This document shows, in pieces, positions 1-64,000 of a stretch of 64,000 nt of DNA; positions within the stretch are counted from its first letter, which is position 1, and the number at the start of each line of letters is the position of its first letter. The notes beneath the pieces are model-generated. The model worked only from the letters and a program-made list of their open reading frames with translations. It was not told the origin of the DNA and made no database searches. The stretch is from Brucella pseudintermedia (lineage in GTDB: Bacteria; Pseudomonadota; Alphaproteobacteria; Rhizobiales; Rhizobiaceae): the NCBI RefSeq assembly GCF_008932435.1, contig NZ_WBWE01000001.1, positions 62,001 through 126,000 of the forward strand. Direction: 5' to 3'. Position numbers and translations under genes: made by a program.

Positions 1-42
1 AAGAACAAGCTTGGCGAAGCCATTGAGCTGATGTGTGTTCAT
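1..42 (-). CDS. 5' end of an unidentified gene (partial)
   Basis: Reading leftward from an ATG at 42, the frame is open to the window edge and encodes MNTHQLNGFAKLVL. A purine-rich stretch (AAAGGTCGGGACGAT) precedes the ATG, and a good promoter lies at 118-145. Only 14 codons are visible, so no family can be named. The gene is transcribed in the same direction as the mechanosensitive channel gene that ends at 162. Confidence 0.4.
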   Translation of the reverse strand, partial: MNTHQLNGFAKLVL

Positions 43-117
43 ATCGTCCCGACCTTTCTATCGCTCCCGCTGCGATATGTTCTCTGTCGCGTGAGCCCTA
101 TTGCCCTGAGACACCCC

Positions 118-145
118 TTTATAAGCGGACAAAACTGAACTGCAA
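118..145 (-). promoter_or_regulatory. Candidate sigma-70 promoter for the partial gene at 1-42
   Basis: On the minus strand TTGCAG (145-140) is followed after 16 bp by TATAAA (123-118). It lies between the stop of the channel gene and the start of the partial gene, so that gene probably has its own promoter. Confidence 0.45.
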
Positions 146-161
146 CTGAACGCAATGTTCA

Positions 162-2744
162 TCAAGCGCGATCATCGTCCTTGTCCTTGGCTTCCGGCTT
201 TTCCGCACTCGCCCTTTTTGTCCTGACCGCAGACGAATTCTCTCTTTCCTGCTGCATTAACCCGGACAGTTTTTCGATTTCCGGCACGCTCAGAATGAGA
301 TCAGTCGAGGAGGAGGACAAATGCAGTCCTTCTTCATGGAAGCGCTCGACGATCTGGAAACGTAGCTCATTCTTGATGCCGCCAGTGGACGTGATATCGG
401 CAACATGCGCATAGATATCGAAGACCATCAGTGAATCGTTCATGCTTTGAAAAGCGACGAAAGGCTCCGGATTTTTCAAGATTGATGGATGGCCGCGAAC
501 GATTTCCAGCAGCAATGCATGAACCCGGCGCGGTTCGGCCGTGTAGGAAGCCTGCACGTTGATATCGATGCGCCCGAGCTTGTTGCGATGGGTCCAGTTG
601 CCAACATTGCCGTTGATAAGCGTCGAATTCGGCACGATGATCGATTGCTTCTGGAAGGTTTCCACTTCGGTCGCACGCACGCTGATCTTCTTGACGATGC
701 CGCTGACCGTGCCAGCTTCCACCCAGTCGCCGACCTTAAAGGGACGCTCGGCGAGCAGAATGAGACCGGAAACAAAGTTCTGTACGATGTTTTGCAGGCC
801 AAAACCGATGCCGAGAGAGAGACCGCCGGCAATAAGGGCGAGGTTCGACATATTGAACCCGGCTGCCGATATCCCCATCAACGCCGCCAGACAGAGGCCG
901 ACATAGCCTATGACTGTGCGGATCGAATTGCGTACGCCGGAATCGACGCGCCCGCGCGCCATGACACTGTTGTCCAGCCAGTTCTGGAACCAGCGCGTCA
1001 GCAGATAGCCGATCACGAACAGCAGCACGCCGGTCAAGAGCCCCATGAGCGAGATCGAAATATTACCGATCTGGAAACCCGTCATCAGCTGGTAGAAAGT
1101 ACTTTTCAGTTCAGCCCACTGGAAGCCAAGCTGCATCAGGACGAGCGGAATGCCGATCAGCGCCACGACGAGATTGATCAGGATGCCGGCTGCGAGGCCA
1201 AGTTGATCCAGCGTCGCGTCGTCGAAATGAAAGCGCTCCCGCATTGCCTTGCCGATATGGCTGGAAGCAAAAGCCTGCTCCTCGGAAATCGCGCGTCCGG
1301 TCAGGAAGCCCATATACATGGTCACGAGAAACGCGCCTGTCACAACGATCTGCTGTGAGATAAACCGGGCCAAGCCGATATAGCCGAAAACCGCGGTCAG
1401 GATCGGCAAAAGGCCCAATAGGATGAGGAACGTCCTGAAGGCACGCGGCCACGACCGGACAATGCCATCCTTTTCGCGCTCAACGGGCTTCAGGAAAGCG
1501 ATCGCAAGAATAAGGACACCAACCATTACGGTTGCGAGCAAGCTTTTCGCCATCGTCAACGATAGCGGCGAGGAAAGTATCTGATTGACCGTTCCGAAGA
1601 AGGAATCGAGCCCGCTTGTCAGCGCCGTTCCCGTTATCAACCAGCCAAGAACACGTCCCGGCCCCGGCGCGACCGGAACCAGCCGCCATTGCGGCATATC
1701 TGAGCTGATACAGGCGAACGCCAGCCTGTGGATGAAGAAGACCAGTCCGAGCACCAGAAAAAGCGACTGGAGGAGGGACGCAATATCTGTTCTCAGAACA
1801 TTGAAATAGTTCAGAAAAAAGTATGTCGTCGCCAGAAAGACGCCCACAGCCGCCGACGGTATTACCGTAGACCAGAAGGCCACCGACAATCGGCTTAGAT
1901 AGGAGGGCGACTCCACTGTTGGGTCACGCTGGTAGAGTGTCCCCAAAACGCGCCGCGCACCAAGTTGAATTACCAACGCGGCTACGAATGCAAAAAAGGC
2001 GGCGGCGAGAAACGAATTGAGCTTGAACGTGCTTACAAAGCGCCACCACGATTGAATGATGCGCCAGAGCGATACCATTTGCGAACTCGCCGCCGATGCA
2101 ACCTCAGTGCCGAGCGTCGTGTCGATGTTCACGCGCTGGGAAAGTGTCCTCGCAAAAAGATCGCGGCGCATATCGCCGATTTTTGCGGACATCTGATTGA
2201 CGGAAAGCGACGTATCTTCCGTCTCGCCGACAATCGCATTGATTTCCGCCTTTTCGGAGACAAGCCGGGCACGCTCTTCACTGACAATAGCCGGTTCAGG
2301 CGGCTGATCGCCGGATGGCGCCGGTCCGAGCTGTTCGAGCCGCGTATTGATTTCGCTGAGACGCGGACGGAATGAAACACCGGCATCAAGAAGCTTCTTC
2401 GAAAGAGAATCCAGCTGGAGCTTGAGATTGGCGAGCGTTTCATCGTTCGAAGCCGCCTTCGGCAGCTGATCGCTGATCCGCTTCGTCTGCTGCTTCAAAT
2501 CATCGATAACAGGCCTTTGCTGCTGAACCACATTGGAAACGGGCGCCGCCGCTGGTTGCTGACCGGTGGCAGCGGGCGCCTGCGTGCTTTGTGGAACAGC
2601 AGCGGGCGCGGCTGGTGCCGGCTGCTTGTTGTCCTGCGCAAAGGCGGGCGCAAAGCTTCCCGGCGACAGGGCACCGATCAGAAGAGAAAATGCAAGAACA
2701 CGAAACGTCGATGAATATGCCAATTCAATTCTGCCGTTAAACAA
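162..2744 (-). CDS. MscS-family mechanosensitive ion channel with DUF3772-type N-terminus
   Basis: This 860-residue protein begins with a signal peptide (hydrophobic segment at about 12-34, cleavage near AFAQ) and a Pro/Ala-rich linker. A coiled-coil periplasmic region at about 75-215 corresponds to the DUF3772 part seen in large alphaproteobacterial MscS proteins. About ten membrane helices follow. The channel domain lies at about 630-790 and contains the pore-helix and beta-domain signature GLQNIVQNFVSGLILLAERP, then KVGDW and IIVPNSTLI. The family releases solutes on hypo-osmotic shock from the inner membrane. The C-terminus is charged (KAEAKDKDDDRA-like). It is a single gene with no close partner. 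The family call is firm; the gating role is inferred. Confidence 0.9.
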   Translation of the reverse strand: MFNGRIELAYSSTFRVLAFSLLIGALSPGSFAPAFAQDNKQPAPAAPAAVPQSTQAPAATGQQPAAAPVSNVVQQQRPVIDDLKQQTKRISDQLPKAASNDETLANLKLQLDSLSKKLLDAGVSFRPRLSEINTRLEQLGPAPSGDQPPEPAIVSEERARLVSEKAEINAIVGETEDTSLSVNQMSAKIGDMRRDLFARTLSQRVNIDTTLGTEVASAASSQMVSLWRIIQSWWRFVSTFKLNSFLAAAFFAFVAALVIQLGARRVLGTLYQRDPTVESPSYLSRLSVAFWSTVIPSAAVGVFLATTYFFLNYFNVLRTDIASLLQSLFLVLGLVFFIHRLAFACISSDMPQWRLVPVAPGPGRVLGWLITGTALTSGLDSFFGTVNQILSSPLSLTMAKSLLATVMVGVLILAIAFLKPVEREKDGIVRSWPRAFRTFLILLGLLPILTAVFGYIGLARFISQQIVVTGAFLVTMYMGFLTGRAISEEQAFASSHIGKAMRERFHFDDATLDQLGLAAGILINLVVALIGIPLVLMQLGFQWAELKSTFYQLMTGFQIGNISISLMGLLTGVLLFVIGYLLTRWFQNWLDNSVMARGRVDSGVRNSIRTVIGYVGLCLAALMGISAAGFNMSNLALIAGGLSLGIGFGLQNIVQNFVSGLILLAERPFKVGDWVEAGTVSGIVKKISVRATEVETFQKQSIIVPNSTLINGNVGNWTHRNKLGRIDINVQASYTAEPRRVHALLLEIVRGHPSILKNPEPFVAFQSMNDSLMVFDIYAHVADITSTGGIKNELRFQIVERFHEEGLHLSSSSTDLILSVPEIEKLSGLMQQERENSSAVRTKRASAEKPEAKDKDDDRA

Positions 2745-2963
2745 GACACGGTTTCAACATAAAGCGCCCTAAAAGGGATGCAAGGCGTGGCTGTTTACAA
2801 GATTTCACAGCATGTAGGAAGCGGACAGATACCCTATCAGGCGAGCCTTGATGCCAGTATTTCCTTGTTCGTGCGAACACAAATGATTAATGAGGATTCG
2901 CAATGAGTGTGAAAAGCGGGCTCAACTCCACGGTTAGACTCTAAAGAAAGTCTTGGCGATTTG

Positions 2964-3377
2964 ATGAAGGGCATGAAAAACACGGAACAGCACAAGCGGC
3001 ATGGTTTCATGCTGTTCGTGACGTGCGTTCTGTCGTTTACCGCTTTTCTCTTTGCCGTCGATTTTTCAACGCCCGATGACGATGCGGCATCTCATTCCGG
3101 CGGCATCGTGGCAAGGCAAGTCGAAGGCAGTCCAGCGACGCCTGTTCGCCAGCAATCCACCCCCTCACCGCAGCCCATGCGGGCGATTCTGATCGAAGCC
3201 ATAGCAGCCAAGATCAAAGCTGCGTATTTCGACAGCTCGGGCGCGGCACTCCCGGTTGTGGCGGCGGCAGCGTTTCTTCCAAAGACGGGTTCAGCCGAAG
3301 CGGCGCGGAAAATCCAGCGCCTCGCGGTCTTGCAGGGACATTTTGGCTCTGCCCGTGCGCCCCCGAAAAGCGCATAA
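2964..3377 (+). CDS. Hypothetical single-pass membrane or exported protein
   Basis: A 137-residue ORF with a positively charged N-terminus and one hydrophobic segment at about 14-31 (FMLFVTCVLSFTAFLFAV), followed by a low-complexity Ala/Pro/Ser-rich tail. I recognise no family. Starts are possible at TTG 2961, ATG 2964 and ATG 2973; none has an ideal ribosome-binding site, so the start is uncertain. It lies 106 bp upstream of secDF on the same strand, so it could share that transcript. A minus-strand frame is also open here, so coding status is only moderately supported. Confidence 0.45.
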   Translation: MKGMKNTEQHKRHGFMLFVTCVLSFTAFLFAVDFSTPDDDAASHSGGIVARQVEGSPATPVRQQSTPSPQPMRAILIEAIAAKIKAAYFDSSGAALPVVAAAAFLPKTGSAEAARKIQRLAVLQGHFGSARAPPKSA

Positions 3378-3483
3378 TGCGCCATTCTTGATGATTGGCC
3401 CCTACCGATCCTAACGCCATTGAAAACAATGCCCGCGTCAGCCTTCGAGTGGCAACCGGGCTTACCAACCGGAACCTTAATCC

Positions 3484-6018
3484 ATGCGTACTTCGAAATG
3501 GGTGGTTGTGCTATATAGCCTGATCGTTGCGATCGGCGTTATCATCGCCTTGCCCAACTTCTTTACCCAAAAGCAACTTGACGCGATGCCGTCCTGGTTC
3601 CCCAAGCGCCAGGTCACGCTCGGCCTTGATCTGCGCGGCGGCTCCTATCTCGTGCTTGAAGTCGATGCAGCCAGCCTGAAGAAGGATCGCTTGCGGACTT
3701 TGCTCGACGATGCCCGCAGCAAGCTGCGCGCCGAACGCATCCAGCCGCAGTCTATCCGCGCCGTCGGTGATGCGGTTGTCGTGACCATCCCTGACGCCGA
3801 CCAGCGCGCCAAGGCGGAAACTGCACTGCGCACCTTGATTTCGCAGGTCAATACCAGCGGGTTCGGTACGGCGATCAATGACATAGATGTCGCCTCGACC
3901 GACAATCAGGTGCGTCTGACCCTGACGGAAGCGGGCTTCAACTACCGCCTCGACGCCGCTCTCCAGCAGAGCCTTGAAATCATCCGTCAGCGCGTCGACC
4001 AAGTTGGCGTCGCCGAACCTTCGATCCAGCGCGTGGGTTCTGACCGCATCGTGGTTCAGCTTCCCGGCCTTCAGGATCCGGCACAGCTTCGCCAGCTTCT
4101 TGGAAGTACGGCGAAAATGAGCTTCCATATGGTTGCGGATGCCAATCCGAACGATGCGCCGCCTCCCGGCGTGACGATTATGCCGGATTCCAAGGACCCG
4201 AATATCAAATACCCGATCGAAGATCAGATCGCGCTTTCCGGCGAGCGTCTCACCGATGCGCGTGCAGGATTCGACCAGCGTACCAATGAGCCGATCGTGT
4301 CCTTCCGCTTCGATAGTCTCGGAGCGCGCCAGTTCGCGGATATCACCACAAAGAACGTCAATCGCCCGTTCGCTATCGTGCTCGACGGCAAGGTGTTGAG
4401 CGCTCCGGTCATCCGCGAACCGATCACCGGTGGTTCGGGTCAGATTTCCGGCAGCTTTACCGTTCAGGACACGGTGGTTCTTTCCGCACTCCTGCGCGCC
4501 GGCGCCCTGCCCGCGCCGCTCACCGTTATCGAGGAACGCACGGTTGGTCCTGATCTCGGCGGCGATGCGATCAAGATGGGCCTGATTACCGGTGTGATCG
4601 GCTTCGTGCTAGTCGCGGTCTTCATCCAGCTCCTGTACGGTGTCTGGGGAACTATCGCCAATGTGGCCCTCCTGCTTCACACCCTGCTTACCTTCTCGGC
4701 CTTGAGCCTTATTGGTGCAACGCTGACATTGCCTGGCATCGCCGGTATCATTCTCGGCATTGGTATCGCGGTTGACGCGAATATTCTCATCAACGAACGT
4801 ATCCGCGAAGAAACGCGGCGCGGCCTCGGAGCCATGGCCGCGCTGGACAAGGGCTTCCACAGCGCTTTCTCCACCATTGTGGACGCGAATGTCACCTCGC
4901 TGATCTCGACTCTGCTGCTCTTCACCTTCGGCACAGGCCCGGTTCGCGGCTTTGCGATTACCATGATGCTCGGCATCGCGATCTCCATGTTCACGGACGT
5001 AACGCTCGTCCGCATGGTGATGGCGTGGTACGTTCGCAAACGTAAGCTGAAGGTGCTTGTCATCGAGCCGTTCCTGAAATTCGTTCCCGAAAAGACGAAT
5101 ATCAGCTTCATGAACGCCCGCTTCGTCGGCATTGGTGTCTCGATCGTCCTGTCCATCCTGTCGATTGGCCTGTTCTTCAAACCGGGTCTGAATTACGGCA
5201 TCGACTTCAAGGGCGGCATTCAGGCGGAAATCGTTACATCACAGCCTGCCGATCTGGCGCAATTGCGCGCCAAGCTTGGCTCGCTTGGACTTGGTGAAGT
5301 CGCGCTCCAGTCTGCAGGCAGCCCGAACGATGTTCTGATCCGCGTGCAGCGGCAGGATGGTGGCGAAGAAGCGCAGACGGCCGCCGTAAACAAGATGCGT
5401 CAGGCTGTCACCGAGCTCGATCCCGGCGTGAAGATCGAACGGACGGAAGTCGTCGGTCCGAAGGTCTCTGGCGAACTGGCCCGCTCCGGCTTCATCGCGG
5501 TTGTCCTTTCGGCGCTCGGCATGCTCATTTATCTGTGGTGGCGTTTCGAATGGTTCTTCGCGATGGGCGCGATCATCACGCTTGTCCTCGATACCACCAA
5601 GATGGTCGGCTTTTTCGCGCTGTTGCAGCTCGACTTTAACCTGACCGCCATCGCAGCGCTTCTGACTGCTATCGGCTACTCGGTAAACGATAAGGTTGTG
5701 GTTTATGACCGCATGCGAGAAAATATGCGGCTTTATAAATCGAAACCGCTGCGCGAAATCGTGGACATGAGTATCAATCAGGTGCTCGTCCGCTGTATCT
5801 ATACATCGATGACGACGTTCCTGTGTATGCTTCCGATGGCTATCTGGGGCGGCAGCGCGGTTCATAATTTTGCCGTTCCGATGCTGTTCGGTATCGTGAT
5901 CGCAACGTCGTCGTCGATCTTCATCGCTGCTCCGATTCTGCTCTTGCTCGGCAACTGGTGGCAGCACCGAAAGGAAGCCCACCAAGCAATTGAAGACAGC
6001 GCCGCAGCGCAGAAATGA
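3484..6018 (+). CDS. secDF: Protein translocase subunit SecDF (fused SecD-SecF)
   Basis: An 844-residue fusion of SecD and SecF, the proton-driven accessory subunits that pull secreted proteins through SecYEG in the inner membrane. Residues 46-53 are LGLDLRGG, the start of the SecD periplasmic region. A block of membrane helices with the conserved GIAGIILGIGIAVDANILIN motif lies near residue 425. The SecF half starts near residue 545, with NYGIDFKGG and then TAIGYSVNDKVVVYDRMREN. Separate SecD and SecF proteins together are about this length. Fused forms occur in Brucella and Bacillus. No yajC is adjacent. The start is an ATG with a weak GGAACC upstream. Confidence 0.96.
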   Translation: MRTSKWVVVLYSLIVAIGVIIALPNFFTQKQLDAMPSWFPKRQVTLGLDLRGGSYLVLEVDAASLKKDRLRTLLDDARSKLRAERIQPQSIRAVGDAVVVTIPDADQRAKAETALRTLISQVNTSGFGTAINDIDVASTDNQVRLTLTEAGFNYRLDAALQQSLEIIRQRVDQVGVAEPSIQRVGSDRIVVQLPGLQDPAQLRQLLGSTAKMSFHMVADANPNDAPPPGVTIMPDSKDPNIKYPIEDQIALSGERLTDARAGFDQRTNEPIVSFRFDSLGARQFADITTKNVNRPFAIVLDGKVLSAPVIREPITGGSGQISGSFTVQDTVVLSALLRAGALPAPLTVIEERTVGPDLGGDAIKMGLITGVIGFVLVAVFIQLLYGVWGTIANVALLLHTLLTFSALSLIGATLTLPGIAGIILGIGIAVDANILINERIREETRRGLGAMAALDKGFHSAFSTIVDANVTSLISTLLLFTFGTGPVRGFAITMMLGIAISMFTDVTLVRMVMAWYVRKRKLKVLVIEPFLKFVPEKTNISFMNARFVGIGVSIVLSILSIGLFFKPGLNYGIDFKGGIQAEIVTSQPADLAQLRAKLGSLGLGEVALQSAGSPNDVLIRVQRQDGGEEAQTAAVNKMRQAVTELDPGVKIERTEVVGPKVSGELARSGFIAVVLSALGMLIYLWWRFEWFFAMGAIITLVLDTTKMVGFFALLQLDFNLTAIAALLTAIGYSVNDKVVVYDRMRENMRLYKSKPLREIVDMSINQVLVRCIYTSMTTFLCMLPMAIWGGSAVHNFAVPMLFGIVIATSSSIFIAAPILLLLGNWWQHRKEAHQAIEDSAAAQK

Positions 6019-6095
6019 CCCATTCGCCGGGCAAGGTTCATGCCTTGCCCGGCTTCCACATACAGAATAGAGAAGCCAGAGGGGGAAGGCACCTG

Positions 6096-7940
6096 ATGCC
6101 CCATGACACGCCTTTGATAGCGACAATCGTCATCGGGTTATGCCTGGCCTTCATCTTCGGTGCGATAGCCACCCGCCTGAAAATCTCACCTCTCGTTGGC
6201 TATCTCCTGGCCGGTGTCATTGCCGGTCCCCACACACCCGGTTTCGTTGCAGATCAGGACCTCATTCTGCAGCTCGCTGAAATTGGCGTTATACTGCTGA
6301 TGTTCGGTGTCGGCCTACACTTTTCGCTTAAAGATCTCCTTTCCGTCAAAGCCATCGCGGTACCCGGCGCACTTGCGCAGATCGCTGCCGCCGCAGCCCT
6401 CGGTACCGGTCTCGGCCTCGCACTCGGCTGGGACGTGCAGGCGGGTCTGGTTTTCGGCCTTGCCCTTTCAACCGCCAGTACAGTTGTCCTTCTGCGCGCC
6501 ATGCAGGAGCGCCGCCTGATCGATACGGAACGCGGACGCATTGCTGTCGGCTGGCTGATCGTCGAAGACCTCGCAATGGTCATGGCGCTCGTGTTGCTTC
6601 CGGCCATTGCCAGCGTCACCGGCCGCGCAGAAGGCACGGCAGCAAGCGATCCCATTATTTCATGGCTTGGCCTCGGCATTGGCGGCATCATTCTACTTAC
6701 CATAGCCAAGGTCATCCTGTTCGTTGCGCTGATGCTAATCGTTGGACGCAAGGTCATACCCTGGCTTCTCAATGTCGTGGCCCAAACCGGCTCACGCGAA
6801 TTGTTTCGTTTGGGCGTGCTCGCTATTGCACTCGGCGTCGCCTTTGGCGCAGCCCATCTGTTTGGCGTTTCCTTCGCGCTGGGCGCATTCTTCGCTGGCA
6901 TGGTCATGAGCGAATCCGAGCTTAGTCATCGGGCCGCTGAAGAGTCCCTCCCCCTGCGAGATGCCTTTGCGGTGCTGTTCTTCATTTCTGTCGGCATGCT
7001 TTTCGATCCGATGAGCCTTGTCCGTGACCCGCTTCCCCTGCTCGGAACGCTCGCCATTATTCTCGTTGGAAAGTCGGTCGCTGCATTTTTCATCGTGCGC
7101 GCTTTCCGTCGTCCGGTCAGCACGGCGCTCACCATTTCGGCCAGCCTTGCGCAAATCGGTGAATTCTCTTTCATTCTTGCAGGGTTGGGCGTCAGTCTCA
7201 ATCTTCTCCCTCCAGCCGGGCGCGATCTCATTCTCGCGGGCGCAATCCTCTCAATCTTCCTCAATCCGGTCATGTTCATCGTAGCGGAACGGATGCGGCC
7301 ATGGATCGAAAAGCGAAGCAAAGGCGAAATGACAGCCGGTGAGAATATCGAAGCCGAGCCCAGCATTTCCGAGCCCGAGCCTTTGCCGCAAACATCGCTG
7401 GTCGCGCACACGATTGTGGTCGGTTATGGCCAGATTGGTGCTGGTATCGCGGGAGGATTGCAGGCGGAAACTTCACCTTTTCTGGTGATCGAGGATTCGC
7501 CGAAAGTAAGCGCATCTTTGAAGGACAAGGGCATTGAGGCTATCACCGGCAATGCTTCGGATTCTGAAATACTGGCGGCTGCCAATCCGTCAGCCGCCAG
7601 AAATCTGGTCATCGCGATACCCAACGCCTTTGAGGCTGGTCGTGTGACCGCGCTGGCTCGAGCCGCCAACCCGGAAATAAACATCGTCGTGCGCGCCTGT
7701 TCAAAAGCAGAAGCACAATACCTGCATGATCTTGGCGCTAATTCCGTCATTCTGGGCGAGGAAGAGATTGCAGCCGCCATGGCGAAGGCAATCGGAACCG
7801 AAATCAAAAGGAAAGACGCCGTCACCGTTTCGGACGGCGAAACGCAGAACGGCATAATGGGAACAATATCGGACGGATTGGCCGATATGACGGGCAATAA
7901 TGGGGATGATATGAAGCATGAACGCGTGGTGACCGGCTGA
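6096..7940 (+). CDS. ybaL: YbaL/KefB-type monovalent cation:proton antiporter (CPA2) with TrkA-N domain
   Basis: Starting at ATG 6096, which has the strong site GGGGGAAGG six bases upstream, the product is 614 residues. An upstream in-frame extension to 6015 overlaps secDF and lacks such a site. Residues 1-390 form the multi-helix Na+/H+ exchanger domain (for example YLLAGVIAGPHTPGF and LMFGVGLHFSLKDLL). From about 415 there is a Rossmann-type RCK/TrkA-N domain starting VVGYGQIGAGIAGGL. The family moves K+ or Na+ against protons at the inner membrane under nucleotide control. Its stop overlaps the start of the next gene by one base, so the two are co-translated. Confidence 0.9.
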   Translation: MPHDTPLIATIVIGLCLAFIFGAIATRLKISPLVGYLLAGVIAGPHTPGFVADQDLILQLAEIGVILLMFGVGLHFSLKDLLSVKAIAVPGALAQIAAAAALGTGLGLALGWDVQAGLVFGLALSTASTVVLLRAMQERRLIDTERGRIAVGWLIVEDLAMVMALVLLPAIASVTGRAEGTAASDPIISWLGLGIGGIILLTIAKVILFVALMLIVGRKVIPWLLNVVAQTGSRELFRLGVLAIALGVAFGAAHLFGVSFALGAFFAGMVMSESELSHRAAEESLPLRDAFAVLFFISVGMLFDPMSLVRDPLPLLGTLAIILVGKSVAAFFIVRAFRRPVSTALTISASLAQIGEFSFILAGLGVSLNLLPPAGRDLILAGAILSIFLNPVMFIVAERMRPWIEKRSKGEMTAGENIEAEPSISEPEPLPQTSLVAHTIVVGYGQIGAGIAGGLQAETSPFLVIEDSPKVSASLKDKGIEAITGNASDSEILAAANPSAARNLVIAIPNAFEAGRVTALARAANPEINIVVRACSKAEAQYLHDLGANSVILGEEEIAAAMAKAIGTEIKRKDAVTVSDGETQNGIMGTISDGLADMTGNNGDDMKHERVVTG

Positions 7941-8887
7941 TGAAAGCAAAGGATTATATCTGGCCGGTCGTAGGCATTTGCGCAGTCGGAGTTTCGGTCT
8001 GGCTTCTTTATCGCGAGCTTCGCAGCATATCGCTGGATGATGTTCTGGACAGCCTTTATGCCATCCGGGCTCACCATTGGGTTCTGGCGGCGGGTTCCGC
8101 GCTTCTCGCCTATAGTTCGCTTGCAGGCTATGATCGTATCGCGCTGCTGCATCTCAAACGCAAAATTTCCTGGCTGTTTATCGCGCTTTGTTCCTTCACC
8201 ACCTACGCCTTATCGCACAATATCGGAGCCTCAGTCGTCTCCGGCGCCGTAGTGCGCTATCGAGCTTATTCCTCGCAAGGCATGCCGGGCAGTGAAATCG
8301 CCGTCCTGATTGCCTTTTGCTCTTTTACGTTCATTCTTGGCGTTATCATAACCTCCAGCGTCGTTCTTCTGCTGGAGCCGCACATTCTGATGCGTTTCAA
8401 CGAGGAACTGACACCGACCGTTTCCATTGTCATCGCACTTTTGATGCTGGCATTTGTGCTGCTCTATGTCTTCGGCAGCTGGTTGCGCCTGCGCCCGCTC
8501 CAGATCGGCAGTTTCCGGCTCGAATATCCGCGCATGTCGGTGGTTGTGCAGCAGCTCATCGTCGCTCCGCTGGAACTGATCGGCGCCGCCGGCATCATCT
8601 ACTTTGCCTTGCCAGAGGCAGGTAATCCCGGCTTTCTCATTATTCTCGGCATCTTTCTCGTTTCGTTCTCGGCAGCTTTGATATCGCACGCCCCCGGCGG
8701 TCTCGGCGTCCTGGAACTGGTTTTCCTGACAGGTTTGCCGGATATGAATCAGGCAGACGTTCTCGCTGCGCTGATCGTGTTTCGACTGCTTTATCTGCTT
8801 ATTCCGTTCGCAATGTCGCTCGTGGTGGTGCTCGTTTTTGAAAAGTCCCAGTTTCTGCTGCGGTGGAACGAAAAACAGCAAAAATAG
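7940..8887 (+). CDS. YbhN/UPF0104-type membrane protein (lysylphosphatidylglycerol synthase TM-like)
   Basis: A 315-residue protein with about eight membrane helices that resembles the flippase half of MprF and E. coli YbhN. The segment SHNIGASVVSGAVVRYR and the APGGLGVLE motif near residue 250 are typical of the family. No cytoplasmic synthase domain is attached. Start codon and upstream stop share one base (TGATG), which links it to the ybaL-type antiporter gene. Family members are linked to lipid or hopanoid traffic, but no function can be read here. Confidence 0.8.
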   Translation: MKAKDYIWPVVGICAVGVSVWLLYRELRSISLDDVLDSLYAIRAHHWVLAAGSALLAYSSLAGYDRIALLHLKRKISWLFIALCSFTTYALSHNIGASVVSGAVVRYRAYSSQGMPGSEIAVLIAFCSFTFILGVIITSSVVLLLEPHILMRFNEELTPTVSIVIALLMLAFVLLYVFGSWLRLRPLQIGSFRLEYPRMSVVVQQLIVAPLELIGAAGIIYFALPEAGNPGFLIILGIFLVSFSAALISHAPGGLGVLELVFLTGLPDMNQADVLAALIVFRLLYLLIPFAMSLVVVLVFEKSQFLLRWNEKQQK

Positions 8888-8921
8888 ACCCGCCAGACAT
8901 GGAGCATAATTTTCACATAAT

Positions 8922-8944
8922 CGCTCTAAATTGAATTTGTTTTC
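8922..8944. repeat. Short repeat motif, copy 1
   Basis: The sequence CGCTCTAAATTGAATTTG followed by TTTTC closely matches 12398-12419 (CGCTCTAAACTGGATTG plus TTTTC). Copy 1 lies after the YbhN-type gene and copy 2 upstream of sbp. It may be half of a short intergenic element common in this bacterial group. A small GC hairpin (8953-8965) lies just downstream. Confidence 0.4.
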
Positions 8945-9050
8945 CTTAAAAAGGCGGCTTCCGCCACTTATCTTGGAACCAGTTTCGCAAAGCGCAAGCA
9001 TCGCGAAATTGAACGCCCTCCCAAGGCTTTAATTCCAAGAGGAAAGACGC

Positions 9051-9614
9051 ATGCCTGCGACATTGATCATCCCCGGCTACAAGGGATCGGAAGCAGGCCA
9101 CTGGCAGCGCCAATGGTTGCATGACGATCCGTCAGCATTGCTCGTCGAACAGGACGACTGGCACTATCCGGTGCTATCCGACTGGATGCACGCGCTCGAA
9201 GCCAAGCTCGCCGAAAACCCCGGCGCGGTTCTGGTTGCCCATAGCCTCGGCTGTGCGCTCGTCGCCCATCTGTCGAGCCGACCATCGGCTGCTCATGTGG
9301 CGGGTGCACTTCTCGTTGCACCGGCCGACGCTGAGACCATGGCCCGCAGGGACAGTCGTTTCCAGAGCTTTGCCCCGCTGCCCCGCCACGAACTGGGTTT
9401 CCCTTCTATCGTCGTGGCAAGCCGCAACGATGAGTATATGAGCTTTGCCAAGGCTGAAGCTCTTTCGCATGTGTGGGGTTCGGGATTTGTCGACCTGGGC
9501 CATGCCGGTCACATCAACGTGGCAAGCGGTTTCAGCCGCTGGCCTGAGGGAATTATTCTGGCGTCCTCGCTGCACAGAGAACCGGTAACCAACACGCTTT
9601 CCCAAGCAGCGTGA
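9051..9614 (+). CDS. RBBP9/YdeN-family serine hydrolase
   Basis: A 187-residue compact alpha/beta hydrolase. The N-terminal IIPGYKGSEAGHWQ block is the family signature. The nucleophile Ser lies in VAHSLGC near residue 65, the acidic residue in SRNDEYM near 128, and the His in LGHAGHIN near 150, so the catalytic triad is complete. The start has GAGGAAAGACGC before the ATG. No signal peptide is present, so it should be cytoplasmic. Its natural substrate is unknown. It converges on cysW and ends in a good terminator. Confidence 0.88.
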   Translation: MPATLIIPGYKGSEAGHWQRQWLHDDPSALLVEQDDWHYPVLSDWMHALEAKLAENPGAVLVAHSLGCALVAHLSSRPSAAHVAGALLVAPADAETMARRDSRFQSFAPLPRHELGFPSIVVASRNDEYMSFAKAEALSHVWGSGFVDLGHAGHINVASGFSRWPEGIILASSLHREPVTNTLSQAA

Positions 9615-9618
9615 CCGC

Positions 9619-9654
9619 GAGCCGTCTATTCCTCGAATGGACGGCTCCCTTTTT
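9619..9654 (+). terminator. Rho-independent terminator of the hydrolase gene
   Basis: Arms GAGCCGTC (9619-9626) and GACGGCTC (9640-9647) are followed by a T-rich run at 9650-9654. The run reaches the stop codon of the convergent cysW. Confidence 0.75.
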
Positions 9655-10484
9655 CAGGCGCCCTGCCTGCGCTCAAGCAGAACCTTCAAAACAAGCGTGA
9701 GAAGAGCGATCAATGCCAGCGTCGAGGCTGCTGCGAAAGCACCGGCGACATTATAGTCGTTGAACAGCAATTCCACCTGTAGCGGCAGCGTATTGGTCTT
9801 GCCTCGGATGGCACCAGAGACGACCGAAGTTGCTCCAAATTCCCCCATGACACGCGCATTGCAAAGCACCGCGCCATAGAGCAACGCCCACTTAATGTTG
9901 GGCAAGGTAACATAGAAAAAGGTCTGCCAAGCGTTGGCCCCGAGCGTCAAAGCCGCTTCTTCTTCATCACTCCCCTGCACTTCCATGAGCGGGATCAGCT
10001 CCCGCGCCACGAAGGGCGAAGTCACGAAAAGGCTGACCAGAAAAATCGCTGGGACCGTGAACATGATCTTGATGTCGTAGGACTCCAGTAGCGGCCCCAG
10101 CAGCCCCTGCGATCCATAGAGGAAGAGATAGGTAACACCAGCCACGATAGGCGAAACGGAAAAAGGTATTTCCACGAATGTGATCAGAAGCCTGCGGCCG
10201 GGAAAGCGGAATTTCGTTACCAGCCACGCTACACAGACACCGAAAGCCATGTTGATCGGGACAACAACGATCGCAGTCAACACAGTGAGCCACACCGCAT
10301 GAAGCGTGTCTGGCCTCAATATCTCGCTGAAAAAGACATCGACGCCTTTGCTGAATGCATAGGAGAAGATGACGGCAAGCGGCGCTCCGATACAGATCAC
10401 AGACAACACGGCTGCGAGCCAGATCAATATGTTGCGCATCGGGCCCGAATTTCGTGCCTGCATGCTTGCGCTAGCGTTCTGCAT
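9654..10484 (-). CDS. cysW: Sulfate/thiosulfate ABC transporter permease CysW
   Basis: A 276-residue inner-membrane permease with six predicted helices. The EAA loop for contact with the ATPase is visible near residue 185 (EEEAALTLGANAWQTFFYVTLP), and MGEFGATSVVSG is the CysW-type signature. It works with CysT and a periplasmic sulfate-binding protein. The start overlaps the end of cysT by 14 bp; a later ATG (10463) is possible. Normally cysA, the ATPase gene, follows cysW. Here the gene ends 39 bp from an unrelated convergent gene and no cysA is in the window. Confidence 0.92.
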   Translation of the reverse strand: MQNASASMQARNSGPMRNILIWLAAVLSVICIGAPLAVIFSYAFSKGVDVFFSEILRPDTLHAVWLTVLTAIVVVPINMAFGVCVAWLVTKFRFPGRRLLITFVEIPFSVSPIVAGVTYLFLYGSQGLLGPLLESYDIKIMFTVPAIFLVSLFVTSPFVARELIPLMEVQGSDEEEAALTLGANAWQTFFYVTLPNIKWALLYGAVLCNARVMGEFGATSVVSGAIRGKTNTLPLQVELLFNDYNVAGAFAAASTLALIALLTLVLKVLLERRQGA

Positions 10485-11292
10485 AACGAAGCTGCCTTGC
10501 CTGGATGAGATTGGTCACAAGAAGCATGACAAAGGCCGTAACAAGCATCACGAATGCAAGTGCAGCCGCGGCGGGATAGTCATATTCGTCCAACCGGATG
10601 AAAACGAGCAGTGACGTGACTTCGGTTTCGAAGGGCAGATTGCCTGAGATAAAGACAATCGAACCAAACTCGCCAAGGCTGCGCGCAAAGGAAAGCGAAG
10701 AGCCTGCAAGGAAAGCCGGAAAGATGGTCGGCCAGATAATATGCGAGAATGTCTGCCAGGAACTGGCCCCAAGGCTGCGCGCAGCCTCTTCCACATCGGC
10801 GCTCATATCTTCGAGCACCGGCTGAACCGTGCGAATGACGAACGGGATGCTGGTGAAGAACATCGCGATCATGATTCCAAGTGGTGCGTAAGCGACCTTT
10901 ATCCCGATCGGTTCAAGAAGCCGCCCGAACCAGCCATTCTGAGCGAACAGTGTTACAAGCGCCAGGCCAGCAATGGCAGTCGGCAGCGCGAAAGGAAGAT
11001 CGACAGCGGCATCGATCATGCGTTTGCCCGGAAATTCGTATCGTGTCAGGACCCATGCCAGCAGAAGACCGAACAGGCCATTGAACACGGTCGCCACCGC
11101 AGCAGCGCTCAAGGTGATCCTGTAAGTCGCCAGCGCCCGCTCCGAAGTCACAATGTTCCAGAAGTCGCTCCAGCCGAGACTGGCCGTTTTCAGGATCATG
11201 GCCAGCAGCGGCAAAGCCACGATCACAACCAGATAAAGCAAGGTGCAGCCAAGGGTCAGCCCGAACCCCGGCAACACCGAATTACGTTTCAT
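10471..11292 (-). CDS. cysT: Sulfate/thiosulfate ABC transporter permease CysT
   Basis: A 273-residue permease from ATG 11292 (MKRNSVLPG); an upstream in-frame ATG at 11337 would add 15 residues. Six helices are predicted. The EAA loop reads EEAARSLGASSWQTFSHIIWP, and DLPFALPTAIAGLALVTLF and ARSLGEFGSIVFIS match CysT/CysU. It pairs with CysW in the inner membrane. The gene follows sbp by 67 bp and overlaps cysW, so the three are one operon. Confidence 0.92.
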   Translation of the reverse strand: MKRNSVLPGFGLTLGCTLLYLVVIVALPLLAMILKTASLGWSDFWNIVTSERALATYRITLSAAAVATVFNGLFGLLLAWVLTRYEFPGKRMIDAAVDLPFALPTAIAGLALVTLFAQNGWFGRLLEPIGIKVAYAPLGIMIAMFFTSIPFVIRTVQPVLEDMSADVEEAARSLGASSWQTFSHIIWPTIFPAFLAGSSLSFARSLGEFGSIVFISGNLPFETEVTSLLVFIRLDEYDYPAAAALAFVMLVTAFVMLLVTNLIQARQLRYAER

Positions 11293-11359
11293 GCTTAGAA
11301 CCGCCACTGGATTTTTCCGAAAAGCGAGGCGACCCATGCGGGTCGCCAGTTGGCTTCAT

Positions 11360-12364
11360 TTATTTGCCTTTGAAGAGCTGATCAAGCACTCCGCCTTCAG
11401 CGAAATGTTCCTTCTGCACCTTCTCCCAGCCACCAAAAGCGTCTTCAACCGTTACGAGGCGCACATCAGGATAGATGTCCTTGTGCTTGGCGATGACGTC
11501 CTTGTCATGTACGCGGTTGAAGTTTTGGGCCAGAATTTCCTGCCCCTCCAGAGAATAGAGGTAATCGAGATAGGCTTCGGCGATCTTGCGCGATCCGCGC
11601 TTGTCCACCACCTTATCCACGACCGTAACCGGAAACTCCGCCAGCAGGCTGACTTCCGGTACGACAACGTCATACTTATCGGGCCCGAGCACTTTTTCTG
11701 TCCCGCGCGTTTCCGCCTCGAAAGTCACCAGAACGTCACCAATGCCGCGTTCGGCGAAAGTTGTCGTTGCCCCGCGACCGCCTGTATCGAAAACCGGGAC
11801 GTTTTTGAAAATCTTGCCGATGAATTCATGCACCTTTGCCTGATCGCCCTTGAACGCCTCGTTCGCGTAAGCCGTCGCGGCAAGATAGGTGTAACGCGCA
11901 TTGCCCGAGGTTTTGGGGTTCGGGAAGATAACCTTGACATCATCGCGCGCCAGATCGTCCCAGTTCTTGATGTTCTTCGGATTACCTTCGCGCACGAGGA
12001 ATGCGGGGAACGAATAATAAGGCGACGAGTTGTTGGGCAACCTCTTCTGCCAGTCCGCCGGAATCAGATTGCCCTTGTCATGAAGGACCTGCACGTCGGT
12101 CACCTGGTTGAATGTCACGACATCAGCCTCAAGCCCTTCCAGAATCGAACGCGCCTGCTTCGATGATCCAGCATGGGACTGATTGACGGTCAGGTCTTCT
12201 CCGGTCTTGGTTTTCCAATCGGCGATGAAGGCCTTGTTGATCTGCTCGTAGAGTTCCCGCGCGATATCATAGGAAACATTGAGGATTTCCTTTGGCTCCT
12301 GCGCGTGAACCGGGGCGCAGCCGAGACCGAGAGCGACCGCCGCATATAGAATAATTTTTCTCAT
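11360..12364 (-). CDS. sbp: Periplasmic sulfate-binding protein
   Basis: A 334-residue secreted protein. The signal peptide (MRKIILYAAVALGLGCAPVHA) ends before QEPKE. The mature part has the family motifs VSYDPTRELY-like (NVSYDIARELYEQIN), NQSHAGSSKQAR and FPNPKTSGNARYTYLA, which bind sulfate through backbone and Ser hydroxyl groups. The start at 12364 has GGTGGGGATGGG upstream; earlier in-frame starts (12373, 12379) lack such a site. It is the first gene of the sbp-cysT-cysW unit. Confidence 0.93.
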   Translation of the reverse strand: MRKIILYAAVALGLGCAPVHAQEPKEILNVSYDIARELYEQINKAFIADWKTKTGEDLTVNQSHAGSSKQARSILEGLEADVVTFNQVTDVQVLHDKGNLIPADWQKRLPNNSSPYYSFPAFLVREGNPKNIKNWDDLARDDVKVIFPNPKTSGNARYTYLAATAYANEAFKGDQAKVHEFIGKIFKNVPVFDTGGRGATTTFAERGIGDVLVTFEAETRGTEKVLGPDKYDVVVPEVSLLAEFPVTVVDKVVDKRGSRKIAEAYLDYLYSLEGQEILAQNFNRVHDKDVIAKHKDIYPDVRLVTVEDAFGGWEKVQKEHFAEGGVLDQLFKGK

Positions 12365-12397
12365 TAGACCCATCCCCACCGCGCCATTTGCGAAAAG

Positions 12398-12471
12398 CGC
12401 TCTAAACTGGATTGTTTTCGGAAAACAAATCTAACGAGAGAAAAGACAAAATCAATCTAAATCATTGATTT
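12398..12471. promoter_or_regulatory. AT-rich upstream region of the sulfate operon with inverted repeat
   Basis: Upstream of sbp lie the second copy of the CGCTCTAAA motif (12398-12419) and a perfect inverted repeat, AAATCAAT (12449-12456) and ATTGATTT (12464-12471), with a 7-base spacer. Such AT-rich dyads fit a LysR-type (CysB-like) operator, but no regulator is identified and this is only a candidate. Confidence 0.35.
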
Positions 12472-12576
12472 AAATATATAAACTACTTTCAACGCCATTC
12501 ATGGAAGCCGCGCCCAATCCATATGCTGGCGTGAGAAAATAATTCTCCCCCGGAGCGAAATTCTGAAATGAAACGC

Positions 12577-12604
12577 AAAAGGCAGGAAGCTTTCGCCTCC
12601 TGCC
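12577..12604 (-). terminator. Terminator of the small Arg-rich protein gene
   Basis: A hairpin at 12581-12604 (arms GGCAGGAAGC and its near complement around GCGAAAGC) is followed on the minus strand by TTTT (12580-12577). It lies 28 bp past the stop at 12632. Confidence 0.75.
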
Positions 12605-12631
12605 TTCAAAAATTTACGCGCCTGAACGGAC

Positions 12632-12820
12632 TTACCAGAAACCGCGATGCTGCCAGCACCAGAGAAAATTATGCTCGCCGCGCTCCAACCGGTTGCGGCG
12701 GCGGGCTGCAATCTCTTCAGCATTCAGCTTCATCTCGCGCCATGGCTGTTCCAGAAAGGCCGGAACACGCAAAAACGCATTCTTCATCTTTGTAGCGAGC
12801 AGATGAACGGTTCGCTTCAT
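12632..12820 (-). CDS. Small Arg-rich hypothetical protein
   Basis: A 62-residue protein: a basic helical N-terminus (MKRTVHLLATKMKNAFLRV), a central AEEIAARRRNRLERGE block, and an aromatic tail ending WCWQHRGFW. Coding status is supported by a strong site (GAGGAGGCCTGC before ATG), an upstream TTGACA (12916-12911) and a downstream terminator. It resembles in style the short Arg-rich DUF1127-type proteins of Rhizobiales but lacks their usual motif. Function unknown. Confidence 0.7.
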   Translation of the reverse strand: MKRTVHLLATKMKNAFLRVPAFLEQPWREMKLNAEEIAARRRNRLERGEHNFLWCWQHRGFW

Positions 12821-12850
12821 GCAGGCCTCCTCATTGCCTTACGCTCCAAT

Positions 12851-12916
12851 ATTGTCGCGCTTTCGCCGCAACAATGAACGACAGGTTAATTTTGTAGGCT
12901 TCCGGACTTTTGTCAA
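12851..12916 (-). promoter_or_regulatory. Promoter and inverted repeat upstream of the small Arg-rich gene
   Basis: TTGACA (12916-12911) is followed after 17 bp by AAAATT (12893-12888). A 9-base inverted repeat with one mismatch (ATTGTCGCG at 12851-12859, CGCAACAAT at 12867-12875) would fall in the transcript leader. Confidence 0.45.
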
Positions 12917-12992
12917 TAACCTACTTTTTTGATCGGAGTTAACTGCATGAAATAATTTGCGAGCTGAATGACCCAGCCCGCAGATATTTCCA

Positions 12993-14561
12993 TTACACCT
13001 CATATTCGATTGAAGGCGTAATACGAACCTTACCGACGTGGCGCCCATTCATCGAGTCTATCTTGAATTCCAGCCCGTCAGCAACGAAGCTCTCCCCACC
13101 CACAGGCAAGTGCCCCAGATGCCAGAGTACGTAACCGGCGAGAGTTGTGTAGCGGTCGGCTTCGTCCACAAGATCGCGCTCCAGAAGGCCGCTCAAGCGG
13201 CGAATGTCGGTAAACCCGTCTACGAGGTAACCGCCCTGCCCGTCTGATAACGCAACGGCCGCCTCCTCGTCTTCATCCGGGAACTCACCGGCAATAGCTT
13301 CCAGAACGTCGGTAGGCGTTACGACGCCTTCGAATGAACCGTGCTCATCCACCACCACCGCGATCTGAACAGGGGAATTGCGCAACTGCTCCATAACGCG
13401 CAGCACGTTTGCATTCTCGTGCACGACCAGCGGCTGCTTCATGGATTTATCCCAGTCTATGGGCTTCTTGTCTCCAATATCGCGCAGCAGATCCCTGACC
13501 AATGCCACACCAATGAACTCATCCACCTGACGGCGCGCAACGATGACGCGCGAATGCGTCAGCTTGCGAATGGCCGCGTCCAGTTCCGCCGCGTCTTCAT
13601 CCAGGTCAAGCCACTCGATCTCATTGCGGGGCGACATAATGGAACGCACAGGCCGATCAGCCAGATCAAGCACGCCGCGGATCATCTCCTTTTCTTCCGG
13701 CAAAAAGACATCGCTGGCGGCTGTCTGCTGGGCAATCACGTCAACTGTGTCAGAAAGCGGGCTCTCACCGCGGCTGCCGCCGAGCAGCCGCAACACCGCG
13801 CCCGCAGTACGCTCCCGGAGATCATTGGTGGTGACCAGCTTCTCACGATTATGCCGTGCCATCTGGTTGGCTGCTTCGATCAACACGGAGAAGCCGATCG
13901 CTGCGTAGAGATAGCCCTTTGGAATATGAAAGCCGAAACCTTCCACGACCAGACTGAAACCGATCATCATCAGGAAACCGAGACACAGAATGACAACGGT
14001 CGGGTGCTTGTTTACGAAATCCATCAGCGGCTTGGAAGCAAGCATCATCACGCCGATGGCAATGACGACAGCAATCATCATGACCGGCATATGCTGGACC
14101 ATTCCTACAGCAGTGATCACACTGTCCAGCGAGAACACGGCGTCCAGAACGACAATCTGAACGATTACCTGCCAGAACACCGCATGTACGACCTTGGAGC
14201 TCTTGGGCCCGTGGTTTCCCTCCAGCCGCTCGTGAAGTTCCATCGTGCCCTTGGCAAGCAGAAACAGGCCACCAATCAGCATGATGATATCCCGGCCAGA
14301 GAACGACATTTCCATCAGCGAGACCAATGGTTCGCGCAGGGTAACGATCCAGGAAATCGAAGCGAGCAACGCCAGGCGCATCAAAAGAGCCAAGCTGAGG
14401 CCAATCAACCGCGCGCGATTGCGTTGATGCGGAGGCAGTTTGTCGGCCAGAATGGCGATGAAGACGAGATTGTCGATACCGAGAACGATCTCAAGCACCA
14501 CCAATGTCACCAAACCTATCCAGGCATTGGGGTCAGCAATCCAGTCCATGGACCAGTCCAT
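12993..14561 (-). CDS. TerC-family integral membrane protein with CBS pair and CorC/HlyC domain
   Basis: A 522-residue protein of the YoaE/YegH type. Residues 1-240 form the TerC domain with the hallmark [15 protein letters not shown] and the second acidic motif [16 protein letters not shown], thought to bind or move metal ions such as Mn2+. Two CBS domains span about 300-420 ([14 protein letters not shown], then a repeat) and a CorC_HlyC domain about 435-515. ATG 14561 has AAAGGAG upstream; MDWSMDW repeats the start. It is monocistronic and preceded by a structured leader (14612-14647). Confidence 0.92.
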
Positions 14562-14611
14562 GATAGGTCGGCTCCTTTAAAGATCAGCAGAAACGAAAAT
14601 TGGAAATTATG

Positions 14612-14647
14612 CCGCATACAGTTTGTGGCCGGGCCGCCTTTATGCGG
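14612..14647 (-). other. Structured segment upstream of the TerC gene
   Basis: CCGCATA (14612-14618) and TATGCGG (14641-14647) form a dyad enclosing GC-rich sequence, 51-86 bp upstream of the start. A second dyad, CCCC TGC GGGG, lies near 14707-14718. Beyond these hairpins I see no gene in the 317 bp between the TerC and DedA genes. Confidence 0.4.
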
Positions 14648-14878
14648 TCCAGCCCCAGACGGGCAAAGACTGTCGGAAATTGCTCAATACACAGAAAGCG
14701 CAAACACCCCTGCGGGGAACTTGGACTTCGAGAAGACGAATCGTCAGAATTGTCGTCGGGCATAAAGCGCGATGAACCTTATATGTGATGGCTGCGAGGC
14801 TCGCCTAAGCTGCCGGTTGCCATATGAACCATATGATCTGTTATTATGCAGACCGAAGCGTAAGCCACAAGTGGCCGA

Positions 14879-15541
14879 TTATTCGGCCGGTGTAACTTGT
14901 ACACGCCGTTTCCGCTCCCGTCGCGGACGGGCTTTGAAAAAGCGAACGCCAATGACCGTCACGATAATAGTGACAATGGTGATCCCAATGGCAAACCAGA
15001 ACATGTGGTCGCCGTCCATTCTGGCGAAAAGGCCTGCGCCACGTCCAGCCAGCCAGCCCGGAAGAAACATCACGGGAGCCCAAACCAGCGCGGAAAGGAC
15101 ATTGGCGGTCTGGAAGCGCGTCTGATCCATGGACATCATGCCGGCAACCATCGGGACAGTGCAGCGTATGGGTCCGAAAAAGCGGCCAAGGAACACCGCC
15201 GAAAAACCGTAACGACGGAAAAGGAGACGCGCCCGTGCCACGCCGCTGCGATGTTTGTTGAGCGGCCATTTGTGAATGATATTGCGGCCCAGCCACCAGC
15301 CGAGGAAATAGGAGATGATATCGCCGATTACCGCGCCGATAATCGCTCCGATGATGACCGGAATGGGTTCGATAATTCCCGCCCCCACGAGGCCGCCGAT
15401 GGCAATCATGATTGGCGTGGCCGGAATGAACATTCCTATGATGGCGAGAGATTCGCCAAAGGCGATGATTCCCACGATAGGCCCAGCCCATGCCCGATGA
15501 TCGGAGATAAACTGTCCGAGATCGCCTATTATGCTTTCCAT
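14879..15541 (-). CDS. DedA/SNARE-associated family membrane protein
   Basis: A 220-residue inner-membrane protein. FGESLAIIGMFIPATPIMIAIGG contains the family's re-entrant helix motif with an acidic residue and Pro. FLGRFFGPIRCTVPMVAGM is the conserved F-GRF-P-R...G motif. DedA proteins are thought to flip phospholipids or undecaprenyl phosphate and to use the proton gradient. The C-terminus is basic. GAGGACGGA precedes the start. Confidence 0.88.
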   Translation of the reverse strand: MESIIGDLGQFISDHRAWAGPIVGIIAFGESLAIIGMFIPATPIMIAIGGLVGAGIIEPIPVIIGAIIGAVIGDIISYFLGWWLGRNIIHKWPLNKHRSGVARARLLFRRYGFSAVFLGRFFGPIRCTVPMVAGMMSMDQTRFQTANVLSALVWAPVMFLPGWLAGRGAGLFARMDGDHMFWFAIGITIVTIIVTVIGVRFFKARPRRERKRRVQVTPAE

Positions 15542-16039
15542 TCCGTCCTCAAATACCGCGAACCGGATTGCGAAACGATATGAACCGTTCCTTTATTCGG
15601 CAATGGCGACTCCGGTGCATGAATCGCCTTGCTCTCATAATTTTGGGCGGCGCAGGCGCCCTCCTCTTCAGGACGACTACCAACCGATCAAGTCTTTTAT
15701 ATGCCGTAGCTTCTCAGACAAGCATCAATAATTGATGACATGGCTGCGACATTTGCAGCGTAGCCCTACTCCCCGATTAACCTCCCGCCGCACACAATGT
15801 ATCCGGCAACGACGAATATGGAGTCGCCTGCCCCTCCTTACAACGCCGGACCGTGAAAAAATGAATCAAATCAAGAATTTCTCTTTTTTGATTCTTTTTA
15901 GACGCCTCAAACATGCAACCACAGTGAGCATATTTTAAAGAGACACCGGTAGCGCGCAAAATCAGAAATTCAAGAACCCCGCATTTCCGGGCTTTTTGCG
16001 CAAACTGTCATTTTTTTCAGAAAATTTGCAGTTGGAGGC
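15542..16039. other. Intergenic stretch without a convincing gene
   Basis: About 500 bp separate the DedA gene from the tRNA promoter. No ORF here has a good start site or family resemblance. Two hairpins are visible: GAATCAAA/TTTGATTC (15863-15870, 15887-15894) followed by TTTTT, and a nested structure near 15956-16001 with outer arms GCGCAAAA and TTTTGCGC. They could end an unrecognised small transcript. Confidence 0.5.
15863..15899 (+). terminator. Possible AT-rich terminator
   Basis: An 8-bp stem (GAATCAAA and TTTGATTC) with a 16-base loop is followed by TTTTTA. No gene on the plus strand obviously ends here, so it may close an unannotated RNA. Confidence 0.35.
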
Positions 16040-16068
16040 TGGACAGGTGGAAAAGAGGCCGTTATAGA
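16040..16068 (+). promoter_or_regulatory. Promoter of tRNA-Lys
   Basis: TGGACA (16040-16045) and TATAGA (16063-16068) are 17 bp apart, and transcription would start about 35 bp before the tRNA. Confidence 0.55.
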
Positions 16069-16109
16069 ACCGCTCACTTCACCGGGGCCGCTGCCTCGGC
16101 AAAGCGAGT

Positions 16110-16185
<76 letters not shown>

Positions 16186-16355
16186 TTTTCTCTTCAGAAA
16201 ACAAACGCTTCCGCTGATACACTTGTCTTCGCTGGCTGGTTGAAGCCAGAGCCCTTCCAGAACGAAAATTCGCTTCGTTGCTTTCGGCTTTCCTACCTCC
16301 AGGAATGCCTCGTTGGACCGCTGCGTTTCCTCCGACACATTACCGATAATTAATT

Positions 16356-16426
16356 CGCATATTCATATGCGGTTCATCTAAGATGACCGACATTACTTGC
16401 ACGCCATTTAGCGGCGTCCCTGTAAA
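16356..16426 (+). promoter_or_regulatory. Candidate promoter and dyad upstream of the EF-hand gene
   Basis: CGCATAT-TC-ATATGCG (16356-16371) is a perfect dyad. Further down, TTGCAC (16397-16402) and TGTAAA (16421-16426) are spaced 18 bp. The start codon follows at 16449. The dyad could be an operator. Confidence 0.4.
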
Positions 16427-16448
16427 AGAGTAATGGAGTAAAATAGCC

Positions 16449-16961
16449 ATGAAATCCAAGACCGCATTTATCGCTGTAATTGCAACATCTTTGCTTGCAG
16501 TTCCCGCACTGGCGCAAGAAAACAACAGTGCAAATACTGATAAAACGGCGACAGAGACGCCCGCTACACCATCCAGAGATATGAAGTTTAGACAAGGCCC
16601 CGTCGACCTCGAAAAATTCTCACGTCTTGATGACCTCAAGGCCGCTGATAGCGATGGTGACGGAGTACTTTCTCGGGCTGAAATCGAAGCATTGGCACAA
16701 AAGCGCATCGTGAGCCGTGCGGCTGACCGTATGGAGCGTCGCCTCGATATCAATGGCGACGGCAAGGTCACGCTTGCGGAAATTGAAAACCAGCGCAAGA
16801 AGGAATTCGCTGCACTGGACCGGAATGAGGATGGCAAGATTGATCGCAGCGAAATGCGCGCAGCGAAGATGCATCATGCCAGAGGTTCTCACAAGGGTCC
16901 CCACCACATGGGGCACCACAAAGGCCCGATGAAGGGGCAGGCAGAAAAGCCGCAGGAATAA
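16449..16961 (+). CDS. Exported EF-hand calcium-binding protein with His-rich tail
   Basis: A 170-residue protein with a signal peptide (cleavage near residue 22, ALAQE). Three canonical EF-hand loops are visible: DSDGDGVLSRAE (67-78), DINGDGKVTLAE (100-111) and DRNEDGKIDRSE (124-135), each with acidic ligands at positions 1, 3, 5 and 12 or close equivalents. The last 30 residues are rich in His and Lys (HHARGSHKGPHHMGHHKGP), which suggests additional divalent metal binding. It should be periplasmic. A strong terminator follows. Confidence 0.85.
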   Translation: MKSKTAFIAVIATSLLAVPALAQENNSANTDKTATETPATPSRDMKFRQGPVDLEKFSRLDDLKAADSDGDGVLSRAEIEALAQKRIVSRAADRMERRLDINGDGKVTLAEIENQRKKEFAALDRNEDGKIDRSEMRAAKMHHARGSHKGPHHMGHHKGPMKGQAEKPQE

Positions 16962-16970
16962 AATCCAACA

Positions 16971-17003
16971 AAATAGCCCGGGCTCAACGACCGGGCTATT
17001 TTT
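16971..17003. terminator. Bidirectional terminator between the EF-hand gene and the fucU-type gene
   Basis: AATAGCCCGG and CCGGGCTATT flank a loop, with A-rich sequence before and TTTTT after, so it can serve both convergent genes. Confidence 0.85.
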
Positions 17004-17023
17004 ACATAGATATCAAGGCCACA

Positions 17024-17446
17024 TCAGGAGCGGATGACGCCCTTCTTGAAGATGATATTGCCGTAGCGCCTCTTTTCACCCGTGCGAATGATCGCAAAAG
17101 CGTCACGAGCACGATGATAAAAGGCAAATCTCTCCATCGGATCGACAGAAATGTGTCGCCCCTCGGCCTTCTCGATCACAGCTTCAAATTCCTTGAAAAT
17201 CGCCGGCGTTTCATTGGGCGCTTGCATGACAGCCGCTGGCTTATCGACAAAATCGTCCAATGGCAGCAGCGACAGAACGGCCTCAGCCATATCCGTTGCG
17301 GTGATTCCCGGAAAATCCAGTACGTGTACGCCGGAAGACTGCGCCGGATAATTGGCATCGACAATCACCAGATCGTCGCCGTGCCCCATATCTGCAAGGA
17401 CTTCCAGCAGCGAGCCGGTCAGCAATGGATTGATATTCTTCAACAT
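17024..17446 (-). CDS. RbsD/FucU-family sugar mutarotase
   Basis: A 140-residue protein. The family signatures are ALADMGHGDDLVIVDANYPA-like (LADMGHGDDLVIVDANYPA, with the catalytic His) near residue 20, and YGNIIFKKGV at the C-terminus. FucU and RbsD interconvert sugar anomers in the cytoplasm; the YGN motif places this protein nearer FucU (L-fucose mutarotase). It lies 91 bp downstream of an ABC permease gene on the same strand with no terminator between, so it is probably the last gene of that operon. The actual sugar is unknown. Confidence 0.85.
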   Translation of the reverse strand: MLKNINPLLTGSLLEVLADMGHGDDLVIVDANYPAQSSGVHVLDFPGITATDMAEAVLSLLPLDDFVDKPAAVMQAPNETPAIFKEFEAVIEKAEGRHISVDPMERFAFYHRARDAFAIIRTGEKRRYGNIIFKKGVIRS

Positions 17447-17537
17447 AAGAAGTCATTCCCACAAAAATTTGAACAGATCACACTAAGCAACTCGCCTTCA
17501 GAATCGCAAGGCCCAAGTGCTGGCGAGGGTGACAGGC

Positions 17538-18404
17538 CTATCGGGTTGTCGGGTCCAGCTTGTCACGCAGCCAGTCGCCCACAAAACTGATCGAAAGTGT
17601 CGTGAACATGATCACAAATGACGGCGCGAGCATGATCCACGGCGCACGGGTGAGATACTCGCGGCCATAACCGACCATATTGCCGAGGCTCGTCATTGGC
17701 GGCTGCACGCCGAGTCCAAGGAATGACAGACTGCTTTCGAGCAAAATGATCTCCGGGAACGTCAGCGTCATCGAGACGATCAGCGTCGAGGCAATATTCG
17801 GGAGAATATGCTTGAGATAAACGCGTGACGGCGTAGCGCCGAGTTGCGTAACCGCGGCTGCGTAGCCTTGCGCATTGGCAGAAACGGCGAGCCCGCGAGC
17901 GATACGGGCATAACGCTCCCAACCGTAGAACCCCATCAGGCAGGTCAGCAGCAGAAGTGAGCTTCCGAAGAAGGCAAGCACCGCAAGCGACAGGATGAGG
18001 AATGGCAATGCCGCCTGAAAATCAGCCAGCATGACCACCACCTGTTCCACCACACCACGAAAATAGGCTGCGAGAAAACCGAGCGTCGTGCCGAACACGG
18101 CAGAAATGACAGTCGCACCGAATGCGATGAGCAGTGAAATGCGGATGGACTCGATAAGACGCGAGAGCACGTCACGTCCGAGCTCATCGGTACCCAGCCA
18201 ATGTTGCGGATTACCCGGCAATGCGAGGCGGTTTTTCAGATCGAAAGCCGTGATATTGTAAGGTTTGATCCAATCCGCGGTCAGAGCAATCAGGATCATC
18301 GCCGCGATCCAGATGAAGCCGATGATGACCATCAGCGGAATGCGTTTATGAACCTTTTTGGGGTGTATGGAAACAGCGGCTGTATTGGCGGTCATATCTG
18401 TCAT
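17538..18404 (-). CDS. Dpp/Opp-type ABC transporter permease (DppC-like)
   Basis: A 288-residue inner-membrane permease from ATG 18404 (MTDMTANTA); a longer in-frame extension to 18620 overlaps the upstream permease and has no support. The N-terminal domain has one helix and the DppC signature LGTDELGRDVLSRLI near residue 75. The EAA loop reads AAAVTQLGATPSRVYLKHILPN. The family imports di- and oligopeptides, nickel and some other solutes. The gene lies 10 bp after the DppB-like gene. Confidence 0.88.
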   Translation of the reverse strand: MTDMTANTAAVSIHPKKVHKRIPLMVIIGFIWIAAMILIALTADWIKPYNITAFDLKNRLALPGNPQHWLGTDELGRDVLSRLIESIRISLLIAFGATVISAVFGTTLGFLAAYFRGVVEQVVVMLADFQAALPFLILSLAVLAFFGSSLLLLTCLMGFYGWERYARIARGLAVSANAQGYAAAVTQLGATPSRVYLKHILPNIASTLIVSMTLTFPEIILLESSLSFLGLGVQPPMTSLGNMVGYGREYLTRAPWIMLAPSFVIMFTTLSISFVGDWLRDKLDPTTR

Positions 18405-18414
18405 CGGTTCAGCC

Positions 18415-19344
18415 TCACGCCTTGCTCTGCGCCTGACGTAGACGCGGATCGAGATAACCGTAGAGAAGATCGACCACGAAATTGGAAATGACCATCGTCG
18501 CGGCCACGAGAAGCAGGATGCATTGCACGATTGCAAGATCGCGATTGGCAACCGAAACCACGAGCAATCTGCCCACACCCGGCCACGAAAAGAGCGACTC
18601 CACAACCACAGCACCTGCAATCAGCGATCCCACCATGAAACCGACGATGGTAACGATCGGAATGGCCGCATTAGGCAGTGCGTGCCGCCAGACCACATTG
18701 CGCCATGACACGCCTTTGGCGCTCGCTGTGCGAATGTATGGCTGTCCCAGAATCTCGATCATCGCGCTGCGGGAAAAACGCGCCAGAATGGCTGCACCAC
18801 CCAGTCCCATCGTGATGATGGGGAGAATGGCGTGCATCCAGCTATCCTGTCCGCCCGAAGGCAACCATCCAAGCGATACCGAGAACACCAGCACGAGCAG
18901 CAGCCCAAGTACAAAACTCGGCAGCGTGAAACCAATGACGGCAGTTGCCATGACAGCCCGATCAATGAAGCTGTTGCGGTGCAGCGCCGCATAAATTCCG
19001 GCGGGAATGCCAAGCCCAAGTTTGATGAGCAATGCCGGTATCGTGAGTTGAAGCGTGGCAGGTATCCGCTCTGCCACGAGTGCGATTGCGGATTGGCCGT
19101 CGCGCATCGATATTCCTAGATCGCCGCGCGCGATGGCGGCGAAATAGCGCAAATATTGCTGCCAGAGCGGATCGTCGAGACCCCAGTTCTTCCGGAATGC
19201 GGCTATGGCTTCCGGGGGGGCGTCCGGTCCCATGATGATCTGGGCCGGATCACCAGACATGCGCAACACCACAAAGGCAAATGTTACCACCAGAAGAATG
19301 GTCACAAATGCGCGGAACCCGCGAACCAACAGAAATCTAAGCAT
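18415..19344 (-). CDS. Dpp/Opp-type ABC transporter permease (DppB-like)
   Basis: A 309-residue permease from ATG 19344 (MLRFLLVRG). The upstream in-frame extension to 19656 is inside the ATPase gene and is a shadow. Six helices are predicted. The EAA region reads RTASAKGVSWRNVVWRHALPNA, and the C-terminus has DPRLR, typical of DppB. Its first 8 bp overlap the end of the upstream ATPase gene. Confidence 0.88.
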   Translation of the reverse strand: MLRFLLVRGFRAFVTILLVVTFAFVVLRMSGDPAQIIMGPDAPPEAIAAFRKNWGLDDPLWQQYLRYFAAIARGDLGISMRDGQSAIALVAERIPATLQLTIPALLIKLGLGIPAGIYAALHRNSFIDRAVMATAVIGFTLPSFVLGLLLVLVFSVSLGWLPSGGQDSWMHAILPIITMGLGGAAILARFSRSAMIEILGQPYIRTASAKGVSWRNVVWRHALPNAAIPIVTIVGFMVGSLIAGAVVVESLFSWPGVGRLLVVSVANRDLAIVQCILLLVAATMVISNFVVDLLYGYLDPRLRQAQSKA

Positions 19345-20326
19345 GAATAACGTCCGTCTGAAGGGCCCCTGCAAAATGGCAGGCCACTTTGCGTCCCGCT
19401 GGCATGTCGAGGAGTTCAGGTGCCTCGCTCCCGCAGCGCGGAGCGGCAAAACGGCAGCGGGGATGAAAAGCGCAGCCACCCGGTCGCGCGGCGGGATTAG
19501 GCGGCTCACCCTGCAGGATGATACGATCGCTGAGCGGCGTTCCCGCAACCGGGACACTGGACACAAGCGCCTGCGTATAAGGATGAAGCGGCTTGGCAAA
19601 AATTTCGTCAGAGGAAGCTTCTTCGACGATACGGCCGAGATACATGACAGCGACACGATCCGATATATTGCGCACCACTTTCAGATCATGGCTGATGAAA
19701 ACCATCGCAATGCCTTCGCGTTCCTGCAAATCCCGCAAAAGGTTTACGACCTGCGCCTGAATGGAAACGTCCAGCGCCGACACGGGCTCATCACACACGA
19801 TGAGGCGCGGTTTGGACGCGATGGCACGCGCGATGACGACGCGCTGGCGCTGCCCGCCCGAAAGCTCGTGCGGGTAGCGTGAAGCCTGGTCGGGACGAAG
19901 CCCGACCGCCTGCATCAGTTCGGCAACACGGGCTTTCTGCTCATCTGGAGTTCCGATGCCATGGATTTCCAGCGGCTCGGCAATCTGGCGACCGATCGGA
20001 AGCCGTCGATCCAGTGCTGCCAGAGGGTCTTGATAGACGAGTTGCATACGCGCTCGTAAAGCGCGCCAGCTTGCAGTCTTCTGGCGAGGCAGGGCTGAGC
20101 CTTCAAACGTGACTTCCCCCTCGCTGGGATCTTCCAGACCGAGAAGCAGCCGTCCCGTGGTGGATTTACCCGAACCGGACTCACCAACAATGCCCAGCGT
20201 TGTTGCGGGGGCAACCGATATGGAAAGCCGGTCAACGGCGCGCACTGCTACCGCTTTTCCAAAAGGGCCTTTGCGCGACGTATAGGTTTTCACAAGGTCG
20301 CGGGCTTCAATAAGAGCGGCTGTCAC
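19337..20326 (-). CDS. Dpp/Opp-type ABC transporter ATP-binding protein (DppF-like)
   Basis: A 329-residue ATPase. The GTG start at 20326 overlaps the stop of the preceding ATPase gene (GTGA), so extension to 20521 is rejected. The Walker A motif is GESGSGKST (near residue 45), the signature LSGGQRQR, Walker B LIVCDEP, and the H-loop FISHD. The C-terminal Cys-rich segment CAFHPRCRFAAPRCG is the OppD/DppF extension. It energises import with its partner DppD-like protein. Confidence 0.9.
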   Translation of the reverse strand: MTAALIEARDLVKTYTSRKGPFGKAVAVRAVDRLSISVAPATTLGIVGESGSGKSTTGRLLLGLEDPSEGEVTFEGSALPRQKTASWRALRARMQLVYQDPLAALDRRLPIGRQIAEPLEIHGIGTPDEQKARVAELMQAVGLRPDQASRYPHELSGGQRQRVVIARAIASKPRLIVCDEPVSALDVSIQAQVVNLLRDLQEREGIAMVFISHDLKVVRNISDRVAVMYLGRIVEEASSDEIFAKPLHPYTQALVSSVPVAGTPLSDRIILQGEPPNPAARPGGCAFHPRCRFAAPRCGSEAPELLDMPAGRKVACHFAGALQTDVIHA

Positions 20327-21357
20327 TGTGCTGTCGCCTTTGTATTCGCTTGTGTTGAAAGATGAGCCCCCATGGATGACAGCAAATGCGACGTGGCCGG
20401 ATAGGGATGAAAACAAGCGACCATGCGCCCTTCGCCAGCGTCGTCCTGCGGAACGCCGAGCCTTGGGAGGCTTCGCGCGCAGAGATCGCTCGCGCTCAGG
20501 CAGCGCGGCGAAAATGCGCAACCTTGCGGAAGCTTGCCGGGCTCAGGAACTGTGCCTTCAATGGGGATCAGACGATTGCGCCCGCCATCAAGGCTTGGAA
20601 TGGAATCAAACAGCCCATGCGTATAGGGATGGCGCGGAGCGGCAAAAAGCGCATCGGTCCCGGCCTGCTCAACAATACGTCCCGCATACATGACCGAAAC
20701 CCGTTCGCAGATTTGCGAAACAGCGCCAAGATCATGGCTAATGAAGACCACAGCCATGCCTGTTTCCGCACGCAGCGCGGCCAGCAGATCGAGAATTTGA
20801 GCCTGGATCGTCGCATCGAGTGCCGTCGTCGGCTCATCCGCGATCAGGATGTCGGGGTTTCCTGCCAGCGCCATAGCGATCATCAAACGCTGGTTTTGGC
20901 CACCCGAAAATTCGTGTGGATAGTTATCAATACGTCGGCGAGCATCGGGAATCCCCACCAGTTCCATCAATCGCAAAGCTTCTGCCCGGGCCGCCGATCC
21001 TCTCAGGCCGCGATGTAGCCGCACGGCTTCCTCAATCTGTCGCCCGACACGGATAACGGGATTCAAGGAACTCGATGGGTCCTGAAAGATCATCGCAATA
21101 CGGCCGCCGCGAACGCTTTCGAGCGTGCTGCGCGATGCGGTCAGCAATTCTGTTCCTTCAAGGAGGACACTGCCGGAAATGGTCGCCTTCTTCGGCAGGA
21201 GACCGAGCGCTGCCAGCCAGGTCACAGACTTGCCGCAACCGGACTCCCCTACCAGCCCGACAGCTTCGCCACGCTCAATCGAGAGGTCGATGCCATGCAA
21301 GACCGGCACGCCATCAAAGGCGACCCTGAGATTGGAAATTTCGACCAGCGGCATCAT
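20323..21357 (-). CDS. Dpp/Opp-type ABC transporter ATP-binding protein (DppD-like)
   Basis: A 344-residue ATPase. ATG 21357 follows GAAGGA at good distance; a start at 21375 lacks a site. Walker A is GESGCGKS, the signature is the slightly unusual FSGGQNQR, Walker B is ILIADEP, and the H-loop FISHD. The C-terminal [15 protein letters not shown] is the peptide-transporter extension. It is separated from the binding-protein gene by two hairpins (21385-21430). Confidence 0.9.
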
Positions 21358-21384
21358 GCAATCCTTCTGGTTCATTCATAGTCG

Positions 21385-21430
21385 CGGGGTTAAACCCCCG
21401 AAGGATAAGCAAGCCCGGCCAGACCGGGCT
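21385..21430 (-). terminator. Intra-operon hairpins after the binding-protein gene
   Basis: Two stems lie between the binding-protein stop (21447) and the DppD-like start: AGCCCGG/CCGGGCT (21412-21430) and CGGGG/CCCCG (21385-21400). Neither has a long T-run, so they probably cut read-through partly or protect the upstream mRNA. Confidence 0.5.
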
Positions 21431-21446
21431 CGCTACTACAAATGGC

Positions 21447-23081
21447 TCAAGCCCAGTTGTTCTTGCGGAAGTCCATCGCGAACGCAGGTGCCGCTTTCCA
21501 CTTCAGCGACTTCGGCTTCGCGGTGAAAGTCGCGTTCTGGTGAAGGACCGTATAAGCTGGATCTTCGCGTTCGCAGATTTCCAGCATCCGCTTGAACGCT
21601 TCCTTGCGCTTTGCGTGATCCGTGCTTGTTTCCAGAATGACGGAAAGCTTGTTCGCTTCCTCATTCGTCCATTCTCCGACCTGCTGCTGTTGACCGTTCG
21701 GGCCATGCTGGCTGACGATGGAAGAAACAGGATCGTTGAACGGCGCAGAATTGGACCAGTCACGCACAGCGCGTCCCGGGCTCTTTTCCAGAATCTGCTG
21801 CCAGTTTTCCTTCATCTGAATTTCGACGTTCAGGCCCACTTGATTCCACATCTCCACGAGGATTTGCGCTGTCGGAGTCTGGTTTGTGTAATAGTTGTTG
21901 AGCAGGCGGTAGGGGATTGCATCGCCCTTGTAACCGGCTTCCTTCAGAAGCTGCTTAGCGAGATCCGGATTATATTCCGGAACGTTCCAGCCCTGAACGA
22001 ACATATCGCCATAATAATCCCACTGAAGACCCGCCGGAACAACCGTGCGACCTGCCCACAGCGAATCCACAATCGCCTGACGATCGATCGCGTGAGTAAA
22101 TGCGCGACGCACTAGCGGGTTTTCCAATTGCGGATGGAACTTGTCGAAAACGGTGAGACGGTGGTTGAGGATCGTGCCGCCCTGAACCTCGAAAGCATCA
22201 TTCTTTTCGATGCCCTCGATCTGGTCCGGGGGAATGTCACAGGCAAACTGATATTCACCTGAGAGCAGACCATTGATGCGAGAGGCAACTTCCGGTACTT
22301 CGATGAAGCGGATCTGCTTCAGCGGCGGGCGTCCACCCCAATATTCATCATGAGCTTCGAGCACCAGCATGTTGTCTGGCTTGAACTCTACGACCTTGTA
22401 AGGCCCGGTGGTGACTGGCTTGCGCGCCCAGTCGAGATAGCTTGGGGATTCCTCCCAACCACGACGGCTCATGATCTGGCTGCCGTAACGCGAGATACGG
22501 CCTTCCATGGTCACGTCCGGCGTACCGTTCTTGAAACGCACCGTATATTTGTCGACGACTTCGACACCCAGCAGGGATGGCCACGAACGGCGGGCAGTCG
22601 CTGGCACTTCCAGCGGCAGTTCCTTGCTTTCCCGACCGAGCGGGTTTTTCTCCGAAACGTATATCGTCTTTCCTTCGGCTGGCTGCGTGTCGCCGAACAT
22701 GCGTTCCTTGCCAAAGGTGAAGGCAACATCCTCGGCGGTCATCTCATCGCCATTGTGGAACTTCACCCCCCGACGGAGTTTCAGTTCGACAGTCTTGTCA
22801 TCAATGCGACTCCATTCAGTCGCAAGACCAGGCACCGCCGAGAGCCCGCCCAGCCAGTCACGGTCAATCAGCGCTTCCCATATACTGGAGAAGAAAACGC
22901 GCTCGCCAACGTTCGACTGTTCGCGAAGGACGTCGAGCGTATTGCTGTTCGCCACCTTTTGCACGGCGATGGTGATCGATGGGCGATTGTCAGCCTGTGC
23001 GATAGCAAAGCGCGGCAGGATGAGCGAACCGGCGGCGCCGGCTGAAAGTCCAAGCATCCCGCGTCGGGTCAGGTTGATCAT
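21447..23081 (-). CDS. ABC transporter substrate-binding protein, SBP_bac_5 (DppA/OppA-type)
   Basis: A 544-residue periplasmic protein. The N-terminus MINLTRRGMLGLSAGAAG looks like a Tat signal (paired Arg before a hydrophobic stretch), ending near AIAQ. Family motifs include VELKLRRGVKFHNGDEMTAEDV, TTGPYKVVEF and PLVRRAFTHAIDRQAI. It delivers the ligand to the four membrane and ATPase genes downstream. CAGGAGCAACCA precedes the ATG. Its gene starts 15 bp after a phosphonate monoester hydrolase gene, which suggests a ligand other than peptide. Confidence 0.9.
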   Translation of the reverse strand: MINLTRRGMLGLSAGAAGSLILPRFAIAQADNRPSITIAVQKVANSNTLDVLREQSNVGERVFFSSIWEALIDRDWLGGLSAVPGLATEWSRIDDKTVELKLRRGVKFHNGDEMTAEDVAFTFGKERMFGDTQPAEGKTIYVSEKNPLGRESKELPLEVPATARRSWPSLLGVEVVDKYTVRFKNGTPDVTMEGRISRYGSQIMSRRGWEESPSYLDWARKPVTTGPYKVVEFKPDNMLVLEAHDEYWGGRPPLKQIRFIEVPEVASRINGLLSGEYQFACDIPPDQIEGIEKNDAFEVQGGTILNHRLTVFDKFHPQLENPLVRRAFTHAIDRQAIVDSLWAGRTVVPAGLQWDYYGDMFVQGWNVPEYNPDLAKQLLKEAGYKGDAIPYRLLNNYYTNQTPTAQILVEMWNQVGLNVEIQMKENWQQILEKSPGRAVRDWSNSAPFNDPVSSIVSQHGPNGQQQQVGEWTNEEANKLSVILETSTDHAKRKEAFKRMLEICEREDPAYTVLHQNATFTAKPKSLKWKAAPAFAMDFRKNNWA

Positions 23082-23096
23082 TGGTTGCTCCTGAGA

Positions 23097-24641
23097 TCAA
23101 TGGTTGCGCGTTGTCAGCCCTTGCGGGCCGGATCTGTAATGAGTGAGTGTCCGGTCGGCATGAGACAGCCGCCACGACAGGGCCTTTTGGGCGTAGTCGC
23201 GAACGAGAGCCGCATAAGCGGGATCGTCAGCTAGATTGTTGAATTCATGCGGGTCTGCCTTCAGATCGAAGAACAGCGGCGGCAGAGCGGCAAAATGCAC
23301 GTACTTGTAGTTTTCGTCCTCGATCACACAGAGGCTGCAATCATCCTGGGAAAGCTGAACCGAATTCTGCGGCTGATCGTAGAAGACATCCCGGAAATCG
23401 AACTCATAGTGCAGTTCCGTGCGCCAGTCGGCGGGCTTTCCTTCTGACAGAAACGGCAACAAGGAACGACCGTCGCAGGCACGAGGCGTTTCTCCGCCCA
23501 GCCATTCCAGAATAGTCGGCATGACGTCGATGCTTTCGGAAAAGCTCTCTTCGATCCGGCCAGCGTGCTTGTTCTGCCCCGCATCCTTTATGACCAAGGG
23601 AATGCGGAAACTTTCTGCGTTGTAACCGATCTTGCCGAGAAGGTGATGATCGCCCAGCTGCTCACCATGATCGCTCGTGAAGATGACAAGCGTGTCATCC
23701 CACTGACCGGTTTCATCGAGATACGCAAAGACCTGCCCCAGACAATCGTCGATCTCGGTGATCAGGCCGCAATAGGTGGCTCGCATCTGGCGAATCTCGC
23801 CTTCATCAAGCGTTGCTCCCGAGCCTTCCGCACCATGGAAGAACGAGCCGCGTCTGATGTGATCGATGTAGTGCTTCATAAGCGGATGTTGTGCCGCTTC
23901 GGCATCCGGGTTCTCCGCACGTATAGGCGCCGGCATATCTTCGGCCTTGTACATCGCATGATAGGGCGCGGAGGCCACGAAAGGCGGGTGCGGGCGATAA
24001 TAGCCAAGATGCAGGAAGAAAGGCTTGCCGTCCCTGCCCTTCAGATATGTCAGCGCGCGCTCCGTGAAGAATGTCGAATCCGAAAATTCCTTCGGGATGC
24101 GCGATGGCTTGTCGGTAGCCCCCGGGACGGAATGCTCGCCTTCTGGCAGCCAGATATCTTCGCGGTTTTCCGGCAGTTCAAAACCGTTCTGTGACACCCA
24201 GCCAAAATACCCATCCATATTGGGCTCGAATGCGCCGACAGAGCGAAACCCGTCCATGATGTCGCCCAGAACCGTGAAACGCGGATCTCTGTGAGACGTG
24301 GAACGCGGATCAGGGGTCGTCGTCGTGTAACCGATAAGCGCGGGATCATAACCAATCGCACGCAGGGCTTTGCCAAGATTGAGATGGCGCTGATCGAGCG
24401 GAACAGTATTCTGCACAGCGCGATGGTTCATCAGATAGAGGCCCGTGAGCAGGCTTGCCCTTGCGGGGCCACATGGCACGCAGGTCGTGACGTGGTTGCG
24501 GAAGGTCAAGCCTTCGCGGCAAAGGCGATCAAGATTGGGAGTTTTAAGAAAGGGTTCGCGTCCCTCCGCCCGCATCAGGTGAGGGATAAAATCTGCTCGC
24601 CATTGATCGACGACGATAAGCAGGACATTTTTTCTGGTCAT
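23097..24641 (-). CDS. Phosphonate monoester hydrolase / phosphodiesterase (sulfatase superfamily)
   Basis: A 514-residue cytoplasmic enzyme (no signal peptide). C57 in C-G-P-A-R61 is the residue converted to formylglycine. Y105, T107, H218, D324, H325 and K337 also stand where I recall them in the Rhizobium leguminosarum phosphonate monoester hydrolase, together with metal ligand D12 (VVDQW). These enzymes cleave phosphonate monoesters and phosphodiesters, and more weakly sulfate and sulfonate esters. The gene is first in a unit with a peptide-type ABC importer and ends 15 bp before the binding-protein gene. The ribosome site CGAGG lies inside a small hairpin (24647-24663). No formylglycine-generating enzyme is nearby. 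Confidence 0.88.
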   Translation of the reverse strand: MTRKNVLLIVVDQWRADFIPHLMRAEGREPFLKTPNLDRLCREGLTFRNHVTTCVPCGPARASLLTGLYLMNHRAVQNTVPLDQRHLNLGKALRAIGYDPALIGYTTTTPDPRSTSHRDPRFTVLGDIMDGFRSVGAFEPNMDGYFGWVSQNGFELPENREDIWLPEGEHSVPGATDKPSRIPKEFSDSTFFTERALTYLKGRDGKPFFLHLGYYRPHPPFVASAPYHAMYKAEDMPAPIRAENPDAEAAQHPLMKHYIDHIRRGSFFHGAEGSGATLDEGEIRQMRATYCGLITEIDDCLGQVFAYLDETGQWDDTLVIFTSDHGEQLGDHHLLGKIGYNAESFRIPLVIKDAGQNKHAGRIEESFSESIDVMPTILEWLGGETPRACDGRSLLPFLSEGKPADWRTELHYEFDFRDVFYDQPQNSVQLSQDDCSLCVIEDENYKYVHFAALPPLFFDLKADPHEFNNLADDPAYAALVRDYAQKALSWRLSHADRTLTHYRSGPQGLTTRNH

Positions 24642-24646
24642 GTTGG

Positions 24647-24702
24647 CCTCGTTATTTCCGAGGCTTACTAGGACCCTTGTATTTCAAGGGCATGACCCTT
24701 GT
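24647..24702 (-). promoter_or_regulatory. Control region of the phosphonate hydrolase operon
   Basis: GACCCTTGT occurs twice (24672-24680 and 24694-24702), 22 bp apart, about two helical turns. The second copy is also part of a dyad, CAAGGG-catga-CCCTTG (24685-24701). Nearer the start, CCTCG/CGAGG (24647-24651, 24659-24663) forms a hairpin that includes the ribosome-binding site. The repeats look like a regulator binding site; no regulator gene is adjacent. Confidence 0.5.
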
Positions 24703-24733
24703 GTAATGTTTTGGTGAAGCTCTGATTACAGAA

Positions 24734-24752
24734 ACGCCGGCCCTTGGCCGGC
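24734..24752 (-). terminator. Terminator of the large membrane-anchored protein gene
   Basis: A strong GC hairpin (ACGCCGGCC and GGCCGGCGT) lies 29 bp past the stop at 24781, followed on the minus strand by TTTCT. Confidence 0.7.
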
Positions 24753-24780
24753 GTCTCGTGCAGATTGATAGAAGCGCTGA

Positions 24781-26829
24781 TTATTCCGTCTTGGCTTCGA
24801 TATCGACTTTGTCGAGCAAAGTGAGCGGATCTTGCGATGCTGCGACCATTTCAAGAGCGCCGATTCCCTTATCGGTTTTGGCTTTGACGACCAGCTCGAA
24901 AATATTCGGCTTCGCGAGGAAGGCTGAAAACGCCGCCACAACGTCCTGCAACTGTGGCTGATCCGCAGTCAGTTCCTGTAGAGCGGCGGCAGCTATCAGC
25001 GACACGGTGCTACGCACTTCATCTTCCGACATATTATTTTCGTCAGCATACATTTTGAGGCCCTTGGCGATAAGGCCCTTTTCCTCAATTTTGAGGTTCA
25101 CCTGCCTGGCCTTGAGCCCAAGCAAGGCAACCTGCGTCATCACCTTGTCACCAGAGAAGAACTCCTTGGTGAAGCCCCCCATCAAGCCGGATATGGACAC
25201 GGACCCCATATCCTTGCCGCTGATCGAAATGTCCTTGATGATCAGATTTTGGTTTGCTTCATCCCAGTTGGCCTCAAAATTTGAGGAAATGATGAGACGA
25301 TCATAACCAAGTTTCCGAAGCTGCTGGTAGAACTCGTCACTGCCCTGTGCCGGGACTTTGAGCGACATATCTTCGTAAGCCACGCGCACATCTGTCGGAA
25401 TGCCGTTGTAAGGCTTGTTGAGAGCAACTTCATAGCTCTTCATGGCAAACTGAATGCGTTCGGGCAGTGAAGGAACCGACGTTTCTTCGGTTGAAGCCTG
25501 AGCCGCATCGTCCGCGTTTTCCTCGCCTGCGTCCACCTCTTCAGACTGGTCGTATGGCAGATCGGCGTCGATGCCAGCAATCCGAAGCGTGCCGAATTCC
25601 GGAAGCATGGTCGTATAGGGGAAGTTCTCGACCTGATCGTCGCTCAGCGACGCGAACTTTTTCAGCGCTTCGATCGAAGTCGCCCAGGAGAAGCCTTTCA
25701 GGGAAGCTTCTTCCATCTTCATGTAATCCTGACCTTCCGCGAAATCGAAACCTTTGATGGTAGCGTCCATCTTCTGGTTATCGAAAGCGACCGCGATGCG
25801 TTCGATGCCGCCCTTGCCCTTCGAGGCATCGGCAGGCTCGATTTTCATGCCGATCAACTCGACATCACCCTTTCCCAGCGTTTCGAACAGTGAGGTCAGT
25901 TGGAGAATAAGCTCACGCGTTTCTGCCGGGGAAGGTTCGTCCGTCTTTTCGAGGGACTGCAGCTTCTGCATGGTTTCGGTGAATGGCACGGCAGGCATAC
26001 GAGCGGAAAAGCCATTGCTGCGAACTTCATCGTAGCTGAAGGTCACATCCTTCGTCTTCATGACGATATTTTTCGCCGAGAACGGACCGTAGACCGGCTT
26101 GGCCTCCTTGTCGTCCGGACCTGCCTTCTCGGTATAGAGGCGCGCTAGGAATACACCGTCAATGTCTTTGCCTTCTGCGACACCCATGGTGCCCGTCATT
26201 TTGTCCGTGACTTTTTCACCATCTTCGCCAGGAACTTCGACCGTAAAGTCGAAATCTGTGCTGCCAGCGGTATAACGAGCAACCTTACCGAGGTTTATAT
26301 CTTCCAGCGCAACGTCCTTGTAGACGATGTTCTGTGCGTTATTCGCAACCGTCTGGACGACCTTGATTTCCTGCGCGGTGAGGCGCTTTGCCGAAAAACG
26401 GCCAACGCGCTCCGGCAGCGTGAGGCCGCTATTGCCGAATGTGTCCTTCAGCATGGCGCTATCGAAGTTAGCGTCCTCAATCGCCACGCTTGGAATGGAA
26501 ATCCTGTAGTTTCCGATCTCTGTATTGATACCCGATGCATTCAGCATCCCTGTCAGGAACAGGAATTTCGGGCGACCATCGACTGAAGCGATCCGAACGT
26601 TAGAGCCATCCTTCAGCGGCAATGTCACGTCGCGCAGGTGGATACGTCCGAGAAAATCCGCTTCGACGGAAGAAGCCGTGCCGCCACGCTTTTCAAGCTG
26701 CGATGTAATGGTCTTCTCAAGTGTGAACTTGTATCCGGTCAAACCGGCGGCAGCTATAGCGATTACCGCAACAGCCGCCCACAGCGCCTTGCGCCCGCCC
26801 TTACGGGTTCCGTTCTTTGCCTGCTCCAC
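24781..26829 (-). CDS. Large membrane-anchored periplasmic protein of unknown function
   Basis: A 682-residue protein with a short basic N-terminus, one membrane helix at about 14-33 and a long soluble region that should lie in the periplasm. The start is GTG with AAAGGA upstream. The region repeats beta-rich segments (for example VEADFLGRIHLRDVTLPL) reminiscent of AsmA/YdgA-like proteins, but I cannot assign a family. Residues 450-480 are acidic (EEVDAGEENADDAAQ). It stands alone, with its own terminator. Function unknown. Confidence 0.7.
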   Translation of the reverse strand: MEQAKNGTRKGGRKALWAAVAVIAIAAAGLTGYKFTLEKTITSQLEKRGGTASSVEADFLGRIHLRDVTLPLKDGSNVRIASVDGRPKFLFLTGMLNASGINTEIGNYRISIPSVAIEDANFDSAMLKDTFGNSGLTLPERVGRFSAKRLTAQEIKVVQTVANNAQNIVYKDVALEDINLGKVARYTAGSTDFDFTVEVPGEDGEKVTDKMTGTMGVAEGKDIDGVFLARLYTEKAGPDDKEAKPVYGPFSAKNIVMKTKDVTFSYDEVRSNGFSARMPAVPFTETMQKLQSLEKTDEPSPAETRELILQLTSLFETLGKGDVELIGMKIEPADASKGKGGIERIAVAFDNQKMDATIKGFDFAEGQDYMKMEEASLKGFSWATSIEALKKFASLSDDQVENFPYTTMLPEFGTLRIAGIDADLPYDQSEEVDAGEENADDAAQASTEETSVPSLPERIQFAMKSYEVALNKPYNGIPTDVRVAYEDMSLKVPAQGSDEFYQQLRKLGYDRLIISSNFEANWDEANQNLIIKDISISGKDMGSVSISGLMGGFTKEFFSGDKVMTQVALLGLKARQVNLKIEEKGLIAKGLKMYADENNMSEDEVRSTVSLIAAAALQELTADQPQLQDVVAAFSAFLAKPNIFELVVKAKTDKGIGALEMVAASQDPLTLLDKVDIEAKTE

Positions 26830-27127
26830 GATGCTGGTCCTTTCAGCGCAAATTAAAACGGTGTCTGTGCAAGCCAGCGCCCAAGACGAATTCGCAGACG
26901 AAAGGGAGGCTTCGACATCGCGTTAATACGGCTGAAACAACGGCTTAAAACACACAGCCTGAATCAGTCAGGCAGACAGATGCTCTAACTACCTGAAATT
27001 GCAAGCGCAAGCAGGAGCGCAAAAGTTTCTCACAATATTTTATCATTTGCTCAAGCATTACTCGAATAGAGCAATCCGTGATCTCTTTTTCCCTGAACTA
27101 TGGTTCATTCTACATTCCGAATTTCGA
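26830..27127. other. Intergenic region, nothing recognised
   Basis: About 300 bp between the ATPase stop (27128) and the start of the large anchored protein gene. I find no terminator with a clear T-run and no credible small gene. Confidence 0.5.
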
Positions 27128-27907
27128 TCAAACCCGACCACCCAATTCGGACGTCAGGTCGGCAAGTTCCTGCCCGCCCGCCATGAGGTTTTGCAATTCG
27201 TCCATGTCGACATCGTTCTTCGTTCGCGTCCCAAGCGTTACGCCGCGGTTGAGAACGGTGAACTTGTCGCCAACCGCATGAGCATGGCGAACATTGTGCG
27301 TGATGAAGATGACACCAAGCCCGCGTGAGCGCACGAGATTGATGTATTTGAGGACCATAGCCGTTTGCCTCACACCCAGCGCCGAGGTCGGTTCATCAAG
27401 GATGAGCACCTTTGCGCCGAAATAGACGGCGCGCGCAATCGCCACGCATTGCCGCTCCCCGCCGGAAAGTGTTCCCACAGCCTGCTGCGGATCGCGGACA
27501 TCGATCCCGATCTTGCGCATTTCTTCGCGCGTCACTTCTTCGGCCTGCTGCGCATCGAACCAGCGGAAAGGCCCGATACCCTTGGTCGGTTCGCGCCCAA
27601 GAAAGAAATTGCGCATCACCGACATCAGCGGGATCATCGCAAGGTCCTGATAGACAGTGGCAATGCCATGATCGAGCGCATCGCGCGGACTGTTGAACGA
27701 GACCGGCTTTCCTTCGACCAGATAATCGCCGCTCGTCGCTTTATGCACGCCCGAAAGCGTTTTGATCAGGGTCGATTTGCCCGCGCCGTTGTCGCCAAGC
27801 AGACAATGCACCTGCCCTGGCTCGACGCTCAGCGAGACGCCGTTCAAAGCAATGACCGGGCCGAAATGTTTAACGAGATTGCGGACTTCGATGATGGGTG
27901 TCGTCAT
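27128..27907 (-). CDS. Sugar-type ABC transporter ATP-binding protein (single domain, FrcA-like)
   Basis: A 259-residue ATPase from ATG 27907 with GGGGAGGA upstream; a longer frame to 28114 lies within the permease gene and is rejected. Walker A is GDNGAGKST near residue 37, signature LSGGERQ, Walker B VLILDEP followed by TSALG. It has one ABC domain, like FrcA, where RbsA and MglA have two. It is the last gene of a three-gene sugar importer. Confidence 0.9.
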
Positions 27908-27921
27908 GGCAAATCCTCCCC

Positions 27922-29052
27922 TCAGCGCTCGCCCGTAGCGCGCTTGCGAATGAAATTGTTGAAGAGCACCGCGATCAGAAGCATTCCGCCAAGGAAAACG
28001 AGATACCAGTCCTGATCGATCTGGGTATAGGTGAGCCCGATCAGCACCATGCCGAAGATGATCGCACCAAAGAACGCGCCGATTGCAGAACCATAGCCGC
28101 CGGTCAAGAGGCAACCGCCAATGACCGCAGCGATGATTGCCTCGAATTCCTTCTGGAAACCGCGGCGCGCATCGGTCGAACCCGCATCAAGAACCGTAAG
28201 GATGGCGACCAGCGCTGCGGCCATGGCCGTGCACATGAAAAGCGTGGTCTTGACACGACGCACGGGAACACCGGAATTGCGTGCCGCCAGAGCGTCGCCA
28301 CCGGCTGCGAAAATCCAGTTTCCAAAGCGGGTGCGTACCAGAACATATGTTGCGATGAGTGCAATGGCGATGAACCAGAGAACTTCCACCGGCACGCCTC
28401 TCACAGAAGGCTCGCCATTGGGAAATCTGGCAATCAGGTCCTTTCCAGCCATCCAGGCAAAAACTCCCTGAAAGGCATCGCCGGAAAAAAATCCTGCAAG
28501 ATAACTGCCCGCTACCGCTTCCTTCACGCCCCGCAACTGCGTAGCGCCACCTGTCGCCCATTTCAGCCCGACCAGCGACAGACCGCGTAAAATGAACAGG
28601 AAAGCAAGCGTCACAATAAAGGATGGCAAACCGGTTCGGATAACAATCTGCGCATTGACCATCCCCACGAATGCCGCAAACAGCAGGGTCACGATGATGG
28701 CGACGCCAAGCGGCACCTGCCATACGACAAGAGCAGCGGCGAAGATCAGTCCCGCAAAAGCCACCATAGACCCGATGGAGAGATCGAATTCACCGCCAAT
28801 CATAAGAAGTGCTGCGGCGACGGCCAGAATGCCAAGCTGCGAAGCGGGAGCCATGAAGTTCATAATGCCAGCAGCCGTAAACATCGCCGGATTGGCAACC
28901 GAGACGAAAAAGATCGTAATGAAGATCAGGCCGGACACCGCGCCCAATTCCGGTCGACTCAGGAGCCGCTGCAACGGGCTGGCCGACTGCAATCGCTCAT
29001 CCTTCGAGAGCGCTGCCATGCTGGCCTTTTGATGGGGAAGTGGCTCACTCAT
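27922..29052 (-). CDS. Sugar-type ABC transporter permease (RbsC/FrcC family)
   Basis: A 376-residue permease from ATG 29052 with CAGGAGAAG upstream. Eight or more helices are predicted, with the motifs [17 protein letters not shown] and [19 protein letters not shown] of the BPD_transp_2 family. It forms the inner-membrane channel for the adjacent ATPase and binding protein. It lies 14 bp upstream of the ATPase gene. Confidence 0.9.
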
Positions 29053-29090
29053 GATCTTCTCCTGATGCATTCTGGGTACAGATACCCGTT

Positions 29091-29112
29091 CCCGCCCATT
29101 GTCATGGGCGGG
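29091..29112 (-). terminator. Intra-operon hairpin after the sugar-binding protein gene
   Basis: A perfect 9-bp stem (CCCGCCCAT and ATGGGCGGG) with a 4-base loop sits between the binding-protein stop and the permease start. It lacks a T-run. Such stems commonly stabilise the binding-protein mRNA and lower expression of the genes after it. Confidence 0.6.
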
Positions 29113-29139
29113 TCCGATATTGAATGGTCGAGATAATGC

Positions 29140-30069
29140 TTACCGGATGCCCTTGGCCGAAAGTTCCACGACCTGCTTGGCCTTGTCCTTGGTGATCAGG
29201 TTCGGGCCTGATGGAACATTGCCGCCCGGCATCAAACCGTATTTCGCATTAAGCGCAAGGAACGATACCGGCAGATAGCCTTGCAGAAACTGCTGCTGGT
29301 CGATGGCGAAATCCGCCTGCCCCTTTTCGACAGCCTCAAGAAAGCCAGCCGACATATCGAATGTCGAAACATGAATTCCGGTGCGACCGCTTTCAGCCGC
29401 CGCTTTCACGGCAGGTTCCCCCGCCAATGTCGCGTTGAGCGTCAGGATCGTGTCGACCGTAGCGTCAGATGCCAGAGCAGCACGAACCTTGGCTTCGTTT
29501 TCGGCGGGATCGGTCGATGTCGGCAAAACCGTTACATCGCCGAAACCTTCCTTGAAGCCCGCGCAGCGTTGATCGAGCGAGACATTGCCGACCTCGTGAT
29601 TGACACAAAGGCCTTTCTTGCCGCCAGCATTCTTCAGCGCTTCACCGGCAGCTTTACCAGCGTCGAACTCATCCTGACCGACATGCAGCAGAGCTCCCAG
29701 CTTCTTCGAAGCGTCGGAGCCGGAATTCATGGAAATGACCGGGATGCCAGCCGCTACAGCCCGCTGGATCGACGGCCCAAGCGCATCGGCATCGGGAATG
29801 GAAACCACAATGCCTTGCGGCTTCTGATTGATCGCAGCGTCAATAAGTTGAGCCATCTGCACCATGTCAAAGGTTTCCGGCGCGCGATAGTCAACCTTCA
29901 CGCCCGTATCCTTTGCCGCTTCAGCAACGCCATTTTTCACGACAGACCAGAACGGATCTGAAGCCTGACCATGACTGACCACGACGATATTAATATCGGC
30001 TGCCTGGGCTGCGAAAGACGCAGCCAGCAATGCCGCCCCGGCCACGGCCGACTTTAATAGAGATTGCAT
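29140..30069 (-). CDS. Periplasmic sugar-binding protein (Peripla_BP_4 type)
   Basis: A 309-residue secreted protein from ATG 30069 with AGGGAGGAG upstream. The signal peptide ends near AAQAADI. The mature N-terminus INIVVVSHGQASDPFWSVVKNG and the segment PQGIVVSIPDADAL are typical of ribose/galactose-class binding proteins. The ligand cannot be read from sequence. It is the first gene of the importer, and shares its upstream region with a divergent Gfo/Idh dehydrogenase gene and a GGAA-N6-TTCC palindrome. Confidence 0.9.
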   Translation of the reverse strand: MQSLLKSAVAGAALLAASFAAQAADINIVVVSHGQASDPFWSVVKNGVAEAAKDTGVKVDYRAPETFDMVQMAQLIDAAINQKPQGIVVSIPDADALGPSIQRAVAAGIPVISMNSGSDASKKLGALLHVGQDEFDAGKAAGEALKNAGGKKGLCVNHEVGNVSLDQRCAGFKEGFGDVTVLPTSTDPAENEAKVRAALASDATVDTILTLNATLAGEPAVKAAAESGRTGIHVSTFDMSAGFLEAVEKGQADFAIDQQQFLQGYLPVSFLALNAKYGLMPGGNVPSGPNLITKDKAKQVVELSAKGIR

Positions 30070-30196
30070 GTTCACTCCTCCCTTGTCCGGCACTCCCCGC
30101 CGGTTTGCGTTAACGCTTTAACTTCGTCTGCTGCATCCCGGCGCTCCTCCAAGCGTTTGCCCGGCAACTCATGCAGATCGCGGCCCATTCAATAGA

Positions 30197-30238
30197 ATGA
30201 AACATTCATAAGAAATTATCATGGAATTATAATTCCAT
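30197..30238. promoter_or_regulatory. Palindromic operator between the sugar importer and the Gfo/Idh gene
   Basis: An 18-bp perfect palindrome, ATGGAATTATAATTCCAT, lies at 30221-30238, with a second dyad ATGAA-aca-TTCAT at 30197-30209. The core GGAA-N6-TTCC is the form I recall for the RpiR-type regulator IolR of Sinorhizobium. Its central position suggests control of both divergent units. Confidence 0.6.
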
Positions 30239-30343
30239 TTCTGATAGCTGATGTCAATCGCATAAGCTGCCGACGATATGCTTATTTCGCAAAGGAGTTG
30301 CGCAGCGCCAAACGCTTCGACCATCGTTTCTGGAGGAATGACA

Positions 30344-31474
30344 ATGGCTGGTAGAACCGATGTTGTAAGGGCTGGTTTGATCGGCTCCGGTTTCATGGGC
30401 AAGACGCACGCCCTTGCACTCGCAAACGTCAACCGCGTCTTCGACTTGCCGGTCGATGTCCAGCTTCATACATTGGCCGACGTCAATTTTGAAACGGCGG
30501 CAAAAGCCGCAAGACAACTGGGATTTGCAAATGCCACCGGCGATTGGCGAACACTGATCTGCGCCCCCGAAATCAATCTCATCGACATTACAACGCCAAA
30601 CCGGTTTCACAAAGAAATGGCGCTCGCCGCCATTGAAGCGGGTAAACACGTCTATTGCGAAAAGCCACTCGCACCCACCGCTGCGGAATGCCTGGAAATG
30701 ACGCTGGCAGCCGAAAGAATGGGCATTCAGACAGCCGTTGGTTTCAACTATCTCAAAAACCCGATGATAAAACTGGCCAAAGAGATCATCGACAGCGGTG
30801 AACTGGGCGAGATCCGCAATTTTCGGGGCGTTCACGCGGAAGACTTCATGGCCGACGCCCGTATCCCCTGGACATGGAGGCTTGATCCGGCAGGCGGCGG
30901 CGGTGCCCTAGCCGATATCGGCAGCCATATTATCGCCACTGCACGCTATCTTGTTGGACCGATAGAGGCCGTTATGGGGGACGCCGTCACAGTCATCAGC
31001 GAACGCCCGGATAGTTTGGACCCTTCACAAATGAAATCCGTTGAGGTGGACGATGTTGCTCGCGCCTTCATACGTTTCGAAAACGGAGCGACCGGTACAC
31101 TGGAGGCAAGCTGGATCGCGAGCGGACGCAAGATGCAGCACGATTTCGAGATTTCCGGATCCAAAGGCTCACTGTACTTTTCGCAGGAGCGCTTCAACGA
31201 ACTGGACTTGTTTCTCTTTTCCGACAAGAAGGGACAACAGGGCTTCCGCAAGATTTTCGCCGGACCTGAACACGAACCATACGGAGCATTTTGCGTGGCG
31301 GGCGGCCACCAGATCGGCTTCAATGACCTGAAGACAATCGAAGTCCGCGACTTCCTGCTTGCCGTCGCGGGACAGAAGACCAATCATGCCAATTTCCGCG
31401 AAGGATATGAAGTCCAGAAGACCGTCGAAACGATCTATGCTTCTTCCCGCGAGCGTCAGTGGAAAAATATCTAG
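30344..31474 (+). CDS. Gfo/Idh/MocA-family NAD(P)-dependent oxidoreductase
   Basis: A 376-residue enzyme from ATG 30344 with GGAGGAATGACA upstream. The Rossmann motif is GLIGSGFMGKTHALA, the family motif CEKPLAPTAAE follows at about 95-105, and DIGSHIIATARYL contains the conserved catalytic-type His. Members oxidise or reduce sugars and cyclitols (inositol, glucose-fructose). Its divergence from a sugar importer suggests it acts on the imported compound. The stop overlaps the stop of the convergent btuD by 4 bp. Confidence 0.9.
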   Translation: MAGRTDVVRAGLIGSGFMGKTHALALANVNRVFDLPVDVQLHTLADVNFETAAKAARQLGFANATGDWRTLICAPEINLIDITTPNRFHKEMALAAIEAGKHVYCEKPLAPTAAECLEMTLAAERMGIQTAVGFNYLKNPMIKLAKEIIDSGELGEIRNFRGVHAEDFMADARIPWTWRLDPAGGGGALADIGSHIIATARYLVGPIEAVMGDAVTVISERPDSLDPSQMKSVEVDDVARAFIRFENGATGTLEASWIASGRKMQHDFEISGSKGSLYFSQERFNELDLFLFSDKKGQQGFRKIFAGPEHEPYGAFCVAGGHQIGFNDLKTIEVRDFLLAVAGQKTNHANFREGYEVQKTVETIYASSRERQWKNI

Positions 31475-32244
31475 CCTACACGGGAGATCGGATGGACGAT
31501 GAACTCATCATCTACCGTCATGATTTTCGCTCGAATACCATAGACATCGTGTAGCAATTGCGGAGTGAGTACTTTCGTCGGCGCTCCATCCGCAACGACA
31601 TGTCCGTTGTGGAGCAGAATAAGTCGCGTGCAATGCTGTGCCGCAAGGCTCAACTCATGCAATGAGGCTACGACCGTCCTCCCCTCTCGCGCAAGCCCGA
31701 CAAAACTCTCCATCAGTCCAAGCTGATGAGAAGGGTCGAGCCCCGCGACTGGCTCGTCCGCGAGTATTACGGGCGTATCCTGCGCCAGAACACGCGCGAT
31801 CAGCACCCGCGCCCGCTCTCCACCGGAAAGCTCCATTGCGGACCTGTCCCGGAATTGGGCAATGTCCATACGCTGCATTGCGGCATCGACAAGCGCTTCG
31901 TCTTGCGCATTCATGCTCGCAACAATCGGTTTCAAAGCAGAACGACCCAAAGAAACGAGCATCTCCACTGAGACCGGCCACGCCACATCACGCTCTTGGG
32001 GCAGATAGGCAAGCTTCTGCGCTTTTGTTGAAGCCGTCATTCGGTGCAAGTCATCTCCGTCGAGCAAAATCTCTCCGGCGGACGCAACAAGCCCCAGAAT
32101 GGCACGCAACAATGTCGTCTTTCCGGCTCCATTGGGTCCGATCAGCCCGATGAACTCACCGCCGTGAATATCGAAACTTGCATCGCTGAGCGCGGCCTTC
32201 CCGCCGAGCGCAACGGAAAGATTTTTTACCGAAAGCAATGTCAT
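31471..32244 (-). CDS. btuD: Cobalamin-type ABC transporter ATP-binding protein (BtuD-like)
   Basis: A 257-residue ATPase from ATG 32244, which overlaps the permease stop (ATGA). Walker A is GPNGAGKTT, signature LSGGERAR, Walker B VILADEP, H-loop SLHE (Glu follows the His, where FecE-type ATPases usually have Asp). It is part of the B12-riboswitch-controlled run btuB-btuF-btuC-btuD, which is the reason for choosing cobalamin over siderophore or haem. Confidence 0.85.
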   Translation of the reverse strand: MTLLSVKNLSVALGGKAALSDASFDIHGGEFIGLIGPNGAGKTTLLRAILGLVASAGEILLDGDDLHRMTASTKAQKLAYLPQERDVAWPVSVEMLVSLGRSALKPIVASMNAQDEALVDAAMQRMDIAQFRDRSAMELSGGERARVLIARVLAQDTPVILADEPVAGLDPSHQLGLMESFVGLAREGRTVVASLHELSLAAQHCTRLILLHNGHVVADGAPTKVLTPQLLHDVYGIRAKIMTVDDEFIVHPISRVG

Positions 32245-33242
32245 ACGAGCTGCCTCCGATATTTGAACACCAACCACAGGAAGAACGGCGCACCAATGAT
32301 TGCCGTCAGAACACCCAATTTCAGTTCACGCCCCGGCATGACGGTGCGCACCAATATGTCAGCCGCCAGCAAAAGGACCGCCCCGCCGAAACCGCTGGCA
32401 ACCAGCAATCGTGACGGGCGCGCCCCGACCAGCGGACGCAGCAGATGGGGGACGACCAGCCCAACAAAGCCAATTGCACCGGCAACAGCGGTGGAAGCGC
32501 CCACACAGGCCGCTGTGCCTAGCACCGCAAAAAGCTGCACGCGCGCCAGATTGACGCCCATGGTGGCGGCGGCATCCGCACCCAATGTCAAACTGTCGAG
32601 CGAGCGCCCGAGCGCCAGAAGCATCACCCAGCCAATCAGTATAAACGGCGCGGCAAGAGTTACATGGGTCATGGACCTGTCCGCCAGCGATCCGAGCATC
32701 CAGAAAACGATTTCCATCGCCGCAAACGGGTTGGGCGAGAGGTTCAGCGCCAGCGCCGTCAGCGCACCGGCCAGGCTCGTCACGGCGACGCCTGCCAAAA
32801 TGACGGCGAGCGTACTGGCATTGCGACCGGCCAGAAGCTTGACCAAAAACACCGACGCAAAAGCCCCTGCCAGTGCAAGCAGCGGCAAGGCCAGCGGAAA
32901 AAGAAGCGACAGGCCGCTATAAATCGCAATCACAGCGCCGAATGACGCGGAGGCGCTCACCCCCAGCAAACCGGGTTCCGCGAGCGGATTGCGAAGGTAG
33001 CCCTGCAAGGCAGCGCCGGACAGTCCAAGCGAAGCTCCGACAAGAAGCGCGAGCAACGCCCTGGGCAGGCGGATTTCGCGCATGACCAGTACGATCATGT
33101 CGCTGTCATCGCCGAAAAGTGCCTTGATGCTGTCAGGAACACTGATCGCAGCAGGTCCCGTCAGCAACGAAACGACGAAAAGCAAAGCCACAAGCAGAGC
33201 CAGCCCGACCAGCAGAAGATAGAAGCGGTTACGTTCAGTCAC
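32241..33242 (-). CDS. btuC: Cobalamin-type ABC transporter permease (FecCD family, BtuC-like)
   Basis: A 333-residue permease. GTG 33242 overlaps the end of btuF by 8 bp; a longer frame to 33278 is unlikely. About ten helices are predicted, with the family motifs RLPRALLALLVGASLGLSGAALQ-like (RLPRALLALLVGASLG), NPLAEPGLLGVS, and GFVGLVVPHLLRPLVG near residue 260. It forms the inner-membrane channel for vitamin B12. Confidence 0.9.
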   Translation of the reverse strand: MTERNRFYLLLVGLALLVALLFVVSLLTGPAAISVPDSIKALFGDDSDMIVLVMREIRLPRALLALLVGASLGLSGAALQGYLRNPLAEPGLLGVSASASFGAVIAIYSGLSLLFPLALPLLALAGAFASVFLVKLLAGRNASTLAVILAGVAVTSLAGALTALALNLSPNPFAAMEIVFWMLGSLADRSMTHVTLAAPFILIGWVMLLALGRSLDSLTLGADAAATMGVNLARVQLFAVLGTAACVGASTAVAGAIGFVGLVVPHLLRPLVGARPSRLLVASGFGGAVLLLAADILVRTVMPGRELKLGVLTAIIGAPFFLWLVFKYRRQLV

Positions 33243-34074
33243 GCGCCGCCTCCGCAAGTTCGGCCACAGCTTCAACACTGAACGGTCCGCCGCAGACTGT
33301 CAGATTATCCGCTATGGTGACGGCTCTCGCCTGCTTTTCAAGCGCCCGCAATGCCGGATGTTCGAAATTCTCGAAAGCCAGCGCAGGCGCACGATCTCGT
33401 GAGCTGCGCACCAGAATATCCGGCTTTTCAAGCACCAGTTTTTCCAGCGATAGCGGAGCAGAACCACTGACGCCTGCCTTGTCAGCCAGATTATCAAGCC
33501 CGGCAAGACGCACAGCCTCATCGACCAGCGTTCCCCGACCGGATGTGTAACTGTTGGCGTAATAAAGCGCGACTGTCTTGCGGCGGGTCGGAGGCTGGAT
33601 TGCCGCCAAGGCAGCTTTCATTTTATCAATTTCCCGGCTGGCTTCCGCCTGTCTTCCGAGCAGTTCACCCATGCGACGCATATGATCTTCTATATCGTCA
33701 AACGAACGAGCAGGCGCGAACTCTTCCACACGAACACCGAGCCTTCGCAATAGCCCAACCGTTGCTCTCGACGAGAAGGTTCCGGTCAATACCAGATCAG
33801 GCTTCATCAGAAAGACTTCCTCCGCCTGTGCGTGGTTGACTGGCATCTTACGAGCTTTCGCAGCCATGACGGACAGCTCTGGGTCCTGCGACAAGTGCGA
33901 AACCGACCGCAACTGCCCGTCCCTGGCCAACACCAATGCCAGCTGATCGGTACATACGTTGATGGAAACAACGCGCTGCGGACTTTCCATCGCATCTACT
34001 GGATTTCGCACAAAAAGGGCCAGCGCCGCCGCGAAGCAGAAGCTGGTGATCCATTTTGCGGGTACCCTTTTCAT
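33235..34074 (-). CDS. btuF: Cobalamin-type periplasmic binding protein (BtuF-like)
   Basis: A 279-residue protein with a signal peptide ending near PVDA. RVVSINVCTDQLALVLA and KPDLVLTGTFSS are typical of the class III helical-backbone binding proteins for cobalamin and siderophores. It receives B12 from BtuB and passes it to BtuC. The gene starts 13 bp after btuB. Confidence 0.88.
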   Translation of the reverse strand: MKRVPAKWITSFCFAAALALFVRNPVDAMESPQRVVSINVCTDQLALVLARDGQLRSVSHLSQDPELSVMAAKARKMPVNHAQAEEVFLMKPDLVLTGTFSSRATVGLLRRLGVRVEEFAPARSFDDIEDHMRRMGELLGRQAEASREIDKMKAALAAIQPPTRRKTVALYYANSYTSGRGTLVDEAVRLAGLDNLADKAGVSGSAPLSLEKLVLEKPDILVRSSRDRAPALAFENFEHPALRALEKQARAVTIADNLTVCGGPFSVEAVAELAEAARD

Positions 34075-34087
34075 TCTCCGTCAAGCC

Positions 34088-35953
34088 TCAGAAATTCCGG
34101 GTCAATCCGACATTGATCGTACGTCCCGGCGCAATATAGCCAGAGCTGGTCTGATAGTCCTTGTCAAAGATATTCTCGACCGAGAACTTCAACTGCGATT
34201 GACTGTCGATGGCATAGAGTGCCACGAAATCGGCGGTCACGTAGTCTCCCAGCTTCTTGCTATTCGCAGCATCGGCATAGCGTGAGCCGCCATAAATCAG
34301 CCTTGCAGTCAGGTCGAGCTTTTCAATCGGCGTGAAGTTGACCTCAGCGGCCGCCTTGAAACGTTCGCGGTAAGGAAGGTCATTTCCGGTGTCTTCATCA
34401 ATAGGCAGCTTCAAGTCCATCGAGCCTTTGGCACCCCAACGATCATTGAAACGATGCGCCAGCGTGGCTTCGAATCCGGTAACTTTCGCACTGGCGATAT
34501 TGTAAGGCAGATAGGATGGCGCCGTACTCATGATCGCGTCGCGCAACCATGTCTGGTAGAATGCCATATCAAGGCTTGTAGAGGCGGTTGCCTGCCAGTT
34601 TAAGCCAAGTTCATACGAACGGGACTTTTCCGGTCGAAGGTCGGGATTGGCGAAACCCGGATAATAAAGTTCGTTGAAAGTCGGCGCCCGGAAACCCGTG
34701 GCATAGGATGACCGCAAAACCAAATCCGGCAGAACTTCATAGCTCGTACCGAGATTATAGGTCAGGATATCGCCGAACTGCCCATTGTGGTCGTAACGCA
34801 ACCCGCCATCCAATCGCAACGCCTCATATTCCAGCGAGTATTGACCGAATATCGCAGCCAGATCACGGCTGGTTTCATCATAGGCAATAGTGGTATTGAT
34901 CTCCTCGCGATAGGCCTCCACGCCGACGGTCACGATATGATTGACATTGCCGGTATCGAAACTCTTTTCGGTCGACGCAAATATTCCATAACGCTTGGTT
35001 TCAAACCGATCAGATCCGTTCACGCCTTTGCGGAAATTACGGGCGTTGTCGATACCGGTGCTGAACTCCAGTGTTGACGACCAGTCCGCCGAATGATCGA
35101 TGCGGGTTCCGAGCTTGCCGGTAAATGCGGTGCTGTCGGCCTGGTTCGGCGATGGCGCTTTGGCGTCATACTGGTTGCGTCCCCGGCTGAAGAGACCGTC
35201 CGCATAAATTTTACCCCAGTCGAAATCCTTCGACAGTGCAAAGTTGAAAGAGCCCTGCAAAAATCCATCGCGATCCGGCTCATGGCCGTACGCATCCGCC
35301 GTGGTGAAGTCATATCCTTGCGTGCCGGTTATGGCAGCACCGAATGCATAATCGACACCAGCGTTGCTGCGCCCCTGAACGGAACCGGAGGCATAGCTGC
35401 CCCATGGATGGCTGACACCGGTAGCAAGACTTCGGCACCAGGAGCGTTCGCCACAGGCACCACCCTGCTTGGTGATGATATTGACTACTCCGCCCATGGC
35501 GTCGGCCCCATATTGGGCCGAATGAGCGCCCTTGGCGATCTCGATGCGGTCGATAGAACTCAACGGGATGTTCGCAAGCGCAGTCGCACCCGTGGTGGCC
35601 GAAGCCGTGCGCACGCCGTTGATGAGAACGACGGTTTGCTTGGAAGACATGCCTCGGAGGTAAATATCTGAAGATGACCCCTGCCCTCCATTTGTCTTAA
35701 TGGAGATACCGCTATAGGACTTCAACAGCGATTGCAGATCGGGGGCCGCCGACCGCTCGATGTCTCCGGAATCGATCACAGTCACTGACGAGGTGGAGCG
35801 CTGCAGCGAAGACGCACGCCGTAACGGCGTGACCACGATTGTATCAAGGACGATGCTGCCATCACTGTCCGGCAGGTTTTGCGCAAACGCCTCGGACGGC
35901 AGGGAAAGAACACTGGCCGATAGCAACAGAACCGATGATTTCAAAAGATGCAT
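34088..35953 (-). CDS. btuB: TonB-dependent outer-membrane receptor for vitamin B12 (BtuB-like)
   Basis: A 621-residue protein with a signal peptide (to SEAFAQ) and a TonB-box-like DTIVVTPLR near residue 37. The plug domain spans about 50-165, with VLINGVRTA and IERIEIAKGAHSAQYGADAMGG-like sequence (IEIAKGAHSAQYGADAMGG). The barrel ends in the aromatic GLTRNF, typical of outer-membrane proteins. The first gene downstream of the riboswitch. GAGGAAAA precedes the ATG. Confidence 0.92.
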   Translation of the reverse strand: MHLLKSSVLLLSASVLSLPSEAFAQNLPDSDGSIVLDTIVVTPLRRASSLQRSTSSVTVIDSGDIERSAAPDLQSLLKSYSGISIKTNGGQGSSSDIYLRGMSSKQTVVLINGVRTASATTGATALANIPLSSIDRIEIAKGAHSAQYGADAMGGVVNIITKQGGACGERSWCRSLATGVSHPWGSYASGSVQGRSNAGVDYAFGAAITGTQGYDFTTADAYGHEPDRDGFLQGSFNFALSKDFDWGKIYADGLFSRGRNQYDAKAPSPNQADSTAFTGKLGTRIDHSADWSSTLEFSTGIDNARNFRKGVNGSDRFETKRYGIFASTEKSFDTGNVNHIVTVGVEAYREEINTTIAYDETSRDLAAIFGQYSLEYEALRLDGGLRYDHNGQFGDILTYNLGTSYEVLPDLVLRSSYATGFRAPTFNELYYPGFANPDLRPEKSRSYELGLNWQATASTSLDMAFYQTWLRDAIMSTAPSYLPYNIASAKVTGFEATLAHRFNDRWGAKGSMDLKLPIDEDTGNDLPYRERFKAAAEVNFTPIEKLDLTARLIYGGSRYADAANSKKLGDYVTADFVALYAIDSQSQLKFSVENIFDKDYQTSSGYIAPGRTINVGLTRNF

Positions 35954-36121
35954 TTTTCCTCAACCCGCCAGCACCGGAAACCGATAACCGGCTTTTCCTC
36001 TCACCGCAGGTTGAAGAGATAGTGGCGTGAATCGCCCTTCGTCCTGACGGCAACATTTCGACAATGTCACCGCCACGGACAGCCGCGCCTGGACACACCC
36101 CGTATCCAAGCATGGGTGACC

Positions 36122-36320
36122 GGATACGGCAGGTCTCCTGACTTCCGGGTCATCGCCTTCCCTCCGCCTTCCCGATCGCACGTTTGCTTTCAGTGGCTTT
36201 CACCGCTTGCGCGGCTGTGGAGGATAGCTCTCCGGTTACAGTTGCGGGGGCAGTCGCGGCATCAGCCAGAATGGCTTCACCGTGTTCCCTTTTCATCCGC
36301 CTGAACAGCGGAACCGTTTC
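36122..36320 (-). ncRNA. Cobalamin (B12) riboswitch
   Basis: On the minus strand the leader of btuB contains the B12 box AAGTCAGGAGACCTGCC (36144-36128), the conserved CTGCCCCCGCAACTGTAA (36253-36236) and GATGAAAAGGGAAC near 36297-36284, in the right order. Bound cobalamin should repress the btuBFCD genes. The start codon lies about 170 bp downstream. Confidence 0.95.
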
Positions 36321-36329
36321 CTGATGATT

Positions 36330-36358
36330 GCGATAGCAACATGGTTAAGGATTCGCAA
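36330..36358 (-). promoter_or_regulatory. Promoter for the B12 riboswitch and btuB
   Basis: TTGCGA (36358-36353) and TATCGC (36335-36330) are spaced 17 bp. The predicted start, near 36323, falls just before the first conserved riboswitch bases. Confidence 0.5.
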
Positions 36359-36439
36359 CTCCTACGCTGCGCAATCCAAGGCACAAACTGAATCACATCG
36401 GCAAGAAATGGGACAAGCCTCCTGATTTCAAAGAGTTTT

Positions 36440-37552
36440 CTATCGCAGGAACGCACGGAAACGCTGTAGCGCGAAGTAGAACAGCACAGAACCAATGACG
36501 ATCAATGCCAGAAATTGCGGCCAGACGACGCTCAGCCCTGCGCCGCGAAACAGGATCGACTGCGCCAATATGACGAAGTGCGTATTCGGCGCAGCCAGCA
36601 TGATTGTCTGGATGATCTCCGGCATGCTTTCACGGGGTGTTGTGCCCCCTGAAAGCACTTGCAACGGTAGAAGCACCAACATCAGCAGCATTCCAAACTG
36701 CGGCATGGAACCGGCCGCCGTCGCCAAGAATATACCAAGGCTGGTGGTTGCGAAAAGCTGCAGCGCCGCCCCGACGAGGAACAGCGTCACCGACCCATAG
36801 ATGGGAACGGCGAGCAGTCCCTGTACCATCACAATCAGGGCAAAGGCTGAAGCAATCAGCACGACCAGCCCCATGGACCATATCTTGCTCACCATGATTT
36901 CGACGGGCGTGACCGGCATGACCAGCAGATGTTCTATGGTTCCGTGTTCGCGTTCCCGAATAAGGGCTGCGCCGGTCAGAATGATCGACAGCATCGTGAC
37001 CGACGAAATGACATTGTTGATGGCCCCGAACCAACCCTTGTTCAAATCCTGATTGAACCTCGCCCTGAGATTGAGTTCGACGGGCGTCTGGGCGCTGCCG
37101 CGATAACGATTGAGAAACTCGCTCACCTCGCTCGATACGATCAACTGCACATAGCCGCCGCCGGTAAAGGCCTGGCTCATGCGGGTCGCATCGACATTGA
37201 GCTGAATTGTCGGCGAACGTCCTGCCAGAAGATCGCGCTGGAAGTTGGGTGGTATGTTCAGCGCAAACGTATCGAGCCCTTCATCCATACGGGCATCCAT
37301 TTCGTAGGATGAAATCAGCCTCGGAGGCACAAAATATGGCGGATAGAACGCGGTCGTGATCCGGCTTGAAATCGGTGATTGATCCTCATCGACAATCGCT
37401 ATCGCCGCATTGTTGAGAGCTTCAGGCATCGCCTTGGACGCCGTATAGATTGCAAGTGTAAAAGCATAGACGATAAGGATCAGCAACATCGGGTCGCGCG
37501 CGAGACCGCGTAGTTCCTTCACGCCGAGCTGGACTATGTTGGATATCCGCAT
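36440..37552 (-). CDS. yhhJ: ABC-2 type export permease (YhhJ-like)
   Basis: A 370-residue inner-membrane protein: one N-terminal helix, a large periplasmic domain (about 45-175) and five C-terminal helices with LVMPVTPVEIMVSKIWSMG and the motif SGGTTPRESMPEI. This is the YhhJ/YbhS type. It follows the RbbA-like gene with a one-base gap, and probably forms a channel with it and the YhiI-like adaptor. Substrate unknown. Confidence 0.88.
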   Translation of the reverse strand: MRISNIVQLGVKELRGLARDPMLLILIVYAFTLAIYTASKAMPEALNNAAIAIVDEDQSPISSRITTAFYPPYFVPPRLISSYEMDARMDEGLDTFALNIPPNFQRDLLAGRSPTIQLNVDATRMSQAFTGGGYVQLIVSSEVSEFLNRYRGSAQTPVELNLRARFNQDLNKGWFGAINNVISSVTMLSIILTGAALIREREHGTIEHLLVMPVTPVEIMVSKIWSMGLVVLIASAFALIVMVQGLLAVPIYGSVTLFLVGAALQLFATTSLGIFLATAAGSMPQFGMLLMLVLLPLQVLSGGTTPRESMPEIIQTIMLAAPNTHFVILAQSILFRGAGLSVVWPQFLALIVIGSVLFYFALQRFRAFLR

Positions 37553-37553
37553 C

Positions 37554-40334
37554 TTAGCCCGCCTGTTTCTTGAGAAGAACGATGGCGAGCGCCATGAGCA
37601 CCGGCACAGCTATCAACAAGGGCAGAAACGAACTTGCGAGATCGGCAAACCCCAGCGCCTTGGAGAAAACCCCGCGCGATATGGTTACGAAATGGGTCGC
37701 CGGATAGATTTTGCCGATGAAAGCGCCCGCACCTTGCAGCGACGACACAGGATCAATAATGCCGGAATATTGCACCGCCGGAATGAGCGTCAGCAGCGCT
37801 GTGCCGAATATTGCCGCTATCTGGCTGCTCATGAAGGTGGACAGCACCAGCCCCATTCCGGTCGCGATCGTGACATAGAGCAACGCCGCCAGTGCATAGG
37901 TAGGGAAGCTACCGGTGAACGGCACCCTGAAAATGAAGACTGCGAAGGCGGTCAGCATCAGGAAGTTGAGGAACGCCAGTCCGATATACGGCAATTGCTT
38001 GCCGAACAGAAACTCGAATTTCGTGACCGGCGTCACATAGAAATTGATAATCGAACCAAGTTCTTTTTCCCGGACCACACTTAGCACCGCCAGCATCGCC
38101 GGGATCATGAGCAGCAGAAGCGGAATGACTGCCGGCACCATGGCCACGAGGCTTTGCACATCGGGATTGTAACGATAGCGTATTTCCAGATTGAAACTGC
38201 CAGCAGTTGCCGCGCGACCATAAAGTTCACGCGCCTTCTGTGCCAGCCAGGTGGCGTGCATGCCCTGGACATAGCCTTTGATTGTCTCCGCGCGGGAGGG
38301 CATCGCGCCGTCGATCCATGCCGCAATTTCCACCGGGCGTCCACGCGTGACGTCTGCCCCGAAATTCGGCGGAATTTCGAGGGCCAAGCTGATCTCCCCC
38401 TCGCGCATTCGCCGGTCGAGATCATTATAATCGGTTATCGGAGCTTGTTCGGAGAAATAGCGCGAACCCGCAATCTGCTGGACGTAATTCCGGCTGATCG
38501 TCGTATCGTCCCGGTCGAGGACTGCGAATTTCAGGTTCTCCACGTCCATATTGATGCCATAGCCAATGACGAACATCAGGATAACGCTACCGAGTATAGC
38601 GAGTGTCGCGCGGATCGGATCGCGCCTCAATTCCAGCGACTCGCGCCGCGTATAGGCCAGCATCCGTCGCAGGTCCGGCAACCAGCTTGAAGCCTGCTTT
38701 GGATGCGGTTCGTCTGCCCCTGACACTTCAAGCGGCAGTGCTGCGGGCGACTGCGCGAGCTGTTCTGTTTCGCCAATCGCATCCTGCAGATAGGCCACGA
38801 AGGCCTCCTCCAGAGTTTCCGCCTGGCGACTTTCGGTAATCGCCTTCGGCGTATCGCTAATCAGCACCTTGCCAGCATGCATCAGCGAAATGCGGTCGCA
38901 GAGTTCCGCTTCGTTCATGAAATGGGTAGAAACGAAGATAGTGACGTTGTCCTTGCGCGACAAATCGGCAAGGATTTGCCAGAAGGCGTCACGCGCGACC
39001 GGATCGACGCCGGATGTCGGCTCATCGAGAATAAGAATATCGGGCGAATGGATCAAAGCCACAGCCAGCGACAAACGCTGGCGAATGCCGAGCGGCAGTG
39101 CGTCGGGCAAGGAATCCATGACCTCGGTAAGATCAAAGCGTTCTGTCAATTCCCTGATGCGGCGTTCCGTCAGGTCGGACGCCATGTCGAACAGCTTGGC
39201 GTGAAGCTCCAGATTCTGGCGAACGGTCAATTCCGAGTAAAGTGAGAACGCCTGCGACATGTATCCGACGTGGCGGCGTATATCGATATCCTTCGGGTCG
39301 ACCTCACGACCGAATAGCCGCGCCGTTCCCTCACTGGCAGGCAGCAGCCCGGTCAGGACCTTCATGGTCGTGGTCTTGCCACAACCGTTGGAGCCCAGAA
39401 AACCGAAAATTTCGCCGCGCGGAATTCGAAAACTCACGTCATTCACCGCCGTGAAATTACCGAAACGGACAGTGACGTTTTGCGCCTCGATTGCGATTTC
39501 GGCATCGCCGCCAAATTCGCGCTTTGGGATTTCGATATCGTGATGTCCTTTCCGCAATTCTTCCGGAAGAAGTGCGATAAACGCTGCATCGAGATTGGGG
39601 GTGCCGGTTCGCTGAAGCAACTCCTGCGGCGTGCCCGTTGCCAGAATCTGCCCATCATTCATGGCTACAAGCCAGTCGAAACGCTCGGCCTCTTCCATAT
39701 AGGCCGTGGCGACGATGACGCTCATTCCGGGACGATCCTTGCGGATATCGTCGATCAGCTCCCAGAACTGGCGACGAGACAGAGGGTCAACGCCGGTCGT
39801 CGGCTCATCGAGTATGAGCAGGTCGGGATCATGGATAAGCGAGCAACAGAGGCTGGTCTTCTGCTTCATGCCGCCCGACAGCTTGCCAGCCGGACGATCA
39901 GCAAATGGCGACATTCCGGTGCGCGCCAGAAGATCGGCAATGCGCCGCTCCCGCTCTTTTCGATTATGTCCGAATAACCGCCCGAAAAAATCGATATTCT
40001 CGAACACTGAAAGCGTCGGATAAAGGTTCTTTCCCAAGCCTTGAGGCATATAGGCGATGCGCGGATAGGCAGACTGAAGGTGCCGCTTGTCGGAAATATC
40101 GCCATCCAGCACTTCAATATGGCCCTGCTGAACCGTCCGGGCGCCAGCGATCAGCGATAACAGGCTCGATTTGCCCACCCCGTCAGGCCCGATCAGCCCA
40201 ACCATCCGACCGGCGGGAATATCAAGGTTGACGTCGCGAAGCGCACGGGTTTGCCCGTAGGATAGCTCCACGCCTTGCGCCCGGACGACAAAGCTGTCGT
40301 TATTGGCGCCAGCTTTGACCGAAGCATCATTCAT
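37554..40334 (-). CDS. rbbA: RbbA/YhiH-like fusion: two ABC ATPase domains plus ABC-2 permease
   Basis: A 926-residue protein from ATG 40334, which overlaps the YhiI-like stop (ATGA). The first ABC domain (about 15-245) has Walker [10 protein letters not shown] and signature LSGGMKQK. The second (about 285-510) has GSNGCGKTT, but its signature is degenerate ([11 protein letters not shown] in place of LSGGxxQR). The permease part spans about 560-926, with a periplasmic loop and five C-terminal helices. E. coli RbbA was described as a ribosome-associated ATPase, yet the fusion and neighbours fit an exporter. Confidence 0.9.
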
Positions 40335-41398
40335 TTCACAGTTTCCGCAAGATGCTTTGGCCACTCCGCATTGGGATCGAGCTTGACATAAGCCATGCCC
40401 GGCAAGCCTGTTTTTACCTGCTGGATATATTTTTGAAGCAGTTCTTGCGGAATCTTCGCCTTCACGCGGAACATCAGCTTCTGGCGCTCTTCTTCGGTTT
40501 CAACGGTCTTCGGCGTAAACTGGGCCACATCCGCGACGAAATTGATTTTCGCTGGAATGACATATTGCGGCGCCGCATCGAGAACGATCCGGGCGTCGGC
40601 GCCAATGGCGACACGTCCTGCCTGGGCGGTCGGCAGGAAGAAGGTCATATATACGTCACTGACATCGACAAGGTTGAGCACCCGGCCACCGGCGGAAAGC
40701 ACCTCGCCCGGCTGGGCGACCCGATACTGCACACGTCCCGGTTTCGGCGCCCTCAAGGTGGCATCGTTGATATCTGCCTGAATGCTGGCGATAGCCGCCC
40801 TGGCAGCCTCTACCGATGCCTCGGCATCGATGACCTGCGCCTTTGCGGCGCCTATGGCGGCTTCCGTAGCGGCAAGCTGCGCTCTGGCTGCACCGACAGC
40901 CGCCTCTGCGCCTTGCGCGGTTGCGCGGTCATCGTCAAGAACCTGTTGCGAAACCGTGCGCGACTGCGTCAACTGCTGGGATCGAGCCAGACGGCGTTGC
41001 GCTGCATCGAGCTGCGCTTCTCGCTGAGCCACGGTCGCTTCGGCAGCCGTGTGTTCGGCTTCCCGCTGCGTAACAAGGCTGCGCGCCGTATCGATACCTA
41101 TTTCCGCCCGGCGCAATTGCGCTTCCGCTTGTTTAAGCTGGCTTTCCAACTGATCCGTGTCCATGCGCGCAAGGACATCATTTGCTTGCACGAAATCGCC
41201 CTCATCGACGAGTATTTCGCGGATACGTCCCGGACTCTTTGTCGAAATATCGATTTCCACCGCCTCTATGCGGCCATTGCCGCTGGCAATGCCTTCCGGC
41301 AAACCATTGCCGTTCAACGTTTTCCAGGCATAGTATCCGCCTACTGCAAGGGCGATGAGCACGCCAGCCAGTATCCATTGCTTTTGGTTGAAAACCAT
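40331..41398 (-). CDS. yhiI: HlyD-type membrane fusion protein (YhiI-like)
   Basis: A 355-residue periplasmic adaptor anchored by an N-terminal helix (about 8-26). A lipoyl half-motif ([18 protein letters not shown]) is followed by a long Ala/Gln/Glu-rich coiled coil (about 85-215), then the second lipoyl half and beta-barrel domains. It links the RbbA-YhhJ exporter to an outer-membrane channel, which is not encoded here. GAGGGTG precedes the ATG. The operon is yhiI-rbbA-yhhJ. Confidence 0.9.
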
Positions 41399-41410
41399 GA
41401 AGAAACACCC

Positions 41411-41818
41411 TCATTGCCATCGTCGTTGCAATACCGTCTTCGAACGAAGCACCGGCAAGCGGTCGCTGTCTGCAAGGGGTTTCAGTGCCCCCGCCTTGCC
41501 TCTGGCATCGGCCAGAACCCTTTCAGAATATGGAACGACCTTCTCATTTAGCAACCGATGAATTGGGAGAAGCGATCCAAAATCGCAAACGACCTGTCGG
41601 GCCTGCTCTAGCCATCGCAGAAATCGTTCGCCTTGATTAGGATCAAGAACAGTCAAAACGTTGATATCGTTGAAGACGCGGGTGCTGATTTGATGAAACA
41701 GAGGGGAGCAACGCCGACAGCACCCGCTGGCTGCCGACAAGCGACGTTGCAGAAGATCGCGCTCATGCGCTCGACAGATTGATTTAGCCGGGGTGCCTTT
41801 CAAGTAGGGCCTCGGCAC
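41411..41818 (-). other. Open frame of doubtful coding status upstream of the YhiI-like gene
   Basis: A frame of 135 codons from GTG 41818 ends 12 bp before yhiI, its stop adjoining that gene's ribosome site. Homology is not recognised, it has no in-frame ATG, and no good ribosome-binding site precedes the GTG. The middle (NQGERFLRWLEQARQV) looks protein-like, the first third does not. It may be a decayed regulator gene or an untranslated leader. The dyad GGGGTGCC/GGCACCCC (about 41790-41821) overlaps its start. Confidence 0.3.
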
Positions 41819-41857
41819 CCCGGGTTGCCAGCTCTGGTGGAAACCGGCAACGATGGC

Positions 41858-41901
41858 TAGTTAGCACCCGCTGAAACGCAGCTCTTTGATTTCAATCAAA
41901 G
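41858..41901 (-). promoter_or_regulatory. FNR/FixK-type box upstream of the yhiI-rbbA-yhhJ region
   Basis: TTGAT-TTCA-ATCAA (41886-41899) is a perfect match to the FNR consensus TTGAT-N4-ATCAA, within a longer dyad CTTTGATT-TC-AATCAAAG (41884-41901). On the minus strand TAACTA (41863-41858) lies 22 bp further, where the -10 element of a class II FNR promoter would sit. The start of yhiI is about 460 bp downstream. Confidence 0.55.
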
Positions 41902-41936
41902 AAGAAGCAATTCCGTGGCCCCGTCGCTTTTCGCAG

Positions 41937-43133
41937 TCAGTTTTTTCCTGGCCTGCATTTACCCCATGTCTTCTTCAGGTAGTTCGAGACGGCTCCCAGC
42001 TTCGGCTCGGAGAGGAACCCTTGGCGGAATAGGATGCTTCCCTTCACTTCAGGCAGGGAATCGTTGAGTTCAAGCTGACGCTTGATTTCCGTCACGCCGT
42101 TGCCAGCCTGCCATCCGGGCTCAAGCGCCGTACCGGAACCGGCTCGATAAAGTGCCATGCCGATGTAAAGATCGGTTTTCGTCCCACGAACCGTCCCTGC
42201 CCACCATTTGGCGATCGTTCCGTAGGACGCGTCCTTCCGGCCAAAGGACCAGTAAATCTGCGGCGCGATATAATCGATCATCCCTTCTTTCACCCAGCGC
42301 CGGGTGTCGGCGAAATCTCCATCGTAATTGGTTTTTCCGGCGCGGGTTGCAGAACCGCGCGGATCGTCTGCTGCATTGCGCCATACGCCGCTCGGACTGA
42401 TGCCGAAGCGAACATTCGGTTTGATTGATTTTATCTTGTCTGAAATCTGCCGCACCAGCGTATAGGTATTATAGCGACGCCATTCATATTTATCCGAGAA
42501 ATGCGTGCCGAACTGCGCAAAGGATTTATCGTCATCGAGTTTTGACGATGCAGTTTCGTAGTAGAAATAATCATCGAACTGAATGCCATCGACATTATAT
42601 TTCTGCACGACCTCTGCTGTAATATTCGTCACCCATTCGCGGACCGCCGGAATGCCGGGATCAAGAACATAACGGTCTGCCGATACGCCAACCCAATCAG
42701 GGTGGGTTTTATAAACACTGGGCGGAGATTCTTTCGATGAGTTTCGCAACTCCTTGCGGGTAGACGGCTTTGTATCCATCGAAACGCGATACGGGTTCAG
42801 CCATGCATGCAGTTCTATGCCGCGCTTATGCGCTTCCTGAATAGCGAATTTCAGCGGGTCGAAACCCGGATCTTTGCCGAGCGTTCCCGTCAGATAGGAC
42901 GACCATGGCAAATAGGCTGATTGATAGAATGCATCGGCAGCAGGCGAGACCTGGAAAATGACGGCATTGATGCCATGCTCGGATGCCTCGTCGAAAAGCC
43001 TGGCCAGTTCCAGTTTCTGGCGCTTTATGCGTTCAGCATCGTCCTCGATCCGGGACGAACCGCGCGACGGCCAATCGAGATTGAGGACTGTCGCTACCCA
43101 GCTGGCATGGAATGCGTCACAATCGAGGGGCAT
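41937..43133 (-). CDS. Glycosyl hydrolase-like 10 family protein (YngK/DUF187 type)
   Basis: A 398-residue protein from ATG 43133; a TTG at 43154 would add seven residues. The family's first strand (SWVATVLNLDWPS), FQVSPAADAFYQS, ELHAWLNPYRVS, the acidic DGIQFDDYFYY near residue 195 and YIAPQIYWSFGR are all present, so the TIM-barrel domain is complete. Members act on bacterial cell-wall or surface glycans and normally carry a signal peptide or lipobox. None is present here: an in-frame stop lies 15 codons before the TTG. Confidence 0.8.
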   Translation of the reverse strand: MPLDCDAFHASWVATVLNLDWPSRGSSRIEDDAERIKRQKLELARLFDEASEHGINAVIFQVSPAADAFYQSAYLPWSSYLTGTLGKDPGFDPLKFAIQEAHKRGIELHAWLNPYRVSMDTKPSTRKELRNSSKESPPSVYKTHPDWVGVSADRYVLDPGIPAVREWVTNITAEVVQKYNVDGIQFDDYFYYETASSKLDDDKSFAQFGTHFSDKYEWRRYNTYTLVRQISDKIKSIKPNVRFGISPSGVWRNAADDPRGSATRAGKTNYDGDFADTRRWVKEGMIDYIAPQIYWSFGRKDASYGTIAKWWAGTVRGTKTDLYIGMALYRAGSGTALEPGWQAGNGVTEIKRQLELNDSLPEVKGSILFRQGFLSEPKLGAVSNYLKKTWGKCRPGKN

Positions 43134-43229
43134 GAATTCGTTCCATCTAAACAACTTTGTCAGGCAAGGGGTTTGATATGGCTGTTTAAAACATTAGGTT
43201 AAAGATGGAAAACCAACAGCGAGGGCAGC

Positions 43230-43673
43230 ATGTACAAGAATATTCTCGTCACGACCGATGGCTCGGAATTTGCGGAACGCGGGCTCGTCCATGCATTTAA
43301 ACTGGCGCGCAGCATTGGCGCGAAGGTGACGGTGCTCACTGTAACCGCCCCCTATTCCGTTTCCGGACTTCCTGGCGGGTGGACTGACAGCCCTGCTTTC
43401 ATTGAGCGGTTCGAACAGGAATGGAACGAATACGCCGACAAATCCCTCGCCCGCGCGCGCGAATTGGCAAAGGAAGCGGAAGTCGAAGTTCATACGCTCC
43501 ATGAGGTCGCCCCGCATCCCGCGACATCCATCATCGAAACGGCCAAGGAGCTGGGGAGCGATCTCATCGTCATGGCATCCCATGGCCGTCGCGGATTGAA
43601 AGGCATGCTTCTCGGCAGCCAGACCTATGAAGTCCTGACCCGCGGCAACACGCCGGTTCTGGTGGTAAAGTAA
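43230..43673 (+). CDS. Universal stress protein (UspA family)
   Basis: A 147-residue single-domain protein. The N-terminus YKNILVTTDGSEFAERGL and the ATP-binding motif G-x2-G-x9-G-S (near 124-138, SHGRRGLKGMLLGSQ) are clear, followed by TPVLVVK at the C-terminus. Members bind ATP and modulate stress survival. GAGGGCAGC precedes the ATG. It diverges from the glycosyl hydrolase-like gene across about 96 bp. Confidence 0.92.
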   Translation: MYKNILVTTDGSEFAERGLVHAFKLARSIGAKVTVLTVTAPYSVSGLPGGWTDSPAFIERFEQEWNEYADKSLARARELAKEAEVEVHTLHEVAPHPATSIIETAKELGSDLIVMASHGRRGLKGMLLGSQTYEVLTRGNTPVLVVK

Positions 43674-43700
43674 CTTAGAAAATCGAAACGGCTCGAAAAT

Positions 43701-43740
43701 AGAGCATTTTCAACGCTTCACTTTAAGTTGGAAATGCTCT
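43701..43740. repeat. Inverted repeat between convergent genes
   Basis: Two 14-base arms, AGAGCATTTTCAAC (43701-43714) and GTTGGAAATGCTCT (43727-43740), pair fully apart from one G-U. The 12-base loop is GCTTCACTTTAA. It lies between two convergent stops and may end both transcripts. Its form is like short dispersed dyads of Rhizobiales. Confidence 0.65.
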
Positions 43741-43754
43741 TGCGACCGTTCGTT

Positions 43755-44189
43755 TCAACCGGTCTGGTGACCTGTCGCGCTTTCGATATCGACCCGAAAA
43801 AAGATGGGCGTCAGTTTGCGTTCGTGCCCGTCGTTCGCAACTGTTTTTGTATATGCGGGTTCCCACCAGGTTGGCTCCGAAGCCATGAGCGCGACGATCG
43901 AGTTTTTCTCGTCTTCATGTTCGATTTCACGATATCGACCGTTCAGCACTACGGTGCGCCAGTTGGTCCGGGATTCAATATGGTCGAAAAGAATGCAAAC
44001 CGCGTCGTTCTTGCGCAAGGCGTCGGTTTTATGACCCTCGGTCGTAAAACAGTAAAGTGAACCGCCGCTGAACCGGAAACTTAATGGTACAATATACGGG
44101 CGATTGTCGAAAACATAAGCCAGCCTCCCCAGTTGGGTGTGCTGTATCATGTTCCGGACATCGTATTGCGACATTTCCCTGATCATCAT
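43755..44189 (-). CDS. Pyridoxamine 5'-phosphate oxidase-like flavoprotein (NimA type)
   Basis: A 144-residue protein from ATG 44189, with GGAGG eight bases upstream; the longer frame to 44441 runs into phzF and is rejected. The split-barrel flavin-binding core reads [21 protein letters not shown], then [18 protein letters not shown]. The closest type is NimA-like nitroreductase or flavin-binding proteins. It lies 97 bp after the PhzF-type gene. Confidence 0.82.
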
Positions 44190-44286
44190 GGTACACGCCT
44201 CCGCCATTCGCTCGTCAGTCGACAGGTTAACATAGGGCAGCGTTCCGACTTTGACCGTAATCAAATCGCAAGGCGCGGTGATCTTG

Positions 44287-45213
44287 TCAGACGAAGAGGC
44301 GCCCTTCCGCGATCTTGACTGCGGTCCCGCCGATCCGGGCACCCGTAAGCTGCTGTTTGGCAACGTCCAGTTCCAGGCGAATCCGTGAAGGTCGCCCCAT
44401 CTCCATGCCTTGCTCGATCCACCACTGCGAACTGCCATCAACGGGTTTGTCGTTCTTCTGAATCATGCCTGCAAAGGCTGCGGCCGCAGAACCGGTAGCG
44501 GGGTCTTCGTAGACATTCGCCCCCGTTACAAACATACGTGCATGGAAATTGCTATCGAACAAAATCGTTTCCCGGCAATAGACATAAATCGGCAAGGGCC
44601 GGCCGTCGACGTGCGGCAGGCTTTCGTTGACATAAACCGGATCGATGGACACTTTCGCCGCTGCAATCAGATTATGCACCGGCACGAGCAGATAAGGCGT
44701 GCCCGCGCTCCATACGGCTGGCACGTGGTTCTCAAATCCGATCTCATGTGTACCGAGACCAATCGCAGCGGCGGCCTCTTCCTTCTCGACCTTCACGTCA
44801 AGCTGCTCCGGCAGCCGGGGCAGATCGAATTCGGCAAAAGCGCTGTTCTCGCCTAGTATGACGCCACAACGAACAATGCCGACCTTCTCTTCCAGAGCGA
44901 CGAGCCTGTCCGTCTCGTCTCCCGTCTTGCGGCGCCGGGCCAACGACACGGCTGCGCCCACTGTCGGATGCCCGGCAAAGGGAAGCTCATAATCAGGCGT
45001 GAAGATACGCACCGAGGCTTCATGCGCCGGATTGCTTGGCGGGAAAATGAACACCGTTTCAGAGAGATTGAACTCGCGCGCGATAGCCTGCATGCGCGTA
45101 TCGTTCAAACCCTCGCTATCATGAACCACAGCCAGCGGATTTCCAGCCAGAGCCTTGTCGGCGAAAACGTCGAAAACCTCGTAAAATCTGCCGGAAACAG
45201 CGGCTTCACTCAT
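44287..45213 (-). CDS. PhzF-family isomerase
   Basis: A 308-residue enzyme. The conserved N-terminal [18 protein letters not shown], the catalytic-type Glu in NLSETVFIF near residue 50, the motif [12 protein letters not shown] and the C-terminal [14 protein letters not shown] mark the PhzF/diaminopimelate epimerase-like fold. PhzF itself makes phenazines; most members have unknown roles. No other phenazine gene is present. GGGGAGAATGAGGG precedes the ATG. Confidence 0.9.
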
Positions 45214-45343
45214 CCCTCATTCTCCCCACGACATACTTACAAGACAGATTGCAAAAGCGAGTTCACTCCGATGCTTCGCGTTGCGCGTTATCTGCGAGCA
45301 TAGACAATTTCCCGGCGCTGTCATCTGCAAGTCTGACCAAGTT

Positions 45344-46054
45344 TTAGCGATTGTTGAAATGCCAGTCTGCGAAGGCCCGCACATAAGTCGGCGTAGCCTC
45401 GCCCATTGCCCCTGCTGCCTTCACCGGCATGATCTCTGACAGTTCCGGCTCGGCCTCTTCAGACAAATGTTGTTCGATCCGCGACACCAGCTCCGTGGAT
45501 GGTGCATCAAAATAATAACGGCGGAAAAGCGCAATGCTGCGGTTGCCGGTCACGAGATTGATTTGCTGCTCCGCTTTGGCCTCGTGAAGGTCGAGACCGG
45601 TTTCCTCCCGAACCTCCCGCCAGCGATTGGCATCATAATCAACATATCCGTCGACAATGTCGTTATCGTCGATTGAGCCTGCCGGAAAATAAACCTTTCC
45701 TGCTCCCGCATTTTGCGCACTCATGCGGCCTGCGATCAGATGCCCTTCGCCGGAGACGATCACACCGACGCCGAAAATGTGCCACGGACGCTCTTGCGAC
45801 ATGTCACGTCGCCAGTACATCAACGTCGCGAAACTGGTGCGCATGAAACCGGCTTTGAACAGACCGTCCGTCAATTCGGCTTGCGGCGCGAGGTAAAACT
45901 CACCATCGAACAAGGTCGGGTTCGCAGCCCGCTCTTTCGTCCAGTTCGACGCAATCGCTTCGCTATTTTTCACGGCATATGGCAAAGGACCGGGCAGCAC
46001 ACGCACATCCGCACGGCCGATTATATGGACGGTGTTCTCCCGGATGTTTTTCAT
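45344..46054 (-). CDS. Nudix hydrolase with an altered Nudix box
   Basis: A 236-residue protein. The Nudix helix REVREETGL is clear near residue 150. The first part of the box is longer than the usual G-x5-E-x7-REV spacing: from G (in AGSIDDND) to the R of REV is 20 residues, against 14. The protein begins with a 95-residue extension. Substrate unknown. It starts 3 bp after the endonuclease/phosphatase gene, so the two are co-transcribed. Confidence 0.82.
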   Translation of the reverse strand: MKNIRENTVHIIGRADVRVLPGPLPYAVKNSEAIASNWTKERAANPTLFDGEFYLAPQAELTDGLFKAGFMRTSFATLMYWRRDMSQERPWHIFGVGVIVSGEGHLIAGRMSAQNAGAGKVYFPAGSIDDNDIVDGYVDYDANRWREVREETGLDLHEAKAEQQINLVTGNRSIALFRRYYFDAPSTELVSRIEQHLSEEAEPELSEIMPVKAAGAMGEATPTYVRAFADWHFNNR

Positions 46055-46057
46055 CGT

Positions 46058-47167
46058 TCAAACCATATTAAGTGTCACTGCAACCGGACAATGATCGCTT
46101 GCTTTCGGACGATCCCATCCGGTCCGGGGATAGCGGTCTATCTGCTGTTCCGGCGGAAAGATCGTACGCCATGGCTGCCCCCGCCGGATAATGTTCGGAA
46201 CCGCCTTCTCGTTTTTCTTCGCAAATGAAGGCGAAGCCATGATGTAGTCGAGCTGGCAAAGATGACGCTCTTGCGGCCCGCGCGTGTGATATAGCGTCCA
46301 GCGATCCATGATGGGGCGGCGTTCGACCAGGTTCACTGCAAATCCATCCCCCAGAAGCACGTCCAGCGCACTTTCTTCTTCGGCCATGGGGGTAAACTGG
46401 TAGCCGTTCCATTCATCGCCCCCGATGACGATCCGCTCACGATAGTCATTGAAGTCACCGCAAATAAGCCAGCGACGCTCGGCGACATTGGCGGGGCCGA
46501 ACTTGTCTTCAAGGATGCGGCGTACAGCCCGCGCTTCCGCGCGACGCACCGGCAAAGAGGATGTCCGCCCATCAAAGCCGTTACGCGCGCCTGTCATCGA
46601 TTTCAGATGCGTCACGAATAGCGATAGCGGCTTTCCGGCAATGCGGATGTCCACATTCAGGCAGTCCCGCTTGAAAATGCGGTCGTGGGGCTCAAGCCCA
46701 AGCTCGCCAAGGGCGGGCTCGTAAAGACCGAAATCATTATAGGTCACGTAGGCGTAGCTTGTGACCTCATCAACCTCAATGGGCTGGCCGTCCCGTGTGG
46801 TGTCGCGCATCATAACGGCAACATCGATGCCACGGCTGTCGTTTCCGTCAATCAGATATTTATGCCGGAAGCCATGGCCTATCATCTTGAAAAGATAGCC
46901 ATACTCAAAGGCATTGAGCGCAGCAAGATTGTCCACTTCCTGCAAGCAAAGAATATCGGCCCGCGTTTCGGCGATGGCCAGAGCCGTCATCTGGCGCGTG
47001 TCGTCAGCATGCGCGATGGCACGAGCCTGCTCGAGGAGGCGATACTGCGCCTCGTCGCTGATTTCAAACAGTTGCAAGGTGCGATCCTGATGCAATTCAT
47101 TGCGAAAGCCGGAAAAATCGAACCGGCGCATCAGGTTTTCGACATTGAAGGTAGCTATTGTAAACAT
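46058..47167 (-). CDS. Endonuclease/exonuclease/phosphatase family protein
   Basis: A 369-residue protein from ATG 47167. The EEP-fold motifs are IATFNVENL (metal-binding Asn), ILCLQEVDN (catalytic Glu), LFVTHLKSM, CGDFNDYRE (Asp/Asn pair) and the C-terminal KASDHCPVAV (SDH motif), all present. The family includes DNases, sphingomyelinases and inositol phosphatases. No signal peptide is visible, so it is likely cytoplasmic. Upstream in-frame sequence to 47269 is not supported. Confidence 0.88.
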   Translation of the reverse strand: MFTIATFNVENLMRRFDFSGFRNELHQDRTLQLFEISDEAQYRLLEQARAIAHADDTRQMTALAIAETRADILCLQEVDNLAALNAFEYGYLFKMIGHGFRHKYLIDGNDSRGIDVAVMMRDTTRDGQPIEVDEVTSYAYVTYNDFGLYEPALGELGLEPHDRIFKRDCLNVDIRIAGKPLSLFVTHLKSMTGARNGFDGRTSSLPVRRAEARAVRRILEDKFGPANVAERRWLICGDFNDYRERIVIGGDEWNGYQFTPMAEEESALDVLLGDGFAVNLVERRPIMDRWTLYHTRGPQERHLCQLDYIMASPSFAKKNEKAVPNIIRRGQPWRTIFPPEQQIDRYPRTGWDRPKASDHCPVAVTLNMV

Positions 47168-47305
47168 GCCTGCGCAATCTCTCCGCTTGCCGGGCAATTG
47201 GCAAGAGAATGAATTCCGAAACCGATAAATTTCTGCCGATACCGTGATTTTGACATAGAGTATCCCCATATACCGGGGGATTTGAAACTCAAGCGAGCCT
47301 GGACG

Positions 47306-47725
47306 ATGGGAAAAATACTGCGTCTGACGATACTGACCGGACTTTTTGTCACCGGCATTGCAAGCGCGGGCTCCGCCGTGGAACTTCGCAACAGCCAGTA
47401 TCTCCCCTCACTAAAGCCGAGCGGCCCGTTGATTATCGGCGGTCAGGCTGGCGCCAACCGCACTGATCCGAGCGCCCGCAATTGCTACGGCTCAACGCTT
47501 TGCGGGGAAAGCGGAACATATATTACCGAGCACGGCGTATTGAATTACAAGAACGGTGATCCCCTGCAATATCGTCGCACAATGCAGCCGCCAACCCCAG
47601 GTGCGCAACCAAGCATCAACCATATCCAGTGGTGCTCGAACCGTTATCGCAGCTATCGAACCTCTGACAATACGTATCAGCCATTGACCGGTCCGAGAAC
47701 AGGCTGCAATTCCCCCTTCCAATAA
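47306..47725 (+). CDS. BA14K-family exported protein
   Basis: A 139-residue protein from ATG 47306; the earlier frame start lacks support. A signal peptide ([24 protein letters not shown]) is followed by a Cys-containing middle and the BA14K motif [18 protein letters not shown], then [11 protein letters not shown]. The family is named from a Brucella abortus 14-kDa immunoreactive protein and is restricted largely to Rhizobiales. Periplasmic or surface location is inferred. Confidence 0.85.
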
Positions 47726-47728
47726 CTG

Positions 47729-47754
47729 AAAAGCCGGGTCAGAGCCCGGCTTTT
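47729..47754. terminator. Bidirectional terminator
   Basis: AAAGCCGGG and CCCGGCTTT flank a short loop, with A and T runs on the two sides. It lies between the stops of the BA14K gene and the convergent aminotransferase gene. Confidence 0.85.
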
Positions 47755-47761
47755 ACGCTGA

Positions 47762-48994
47762 TCAGGCAGCGGCAGATTTTGTGTGAGCGCGTATCAGGCG
47801 ACCAAGCCGCTTGATGCCTTCATCAATCATCTCGTCATTGGCACAGGAATAGCTGAGACGCAGCGTATTGGCTCCGCTGCCATCGGCGAAGAACGCCCGG
47901 CCCGGAACGAATGCGACTTTCTCGCTATCGATAGATGCCGCAAGAAGGGCCGCGCCATCCATGCCTTCCGGCAATGTGACCCAGACGAACATGCCGCCCT
48001 CCGGCTTCGTCCAGCTCGTGGTTTCCGGCATATATTTCGCCAGCGCCTCGAGCATCTTGTCCCGACGATGCTTATACACCCGATGCAATTTCGCCACCTG
48101 CGCATCGAAGCCACCGCTGGCAACGCGTTGGATAGCGATCTGGTTGATCGTGGAAGAGTGAAGATCCGCTGCCTGCTTCATCAGAACAAGCTTGCGAATG
48201 ACCGGCTTCGACGCCACCACATAGCCGACACGCAAACCCGGCGCCAGTGTCTTGGAGAAGGAGCCGCAATAGATCGTACGGGTTTTCTCGATATCGCCGC
48301 CCTTACGGGCAATGTCGAGCGCCAGGATTGGCGAAATCGCATCACCATTGTAGCGAAGATACTGGTAGGCTGCATCTTCGATCACCGGAATGTCGAGTTC
48401 ATCCGCCTGCGCGAGCAATTTCTCGCGGCCAGCAAGATCGACGGTTTCGCCGGTCGGATTGCTGAAATCGGCAGAGAGATAAGCGAACTTCACCTGACCG
48501 CCAGCTTTTTCCGCTGCCTGCGCATAGGATTCCGGTGTGCGATTGCCCTTGATCGCCAGGATGTCGTAATTCGGCTCATATGCGTTGAAAGCCTGAAGCG
48601 CGCCGAGATAGGTCGGGGCGGTCACGAGCGCCGTATCGGCAGGCGACAGGAACAGCTTACCGAGATAATCGAGCGCCTGCTGCGAACCCGATGTGATGAA
48701 CACATTGTCTTCCGTGCAGGGAATGCCGATCTTGGCGAGTTCACCAACAAGCCAGCTACGCAGCGGCTTGTAGCCTTCCGAAATGGAATATTGCAGCGCT
48801 GCATTGGCTTCGGGGCCGGTAAGAATATCCTTATAGGCTGCCTGGAATTCTTCATGCGGGAAAAGCGCCGGATCAGGAATTCCGCCCGCAAACGAAATAA
48901 TATCGGGGCGTTCCAGAAGCTTCAGAAGTTCGCGGATTTCCGATGCGCGCATACGTTTCGAGCGCGTTGCAAATACATTTTCCCAGTCCAACAC
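47762..48994 (-). CDS. PLP-dependent aminotransferase (2-aminoadipate/LysN type, class I)
   Basis: A 410-residue fold-type I enzyme. GTG 48994 follows GAGGAG; a TTG at 49009 is possible. The substrate loop FAGGIPDPALFP, ITSGSQQALD, DFSNPTGETV and PLP-lysine segment CGSFSKTLAPGLRVGY are clear, with GANTLRLSYS near the C-terminus carrying the carboxylate-binding Arg. The family transaminates branched or aromatic amino acids, or 2-aminoadipate. It lies 307 bp from ilvC, so a branched-chain role is possible but unproven. Confidence 0.85.
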   Translation of the reverse strand: MLDWENVFATRSKRMRASEIRELLKLLERPDIISFAGGIPDPALFPHEEFQAAYKDILTGPEANAALQYSISEGYKPLRSWLVGELAKIGIPCTEDNVFITSGSQQALDYLGKLFLSPADTALVTAPTYLGALQAFNAYEPNYDILAIKGNRTPESYAQAAEKAGGQVKFAYLSADFSNPTGETVDLAGREKLLAQADELDIPVIEDAAYQYLRYNGDAISPILALDIARKGGDIEKTRTIYCGSFSKTLAPGLRVGYVVASKPVIRKLVLMKQAADLHSSTINQIAIQRVASGGFDAQVAKLHRVYKHRRDKMLEALAKYMPETTSWTKPEGGMFVWVTLPEGMDGAALLAASIDSEKVAFVPGRAFFADGSGANTLRLSYSCANDEMIDEGIKRLGRLIRAHTKSAAA

Positions 48995-49009
48995 GGGAAA
49001 TCTCCTCAA

Positions 49010-49250
49010 TTAGACTATCCGTACATTTTACGGAACTTGTAATAGCGAAGTCTCCTCGGAACCTGGCTATTGGATGTGAAGCTCTAGCGCACTTTTCAGC
49101 AGACGAGAACAGCTTTTCCCATGCTTCTATGGAATAAAGATATTCGGAATTGTTTTGGGCCGTTAAGTGCATGAAACGAAAAAGCTGGCGCTGAATTTGA
49201 GTTCTTTTCGTTCGCAACGAACGACAAGCCGCCCCGAGGCGCCAACTATT
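49010..49250. other. Intergenic region between ilvC and the aminotransferase gene
   Basis: About 240 bp of moderate AT content with a dyad TTCGTT-cgc-AACGAA near 49207-49221. No ORF or RNA gene is recognised; the region presumably holds the aminotransferase promoter. Confidence 0.45.
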
Positions 49251-49275
49251 AAGGGGGCGCACAAAACGCCCCCTT
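49251..49275 (-). terminator. Terminator of ilvC
   Basis: AAGGGGGCG (49251-49259) and CGCCCCCTT (49267-49275) form a perfect 9-bp stem 26 bp past the ilvC stop. The following run is AT-rich (AATAGT) without a long T-run. Confidence 0.7.
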
Positions 49276-49300
49276 GATTGGATAATGGAGCTGAAGTCTC

Positions 49301-51002
<1,702 letters not shown>

Positions 51003-51022
51003 GGAACTCTTTCCTCCAATTT

Positions 51023-51036
51023 GTACCGTACGGTAC
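51023..51036. promoter_or_regulatory. Palindromic operator of the TetR gene
   Basis: GTACCGTACGGTAC is a perfect 14-bp palindrome just upstream of the ribosome site, and half-site sequence (GTACGG) continues to 51038. Position and form fit a TetR-family binding site. Confidence 0.65.
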
Positions 51037-51132
51037 GGTTCTCATTTCATAAATATTGTTCCGCCAATGGTCAAGCATGTTTTCACAAATTCCGGAAACG
51101 CACACTCCCAATTTCGGCGCGCTGGTCACGCA

Positions 51133-51173
51133 AAAAAGCGCCCTCCGGATATAGGGGGCCGGAGAGCGCTTTT
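51133..51173 (-). terminator. Terminator of kup
   Basis: A long stem, AAAAGCGCCCTCCGG (51133-51147) and CCGGAGAGCGCTTTT (51159-51173) with one mismatch, sits 32 bp past the kup stop and ends in a T-run on the minus strand. Confidence 0.85.
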
Positions 51174-51204
51174 CGATTTTCGAGGTCAGCGGAGATTGTG
51201 CGGG

Positions 51205-53160
51205 CTAAAGGTTTACCTGCGTTCCAATCTCGACGACTCGGCCGGTGGGAATCTGGAAATATTCGGTTGCATCCGATGCCGTTCGCGCGAGCAGGATGAA
51301 CAGCTTGTCCTGCCAGAGTGGCAGGCCGGAATGAGCGGAAGCCTTGAGCGACCGGCGCGACAGGAAGAAGGACGTGGTCATGATGTCGAATTTCCAGCCG
51401 AGCTTGCGACAAATGCCAAGCGCGCGGGGGATATTCGGTTGCTGCATATAGCCGAAAGTAAGCGTCACCTGCATGAAACGCTCATTATATTGCGAAACAC
51501 GTGCGCGGTCGGCGCTTGAAACCCATGGCTTCGATGCGGTCACAACCGTCAGTATGACATTGTTTTCGTGCAGAACCTTGTAGTGTTTCAGGCTGTGCAT
51601 GAGGGCGGTCGGAGCGCTTTTGGGGTCGCCTGTCAGAAAAACAGCCGTACCCGGCACGATGGTCGGCGGACGCTTGGTCATCTGCTGAACGATGAGATCA
51701 AGCGGGACTTCGGCCTTGCGGGTCTTGTGAAAAAGGTGACGCGTTCCGCGCACCCAGGTCCACATGATGAGGACGAGCACCACCGCGATACTAATTGACG
51801 CCCACCCTCCTTCGTGAACCTTGATGATGTTCGCGCTGAAAAACATGATGTCGATGATAAGGAAGCCAACAATAATCGGCAGGGCGCGGCTCACACGCCA
51901 GTTCCAGATACGGGTCATCACGATATAGAGCAGAACCGTCGTGACCAGCATGTTGCCGGTGACGGCAATGCCATATGCAGCCGCCAGATTGCTGGATTTC
52001 TCGAAGCCCAGCACCAGAATGACCACCGCCAGCCCCAGAAGCAGATTGACACGCGGAATATAGATCTGGCCGTGCAGCTTTTCCGAGGTGTGCTGAATTT
52101 CGAGGCGCGGAAGGATGTTGAGTTGAACGGCCTGACGCGCCACGGAATAGGCCCCGGTAATAACCGCCTGGCTTGCTATCACTGTTGCAGCGGTTGCCAG
52201 CAAGACCATGGGCAGGAGCGCAAAGCTAGGCATCATCTGGAAGAACGGCAGCGCAGCCGCTTCACCATGTGAGAGAATGAACGCAGCCTGCCCGAAATAA
52301 TTGAGCAGCAGGCACGGGAACACGACCCAGAGCCACGCACGGACAATGGGCTTGCGCCCAAAATGGCCTAGATCGGCGTAAAGGGCTTCGGCACCGGTCA
52401 TGGCGAGAAACACCGCACCAACGGTGATGAAGGCGATGCCGGGACTGACCGCAAGAAAGCGCACCGCATAATAGGGGTTGAGCGCTACCATAACGGTCGG
52501 ATCGTCGAAAATATGCCAGAGACCCGATGCGCCGAGCGCCAGAAACCACAATGCCATGATCGGTCCGAAGACGATGGCAACCTTTCCGGTGCCCAATTTC
52601 TGTACAGAAAACAGCGTTACGAGAATAACGACGGTTATGGGGACCACGAAAGGCGTCAGATCGGGAGCGACGATTTCCAGGCCTTCCATTGCCGAAAGGA
52701 CCGATATGGCGGGCGTGATGACCGCATCACCGAAAAACAGTGCCGCACCGCAGATGCCAACCCCCAGGATCAGGTCCGGCCTGCCTTTCAACGCACTTCT
52801 GACAAGAGCCATCAGCGAAAGAATGCCGCCTTCGCCATTGTTGTCGGCGCGCAGAACAAACAACACATATTTGACAGTAACAACCAGCGTCAGCGCCCAG
52901 AAAATCAGCGAAACGACGCCCAGAATATCGCTGCGGGCAAGAATGCCGTCGCTTGCCGCCGCATGAAGCGCTTCACGAAAAGCATAGATAGGGCTGGTGC
53001 CGATGTCGCCATAGACGACGCCCAGCGCTCCCAGCACCAGCGTCTTCATGCTCTCATTATGCTGCGCGGCATCTTCCGCAAAAGCGACGCCCTCAGGAAC
53101 ACCGATTGCAGGCACCGCAGCCTGTATCGGCGTGTCATTGCCATTTAGCTCGCCGCTCAT
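51205..53160 (-). CDS. kup: Low-affinity potassium uptake protein Kup
   Basis: A 651-residue K+/H+ symporter with about 12 helices and a C-terminal cytoplasmic domain. The first helix carries the hallmark GALGVVYGDIGTSPIYAFRE near residue 43; further motifs are GEGGILSLMALV, FFGDAVITPAISVLSA and ILSHGEAAALPFFQMM. The family imports K+ across the inner membrane. GAGGTGCCTGCAT precedes the ATG. Monocistronic. Confidence 0.96.
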   Translation of the reverse strand: MSGELNGNDTPIQAAVPAIGVPEGVAFAEDAAQHNESMKTLVLGALGVVYGDIGTSPIYAFREALHAAASDGILARSDILGVVSLIFWALTLVVTVKYVLFVLRADNNGEGGILSLMALVRSALKGRPDLILGVGICGAALFFGDAVITPAISVLSAMEGLEIVAPDLTPFVVPITVVILVTLFSVQKLGTGKVAIVFGPIMALWFLALGASGLWHIFDDPTVMVALNPYYAVRFLAVSPGIAFITVGAVFLAMTGAEALYADLGHFGRKPIVRAWLWVVFPCLLLNYFGQAAFILSHGEAAALPFFQMMPSFALLPMVLLATAATVIASQAVITGAYSVARQAVQLNILPRLEIQHTSEKLHGQIYIPRVNLLLGLAVVILVLGFEKSSNLAAAYGIAVTGNMLVTTVLLYIVMTRIWNWRVSRALPIIVGFLIIDIMFFSANIIKVHEGGWASISIAVVLVLIMWTWVRGTRHLFHKTRKAEVPLDLIVQQMTKRPPTIVPGTAVFLTGDPKSAPTALMHSLKHYKVLHENNVILTVVTASKPWVSSADRARVSQYNERFMQVTLTFGYMQQPNIPRALGICRKLGWKFDIMTTSFFLSRRSLKASAHSGLPLWQDKLFILLARTASDATEYFQIPTGRVVEIGTQVNL

Positions 53161-53526
53161 ATGCAGGCACCTCGCAACTTCCTGAAAACGTTCTGGCTGG
53201 AGTTACTGGGATCGAATTGAGATAATGAGCGTATTCGCAAAAAGTTGCGAATTGCGGCATTGCTGCCGAGCCTTGCCCCGACCAGCTTTAATCATGGTCG
53301 CGCCGTCGACTGAACACGGCAATCAGCACGACTGCAACAGCATTGCAATTGCCGCAGCGCGCAAGGCAGGCGTCGGAGAACTGCTTCAATGCTTCCCTCA
53401 TACGATCGCGCGCGCCCCCAAACGCGTCTGAATAGTGGCGGACGCCTATAGCTTGTCGCATCCGAATGCAAATGCGCTTTTTGCAAAGCTCCGATCGTAG
53501 CTATGCATGAAGCGCATTGATCAAAA
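53161..53526. other. Upstream region of kup, no gene seen
   Basis: About 366 bp with a perfect dyad ATTCGCAA-aaag-TTGCGAAT at 53233-53252, about 75-90 bp before kup. A plus-strand frame of 68 codons (53225-53431) has no ribosome site and is not called. The kup promoter should be here. Confidence 0.5.
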
Positions 53527-54264
53527 CTATCTCAAGGCCGCGATATAACGGCTTACCGTCGTCGGCATCCCGTACATCAGGGCATCGGCTGTCAATCCGT
53601 GCCCGATGGAAACTTCGCTCAATTGTGGAACATGTTTAACCAGCGCAGGCAGGTTGTCTACTGTCAGATCATGCCCCGCATTAATAGCCAATCCCAACGC
53701 AGCGGCAACATTTGCAGCCTTTTCCAGACGACCCAGTTCACGCGCTGCCGCAGCCGGGTTATCATAAGTGGCGCCGTAGGGACCCGTATAGAGTTCCACC
53801 CGGTCCGCTCCGATAGCCTTTGCGCGTTCGTAACCCAGCGGATCAGGATCGGCGAACAACGACACCCTCATTCCACCCGCTTTGAGGCGAGCGACTATCG
53901 GCGCGAGAAAATCGGACTTCGACACGAAATCCCATCCGTGGTCAGACGTCGCCTGTGTCGGATCGTCAGGCACAAGCGTCACCTGCTCAGGCTGATGCTT
54001 TTCCACGAGATCGAGAAATGCCTCACTTGGAAAGCCTTCAATGTTGAACTCCGCCTGCGGAAATTCGTCATCGATCAAAGCGCGGATTTCGCCGAGATCG
54101 GAAAACCGGATGTGACGCTGGTCCGGGCGCGGATGCACCGTCAACCCCGCAGCCCCAGCGGCAAGCGCGGCACGGCCCAAACCGGTAACGCTTGGCCATG
54201 GCAAATCGCGCCGGTTCCGCAGCATCGCAACAGCGTTGAGATTGACCGATAATTTGGCAGACAT
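53527..54264 (-). CDS. pdxJ: Pyridoxine 5'-phosphate synthase
   Basis: A 245-residue TIM-barrel enzyme, normal length. It condenses 1-deoxyxylulose 5-phosphate with 3-amino-2-oxopropyl phosphate in vitamin B6 synthesis. [57 protein letters not shown] and [12 protein letters not shown] carry the conserved active-site residues. ATG 54264 is chosen; a longer frame to 54411 is rejected because the conserved N-terminus begins at [10 protein letters not shown]. Confidence 0.96.
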
Positions 54265-54358
54265 TGGAGACCCCCGGGATGAATATTCTGCTTTATAACG
54301 TCTGCATTGAAAAAATGTGAGTGTTTTGCCGTCGCACCACGCCCGCAATCCCCAACAG

Positions 54359-54417
54359 CGCAAATTGATTGTAACAAACTGGGTTTGCAGAACTTTTCCT
54401 GTTCGTATCAATTTGCG
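54359..54417. promoter_or_regulatory. Long-spaced inverted repeat between pdxJ and the SpoIIAA-like gene
   Basis: CGCAAATTGAT (54359-54369) and ATCAATTTGCG (54407-54417) are exact 11-base inverted copies 37 bp apart, in the shared upstream region of two divergent genes. It could be a bipartite operator or an RNA hairpin. Confidence 0.5.
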
Positions 54418-54478
54418 GCCGGACGCAACCTTTGCCCCCGCTTCGACGTTTGAATCTGATCATTGATGGAGGCCTGTA

Positions 54479-54877
54479 ATGCGAAATGAGGACATACCCG
54501 TCATTCGCCGTATTCCAACAAACCGGGATGGCGTGTTCGCCTTTGCAATCGAGGGACACCTTGACGATGCGTCGCTGGAGAATCTCTACGGGCTTCTCGA
54601 TGCAGCTTACGAAACCCACGACGAAATTGATCTTTTGGTGCGCCTCACCGGATATGAAGGGTTCGACTGGACCGCTGCGTTCTCGGAGAGCATGTTGTCC
54701 ATGCGTGCCAAATCACTCAAAAAGCTTCGCCGCTACGCTATCGTCGGCGGCCCCTTGTGGATACAGGCCAGCATCACCCTCATGCAGCCTTTCCTGTCCA
54801 TAGAGCTTCGCGCATTTGAAGGGGACGAAGAAGAAGAAGCTTGGGAATGGCTCGGCGCAAAGCCGATCCAGGAATAA
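54479..54877 (+). CDS. SpoIIAA-like (STAS-type) small protein
   Basis: A 132-residue cytoplasmic protein of the SpoIIAA-like family. The central FDWTAAFSESMLSM and the YAIVGGPLWIQASI segment are typical. The C-terminus is acidic (EGDEEEEAWEWL). Function is unknown; members have been linked to lipid or stress responses. GGAGGCCTGTA precedes the ATG. The stop codon abuts the stop of the convergent helicase gene with no spacer. Confidence 0.82.
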   Translation: MRNEDIPVIRRIPTNRDGVFAFAIEGHLDDASLENLYGLLDAAYETHDEIDLLVRLTGYEGFDWTAAFSESMLSMRAKSLKKLRRYAIVGGPLWIQASITLMQPFLSIELRAFEGDEEEEAWEWLGAKPIQE

Positions 54878-55999
54878 TCACTTTACCACGGTCAGGCGTT
54901 CAGCCGCTCGCGTGATCGCCGTATAAAGCCAACGCTCACGCGTATCGCGAAACGCAAAACTTTCGTCAAAAAGCACCACGTCATCCCATTGGGAACCCTG
55001 CGCTTTGTGAACCGTCAAGGCGTAGCCATAATCGAAATCGTCATAGCGCTTCTTGGTCTGCCACGGAATTTCGCTGTCCGGATCTTCAAACTGCGCCTTC
55101 AACAGCTTGATTTTCGCGACGCCGCGATCATCGTCCTCGGGCGTTACGAGCAGGTTGATGCCGGGTTTCACGGTTTCCTTGGAAGAGGTCATAACCTTCC
55201 ATAATGATCCGTTGAGAAGTCCCTTGGCAGGATCGTTGCGCAGGCACACCAGCTTGTCGCCTGCCTGCGGATAATCCGCCGTAAAGCCCTTCAACTCCCG
55301 CAGGCGCTGATTATAGCGACGCCGCGTCCGGTTTGTGCCCACAAGCACCTGATCGGCAGCAAGAACCATCTCCTGATTGACGTCGCCTTTACCGATAACC
55401 TTCGCAGCGCCATGGTCGCCATAGGCAAGTTCCCTTCCCTCCCGTACATCAAGCGCCATGCGAATGATGGGATTATCCTGCGCCTGACGATGAATCTCGG
55501 TCAGAAGATAGTCCGGCTCGTGCTCCGTGAAAAAGCCGCCCCCGGAAATTGGAGGCAACTGTCCCGGATCGCCAAGGACAAGGATAGGCGTGCCGAAACT
55601 CATCAGGTCCCGGCCCAGCGCTTCGTCGACCATGGAACATTCGTCCACAACGATCATAGCCGCTTTGGCGACAGGGCTTTGCCGGTTGAGCGAGAAGGTC
55701 GGCGCGATGGAAGTCTTGCCAGTCGTTTCGTCTTCAATCGCCTCTTCACCGCGCGGGCGGTAGATCAGTGAATGAAGCGTGCGGGCATTGCTGGCCCCTT
55801 TCGAGCGCAGCACCTGTGCCGCCTTACCGGTAAAGGCCGCAAACTGCACATCGCCATCCACATGCTCGGCAAAATAGCGGGCGAGCGTCGTCTTGCCCGT
55901 ACCCGCATAGCCGAACAATCTGAAAATGGGGCTGCGTCCGTCCTTGAGCCAATGCCCGACGGCTTTCAGCGCCTGATCCTGTTCCGGTGAAAACTGCAT
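54878..55999 (-). CDS. RecD-like SF1B DNA helicase
   Basis: A 373-residue ATPase. Motif I is GYAGTGKTT (30-38), Walker B VVDECSMVDE, motif III LVLGDPGQLPP, motif IV/V region IHRQAQDNPI, and the UvrD_C_2 domain ends in ALTVHKAQGSQWDDVVL and LYTAITRAAERL. It is much shorter than RecD2 (about 700-750) and RecD (about 600), lacking their N-terminal domains, as in phage Dda-type helicases. AAGGGACG precedes the ATG. Confidence 0.88.
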   Translation of the reverse strand: MQFSPEQDQALKAVGHWLKDGRSPIFRLFGYAGTGKTTLARYFAEHVDGDVQFAAFTGKAAQVLRSKGASNARTLHSLIYRPRGEEAIEDETTGKTSIAPTFSLNRQSPVAKAAMIVVDECSMVDEALGRDLMSFGTPILVLGDPGQLPPISGGGFFTEHEPDYLLTEIHRQAQDNPIIRMALDVREGRELAYGDHGAAKVIGKGDVNQEMVLAADQVLVGTNRTRRRYNQRLRELKGFTADYPQAGDKLVCLRNDPAKGLLNGSLWKVMTSSKETVKPGINLLVTPEDDDRGVAKIKLLKAQFEDPDSEIPWQTKKRYDDFDYGYALTVHKAQGSQWDDVVLFDESFAFRDTRERWLYTAITRAAERLTVVK

Positions 56000-56047
56000 C
56001 GTCCCTTCAGACAGGATTCGCCGCCCGAAAACAAGATCAAACCGTGA

Positions 56048-57016
56048 TCAAACGCCTTTGCTCACCAAAGTTGCAAACCTGTCGAGATCGACATTGCCGC
56101 CACTGACGATGACGCCTACCCGCTTGCCCTGCAGTTTCGGCGCTATCTGCCGTGCGCCGGCAAAAGCGAGACAGCCCGTAGGCTCGACGACCATTTTCAT
56201 CCGGCTGGCGAAGAATTTCATGCCTTGCACGAGTTCATCGTCGCTGACGGCCAGAATATCGCGAACGGTGTCGCGAATGATGGCGAAGGTCATGTCGCCC
56301 AGAGCCTGCGTCTGCGCGCCATCCGCCAGCGTCCTTGGCACATTGATGTGAACTATCTTGCCGGAGCGCAAAGACTGCTGACCGTCATTTCCAGCTTCCG
56401 GTTCCACGCCGTAGACATCGCAAGCAGGCGACAAGGCTTTCGCGGCCAGTGCCGAACCGGCAAGCAGGCCACCGCCACCGAGACAGACAAACAGTGCATC
56501 GAGAGGCCCGGTTTCTTCGATCAATTCCTTGGCGGCAGTCCCCTGACCGGCGATGATATCAGGATGATTGAACGGCGGAATGAGGGTCAGCCCGCCCTCC
56601 TCCGCCAGTCGGCTTGATATCGCATCGCGATCTTCTTCATAGCGGTTATAGGTTACAACCTTCGCACCATAGCCTCGCGTTGCTTCAAGCTTGGCGCGTG
56701 GCGCATCTTCGGGCATGATGATGGTAGCGCCGATGCCAAGCAATTTCGCGGCAAGCGCTATCGCTTGGGCATGATTGCCGGACGAAAAAGCCAGTGCACC
56801 CCGCGCCTTTTGCTCATCTGTAAACCGCGACAGGGCATTGAAAGCGCCGCGAAACTTGAACGCGCCGATGCGCTGAAAATTCTCGCATTTGAAGAAGAAC
56901 TGCGCACCGGTCTCGCGGTCGATCATGGACGATGTGAAGACCGGCGTATGGTGGGCATGGCCTTCGATCTGCTTTGCGGCCGAGATCACGTCATCGTAAG
57001 TTGGAAGCTTGTTCAT
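56048..57016 (-). CDS. Threonine / threo-3-hydroxyaspartate ammonia-lyase family
   Basis: A 322-residue PLP fold-type II enzyme. The PLP Lys lies in GAFKFRGAFNAL near residue 55, with FSSGNHAQAIALAAK and the phosphate loop CLGGGGLLAG. PEAGNDGQQSLRSG with ADGAQTQ is characteristic, as I recall, of the threo-3-hydroxyaspartate ammonia-lyase subgroup. It has no ACT domain, so it is not the feedback-controlled IlvA. ATG 57016 is preceded by GAAGAGG; 57019 is an equally valid codon. It follows the LysE-type gene by 18 bp. Confidence 0.87.
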   Translation of the reverse strand: MNKLPTYDDVISAAKQIEGHAHHTPVFTSSMIDRETGAQFFFKCENFQRIGAFKFRGAFNALSRFTDEQKARGALAFSSGNHAQAIALAAKLLGIGATIIMPEDAPRAKLEATRGYGAKVVTYNRYEEDRDAISSRLAEEGGLTLIPPFNHPDIIAGQGTAAKELIEETGPLDALFVCLGGGGLLAGSALAAKALSPACDVYGVEPEAGNDGQQSLRSGKIVHINVPRTLADGAQTQALGDMTFAIIRDTVRDILAVSDDELVQGMKFFASRMKMVVEPTGCLAFAGARQIAPKLQGKRVGVIVSGGNVDLDRFATLVSKGV

Positions 57017-57034
57017 CATTCGCCTCTTCATTCT

Positions 57035-57634
57035 TTATTTCAGCATCGGCCAAAGACTCAAGACGAGCAACAAGGCCATGATTAGATTGAACCATTTCAA
57101 CCGAACAGGATCGGAAAGCCAGTTGCGCAGCAATGTGCCAAATCCCGCCCAGACCGAAACGCTCGGCAAATTCACAATCGCGAAGGCAGCGCTGACCAGA
57201 AGTACCGCGACATAATAGTTGTCGTGATTGGCATAGGTCGCAATCCCCGTGATCGCCATCACCCAGGCTTTCGGATTGACCCACTGGAAGGCTGCCGCCT
57301 GAAGGAAAGTCATTGGCTCGCTCTTGTCGCGGTGTTTTGCTTCTCCGATGGAACGCGACATGGCAATTTTCCAGGCGAGATAAAGCATATAGGCACCACC
57401 GGCGAATTTCAGCGCGGTATAGACGGATGGTACCGTTTCGATCAAAGCGCCGAGGCCGAAACCAATCGACAGCAACAATACAAAAAAGCCAACGCCAATA
57501 CCCAGCATATGCGGAATTGTGCGGCGGAAACCGAAATTCACGCCCGACGCCAGGAGCATCAGATTGTTTGGTCCCGGTGTAACGGATGAGACGAATGCGA
57601 AGACGAGAAGCGCCAGAAAAATTTCGATAGACAT
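57035..57634 (-). CDS. LysE/RhtB-family amino acid exporter
   Basis: A 199-residue inner-membrane protein with about six helices. SSVTPGPNNLMLLASG and FGFRRTIPHMLGI are the family motifs. Members export amino acids such as lysine, threonine or homoserine lactone; the substrate is not known here. It is directly upstream of a threonine-dehydratase-like gene, so the pair may handle excess hydroxy-amino acids. Confidence 0.9.
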   Translation of the reverse strand: MSIEIFLALLVFAFVSSVTPGPNNLMLLASGVNFGFRRTIPHMLGIGVGFFVLLLSIGFGLGALIETVPSVYTALKFAGGAYMLYLAWKIAMSRSIGEAKHRDKSEPMTFLQAAAFQWVNPKAWVMAITGIATYANHDNYYVAVLLVSAAFAIVNLPSVSVWAGFGTLLRNWLSDPVRLKWFNLIMALLLVLSLWPMLK

Positions 57635-57674
57635 GGTATGGCCCCGATTTATTGGGACAAATTAGCTCAATAAA

Positions 57675-57706
57675 AAACCGGCACAATCGAAACATTGTGC
57701 CGGTTT
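57675..57706 (-). terminator. Terminator of the ilvI-ilvH operon
   Basis: AAACCGGCACAAT (57675-57687) and ATTGTGCCGGTTT (57694-57706) form a perfect 13-bp stem, followed on the minus strand by TTTTTT. It lies 34 bp past the ilvH stop. Confidence 0.92.
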
Positions 57707-57739
57707 CCAACGATATTGTATCGGTATTGTTGGAAGCTT

Positions 57740-58312
57740 TTACATGCCTTCCGGTCCGCGGTTCATGGCCGCAACGCCGGTGCGACAGGTTTCAACCAGC
57801 CCCAGCGGCTTCATGATCGAGATGAACTGATCGATCTTCGCGGGCTTGCCGGTGATCTCCAGGATGAAATGATCGGTCGTCGCATCCACGACCTTTGCCT
57901 TGAACGCATCCGCAAGACGGAGTGTTTCCGCCCGTGCTTCGCCTTTGCCAGCGACTTTCACCAGAGCGAGTTCACGCTCGACAGGACGGTCGTGACCGAG
58001 TTCGGAAGCACGGTGGCTGAGATCAACAACACGGTGAACCGGCACAATGCGGGCCAACTGGTGGCGGATTTGGTCAAGCACATGCGGCGTGCCGCGCGTC
58101 ACGATTGTGATGCGCGACAGGTGCTTTTCATGCTCGGTTTCCGAAACCGTCAGGCTTTCGATATTGTAGCCTCGGCCGGAGAAAAGACCGATCACGCGGG
58201 CAAGGACACCCGGTTCGTTGTCAACGAGAACGGCAAGCGTATGCGTTTCCGGGGTCTGGGTTTCGGCTGCGATGAAATAGGCCGATCCGGAAGCTAGGTT
58301 CTGTGCATTCAT
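57740..58312 (-). CDS. ilvH: Acetolactate synthase small (regulatory) subunit
   Basis: A 190-residue protein with an N-terminal ACT domain (THTLAVLVDNEPGVLARVIGLFSGRGYNIESL, given in parts: LAVLVDNEPGVLARVIGLF) and a C-terminal regulatory domain. It stimulates the large subunit and confers valine feedback. GGAGGAAAGAAAATC precedes the ATG. The gene follows ilvI by 18 bp. Confidence 0.96.
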   Translation of the reverse strand: MNAQNLASGSAYFIAAETQTPETHTLAVLVDNEPGVLARVIGLFSGRGYNIESLTVSETEHEKHLSRITIVTRGTPHVLDQIRHQLARIVPVHRVVDLSHRASELGHDRPVERELALVKVAGKGEARAETLRLADAFKAKVVDATTDHFILEITGKPAKIDQFISIMKPLGLVETCRTGVAAMNRGPEGM

Positions 58313-58330
58313 GATTTTCTTTCCTCCGGA

Positions 58331-60154
58331 TCAGACGAGCGCGCGGCCCTTGGCATCGATGGCATTGGCAACGGCTTCATCTGTCGCCTCATCCGGCAAC
58401 AGCATTTCATTATGCGCCTTGCCCGAGGGGATCATCGGGAAGCAGTTGGCGAGGTTTGCCACCCGGCAGTCGAAGATGACCGGCTTGTCGATATCGATCA
58501 TTTCCTGAATGGCGGCGTCGAGATCGCCCGGCTTTTCGCAGCGGATACCATGCGCGCCATAGGCTTCGGCCAGCTTCACGAAATCCGGCATCGCCTCCGT
58601 ATAGGAGTGCGACAGACGGTTGCCATGCAGAAGCTGCTGCCACTGGCGCACCATGCCCATATACTGGTTGTTCAGGATGAAGATTTTGATCGGCGCATTA
58701 TGCTGGATCGCTGCCGACATTTCCTGGATGCACATCTGGATCGAGGCATCGCCCGCAATATCGATAACCAGTGCATCAGGGTGCGCGATCTGCACGCCGA
58801 GCGCCGCCGGCAGACCATAACCCATGGTGCCAAGGCCGCCGGAAGTCAGCCAGCGGTTCGGTTCCTCGAAACCATAGAACTGCGCAGCCCACATCTGGTG
58901 CTGCCCAACTTCAGTGGTGATGTAGGTCTTGCGATCCTTGGTCAGTTCATAGAGCCGCTGAATTGCATATTGCGGCATGATGACTTCCCGGTTCGGCGCG
59001 TAGGCCAGCGAATTGCGGGCACGCCAGCGGTTGATCTGTTCCCACCAGGCAGCGATCGCCTGCTTTTCCGGCTTCCTCTCAGAAGCGCGAAACTGACGAA
59101 CGATGTCTTCCAGAACGTGGGCAACGTCGCCGATGATCGGCACGTCCACGCGAACATTCTTGTTGATCGAAGATGGATCGATATCGATGTGGATCTTCTT
59201 CGAGTTGGGCGAAAATGCATTCAGACGCCCGGTGATACGGTCGTCGAAACGAGCGCCGACGCACAGCATGACATCACAGTCGTGCATAGTCATGTTGGCT
59301 TCGTAGGTTCCGTGCATACCGAGCATTCCGAGCCAGTTCTTGCCGGAAGCCGGATAAGCGCCCAGCCCCATGAGCGTCGACGTGATCGGAAAATTGCTGA
59401 TCTCAACCAGCTCGCGCAGCAGACGGGAAGCTGCCGGGCCGGAATTGATCACGCCGCCGCCGGAATAGATGACGGGATTCTTGGCATTGACGAGCAGACG
59501 TACGGCATCCGAAATTGCCTGCGCATTGCCGTCGAGAACCGGACGGTAGCTGGTGCGCGGCGCGGTTTCCGGCGGCGTATAAATGCCCTTGGCAAACTGG
59601 ATATCCTTCGGAATGTCGACCACGACGGGACCGGGACGACCGGTGGAAGCGACATGAAAGGCTTCGTGCAGGATGCGCGCCAGATCGTTGACGTCTTTTA
59701 CGAGCCAATTGTGCTTTGTGCAGGGGCGCGTGATGCCGATCGTATCGCATTCCTGAAATGCATCGGAGCCGATCAGGGTCGTCGGAACCTGACCCGAAAT
59801 GCAAACCAAAGGAATGGAATCCATCAGGGCATCCTGAAGCGGCGTGACCGCATTGGTCGCACCTGGACCGGACGTGACAAGCATCACCCCAACTTTGCCG
59901 GTCGAACGCGCATAGCCTTCCGCCGCATGCCCGGCGCCCTGTTCGTGACGCACCAGAATGTGCTGAACCTTGTCCTGCTGGAAGAGCTCGTCATAGATCG
60001 GCAGCACAGCCCCGCCGGGGTAACCGAAGATGCTCTCTACGCCCTGATCGATGAGGGCCTGAATGACCATTTCCGCGCCTGTCATTTCGCGCGGATTGCT
60101 TGCTTCCTGCGTTTCTGCGGCGTTTGCATCCGCCTCACGTTTACCTGCAGTCAT
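58331..60154 (-). CDS. ilvI: Acetolactate synthase large (catalytic) subunit
   Basis: A 607-residue thiamine diphosphate enzyme, with FAD and Mg2+, that makes acetolactate or acetohydroxybutyrate. GYPGGAVLPIYDEL and RHEQGAGHAAEGYAR (catalytic Glu) lie near residues 44-80, the FAD domain in the middle, and the ThDP motif DIAGDASIQM ... ILNNQYMG near 470-505. The N-terminal 25 residues are unconserved; ATG 60154 has GGGAAGAGAACA upstream. An attenuator leader precedes it. Confidence 0.97.
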   Translation of the reverse strand: MTAGKREADANAAETQEASNPREMTGAEMVIQALIDQGVESIFGYPGGAVLPIYDELFQQDKVQHILVRHEQGAGHAAEGYARSTGKVGVMLVTSGPGATNAVTPLQDALMDSIPLVCISGQVPTTLIGSDAFQECDTIGITRPCTKHNWLVKDVNDLARILHEAFHVASTGRPGPVVVDIPKDIQFAKGIYTPPETAPRTSYRPVLDGNAQAISDAVRLLVNAKNPVIYSGGGVINSGPAASRLLRELVEISNFPITSTLMGLGAYPASGKNWLGMLGMHGTYEANMTMHDCDVMLCVGARFDDRITGRLNAFSPNSKKIHIDIDPSSINKNVRVDVPIIGDVAHVLEDIVRQFRASERKPEKQAIAAWWEQINRWRARNSLAYAPNREVIMPQYAIQRLYELTKDRKTYITTEVGQHQMWAAQFYGFEEPNRWLTSGGLGTMGYGLPAALGVQIAHPDALVIDIAGDASIQMCIQEMSAAIQHNAPIKIFILNNQYMGMVRQWQQLLHGNRLSHSYTEAMPDFVKLAEAYGAHGIRCEKPGDLDAAIQEMIDIDKPVIFDCRVANLANCFPMIPSGKAHNEMLLPDEATDEAVANAIDAKGRALV

Positions 60155-60195
60155 TGTTCTCTTCCCGTCTGCATTTCATTTCTGATCTGGATAAT

Positions 60196-60273
60196 AAAAA
60201 AGGCCCCCGAGGGAGCCTGTCTTTCGCGCATGGGAGCTTTCGCCGGATGGTTACACCATCCTGCCCATGCGCG
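60196..60273 (-). terminator. Transcription attenuator of ilvI-ilvH
   Basis: After the leader peptide codons, CGCGCATGGG (60273-60264) pairs with CCCATGCGCG (60234-60225), with an inner GGATGG/CCATCC stem. The terminator hairpin AGGCTCCC/GGGGGCCT (60218-60201) ends in TTTTTT, 40 bp before ilvI. The order is that of a classical amino acid attenuator; I could not resolve a clear antiterminator. Confidence 0.8.
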
Positions 60274-60304
60274 CCCGTACCACAAGAATAATAATCGTGT
60301 TCAT
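60251..60304 (-). CDS. Branched-chain leader peptide of the ilvI operon
   Basis: ATG 60304 to TAA 60251 encodes MNTIIILVVRARMGRMV. Six consecutive codons are for Ile, Ile, Ile, Leu, Val, Val, the products of the pathway the operon feeds. A ribosome stalled there would cover the first arm of the downstream hairpin. No Shine-Dalgarno sequence is visible; the predicted promoter would start transcription within a few bases of the ATG. Confidence 0.85.
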   Translation of the reverse strand: MNTIIILVVRARMGRMV

Positions 60305-60312
60305 GGTGGCGG

Positions 60313-60341
60313 ACACTAATAGCCGGATTCGTCGTCGTCAA
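60313..60341 (-). promoter_or_regulatory. Promoter of the ilv leader
   Basis: TTGACG (60341-60336) and TAGTGT (60318-60313) are 17 bp apart on the minus strand. The expected start point, about 60306-60304, is at or two bases before the leader ATG, which implies a leaderless or almost leaderless mRNA. Confidence 0.55.
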
Positions 60342-60465
60342 CGCATAAATACGTCGCCTGCGTTATTTTCTTAAGATTCACCCGCCTCGACGATAACTTT
60401 ATTTCAACCGAAGACACTTACCCTGACGCAAAACCTCCTGTTGAAAGTTGGGGCGAGCGGGCAGC

Positions 60466-62343
60466 ATGAGCGAAATCGGCGGCAATTCCGGCGCACGAGA
60501 ACACGGCGAATACGTGCAGCGCAATCGCACGGAAGGTTACGTCATCCAGTGCGATGGCGAAGGCGCCATCGTATCGGCATTGTCGGGTCCTTCATCCGCC
60601 GCATCCGACGATTATTGGGCCGTAGGCCAGCTGATATCCATTCGAGCTGGTGACAATCGCGTCGTCGGCCTCATTCGCAACGTGCTTGTGCCGGGCGATG
60701 TGTGGATACGCGGAGGCGACAATACGCTCCATGTTCATGTCGAGTTTTTGGGCGAGGTTCGCGTACAGCCGAATGGGCAAACCACATTCAATGGCGGCAT
60801 TTCCCAATTCCCCCATCCGGGCGCTATTGCTCACCGTATCCGCGCCACCGATCTCGCTGCCATTTATGCTCAGACCGGACAAAGCAGCGTTTCCATCGGC
60901 ACGTTGACACAGGACGCAACTGTTCCGGCTCATATTTCGGTCGACGACCTTATTTCCCGGCATTTTGCTATCGTCGGCACTACGGGCGTCGGCAAATCGA
61001 GCGCGGTCATGCTGCTTCTGCGCCGCATCGTTGCCCAAAAACCCAATCTGCGAGTACTCATCCTTGACCCGCACAATGAATTCGCGAGTGCATTTCCGGA
61101 CCTGGCAGTGGCCGTCGATCAGACGAATATCGAGCTGCCATTCTGGATGCTGCGGCTTGATGAATTTGCCGACGTAATCTTTCGCGGACGCGCGCCGGAC
61201 CCGATGGAGCTCGACATATTGCGTGATCTGGTCCAGCTTGCGCGGGAAAAAATGCAAGGTGCCGAGTCCTCGTCCGCGAAAACCTTGCGGCGACAATTGG
61301 CAGACCGGCAGAGCGTCAGCGCCGACACACCTGTAGCCTATCGCCTCCCCGATCTGATCGCGCTCATCGACCAGCGTATGGGACTTCTCGACAGCAAGGC
61401 GGAACGACCCTATCTGCGTAGCCTCAAGGCTCGCCTGGAATCGATTTCCGCCGATCCTCGGTTCCGCTTCATGTTTGCCGTGACCGGCGGACCTGAGACA
61501 ATGCGGCAAGCTATCGGCCGTATTTTTCGCATTCCGCAAAACGGAAGGCCCATCTGCACATTCCAGCTTGCGGGATTGCCATCCGAAGTTGTCAACGCCG
61601 TCGCGTCGGTTTTGTGCCGACTGGCCTTCGATATCGCTCTTTCAAGCGAAGGCAGCCTGCAAACGCTGGTGATATGCGAAGAAGCCCACCGCTATATTCC
61701 AGCCGACCGCGACGCTGGTTTCTGGCCGACGCGGCAGGCTATAGCCCGAATTGCCAAGGAAGGCCGGAAATACGGTTCCTATCTGGGCGTCATCAGCCAG
61801 CGTCCCGGTGAGCTGGACGCGACAATCCTGTCGCAGTGCAATTCCATTTTCGCAATGCGCCTTGGCAATGAACGCGACCAGGAAATCATCAAGGGCGCCA
61901 TTCGCGGCGGCGCGCAAAGCATGGCGGGCTTTCTTTCATCAATCGCCAATCGCGAGGCCATCGCCTTTGGCGAAGCCTTCTCGACGCCCATGCGATTGAC
62001 ATTTGAGACCATCCCATCCCATCAGCTTCCGGGACGCAGCAAAAGCGAAAGCGCGCTTTCCGGCTGGCGCAGCGATGGCAAGATATCGCTTGACCAGATC
62101 GTCGAAAAGCTGCGCGCCTTTGAAAGCAGCTCCCAGACGGACCCGGCGGACCGGTTCCCAGACGAGGACAGCCTTTGGGGCAACCCGGTTTCCACCACTC
62201 ATCGTGACCATGCATCGATTGATGATGAATTTCACCGGCCATCGCCTTTGAAGCCGCAAACTCCACTCAGCCTCGACACGAAGCAGAGCATTGAGAAGAT
62301 GGGTGAACTGGTGCGCAGTTTCCGCAAGGACCGTGAGCGCTAG
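60466..62343 (+). CDS. HerA-type (DUF87) hexameric ATPase / translocase
   Basis: A 625-residue protein from ATG 60466 with an N-terminal beta-barrel (HAS-barrel like) and an ATPase domain. Walker A is GTTGVGKSS (171-179), LILDPHNEF follows, and LVICEEAHRYIP near residue 400 is Walker B with its Glu. GRKYGSYLGVISQRPGELD and RLGNERDQEII complete the FtsK/HerA-like core. HerA proteins translocate on DNA, often with a NurA nuclease; no nuclease gene adjoins it. The gene converges on the GGDEF gene with a gap of 8 bp. Confidence 0.87.
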   Translation: MSEIGGNSGAREHGEYVQRNRTEGYVIQCDGEGAIVSALSGPSSAASDDYWAVGQLISIRAGDNRVVGLIRNVLVPGDVWIRGGDNTLHVHVEFLGEVRVQPNGQTTFNGGISQFPHPGAIAHRIRATDLAAIYAQTGQSSVSIGTLTQDATVPAHISVDDLISRHFAIVGTTGVGKSSAVMLLLRRIVAQKPNLRVLILDPHNEFASAFPDLAVAVDQTNIELPFWMLRLDEFADVIFRGRAPDPMELDILRDLVQLAREKMQGAESSSAKTLRRQLADRQSVSADTPVAYRLPDLIALIDQRMGLLDSKAERPYLRSLKARLESISADPRFRFMFAVTGGPETMRQAIGRIFRIPQNGRPICTFQLAGLPSEVVNAVASVLCRLAFDIALSSEGSLQTLVICEEAHRYIPADRDAGFWPTRQAIARIAKEGRKYGSYLGVISQRPGELDATILSQCNSIFAMRLGNERDQEIIKGAIRGGAQSMAGFLSSIANREAIAFGEAFSTPMRLTFETIPSHQLPGRSKSESALSGWRSDGKISLDQIVEKLRAFESSSQTDPADRFPDEDSLWGNPVSTTHRDHASIDDEFHRPSPLKPQTPLSLDTKQSIEKMGELVRSFRKDRER

Positions 62344-62351
62344 GCAAAACT

Positions 62352-63143
62352 TCAAGCGCAGACGCGGTTGCGGCCCATATTCTTTGCGGCATAAAGCATC
62401 TTGTCTGCGCGGCGATAGAGATCCTTCGAGGTCTCGCGCCGGTCCCATATCGCAAGCCCGATACTGACGGTAACGCCAAGCTTTTCGTCGCCAAGATCGA
62501 TTTCAAGCGTCGATATCGCCTTGCGAATTCGATTGGCAAGCTTGATCATCAATTCCGCGTCCATGTTCGGTGCGAGGACTGCGAATTCCTCGCCGCCCAG
62601 CCGGGCGACAACGTCATGATATCGCGTGTAATCCCTGAGGCACCGCGCCACCTCCTGCAGGACGATATCGCCAACATCGTGCCCGTAAGTATCGTTCACG
62701 GCCTTGAAGTGATCAAGGTCGATAATCATTAGTCCAACAGGCCGGTGAATACGGTCAAACTGGATCAGATATTCCTTTAGCGCCTCGTCGAAGTAACGCC
62801 GGTTCTGCATTCCCGTCAGGCTGTCCGTCAGCGCGGCGTGCTCGAGGGTCTGCGACCGCTCGGAAAGATCCTGGGTGATGACCTGCAGTTTGCCGCGATC
62901 CAGCGCATCGCTTCTAATTTGCGGATAGATCAGGAACAGCCCGCAAGCCAGCGTCGCAACCAGCACCCAGATCGTGATGTAGCTCAACTGGTCCAGCCGC
63001 GAAACCAGTTCCAAAGCATTCCCATCAATCGGCAAGGTCTGCAATTGTCCGATGTCGGCACGAGCCTGGTAGAGCAACAGCCCGATACCGACCATCAAAA
63101 CAATCAAAATAAAGAATGCCCGCTCCGATCTGTTAAACCGCAT
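62352..63143 (-). CDS. Membrane-bound diguanylate cyclase (GGDEF)
   Basis: A 263-residue protein. Two helices (about 9-26 and 55-72) flank a short periplasmic segment, then a coiled linker and the GGDEF domain (about 100-262). The active site is GGEEF with DLDHFKAVNDTYGHDVGD upstream, and the allosteric I-site RYHD lies exactly five residues before GGEEF, so the enzyme should make cyclic di-GMP with product inhibition. The signal sensed is unknown. Confidence 0.92.
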   Translation of the reverse strand: MRFNRSERAFFILIVLMVGIGLLLYQARADIGQLQTLPIDGNALELVSRLDQLSYITIWVLVATLACGLFLIYPQIRSDALDRGKLQVITQDLSERSQTLEHAALTDSLTGMQNRRYFDEALKEYLIQFDRIHRPVGLMIIDLDHFKAVNDTYGHDVGDIVLQEVARCLRDYTRYHDVVARLGGEEFAVLAPNMDAELMIKLANRIRKAISTLEIDLGDEKLGVTVSIGLAIWDRRETSKDLYRRADKMLYAAKNMGRNRVCA

Positions 63144-63184
63144 AATCCGCGCCCGCCTCTCCTGTTTCAGAGAGTGCCAGCGAG

Positions 63185-64000
63185 TTATTTCGTTGTCGTT
63201 AATTGAGTGAGAGCAGTATTAGAATTTGCTTGCACAGACCAACTGGCATCGAGCTGATTTCGAAACCATGTCGATTGACGCTTCGCGTATTGCCGCGTGG
63301 CGATGACCGAACGTTCGATGGCTTCATCTCGCGACAGCGAGCCTTCGATATATGCAGTGATTTCACGCACACCGATGGCCCTCATTGCAGGCAATGCCGG
63401 GTCCAGATCGAGCGCAAGCAATGCCTTGACCTCGTCAATCGCGCCATTGTCCCACATCAGCGCAAATCGCCTCGCAATGCGCTCCGAAAGCCATGCCCGA
63501 TCAGGCGCCAACACGATTTTGCGCGCGCTGTTGTCGTCGACCAGCGCCCGACCTTTGGTCTGCTGCCAGTCGAGAAGTGACTTTCCGGTACTCTCCAATA
63601 CTTCCAATGCCCGAACGATGCGCTGACTGTCGGAAGGTTTAAGTGTTGCGGCCATGTCTGGGTCGCGTTCACTGAGGACCCCGTGAAGAAACTCCGGTCC
63701 ATCCGTCTCCATGCGGCCTCGCCAATAAGCGCGAACATCGCCCGACACTTCGGGCATTTGCGACAACCCACCCAGCAATGCCCTGAAATAAAGCCCCGTA
63801 CCGCCGACAAAGATCGGGGTCCGGCCCTTCATCGGGGGCTGCGATAGCAGGCTGGCTACGTCATCCAGCCACCGTCCCGTGGAATAGGATATCGAAGGCG
63901 CGACGTGTCCATAGAGATGATGTTCCGCCGCAGCCAGATCAGCCTTGCCCGGCCGCGCGGTCAGAAGATCAAGAACATCGTAAACCTGCATGGAATCGGT
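63185..64000 (-). CDS. miaA: tRNA dimethylallyltransferase (C-terminal part; gene runs off the window)
   Basis: The visible 272 codons lack the N-terminal P-loop, which lies beyond 64000; the first residues are TDSMQVY, the substrate-binding DSMQVY motif. [27 protein letters not shown] and [16 protein letters not shown] follow, then [16 protein letters not shown]. MiaA adds a dimethylallyl group to A37 of tRNAs that read UNN codons. It is followed by the GGDEF gene, 41 bp downstream. Confidence 0.95.

What the first reader, a model, noticed from the sequence alone, without database searches (positions are those of the whole stretch)
60196..60341. Near-leaderless Ile/Leu/Val leader peptide and attenuator before ilvI
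A 17-residue frame (MNTIIILVVRARMGRMV) with six consecutive branched-chain codons is followed by a pause hairpin and a terminator with TTTTTT. There is no Shine-Dalgarno sequence, and TTGACG-17-TAGTGT predicts transcription starting at or within two bases of the ATG. I recall that the trp leader of Sinorhizobium starts at its ATG and that its attenuator RNA and peptide act in trans. The ilv leader here could release a similar sRNA and peptide.
Basis: partly seen in the sequence, partly recalled or inferred. Interest (0 to 1): 0.78.

Follow-up and report, generated by a model that had tools for sequence, protein, structure and literature searches.

The report
Leaderless amino-acid attenuator before ilvI
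A short RNA that appears to begin right at the start codon of a tiny isoleucine/leucine/valine-rich peptide sits before the gene for the first enzyme making these amino acids; it is very probably a conserved amino-acid-sensing switch of a known kind, and it matches a small-RNA family that the database lists without that job.

Summary
On the minus strand TTGACG-17-TAGTGT precedes a 17-codon frame (MNTIIILVVRARMGRMV), a 49-nt hairpin, a terminator with TTTTTT, then ilvI and ilvN. The element is Rfam RF02502, "Rhizobiales sRNA Atu_C8" (116.5 bits, cut-off 50); that model begins at the G of the leader AUG in six of six relatives aligned. 381 of 394 genomes of the family carry it. Among 81 ilvI leaders (window plus its 80 nearest hits) the predicted +1 lies at the A of ATG or one base before it in 79, none has a clear Shine-Dalgarno, and the Ile/Leu/Val run ends exactly 5 nt before the hairpin arm in 75. 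Of 76 more distant leaders 39 do have a Shine-Dalgarno. Covariation supports the hairpin. Ribosome-mediated attenuation of ilvI is therefore very likely; it had already been proposed for S. meliloti ilvIH. Two points are unexpected. I found no classical antiterminator, although the same test gives strong complements in five control leaders. And of 154 loci fetched by the RNA family, 24 have the element before a Bcr/CflA-like transporter instead of ilvI. Action in trans remains untested.

The parts
60336..60341 (-). -35 element TTGACG
   Evidence: -35-like hexamer starting 36-38 nt before ATG in 79 of 81 leaders
60313..60318 (-). -10-like element TAGTGT, 17-nt spacer
   Evidence: T at -14 in 77 of 81 and A at -13 in 67 of 81 leaders (where two leaders, L044 and L071, still had an upstream ATG)
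60251..60304 (-). leader ORF MNTIIILVVRARMGRMV, TAA; predicted +1 at or one base before the A of ATG
60278..60295 (-). six Ile/Leu/Val control codons ATT ATT ATT CTT GTG GTA
60264..60273 (-). outer stem, 5' arm CGCGCATGGG (coding)
   Evidence: covariation
60245..60261 (-). inner hairpin with the stop codon at its loop
   Evidence: fold; by eye a similar layout in most of the 26 folds printed; not part of the RNAalifold consensus
60225..60234 (-). outer stem, 3' arm CCCATGCGCG
   Evidence: covariation
60196..60218 (-). intrinsic terminator AGGCTCCCTCGGGGGCC and TTTTTT
60185..60305 (-). Rfam RF02502 Atu_C8 match
   Evidence: 116.5 bits, cut-off 50
58331..60154 (-). ilvI, acetolactate synthase large subunit (presumed regulated gene)
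   Evidence: NF006581, 1237 bits
57740..58312 (-). ilvN/ilvH, acetolactate synthase small subunit
   Evidence: NF008864, 226.1 bits

Best explanation
This is a ribosome-dependent transcription attenuator of the ilvI-ilvN operon. RNA polymerase starts at, or one base before, the A of the leader ATG, so a ribosome loads on a leaderless RNA. It reads Ile-Ile-Ile-Leu-Val-Val, a run that ends a few nt before the foot of a large hairpin that holds the stop codon. When charged tRNAs are plentiful the ribosome runs on into the hairpin, the terminator forms and an RNA of about 110 nt (the Atu_C8 RNA) is released. When charging is low the ribosome stops on the run, its front edge on the GCGC foot of the hairpin, and more polymerases read through into ilvI. 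Shown by sequence and comparison: the parts, their register, the covarying hairpin, the conserved codons, the promoter spacing, and identity with an annotated sRNA family. Inferred: start point, translation, and the direction of the response. Not explained: how a halted ribosome weakens the terminator, because no antiterminator partner was found.
For: Family match. 381 of 394 genomes of the family and 161 of 297 of the order match at E<=0.001 (374 and 49 over the cut-off), 0 of 14 control genomes. Leader ORF with Ile/Leu/Val core in 81 of 81 ilvI loci (the motif was part of the search, and the 80 loci are the best of 597 relatives). +1 at -1 or 0 relative to the A of ATG in 79 of 81, assuming 7 bases between -10 and +1; anti-Shine-Dalgarno pairing <=-5 kcal/mol in 0 of 81. 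Core ends 5 nt before the GCGC arm in 75 of 81, and in 63 of 76 more distant leaders. Codon choice differs from window ORFs: Leu CTG 0 of 102 against 38%; of 173 Val codons GTA 34% against 8% and GTC 3% against 36%. Outer stem kept through changes on both sides in 6 of 9 pairs among 45 leaders. Prior listing of an ilvIH cis-regulatory element in S. meliloti.
Against: No upstream complement to the terminator's 5' arm beyond chance: median duplex -6.2 kcal/mol, median z +0.74, z<-1.5 in 0 of 80; E. coli thrL, leuL, trpL, hisL and the genome's own trpL give -10.9 to -16.1 (z<-1.5 in 3 of these 5). No better-than-chance decoy for the 3' arm, and no overlap at the hairpin foot. In nascent-RNA folds the E. 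coli controls show the arm paired upstream at the first control codon (0.53-0.81) and hardly at the stop (0-0.11); the 80 leaders show no such contrast (medians 0.155 first, 0.41 last, 0.41 stop). That measure also fails for the own trpL (0.68, 0.63, 0.61), so it is weak. In S. coelicolor, replacing ilvB leader codons had no effect on regulation (stated in PMC1262725, passages). No expression data were seen for this organism.
Confidence: 0.82

Rival explanations
1. A dual-function attenuator: besides cis control, the released leaderless RNA and/or its peptide act in trans, as rnTrpL and peTrpL do in Sinorhizobium meliloti.
For: Same layout as rnTrpL, a small leaderless RNA starting at the AUG of its leader ORF (PMC10117765 and PMC7298713, passages); typed as an sRNA in Rfam; in 381 of 394 genomes of the family. 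The same genome also has a trp leader, MNISRNIVINGWWWAR, without a visible ribosome site.
Against: No target was sought or found. The peptide outside the Ile/Leu/Val run is not conserved across families; its constancy within Rhizobiaceae can be explained by the coding stem arm (inference). The main text of the S. meliloti small-protein study holds no 'ilv'.
Confidence: 0.2
2. Atu_C8 is mainly an independent sRNA gene that happens to lie before ilvI.
For: Rfam type is 'Gene; sRNA'; no antiterminator was found.
Against: Linkage: of 154 loci fetched by the RNA family, 130 hold ilvI or a paralogue and the other 24 hold one transporter family. Ile/Leu/Val codons and their distance to the hairpin are conserved.
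Confidence: 0.06
3. A hairpin-as-antiterminator design like that proposed for ilvBNC of Corynebacterium glutamicum: the large hairpin itself opposes the terminator at a shared foot and forms when the ribosome halts early in the run.
For: Same order of parts, a leader treated as leaderless with its start one nt from the ATG, and Leu CUU and Val GUA control codons (PMC11857589, passages). The foot of the hairpin lies only a few nt from the terminator.
Against: Pairing between the pre-stem stretch and the terminator arm is weaker than with partners exchanged between sequences (300 of 300 permutations at least as strong; 148 of 153 leaders usable). A halt on the last core codon would cover the foot.
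Confidence: 0.25
4. The true start lies upstream and the leader has an untranslated region.
For: More distant leaders often have a ribosome site (anti-SD <=-5 in 39 of 76); the plain consensus scan missed the promoter.
Against: Fixed promoter-ATG spacing and no ribosome site in the clade; the Atu_C8 model starts at the AUG, although model ends are curated, not measured.
Confidence: 0.08

Closest known systems
Rfam RF02502 Atu_C8 (Rhizobiales sRNA; original report Wilms et al. 2012, recalled, not held)
   Same: The window element is a full-length member (model positions 1-122, 116.5 bits).
   Different: The Rfam entry says sRNA; here it is read as the 5' leader and attenuator of ilvI with an ORF starting at its 5' end.
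ilvIH cis-regulatory element of S. meliloti (PMC2573895, Table 3, citing Vitreschak et al. 2004)
   Same: Same gene and order of bacteria; the work cited there is on attenuation.
   Different: The passages seen name the element only; no structure, start point or link to an sRNA family was seen.
trp attenuator of Sinorhizobium, rnTrpL/peTrpL
   Same: Leaderless RNA starting at AUG, leader peptide, terminated short RNA (passages).
   Different: Branched-chain codons instead of Trp; the own-genome trpL has a strong antiterminator complement (-15.9 kcal/mol), the ilvI leader of the window does not (-5.1).
ilvBNC attenuator of Corynebacterium glutamicum and ilvB1NC of Mycobacterium tuberculosis (PMC11857589, PMC13236596, passages)
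   Same: Leader ORF with branched-chain codons including GUA, hairpins then terminator; a short leader transcript (about 120 nt, M. tuberculosis); start one nt from ATG (C. glutamicum).
   Different: Other phylum; there an antiterminator exclusive with the terminator is proposed, which was not detected here.
ilvL of Caulobacter (PMC4117421, passages)
   Same: Alphaproteobacterial ilv leader with tandem Ile and Val codons and a terminator.
   Different: RF02502 matched none of the 14 control genomes, among which Caulobacter vibrioides is named.

Membership tests
Rfam RF02502 Atu_C8 | covariance-model score above the gathering cut-off over the full model | tested here: met
   116.5 bits against 50, positions 1-122 of 122
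Ribosome-dependent transcription attenuator (trp type) | short leader ORF with codons of the end product before the biosynthetic gene | tested here: met
Ribosome-dependent transcription attenuator (trp type) | intrinsic terminator between leader ORF and structural gene | tested here: met
   a T run 25-110 nt after the stop in 80 of 81 leaders
Ribosome-dependent transcription attenuator (trp type) | antiterminator that sequesters a terminator arm when the ribosome stalls | tested here: not met
   z<-1.5 in 0 of 80 against 3 of 5 controls; energies -6.2 (median) against -10.9 to -16.1; a thermodynamic test only. Among more distant leaders 4 of 74 pass it and 7 of 74 show a stall/stop contrast
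Ribosome-dependent transcription attenuator (trp type) | read-through rises on starvation for the encoded amino acids | not testable with these tools
   needs an expression assay
Dual-function leaderless attenuator sRNA (rnTrpL type) | RNA starts at the AUG of the leader ORF | tested here: inconclusive
   predicted in 79 of 81, and the Rfam model starts at the G of AUG in six of six relatives; no 5' end was measured
Dual-function leaderless attenuator sRNA (rnTrpL type) | RNA or peptide acts on other transcripts | not tested
   no target search was made
C. glutamicum ilvBNC type ('fast') attenuator | antiterminator and terminator share bases at their feet | tested here: not met
   extension pairing weaker than with permuted partners (the earlier one search is confounded by its stem definition)

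The most novel reading that the evidence does not exclude
Atu_C8 is a portable branched-chain amino acid sensor of a design without a separate antiterminator, in which the halted ribosome acts by opening the GCGC foot of a hairpin next to the terminator. In two lineages this module stands in front of a Bcr/CflA-like transporter, placing a putative efflux or uptake protein under control of Val/Leu/Ile tRNA charging, while its leaderless product also circulates as an sRNA.
Probability: 0.25. Interest if true: 0.68.

Novelty: new member of a known kind. Interest (0 to 1): 0.45.

Why it matters
It gives a likely cis function to an sRNA family found in 381 of 394 genomes of the family, so expression data on that 'sRNA' may be read as read-outs of branched-chain amino acid status. 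It also offers a second leaderless attenuator, beside trpL, to test whether attenuator RNAs commonly act in trans. The absence of a detectable antiterminator and the copies before a transporter make two direct tests possible: how a halted ribosome relieves this terminator, and what the transporter carries.

Tried and rejected
Antiterminator searches: folds and nascent-RNA pairing with ribosome masks (one search was mis-indexed and replaced), arm-complement tests and foot-extension tests (confounded, replaced by 69): none gave a partner in the 80 leaders. Terminator probability had medians of about 0.98 in every ribosome state, but minima of 0.24 (stop), 0.30 (none), 0.58 (last) and 0.71 (first codon), so single leaders vary. 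In one search wider footprints gave a stall/stop contrast above 0.3 in 7 (15 nt) and 8 (18 nt) of 80, none at 9 or 12 nt. (energy gap with the terminator forbidden) was invalid because the constraint also blocked alternative pairs; not used. The weak RF00489 match at 60190-60222 (20.2 bits, cut-off 50) covers the terminator alone and was rejected. The 635-aa plus-strand ORF 58412-60319 lies antisense to ilvI and was set aside as spurious.

Rows dropped or chosen: L097 (its contig lacks the stretch between stop codon and T run) left 80 of 81 leaders in the structure tests. For L044 and L071 an internal ATG replaced a longer upstream one by my choice. In one search L025, L026, L028 and L115 were left out; 44 of the 90 references printed there, plus the window, went into alignment A1. 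The 76 distant leaders are 75 from other families of the order plus L111; their ORF was the best-scoring Ile/Leu/Val frame, so their cores are partly by construction, and the picks for L136 and L145 look spurious. Of the 18 two-copy genomes of the family a further copy was fetched for 12. The 80 named ilvI loci are not in the count of 154, since they were fetched by ilvI itself.

Literature: searches (9 of 10). RF02502 was found only in a benchmark list in PMC5913331; the other hit is a rice paper. PMC3738593 (A. tumefaciens ncRNA survey) and PMC10117765 hold no 'ilv' in the main text, PMC3927594 neither 'ilv' nor 'attenuat'. That no paper links Atu_C8 to ilvI holds only for these searches; Wilms 2012 was not held, and Vitreschak 2004 was seen only as a reference.

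Full report
What is there. On the minus strand the window holds, in order, TTGACG, 17 nt, TAGTGT, eight bases, ATG, a 17-codon frame MNTIIILVVRARMGRMV, a 49-nt hairpin that contains the stop codon, a terminator and six T. 41 bases after the T run comes ilvI, then the small subunit gene. The stretch from ATG to the last T is 109 nt.

What it belongs to. Rfam gives RF02502, Atu_C8, a Rhizobiales sRNA, over its whole length at 116.5 bits. Model ends are curated boundaries, not measured ends. The Rfam name is all that I have for its detection; Wilms et al. 2012 is recalled and was not held.

Spread. The own genome has one copy. In the family 381 of 394 genomes match, 374 over the cut-off. Of the 13 without a match, ten are 2.0 Mb or smaller and the other three are 77-81% complete. 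In the order 161 of 297 match, 49 over the cut-off; 136 do not match at that sensitivity; 0 of 14 control genomes match. The nearest named ilvI loci are Ochrobactrum and Brucella species, so the window comes from that neighbourhood.

Conservation of the peptide and start. In the window and 80 ilvI loci (the best of 597 relatives) an ATG frame with the Ile/Leu/Val core followed by R[MV]G was found in 81 of 81; the motif was part of the search, so misses, not hits, would have been informative. A -35/-10 pair was found in 80 of 81 (not in L108), placing +1 at -1 (68) or 0 (11) relative to the A of ATG if 7 bases follow the -10, with one outlier at -24. No leader pairs with the anti-Shine-Dalgarno at -5 kcal/mol or better. 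C is found at -1 and at -2 in 73 of 81 each. In 76 more distant leaders the picture changes: 39 have a Shine-Dalgarno at that threshold and only 14 have TTGA[CG] near the expected place. Leaderless start thus looks like a property of certain clades, not of the element as such.

Signs of ribosome sensing. The last core codon ends 5 nt before the GCGC arm in 75 of 81 and in 63 of 76 distant leaders; the stop codon starts 19 nt after the arm begins in 75 of 81. A ribosome with its A site on the last core codon would reach 12 nt from that codon's first base, that is onto the GCGC foot (inference; footprint assumed). Codon choice is far from that of the window's ORFs: no CTG among 102 Leu codons (38% in the ORFs), and GTA or GTG in 88% of 173 Val codons against 39%. 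These counts are not independent, since the sequences are related, and the background is one genome. The outer stem is kept through changes on both sides in 6 of 9 pairs among 45 leaders, with up to 22 such sequences at one pair; three of the nine pairs are broken or gapped in 2-4 sequences.

The switch. Classical attenuators hide a terminator arm in an antiterminator. The complement test gives duplex energies of -16.1, -11.8, -10.9 and -11.4 for E. coli thrL, leuL, trpL and hisL and -15.9 for the trp leader of this genome (z -3.4, -1.3, -2.3, -0.7, -1.9). The 80 ilvI leaders give a median of -6.2 with z +0.74 and none below -1.5; of 74 more distant leaders 4 fall below -1.5. Decoys of the 3' arm are no better than chance. 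A shared foot, as proposed for C. glutamicum ilvBNC (PMC11857589, passages), is not supported either. Full-length folds with ribosome masks keep the terminator in every state at the median (0.98), but so do the E. coli controls, so that says little. Nascent-RNA pairing separates stall from stop in the four E. coli controls and not in the 80 leaders, but it also fails for the own trp leader. I therefore say that it works like an attenuator, with the relief step unexplained, and do not file it as a trp-type attenuator in the strict sense.

What is known. Valverde et al. list an 'ilvIH cis regulatory' element in S. meliloti and cite Vitreschak et al. 2004 (PMC2573895, passages). Attenuation of the Caulobacter ilv operon by a leader is described (PMC4117421, passages). 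rnTrpL of S. meliloti, leaderless, acts in trans, and its peptide too (PMC7298713 and PMC10117765, passages). ilvB1NC of M. tuberculosis releases an abundant leader transcript of about 120 nt (PMC13236596, passages). The kind is known; the link to Atu_C8 was not found in the searches listed.

Copies elsewhere. Of 154 loci fetched by the RNA family across the order (L116 and L117 hold two leaders each), 130 hold ilvI or a paralogue and 24 hold a transporter downstream of the leader instead. The 24 are 5 genomes of one genus of the window's family (G187, G281, G584, G623, G654; their ilvI loci are closest to named Rhizobium loci, in one case to an unnamed Rhizobiales isolate followed by Rhizobium lusitanum) and 19 genomes of one other family, 18 of them among its 20 two-copy genomes. 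One of the three proteins scanned passes the Bcr/CflA efflux cut-off (211.0 against 200.9); the other two score below it (173.4; 156.9 for a partial reading). The leaders keep a Val-rich or Val/Leu/Ile run and the hairpin in those printed; in the second family a Val-Val-Val run is common, and in five of the 24 my simple ORF rule found no leader frame, of which L232-L234 show it. What is carried, and in which direction, cannot be told from sequence.

Verdict. The finding is real and its main reading, a near-leaderless branched-chain attenuator before ilvI, is well supported. It is a member of a known kind and of a named RNA family. Trans action is open.

Noticed in passing
L013, L014, L112, L113, L200-L206, L208-L210, L212, L216, L218-L221, L223, L232-L234: 24 loci in which the RF02502 leader precedes a Bcr/CflA-like MFS transporter instead of ilvI, in two lineages.
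   Followed up: partly
L116 and L117: Two ilvI paralogues in tandem, their leaders about 2.7 kb apart, each with its own leader peptide and terminator.
   Followed up: partly
L111, L235, L237, L238, L239: Leader copy before an ilvI paralogue (best piece 67-74% identical); in L238 and L239 the match is split in two pieces with a gap between.
   Followed up: no
L230 (G000:C11, upstream of trpE(G)): The own genome's trp leader MNISRNIVINGWWWAR also lacks a visible ribosome site and has CTAACA 8 nt before ATG, so it may be leaderless too; it has a strong antiterminator complement.
   Followed up: partly
window 36111-36333, minus strand: Cobalamin riboswitch RF00174, 119.5 bits.
   Followed up: no
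window 60448-62343, plus strand: 631-aa ATPase-like ORF (HerA/FtsK-like by eye, recalled) divergent from the ilvI leader, about 107 bases from its -35.
   Followed up: no
L098:6437-6565: Match to another alphaproteobacterial sRNA family, ar35 (RF02346, 67.3 bits), about 2.2 kb downstream of ilvI.
   Followed up: no
L097: Leader with intact ORF and T run but without the stretch between them; deletion or assembly fault in a metagenome-derived contig.
   Followed up: no
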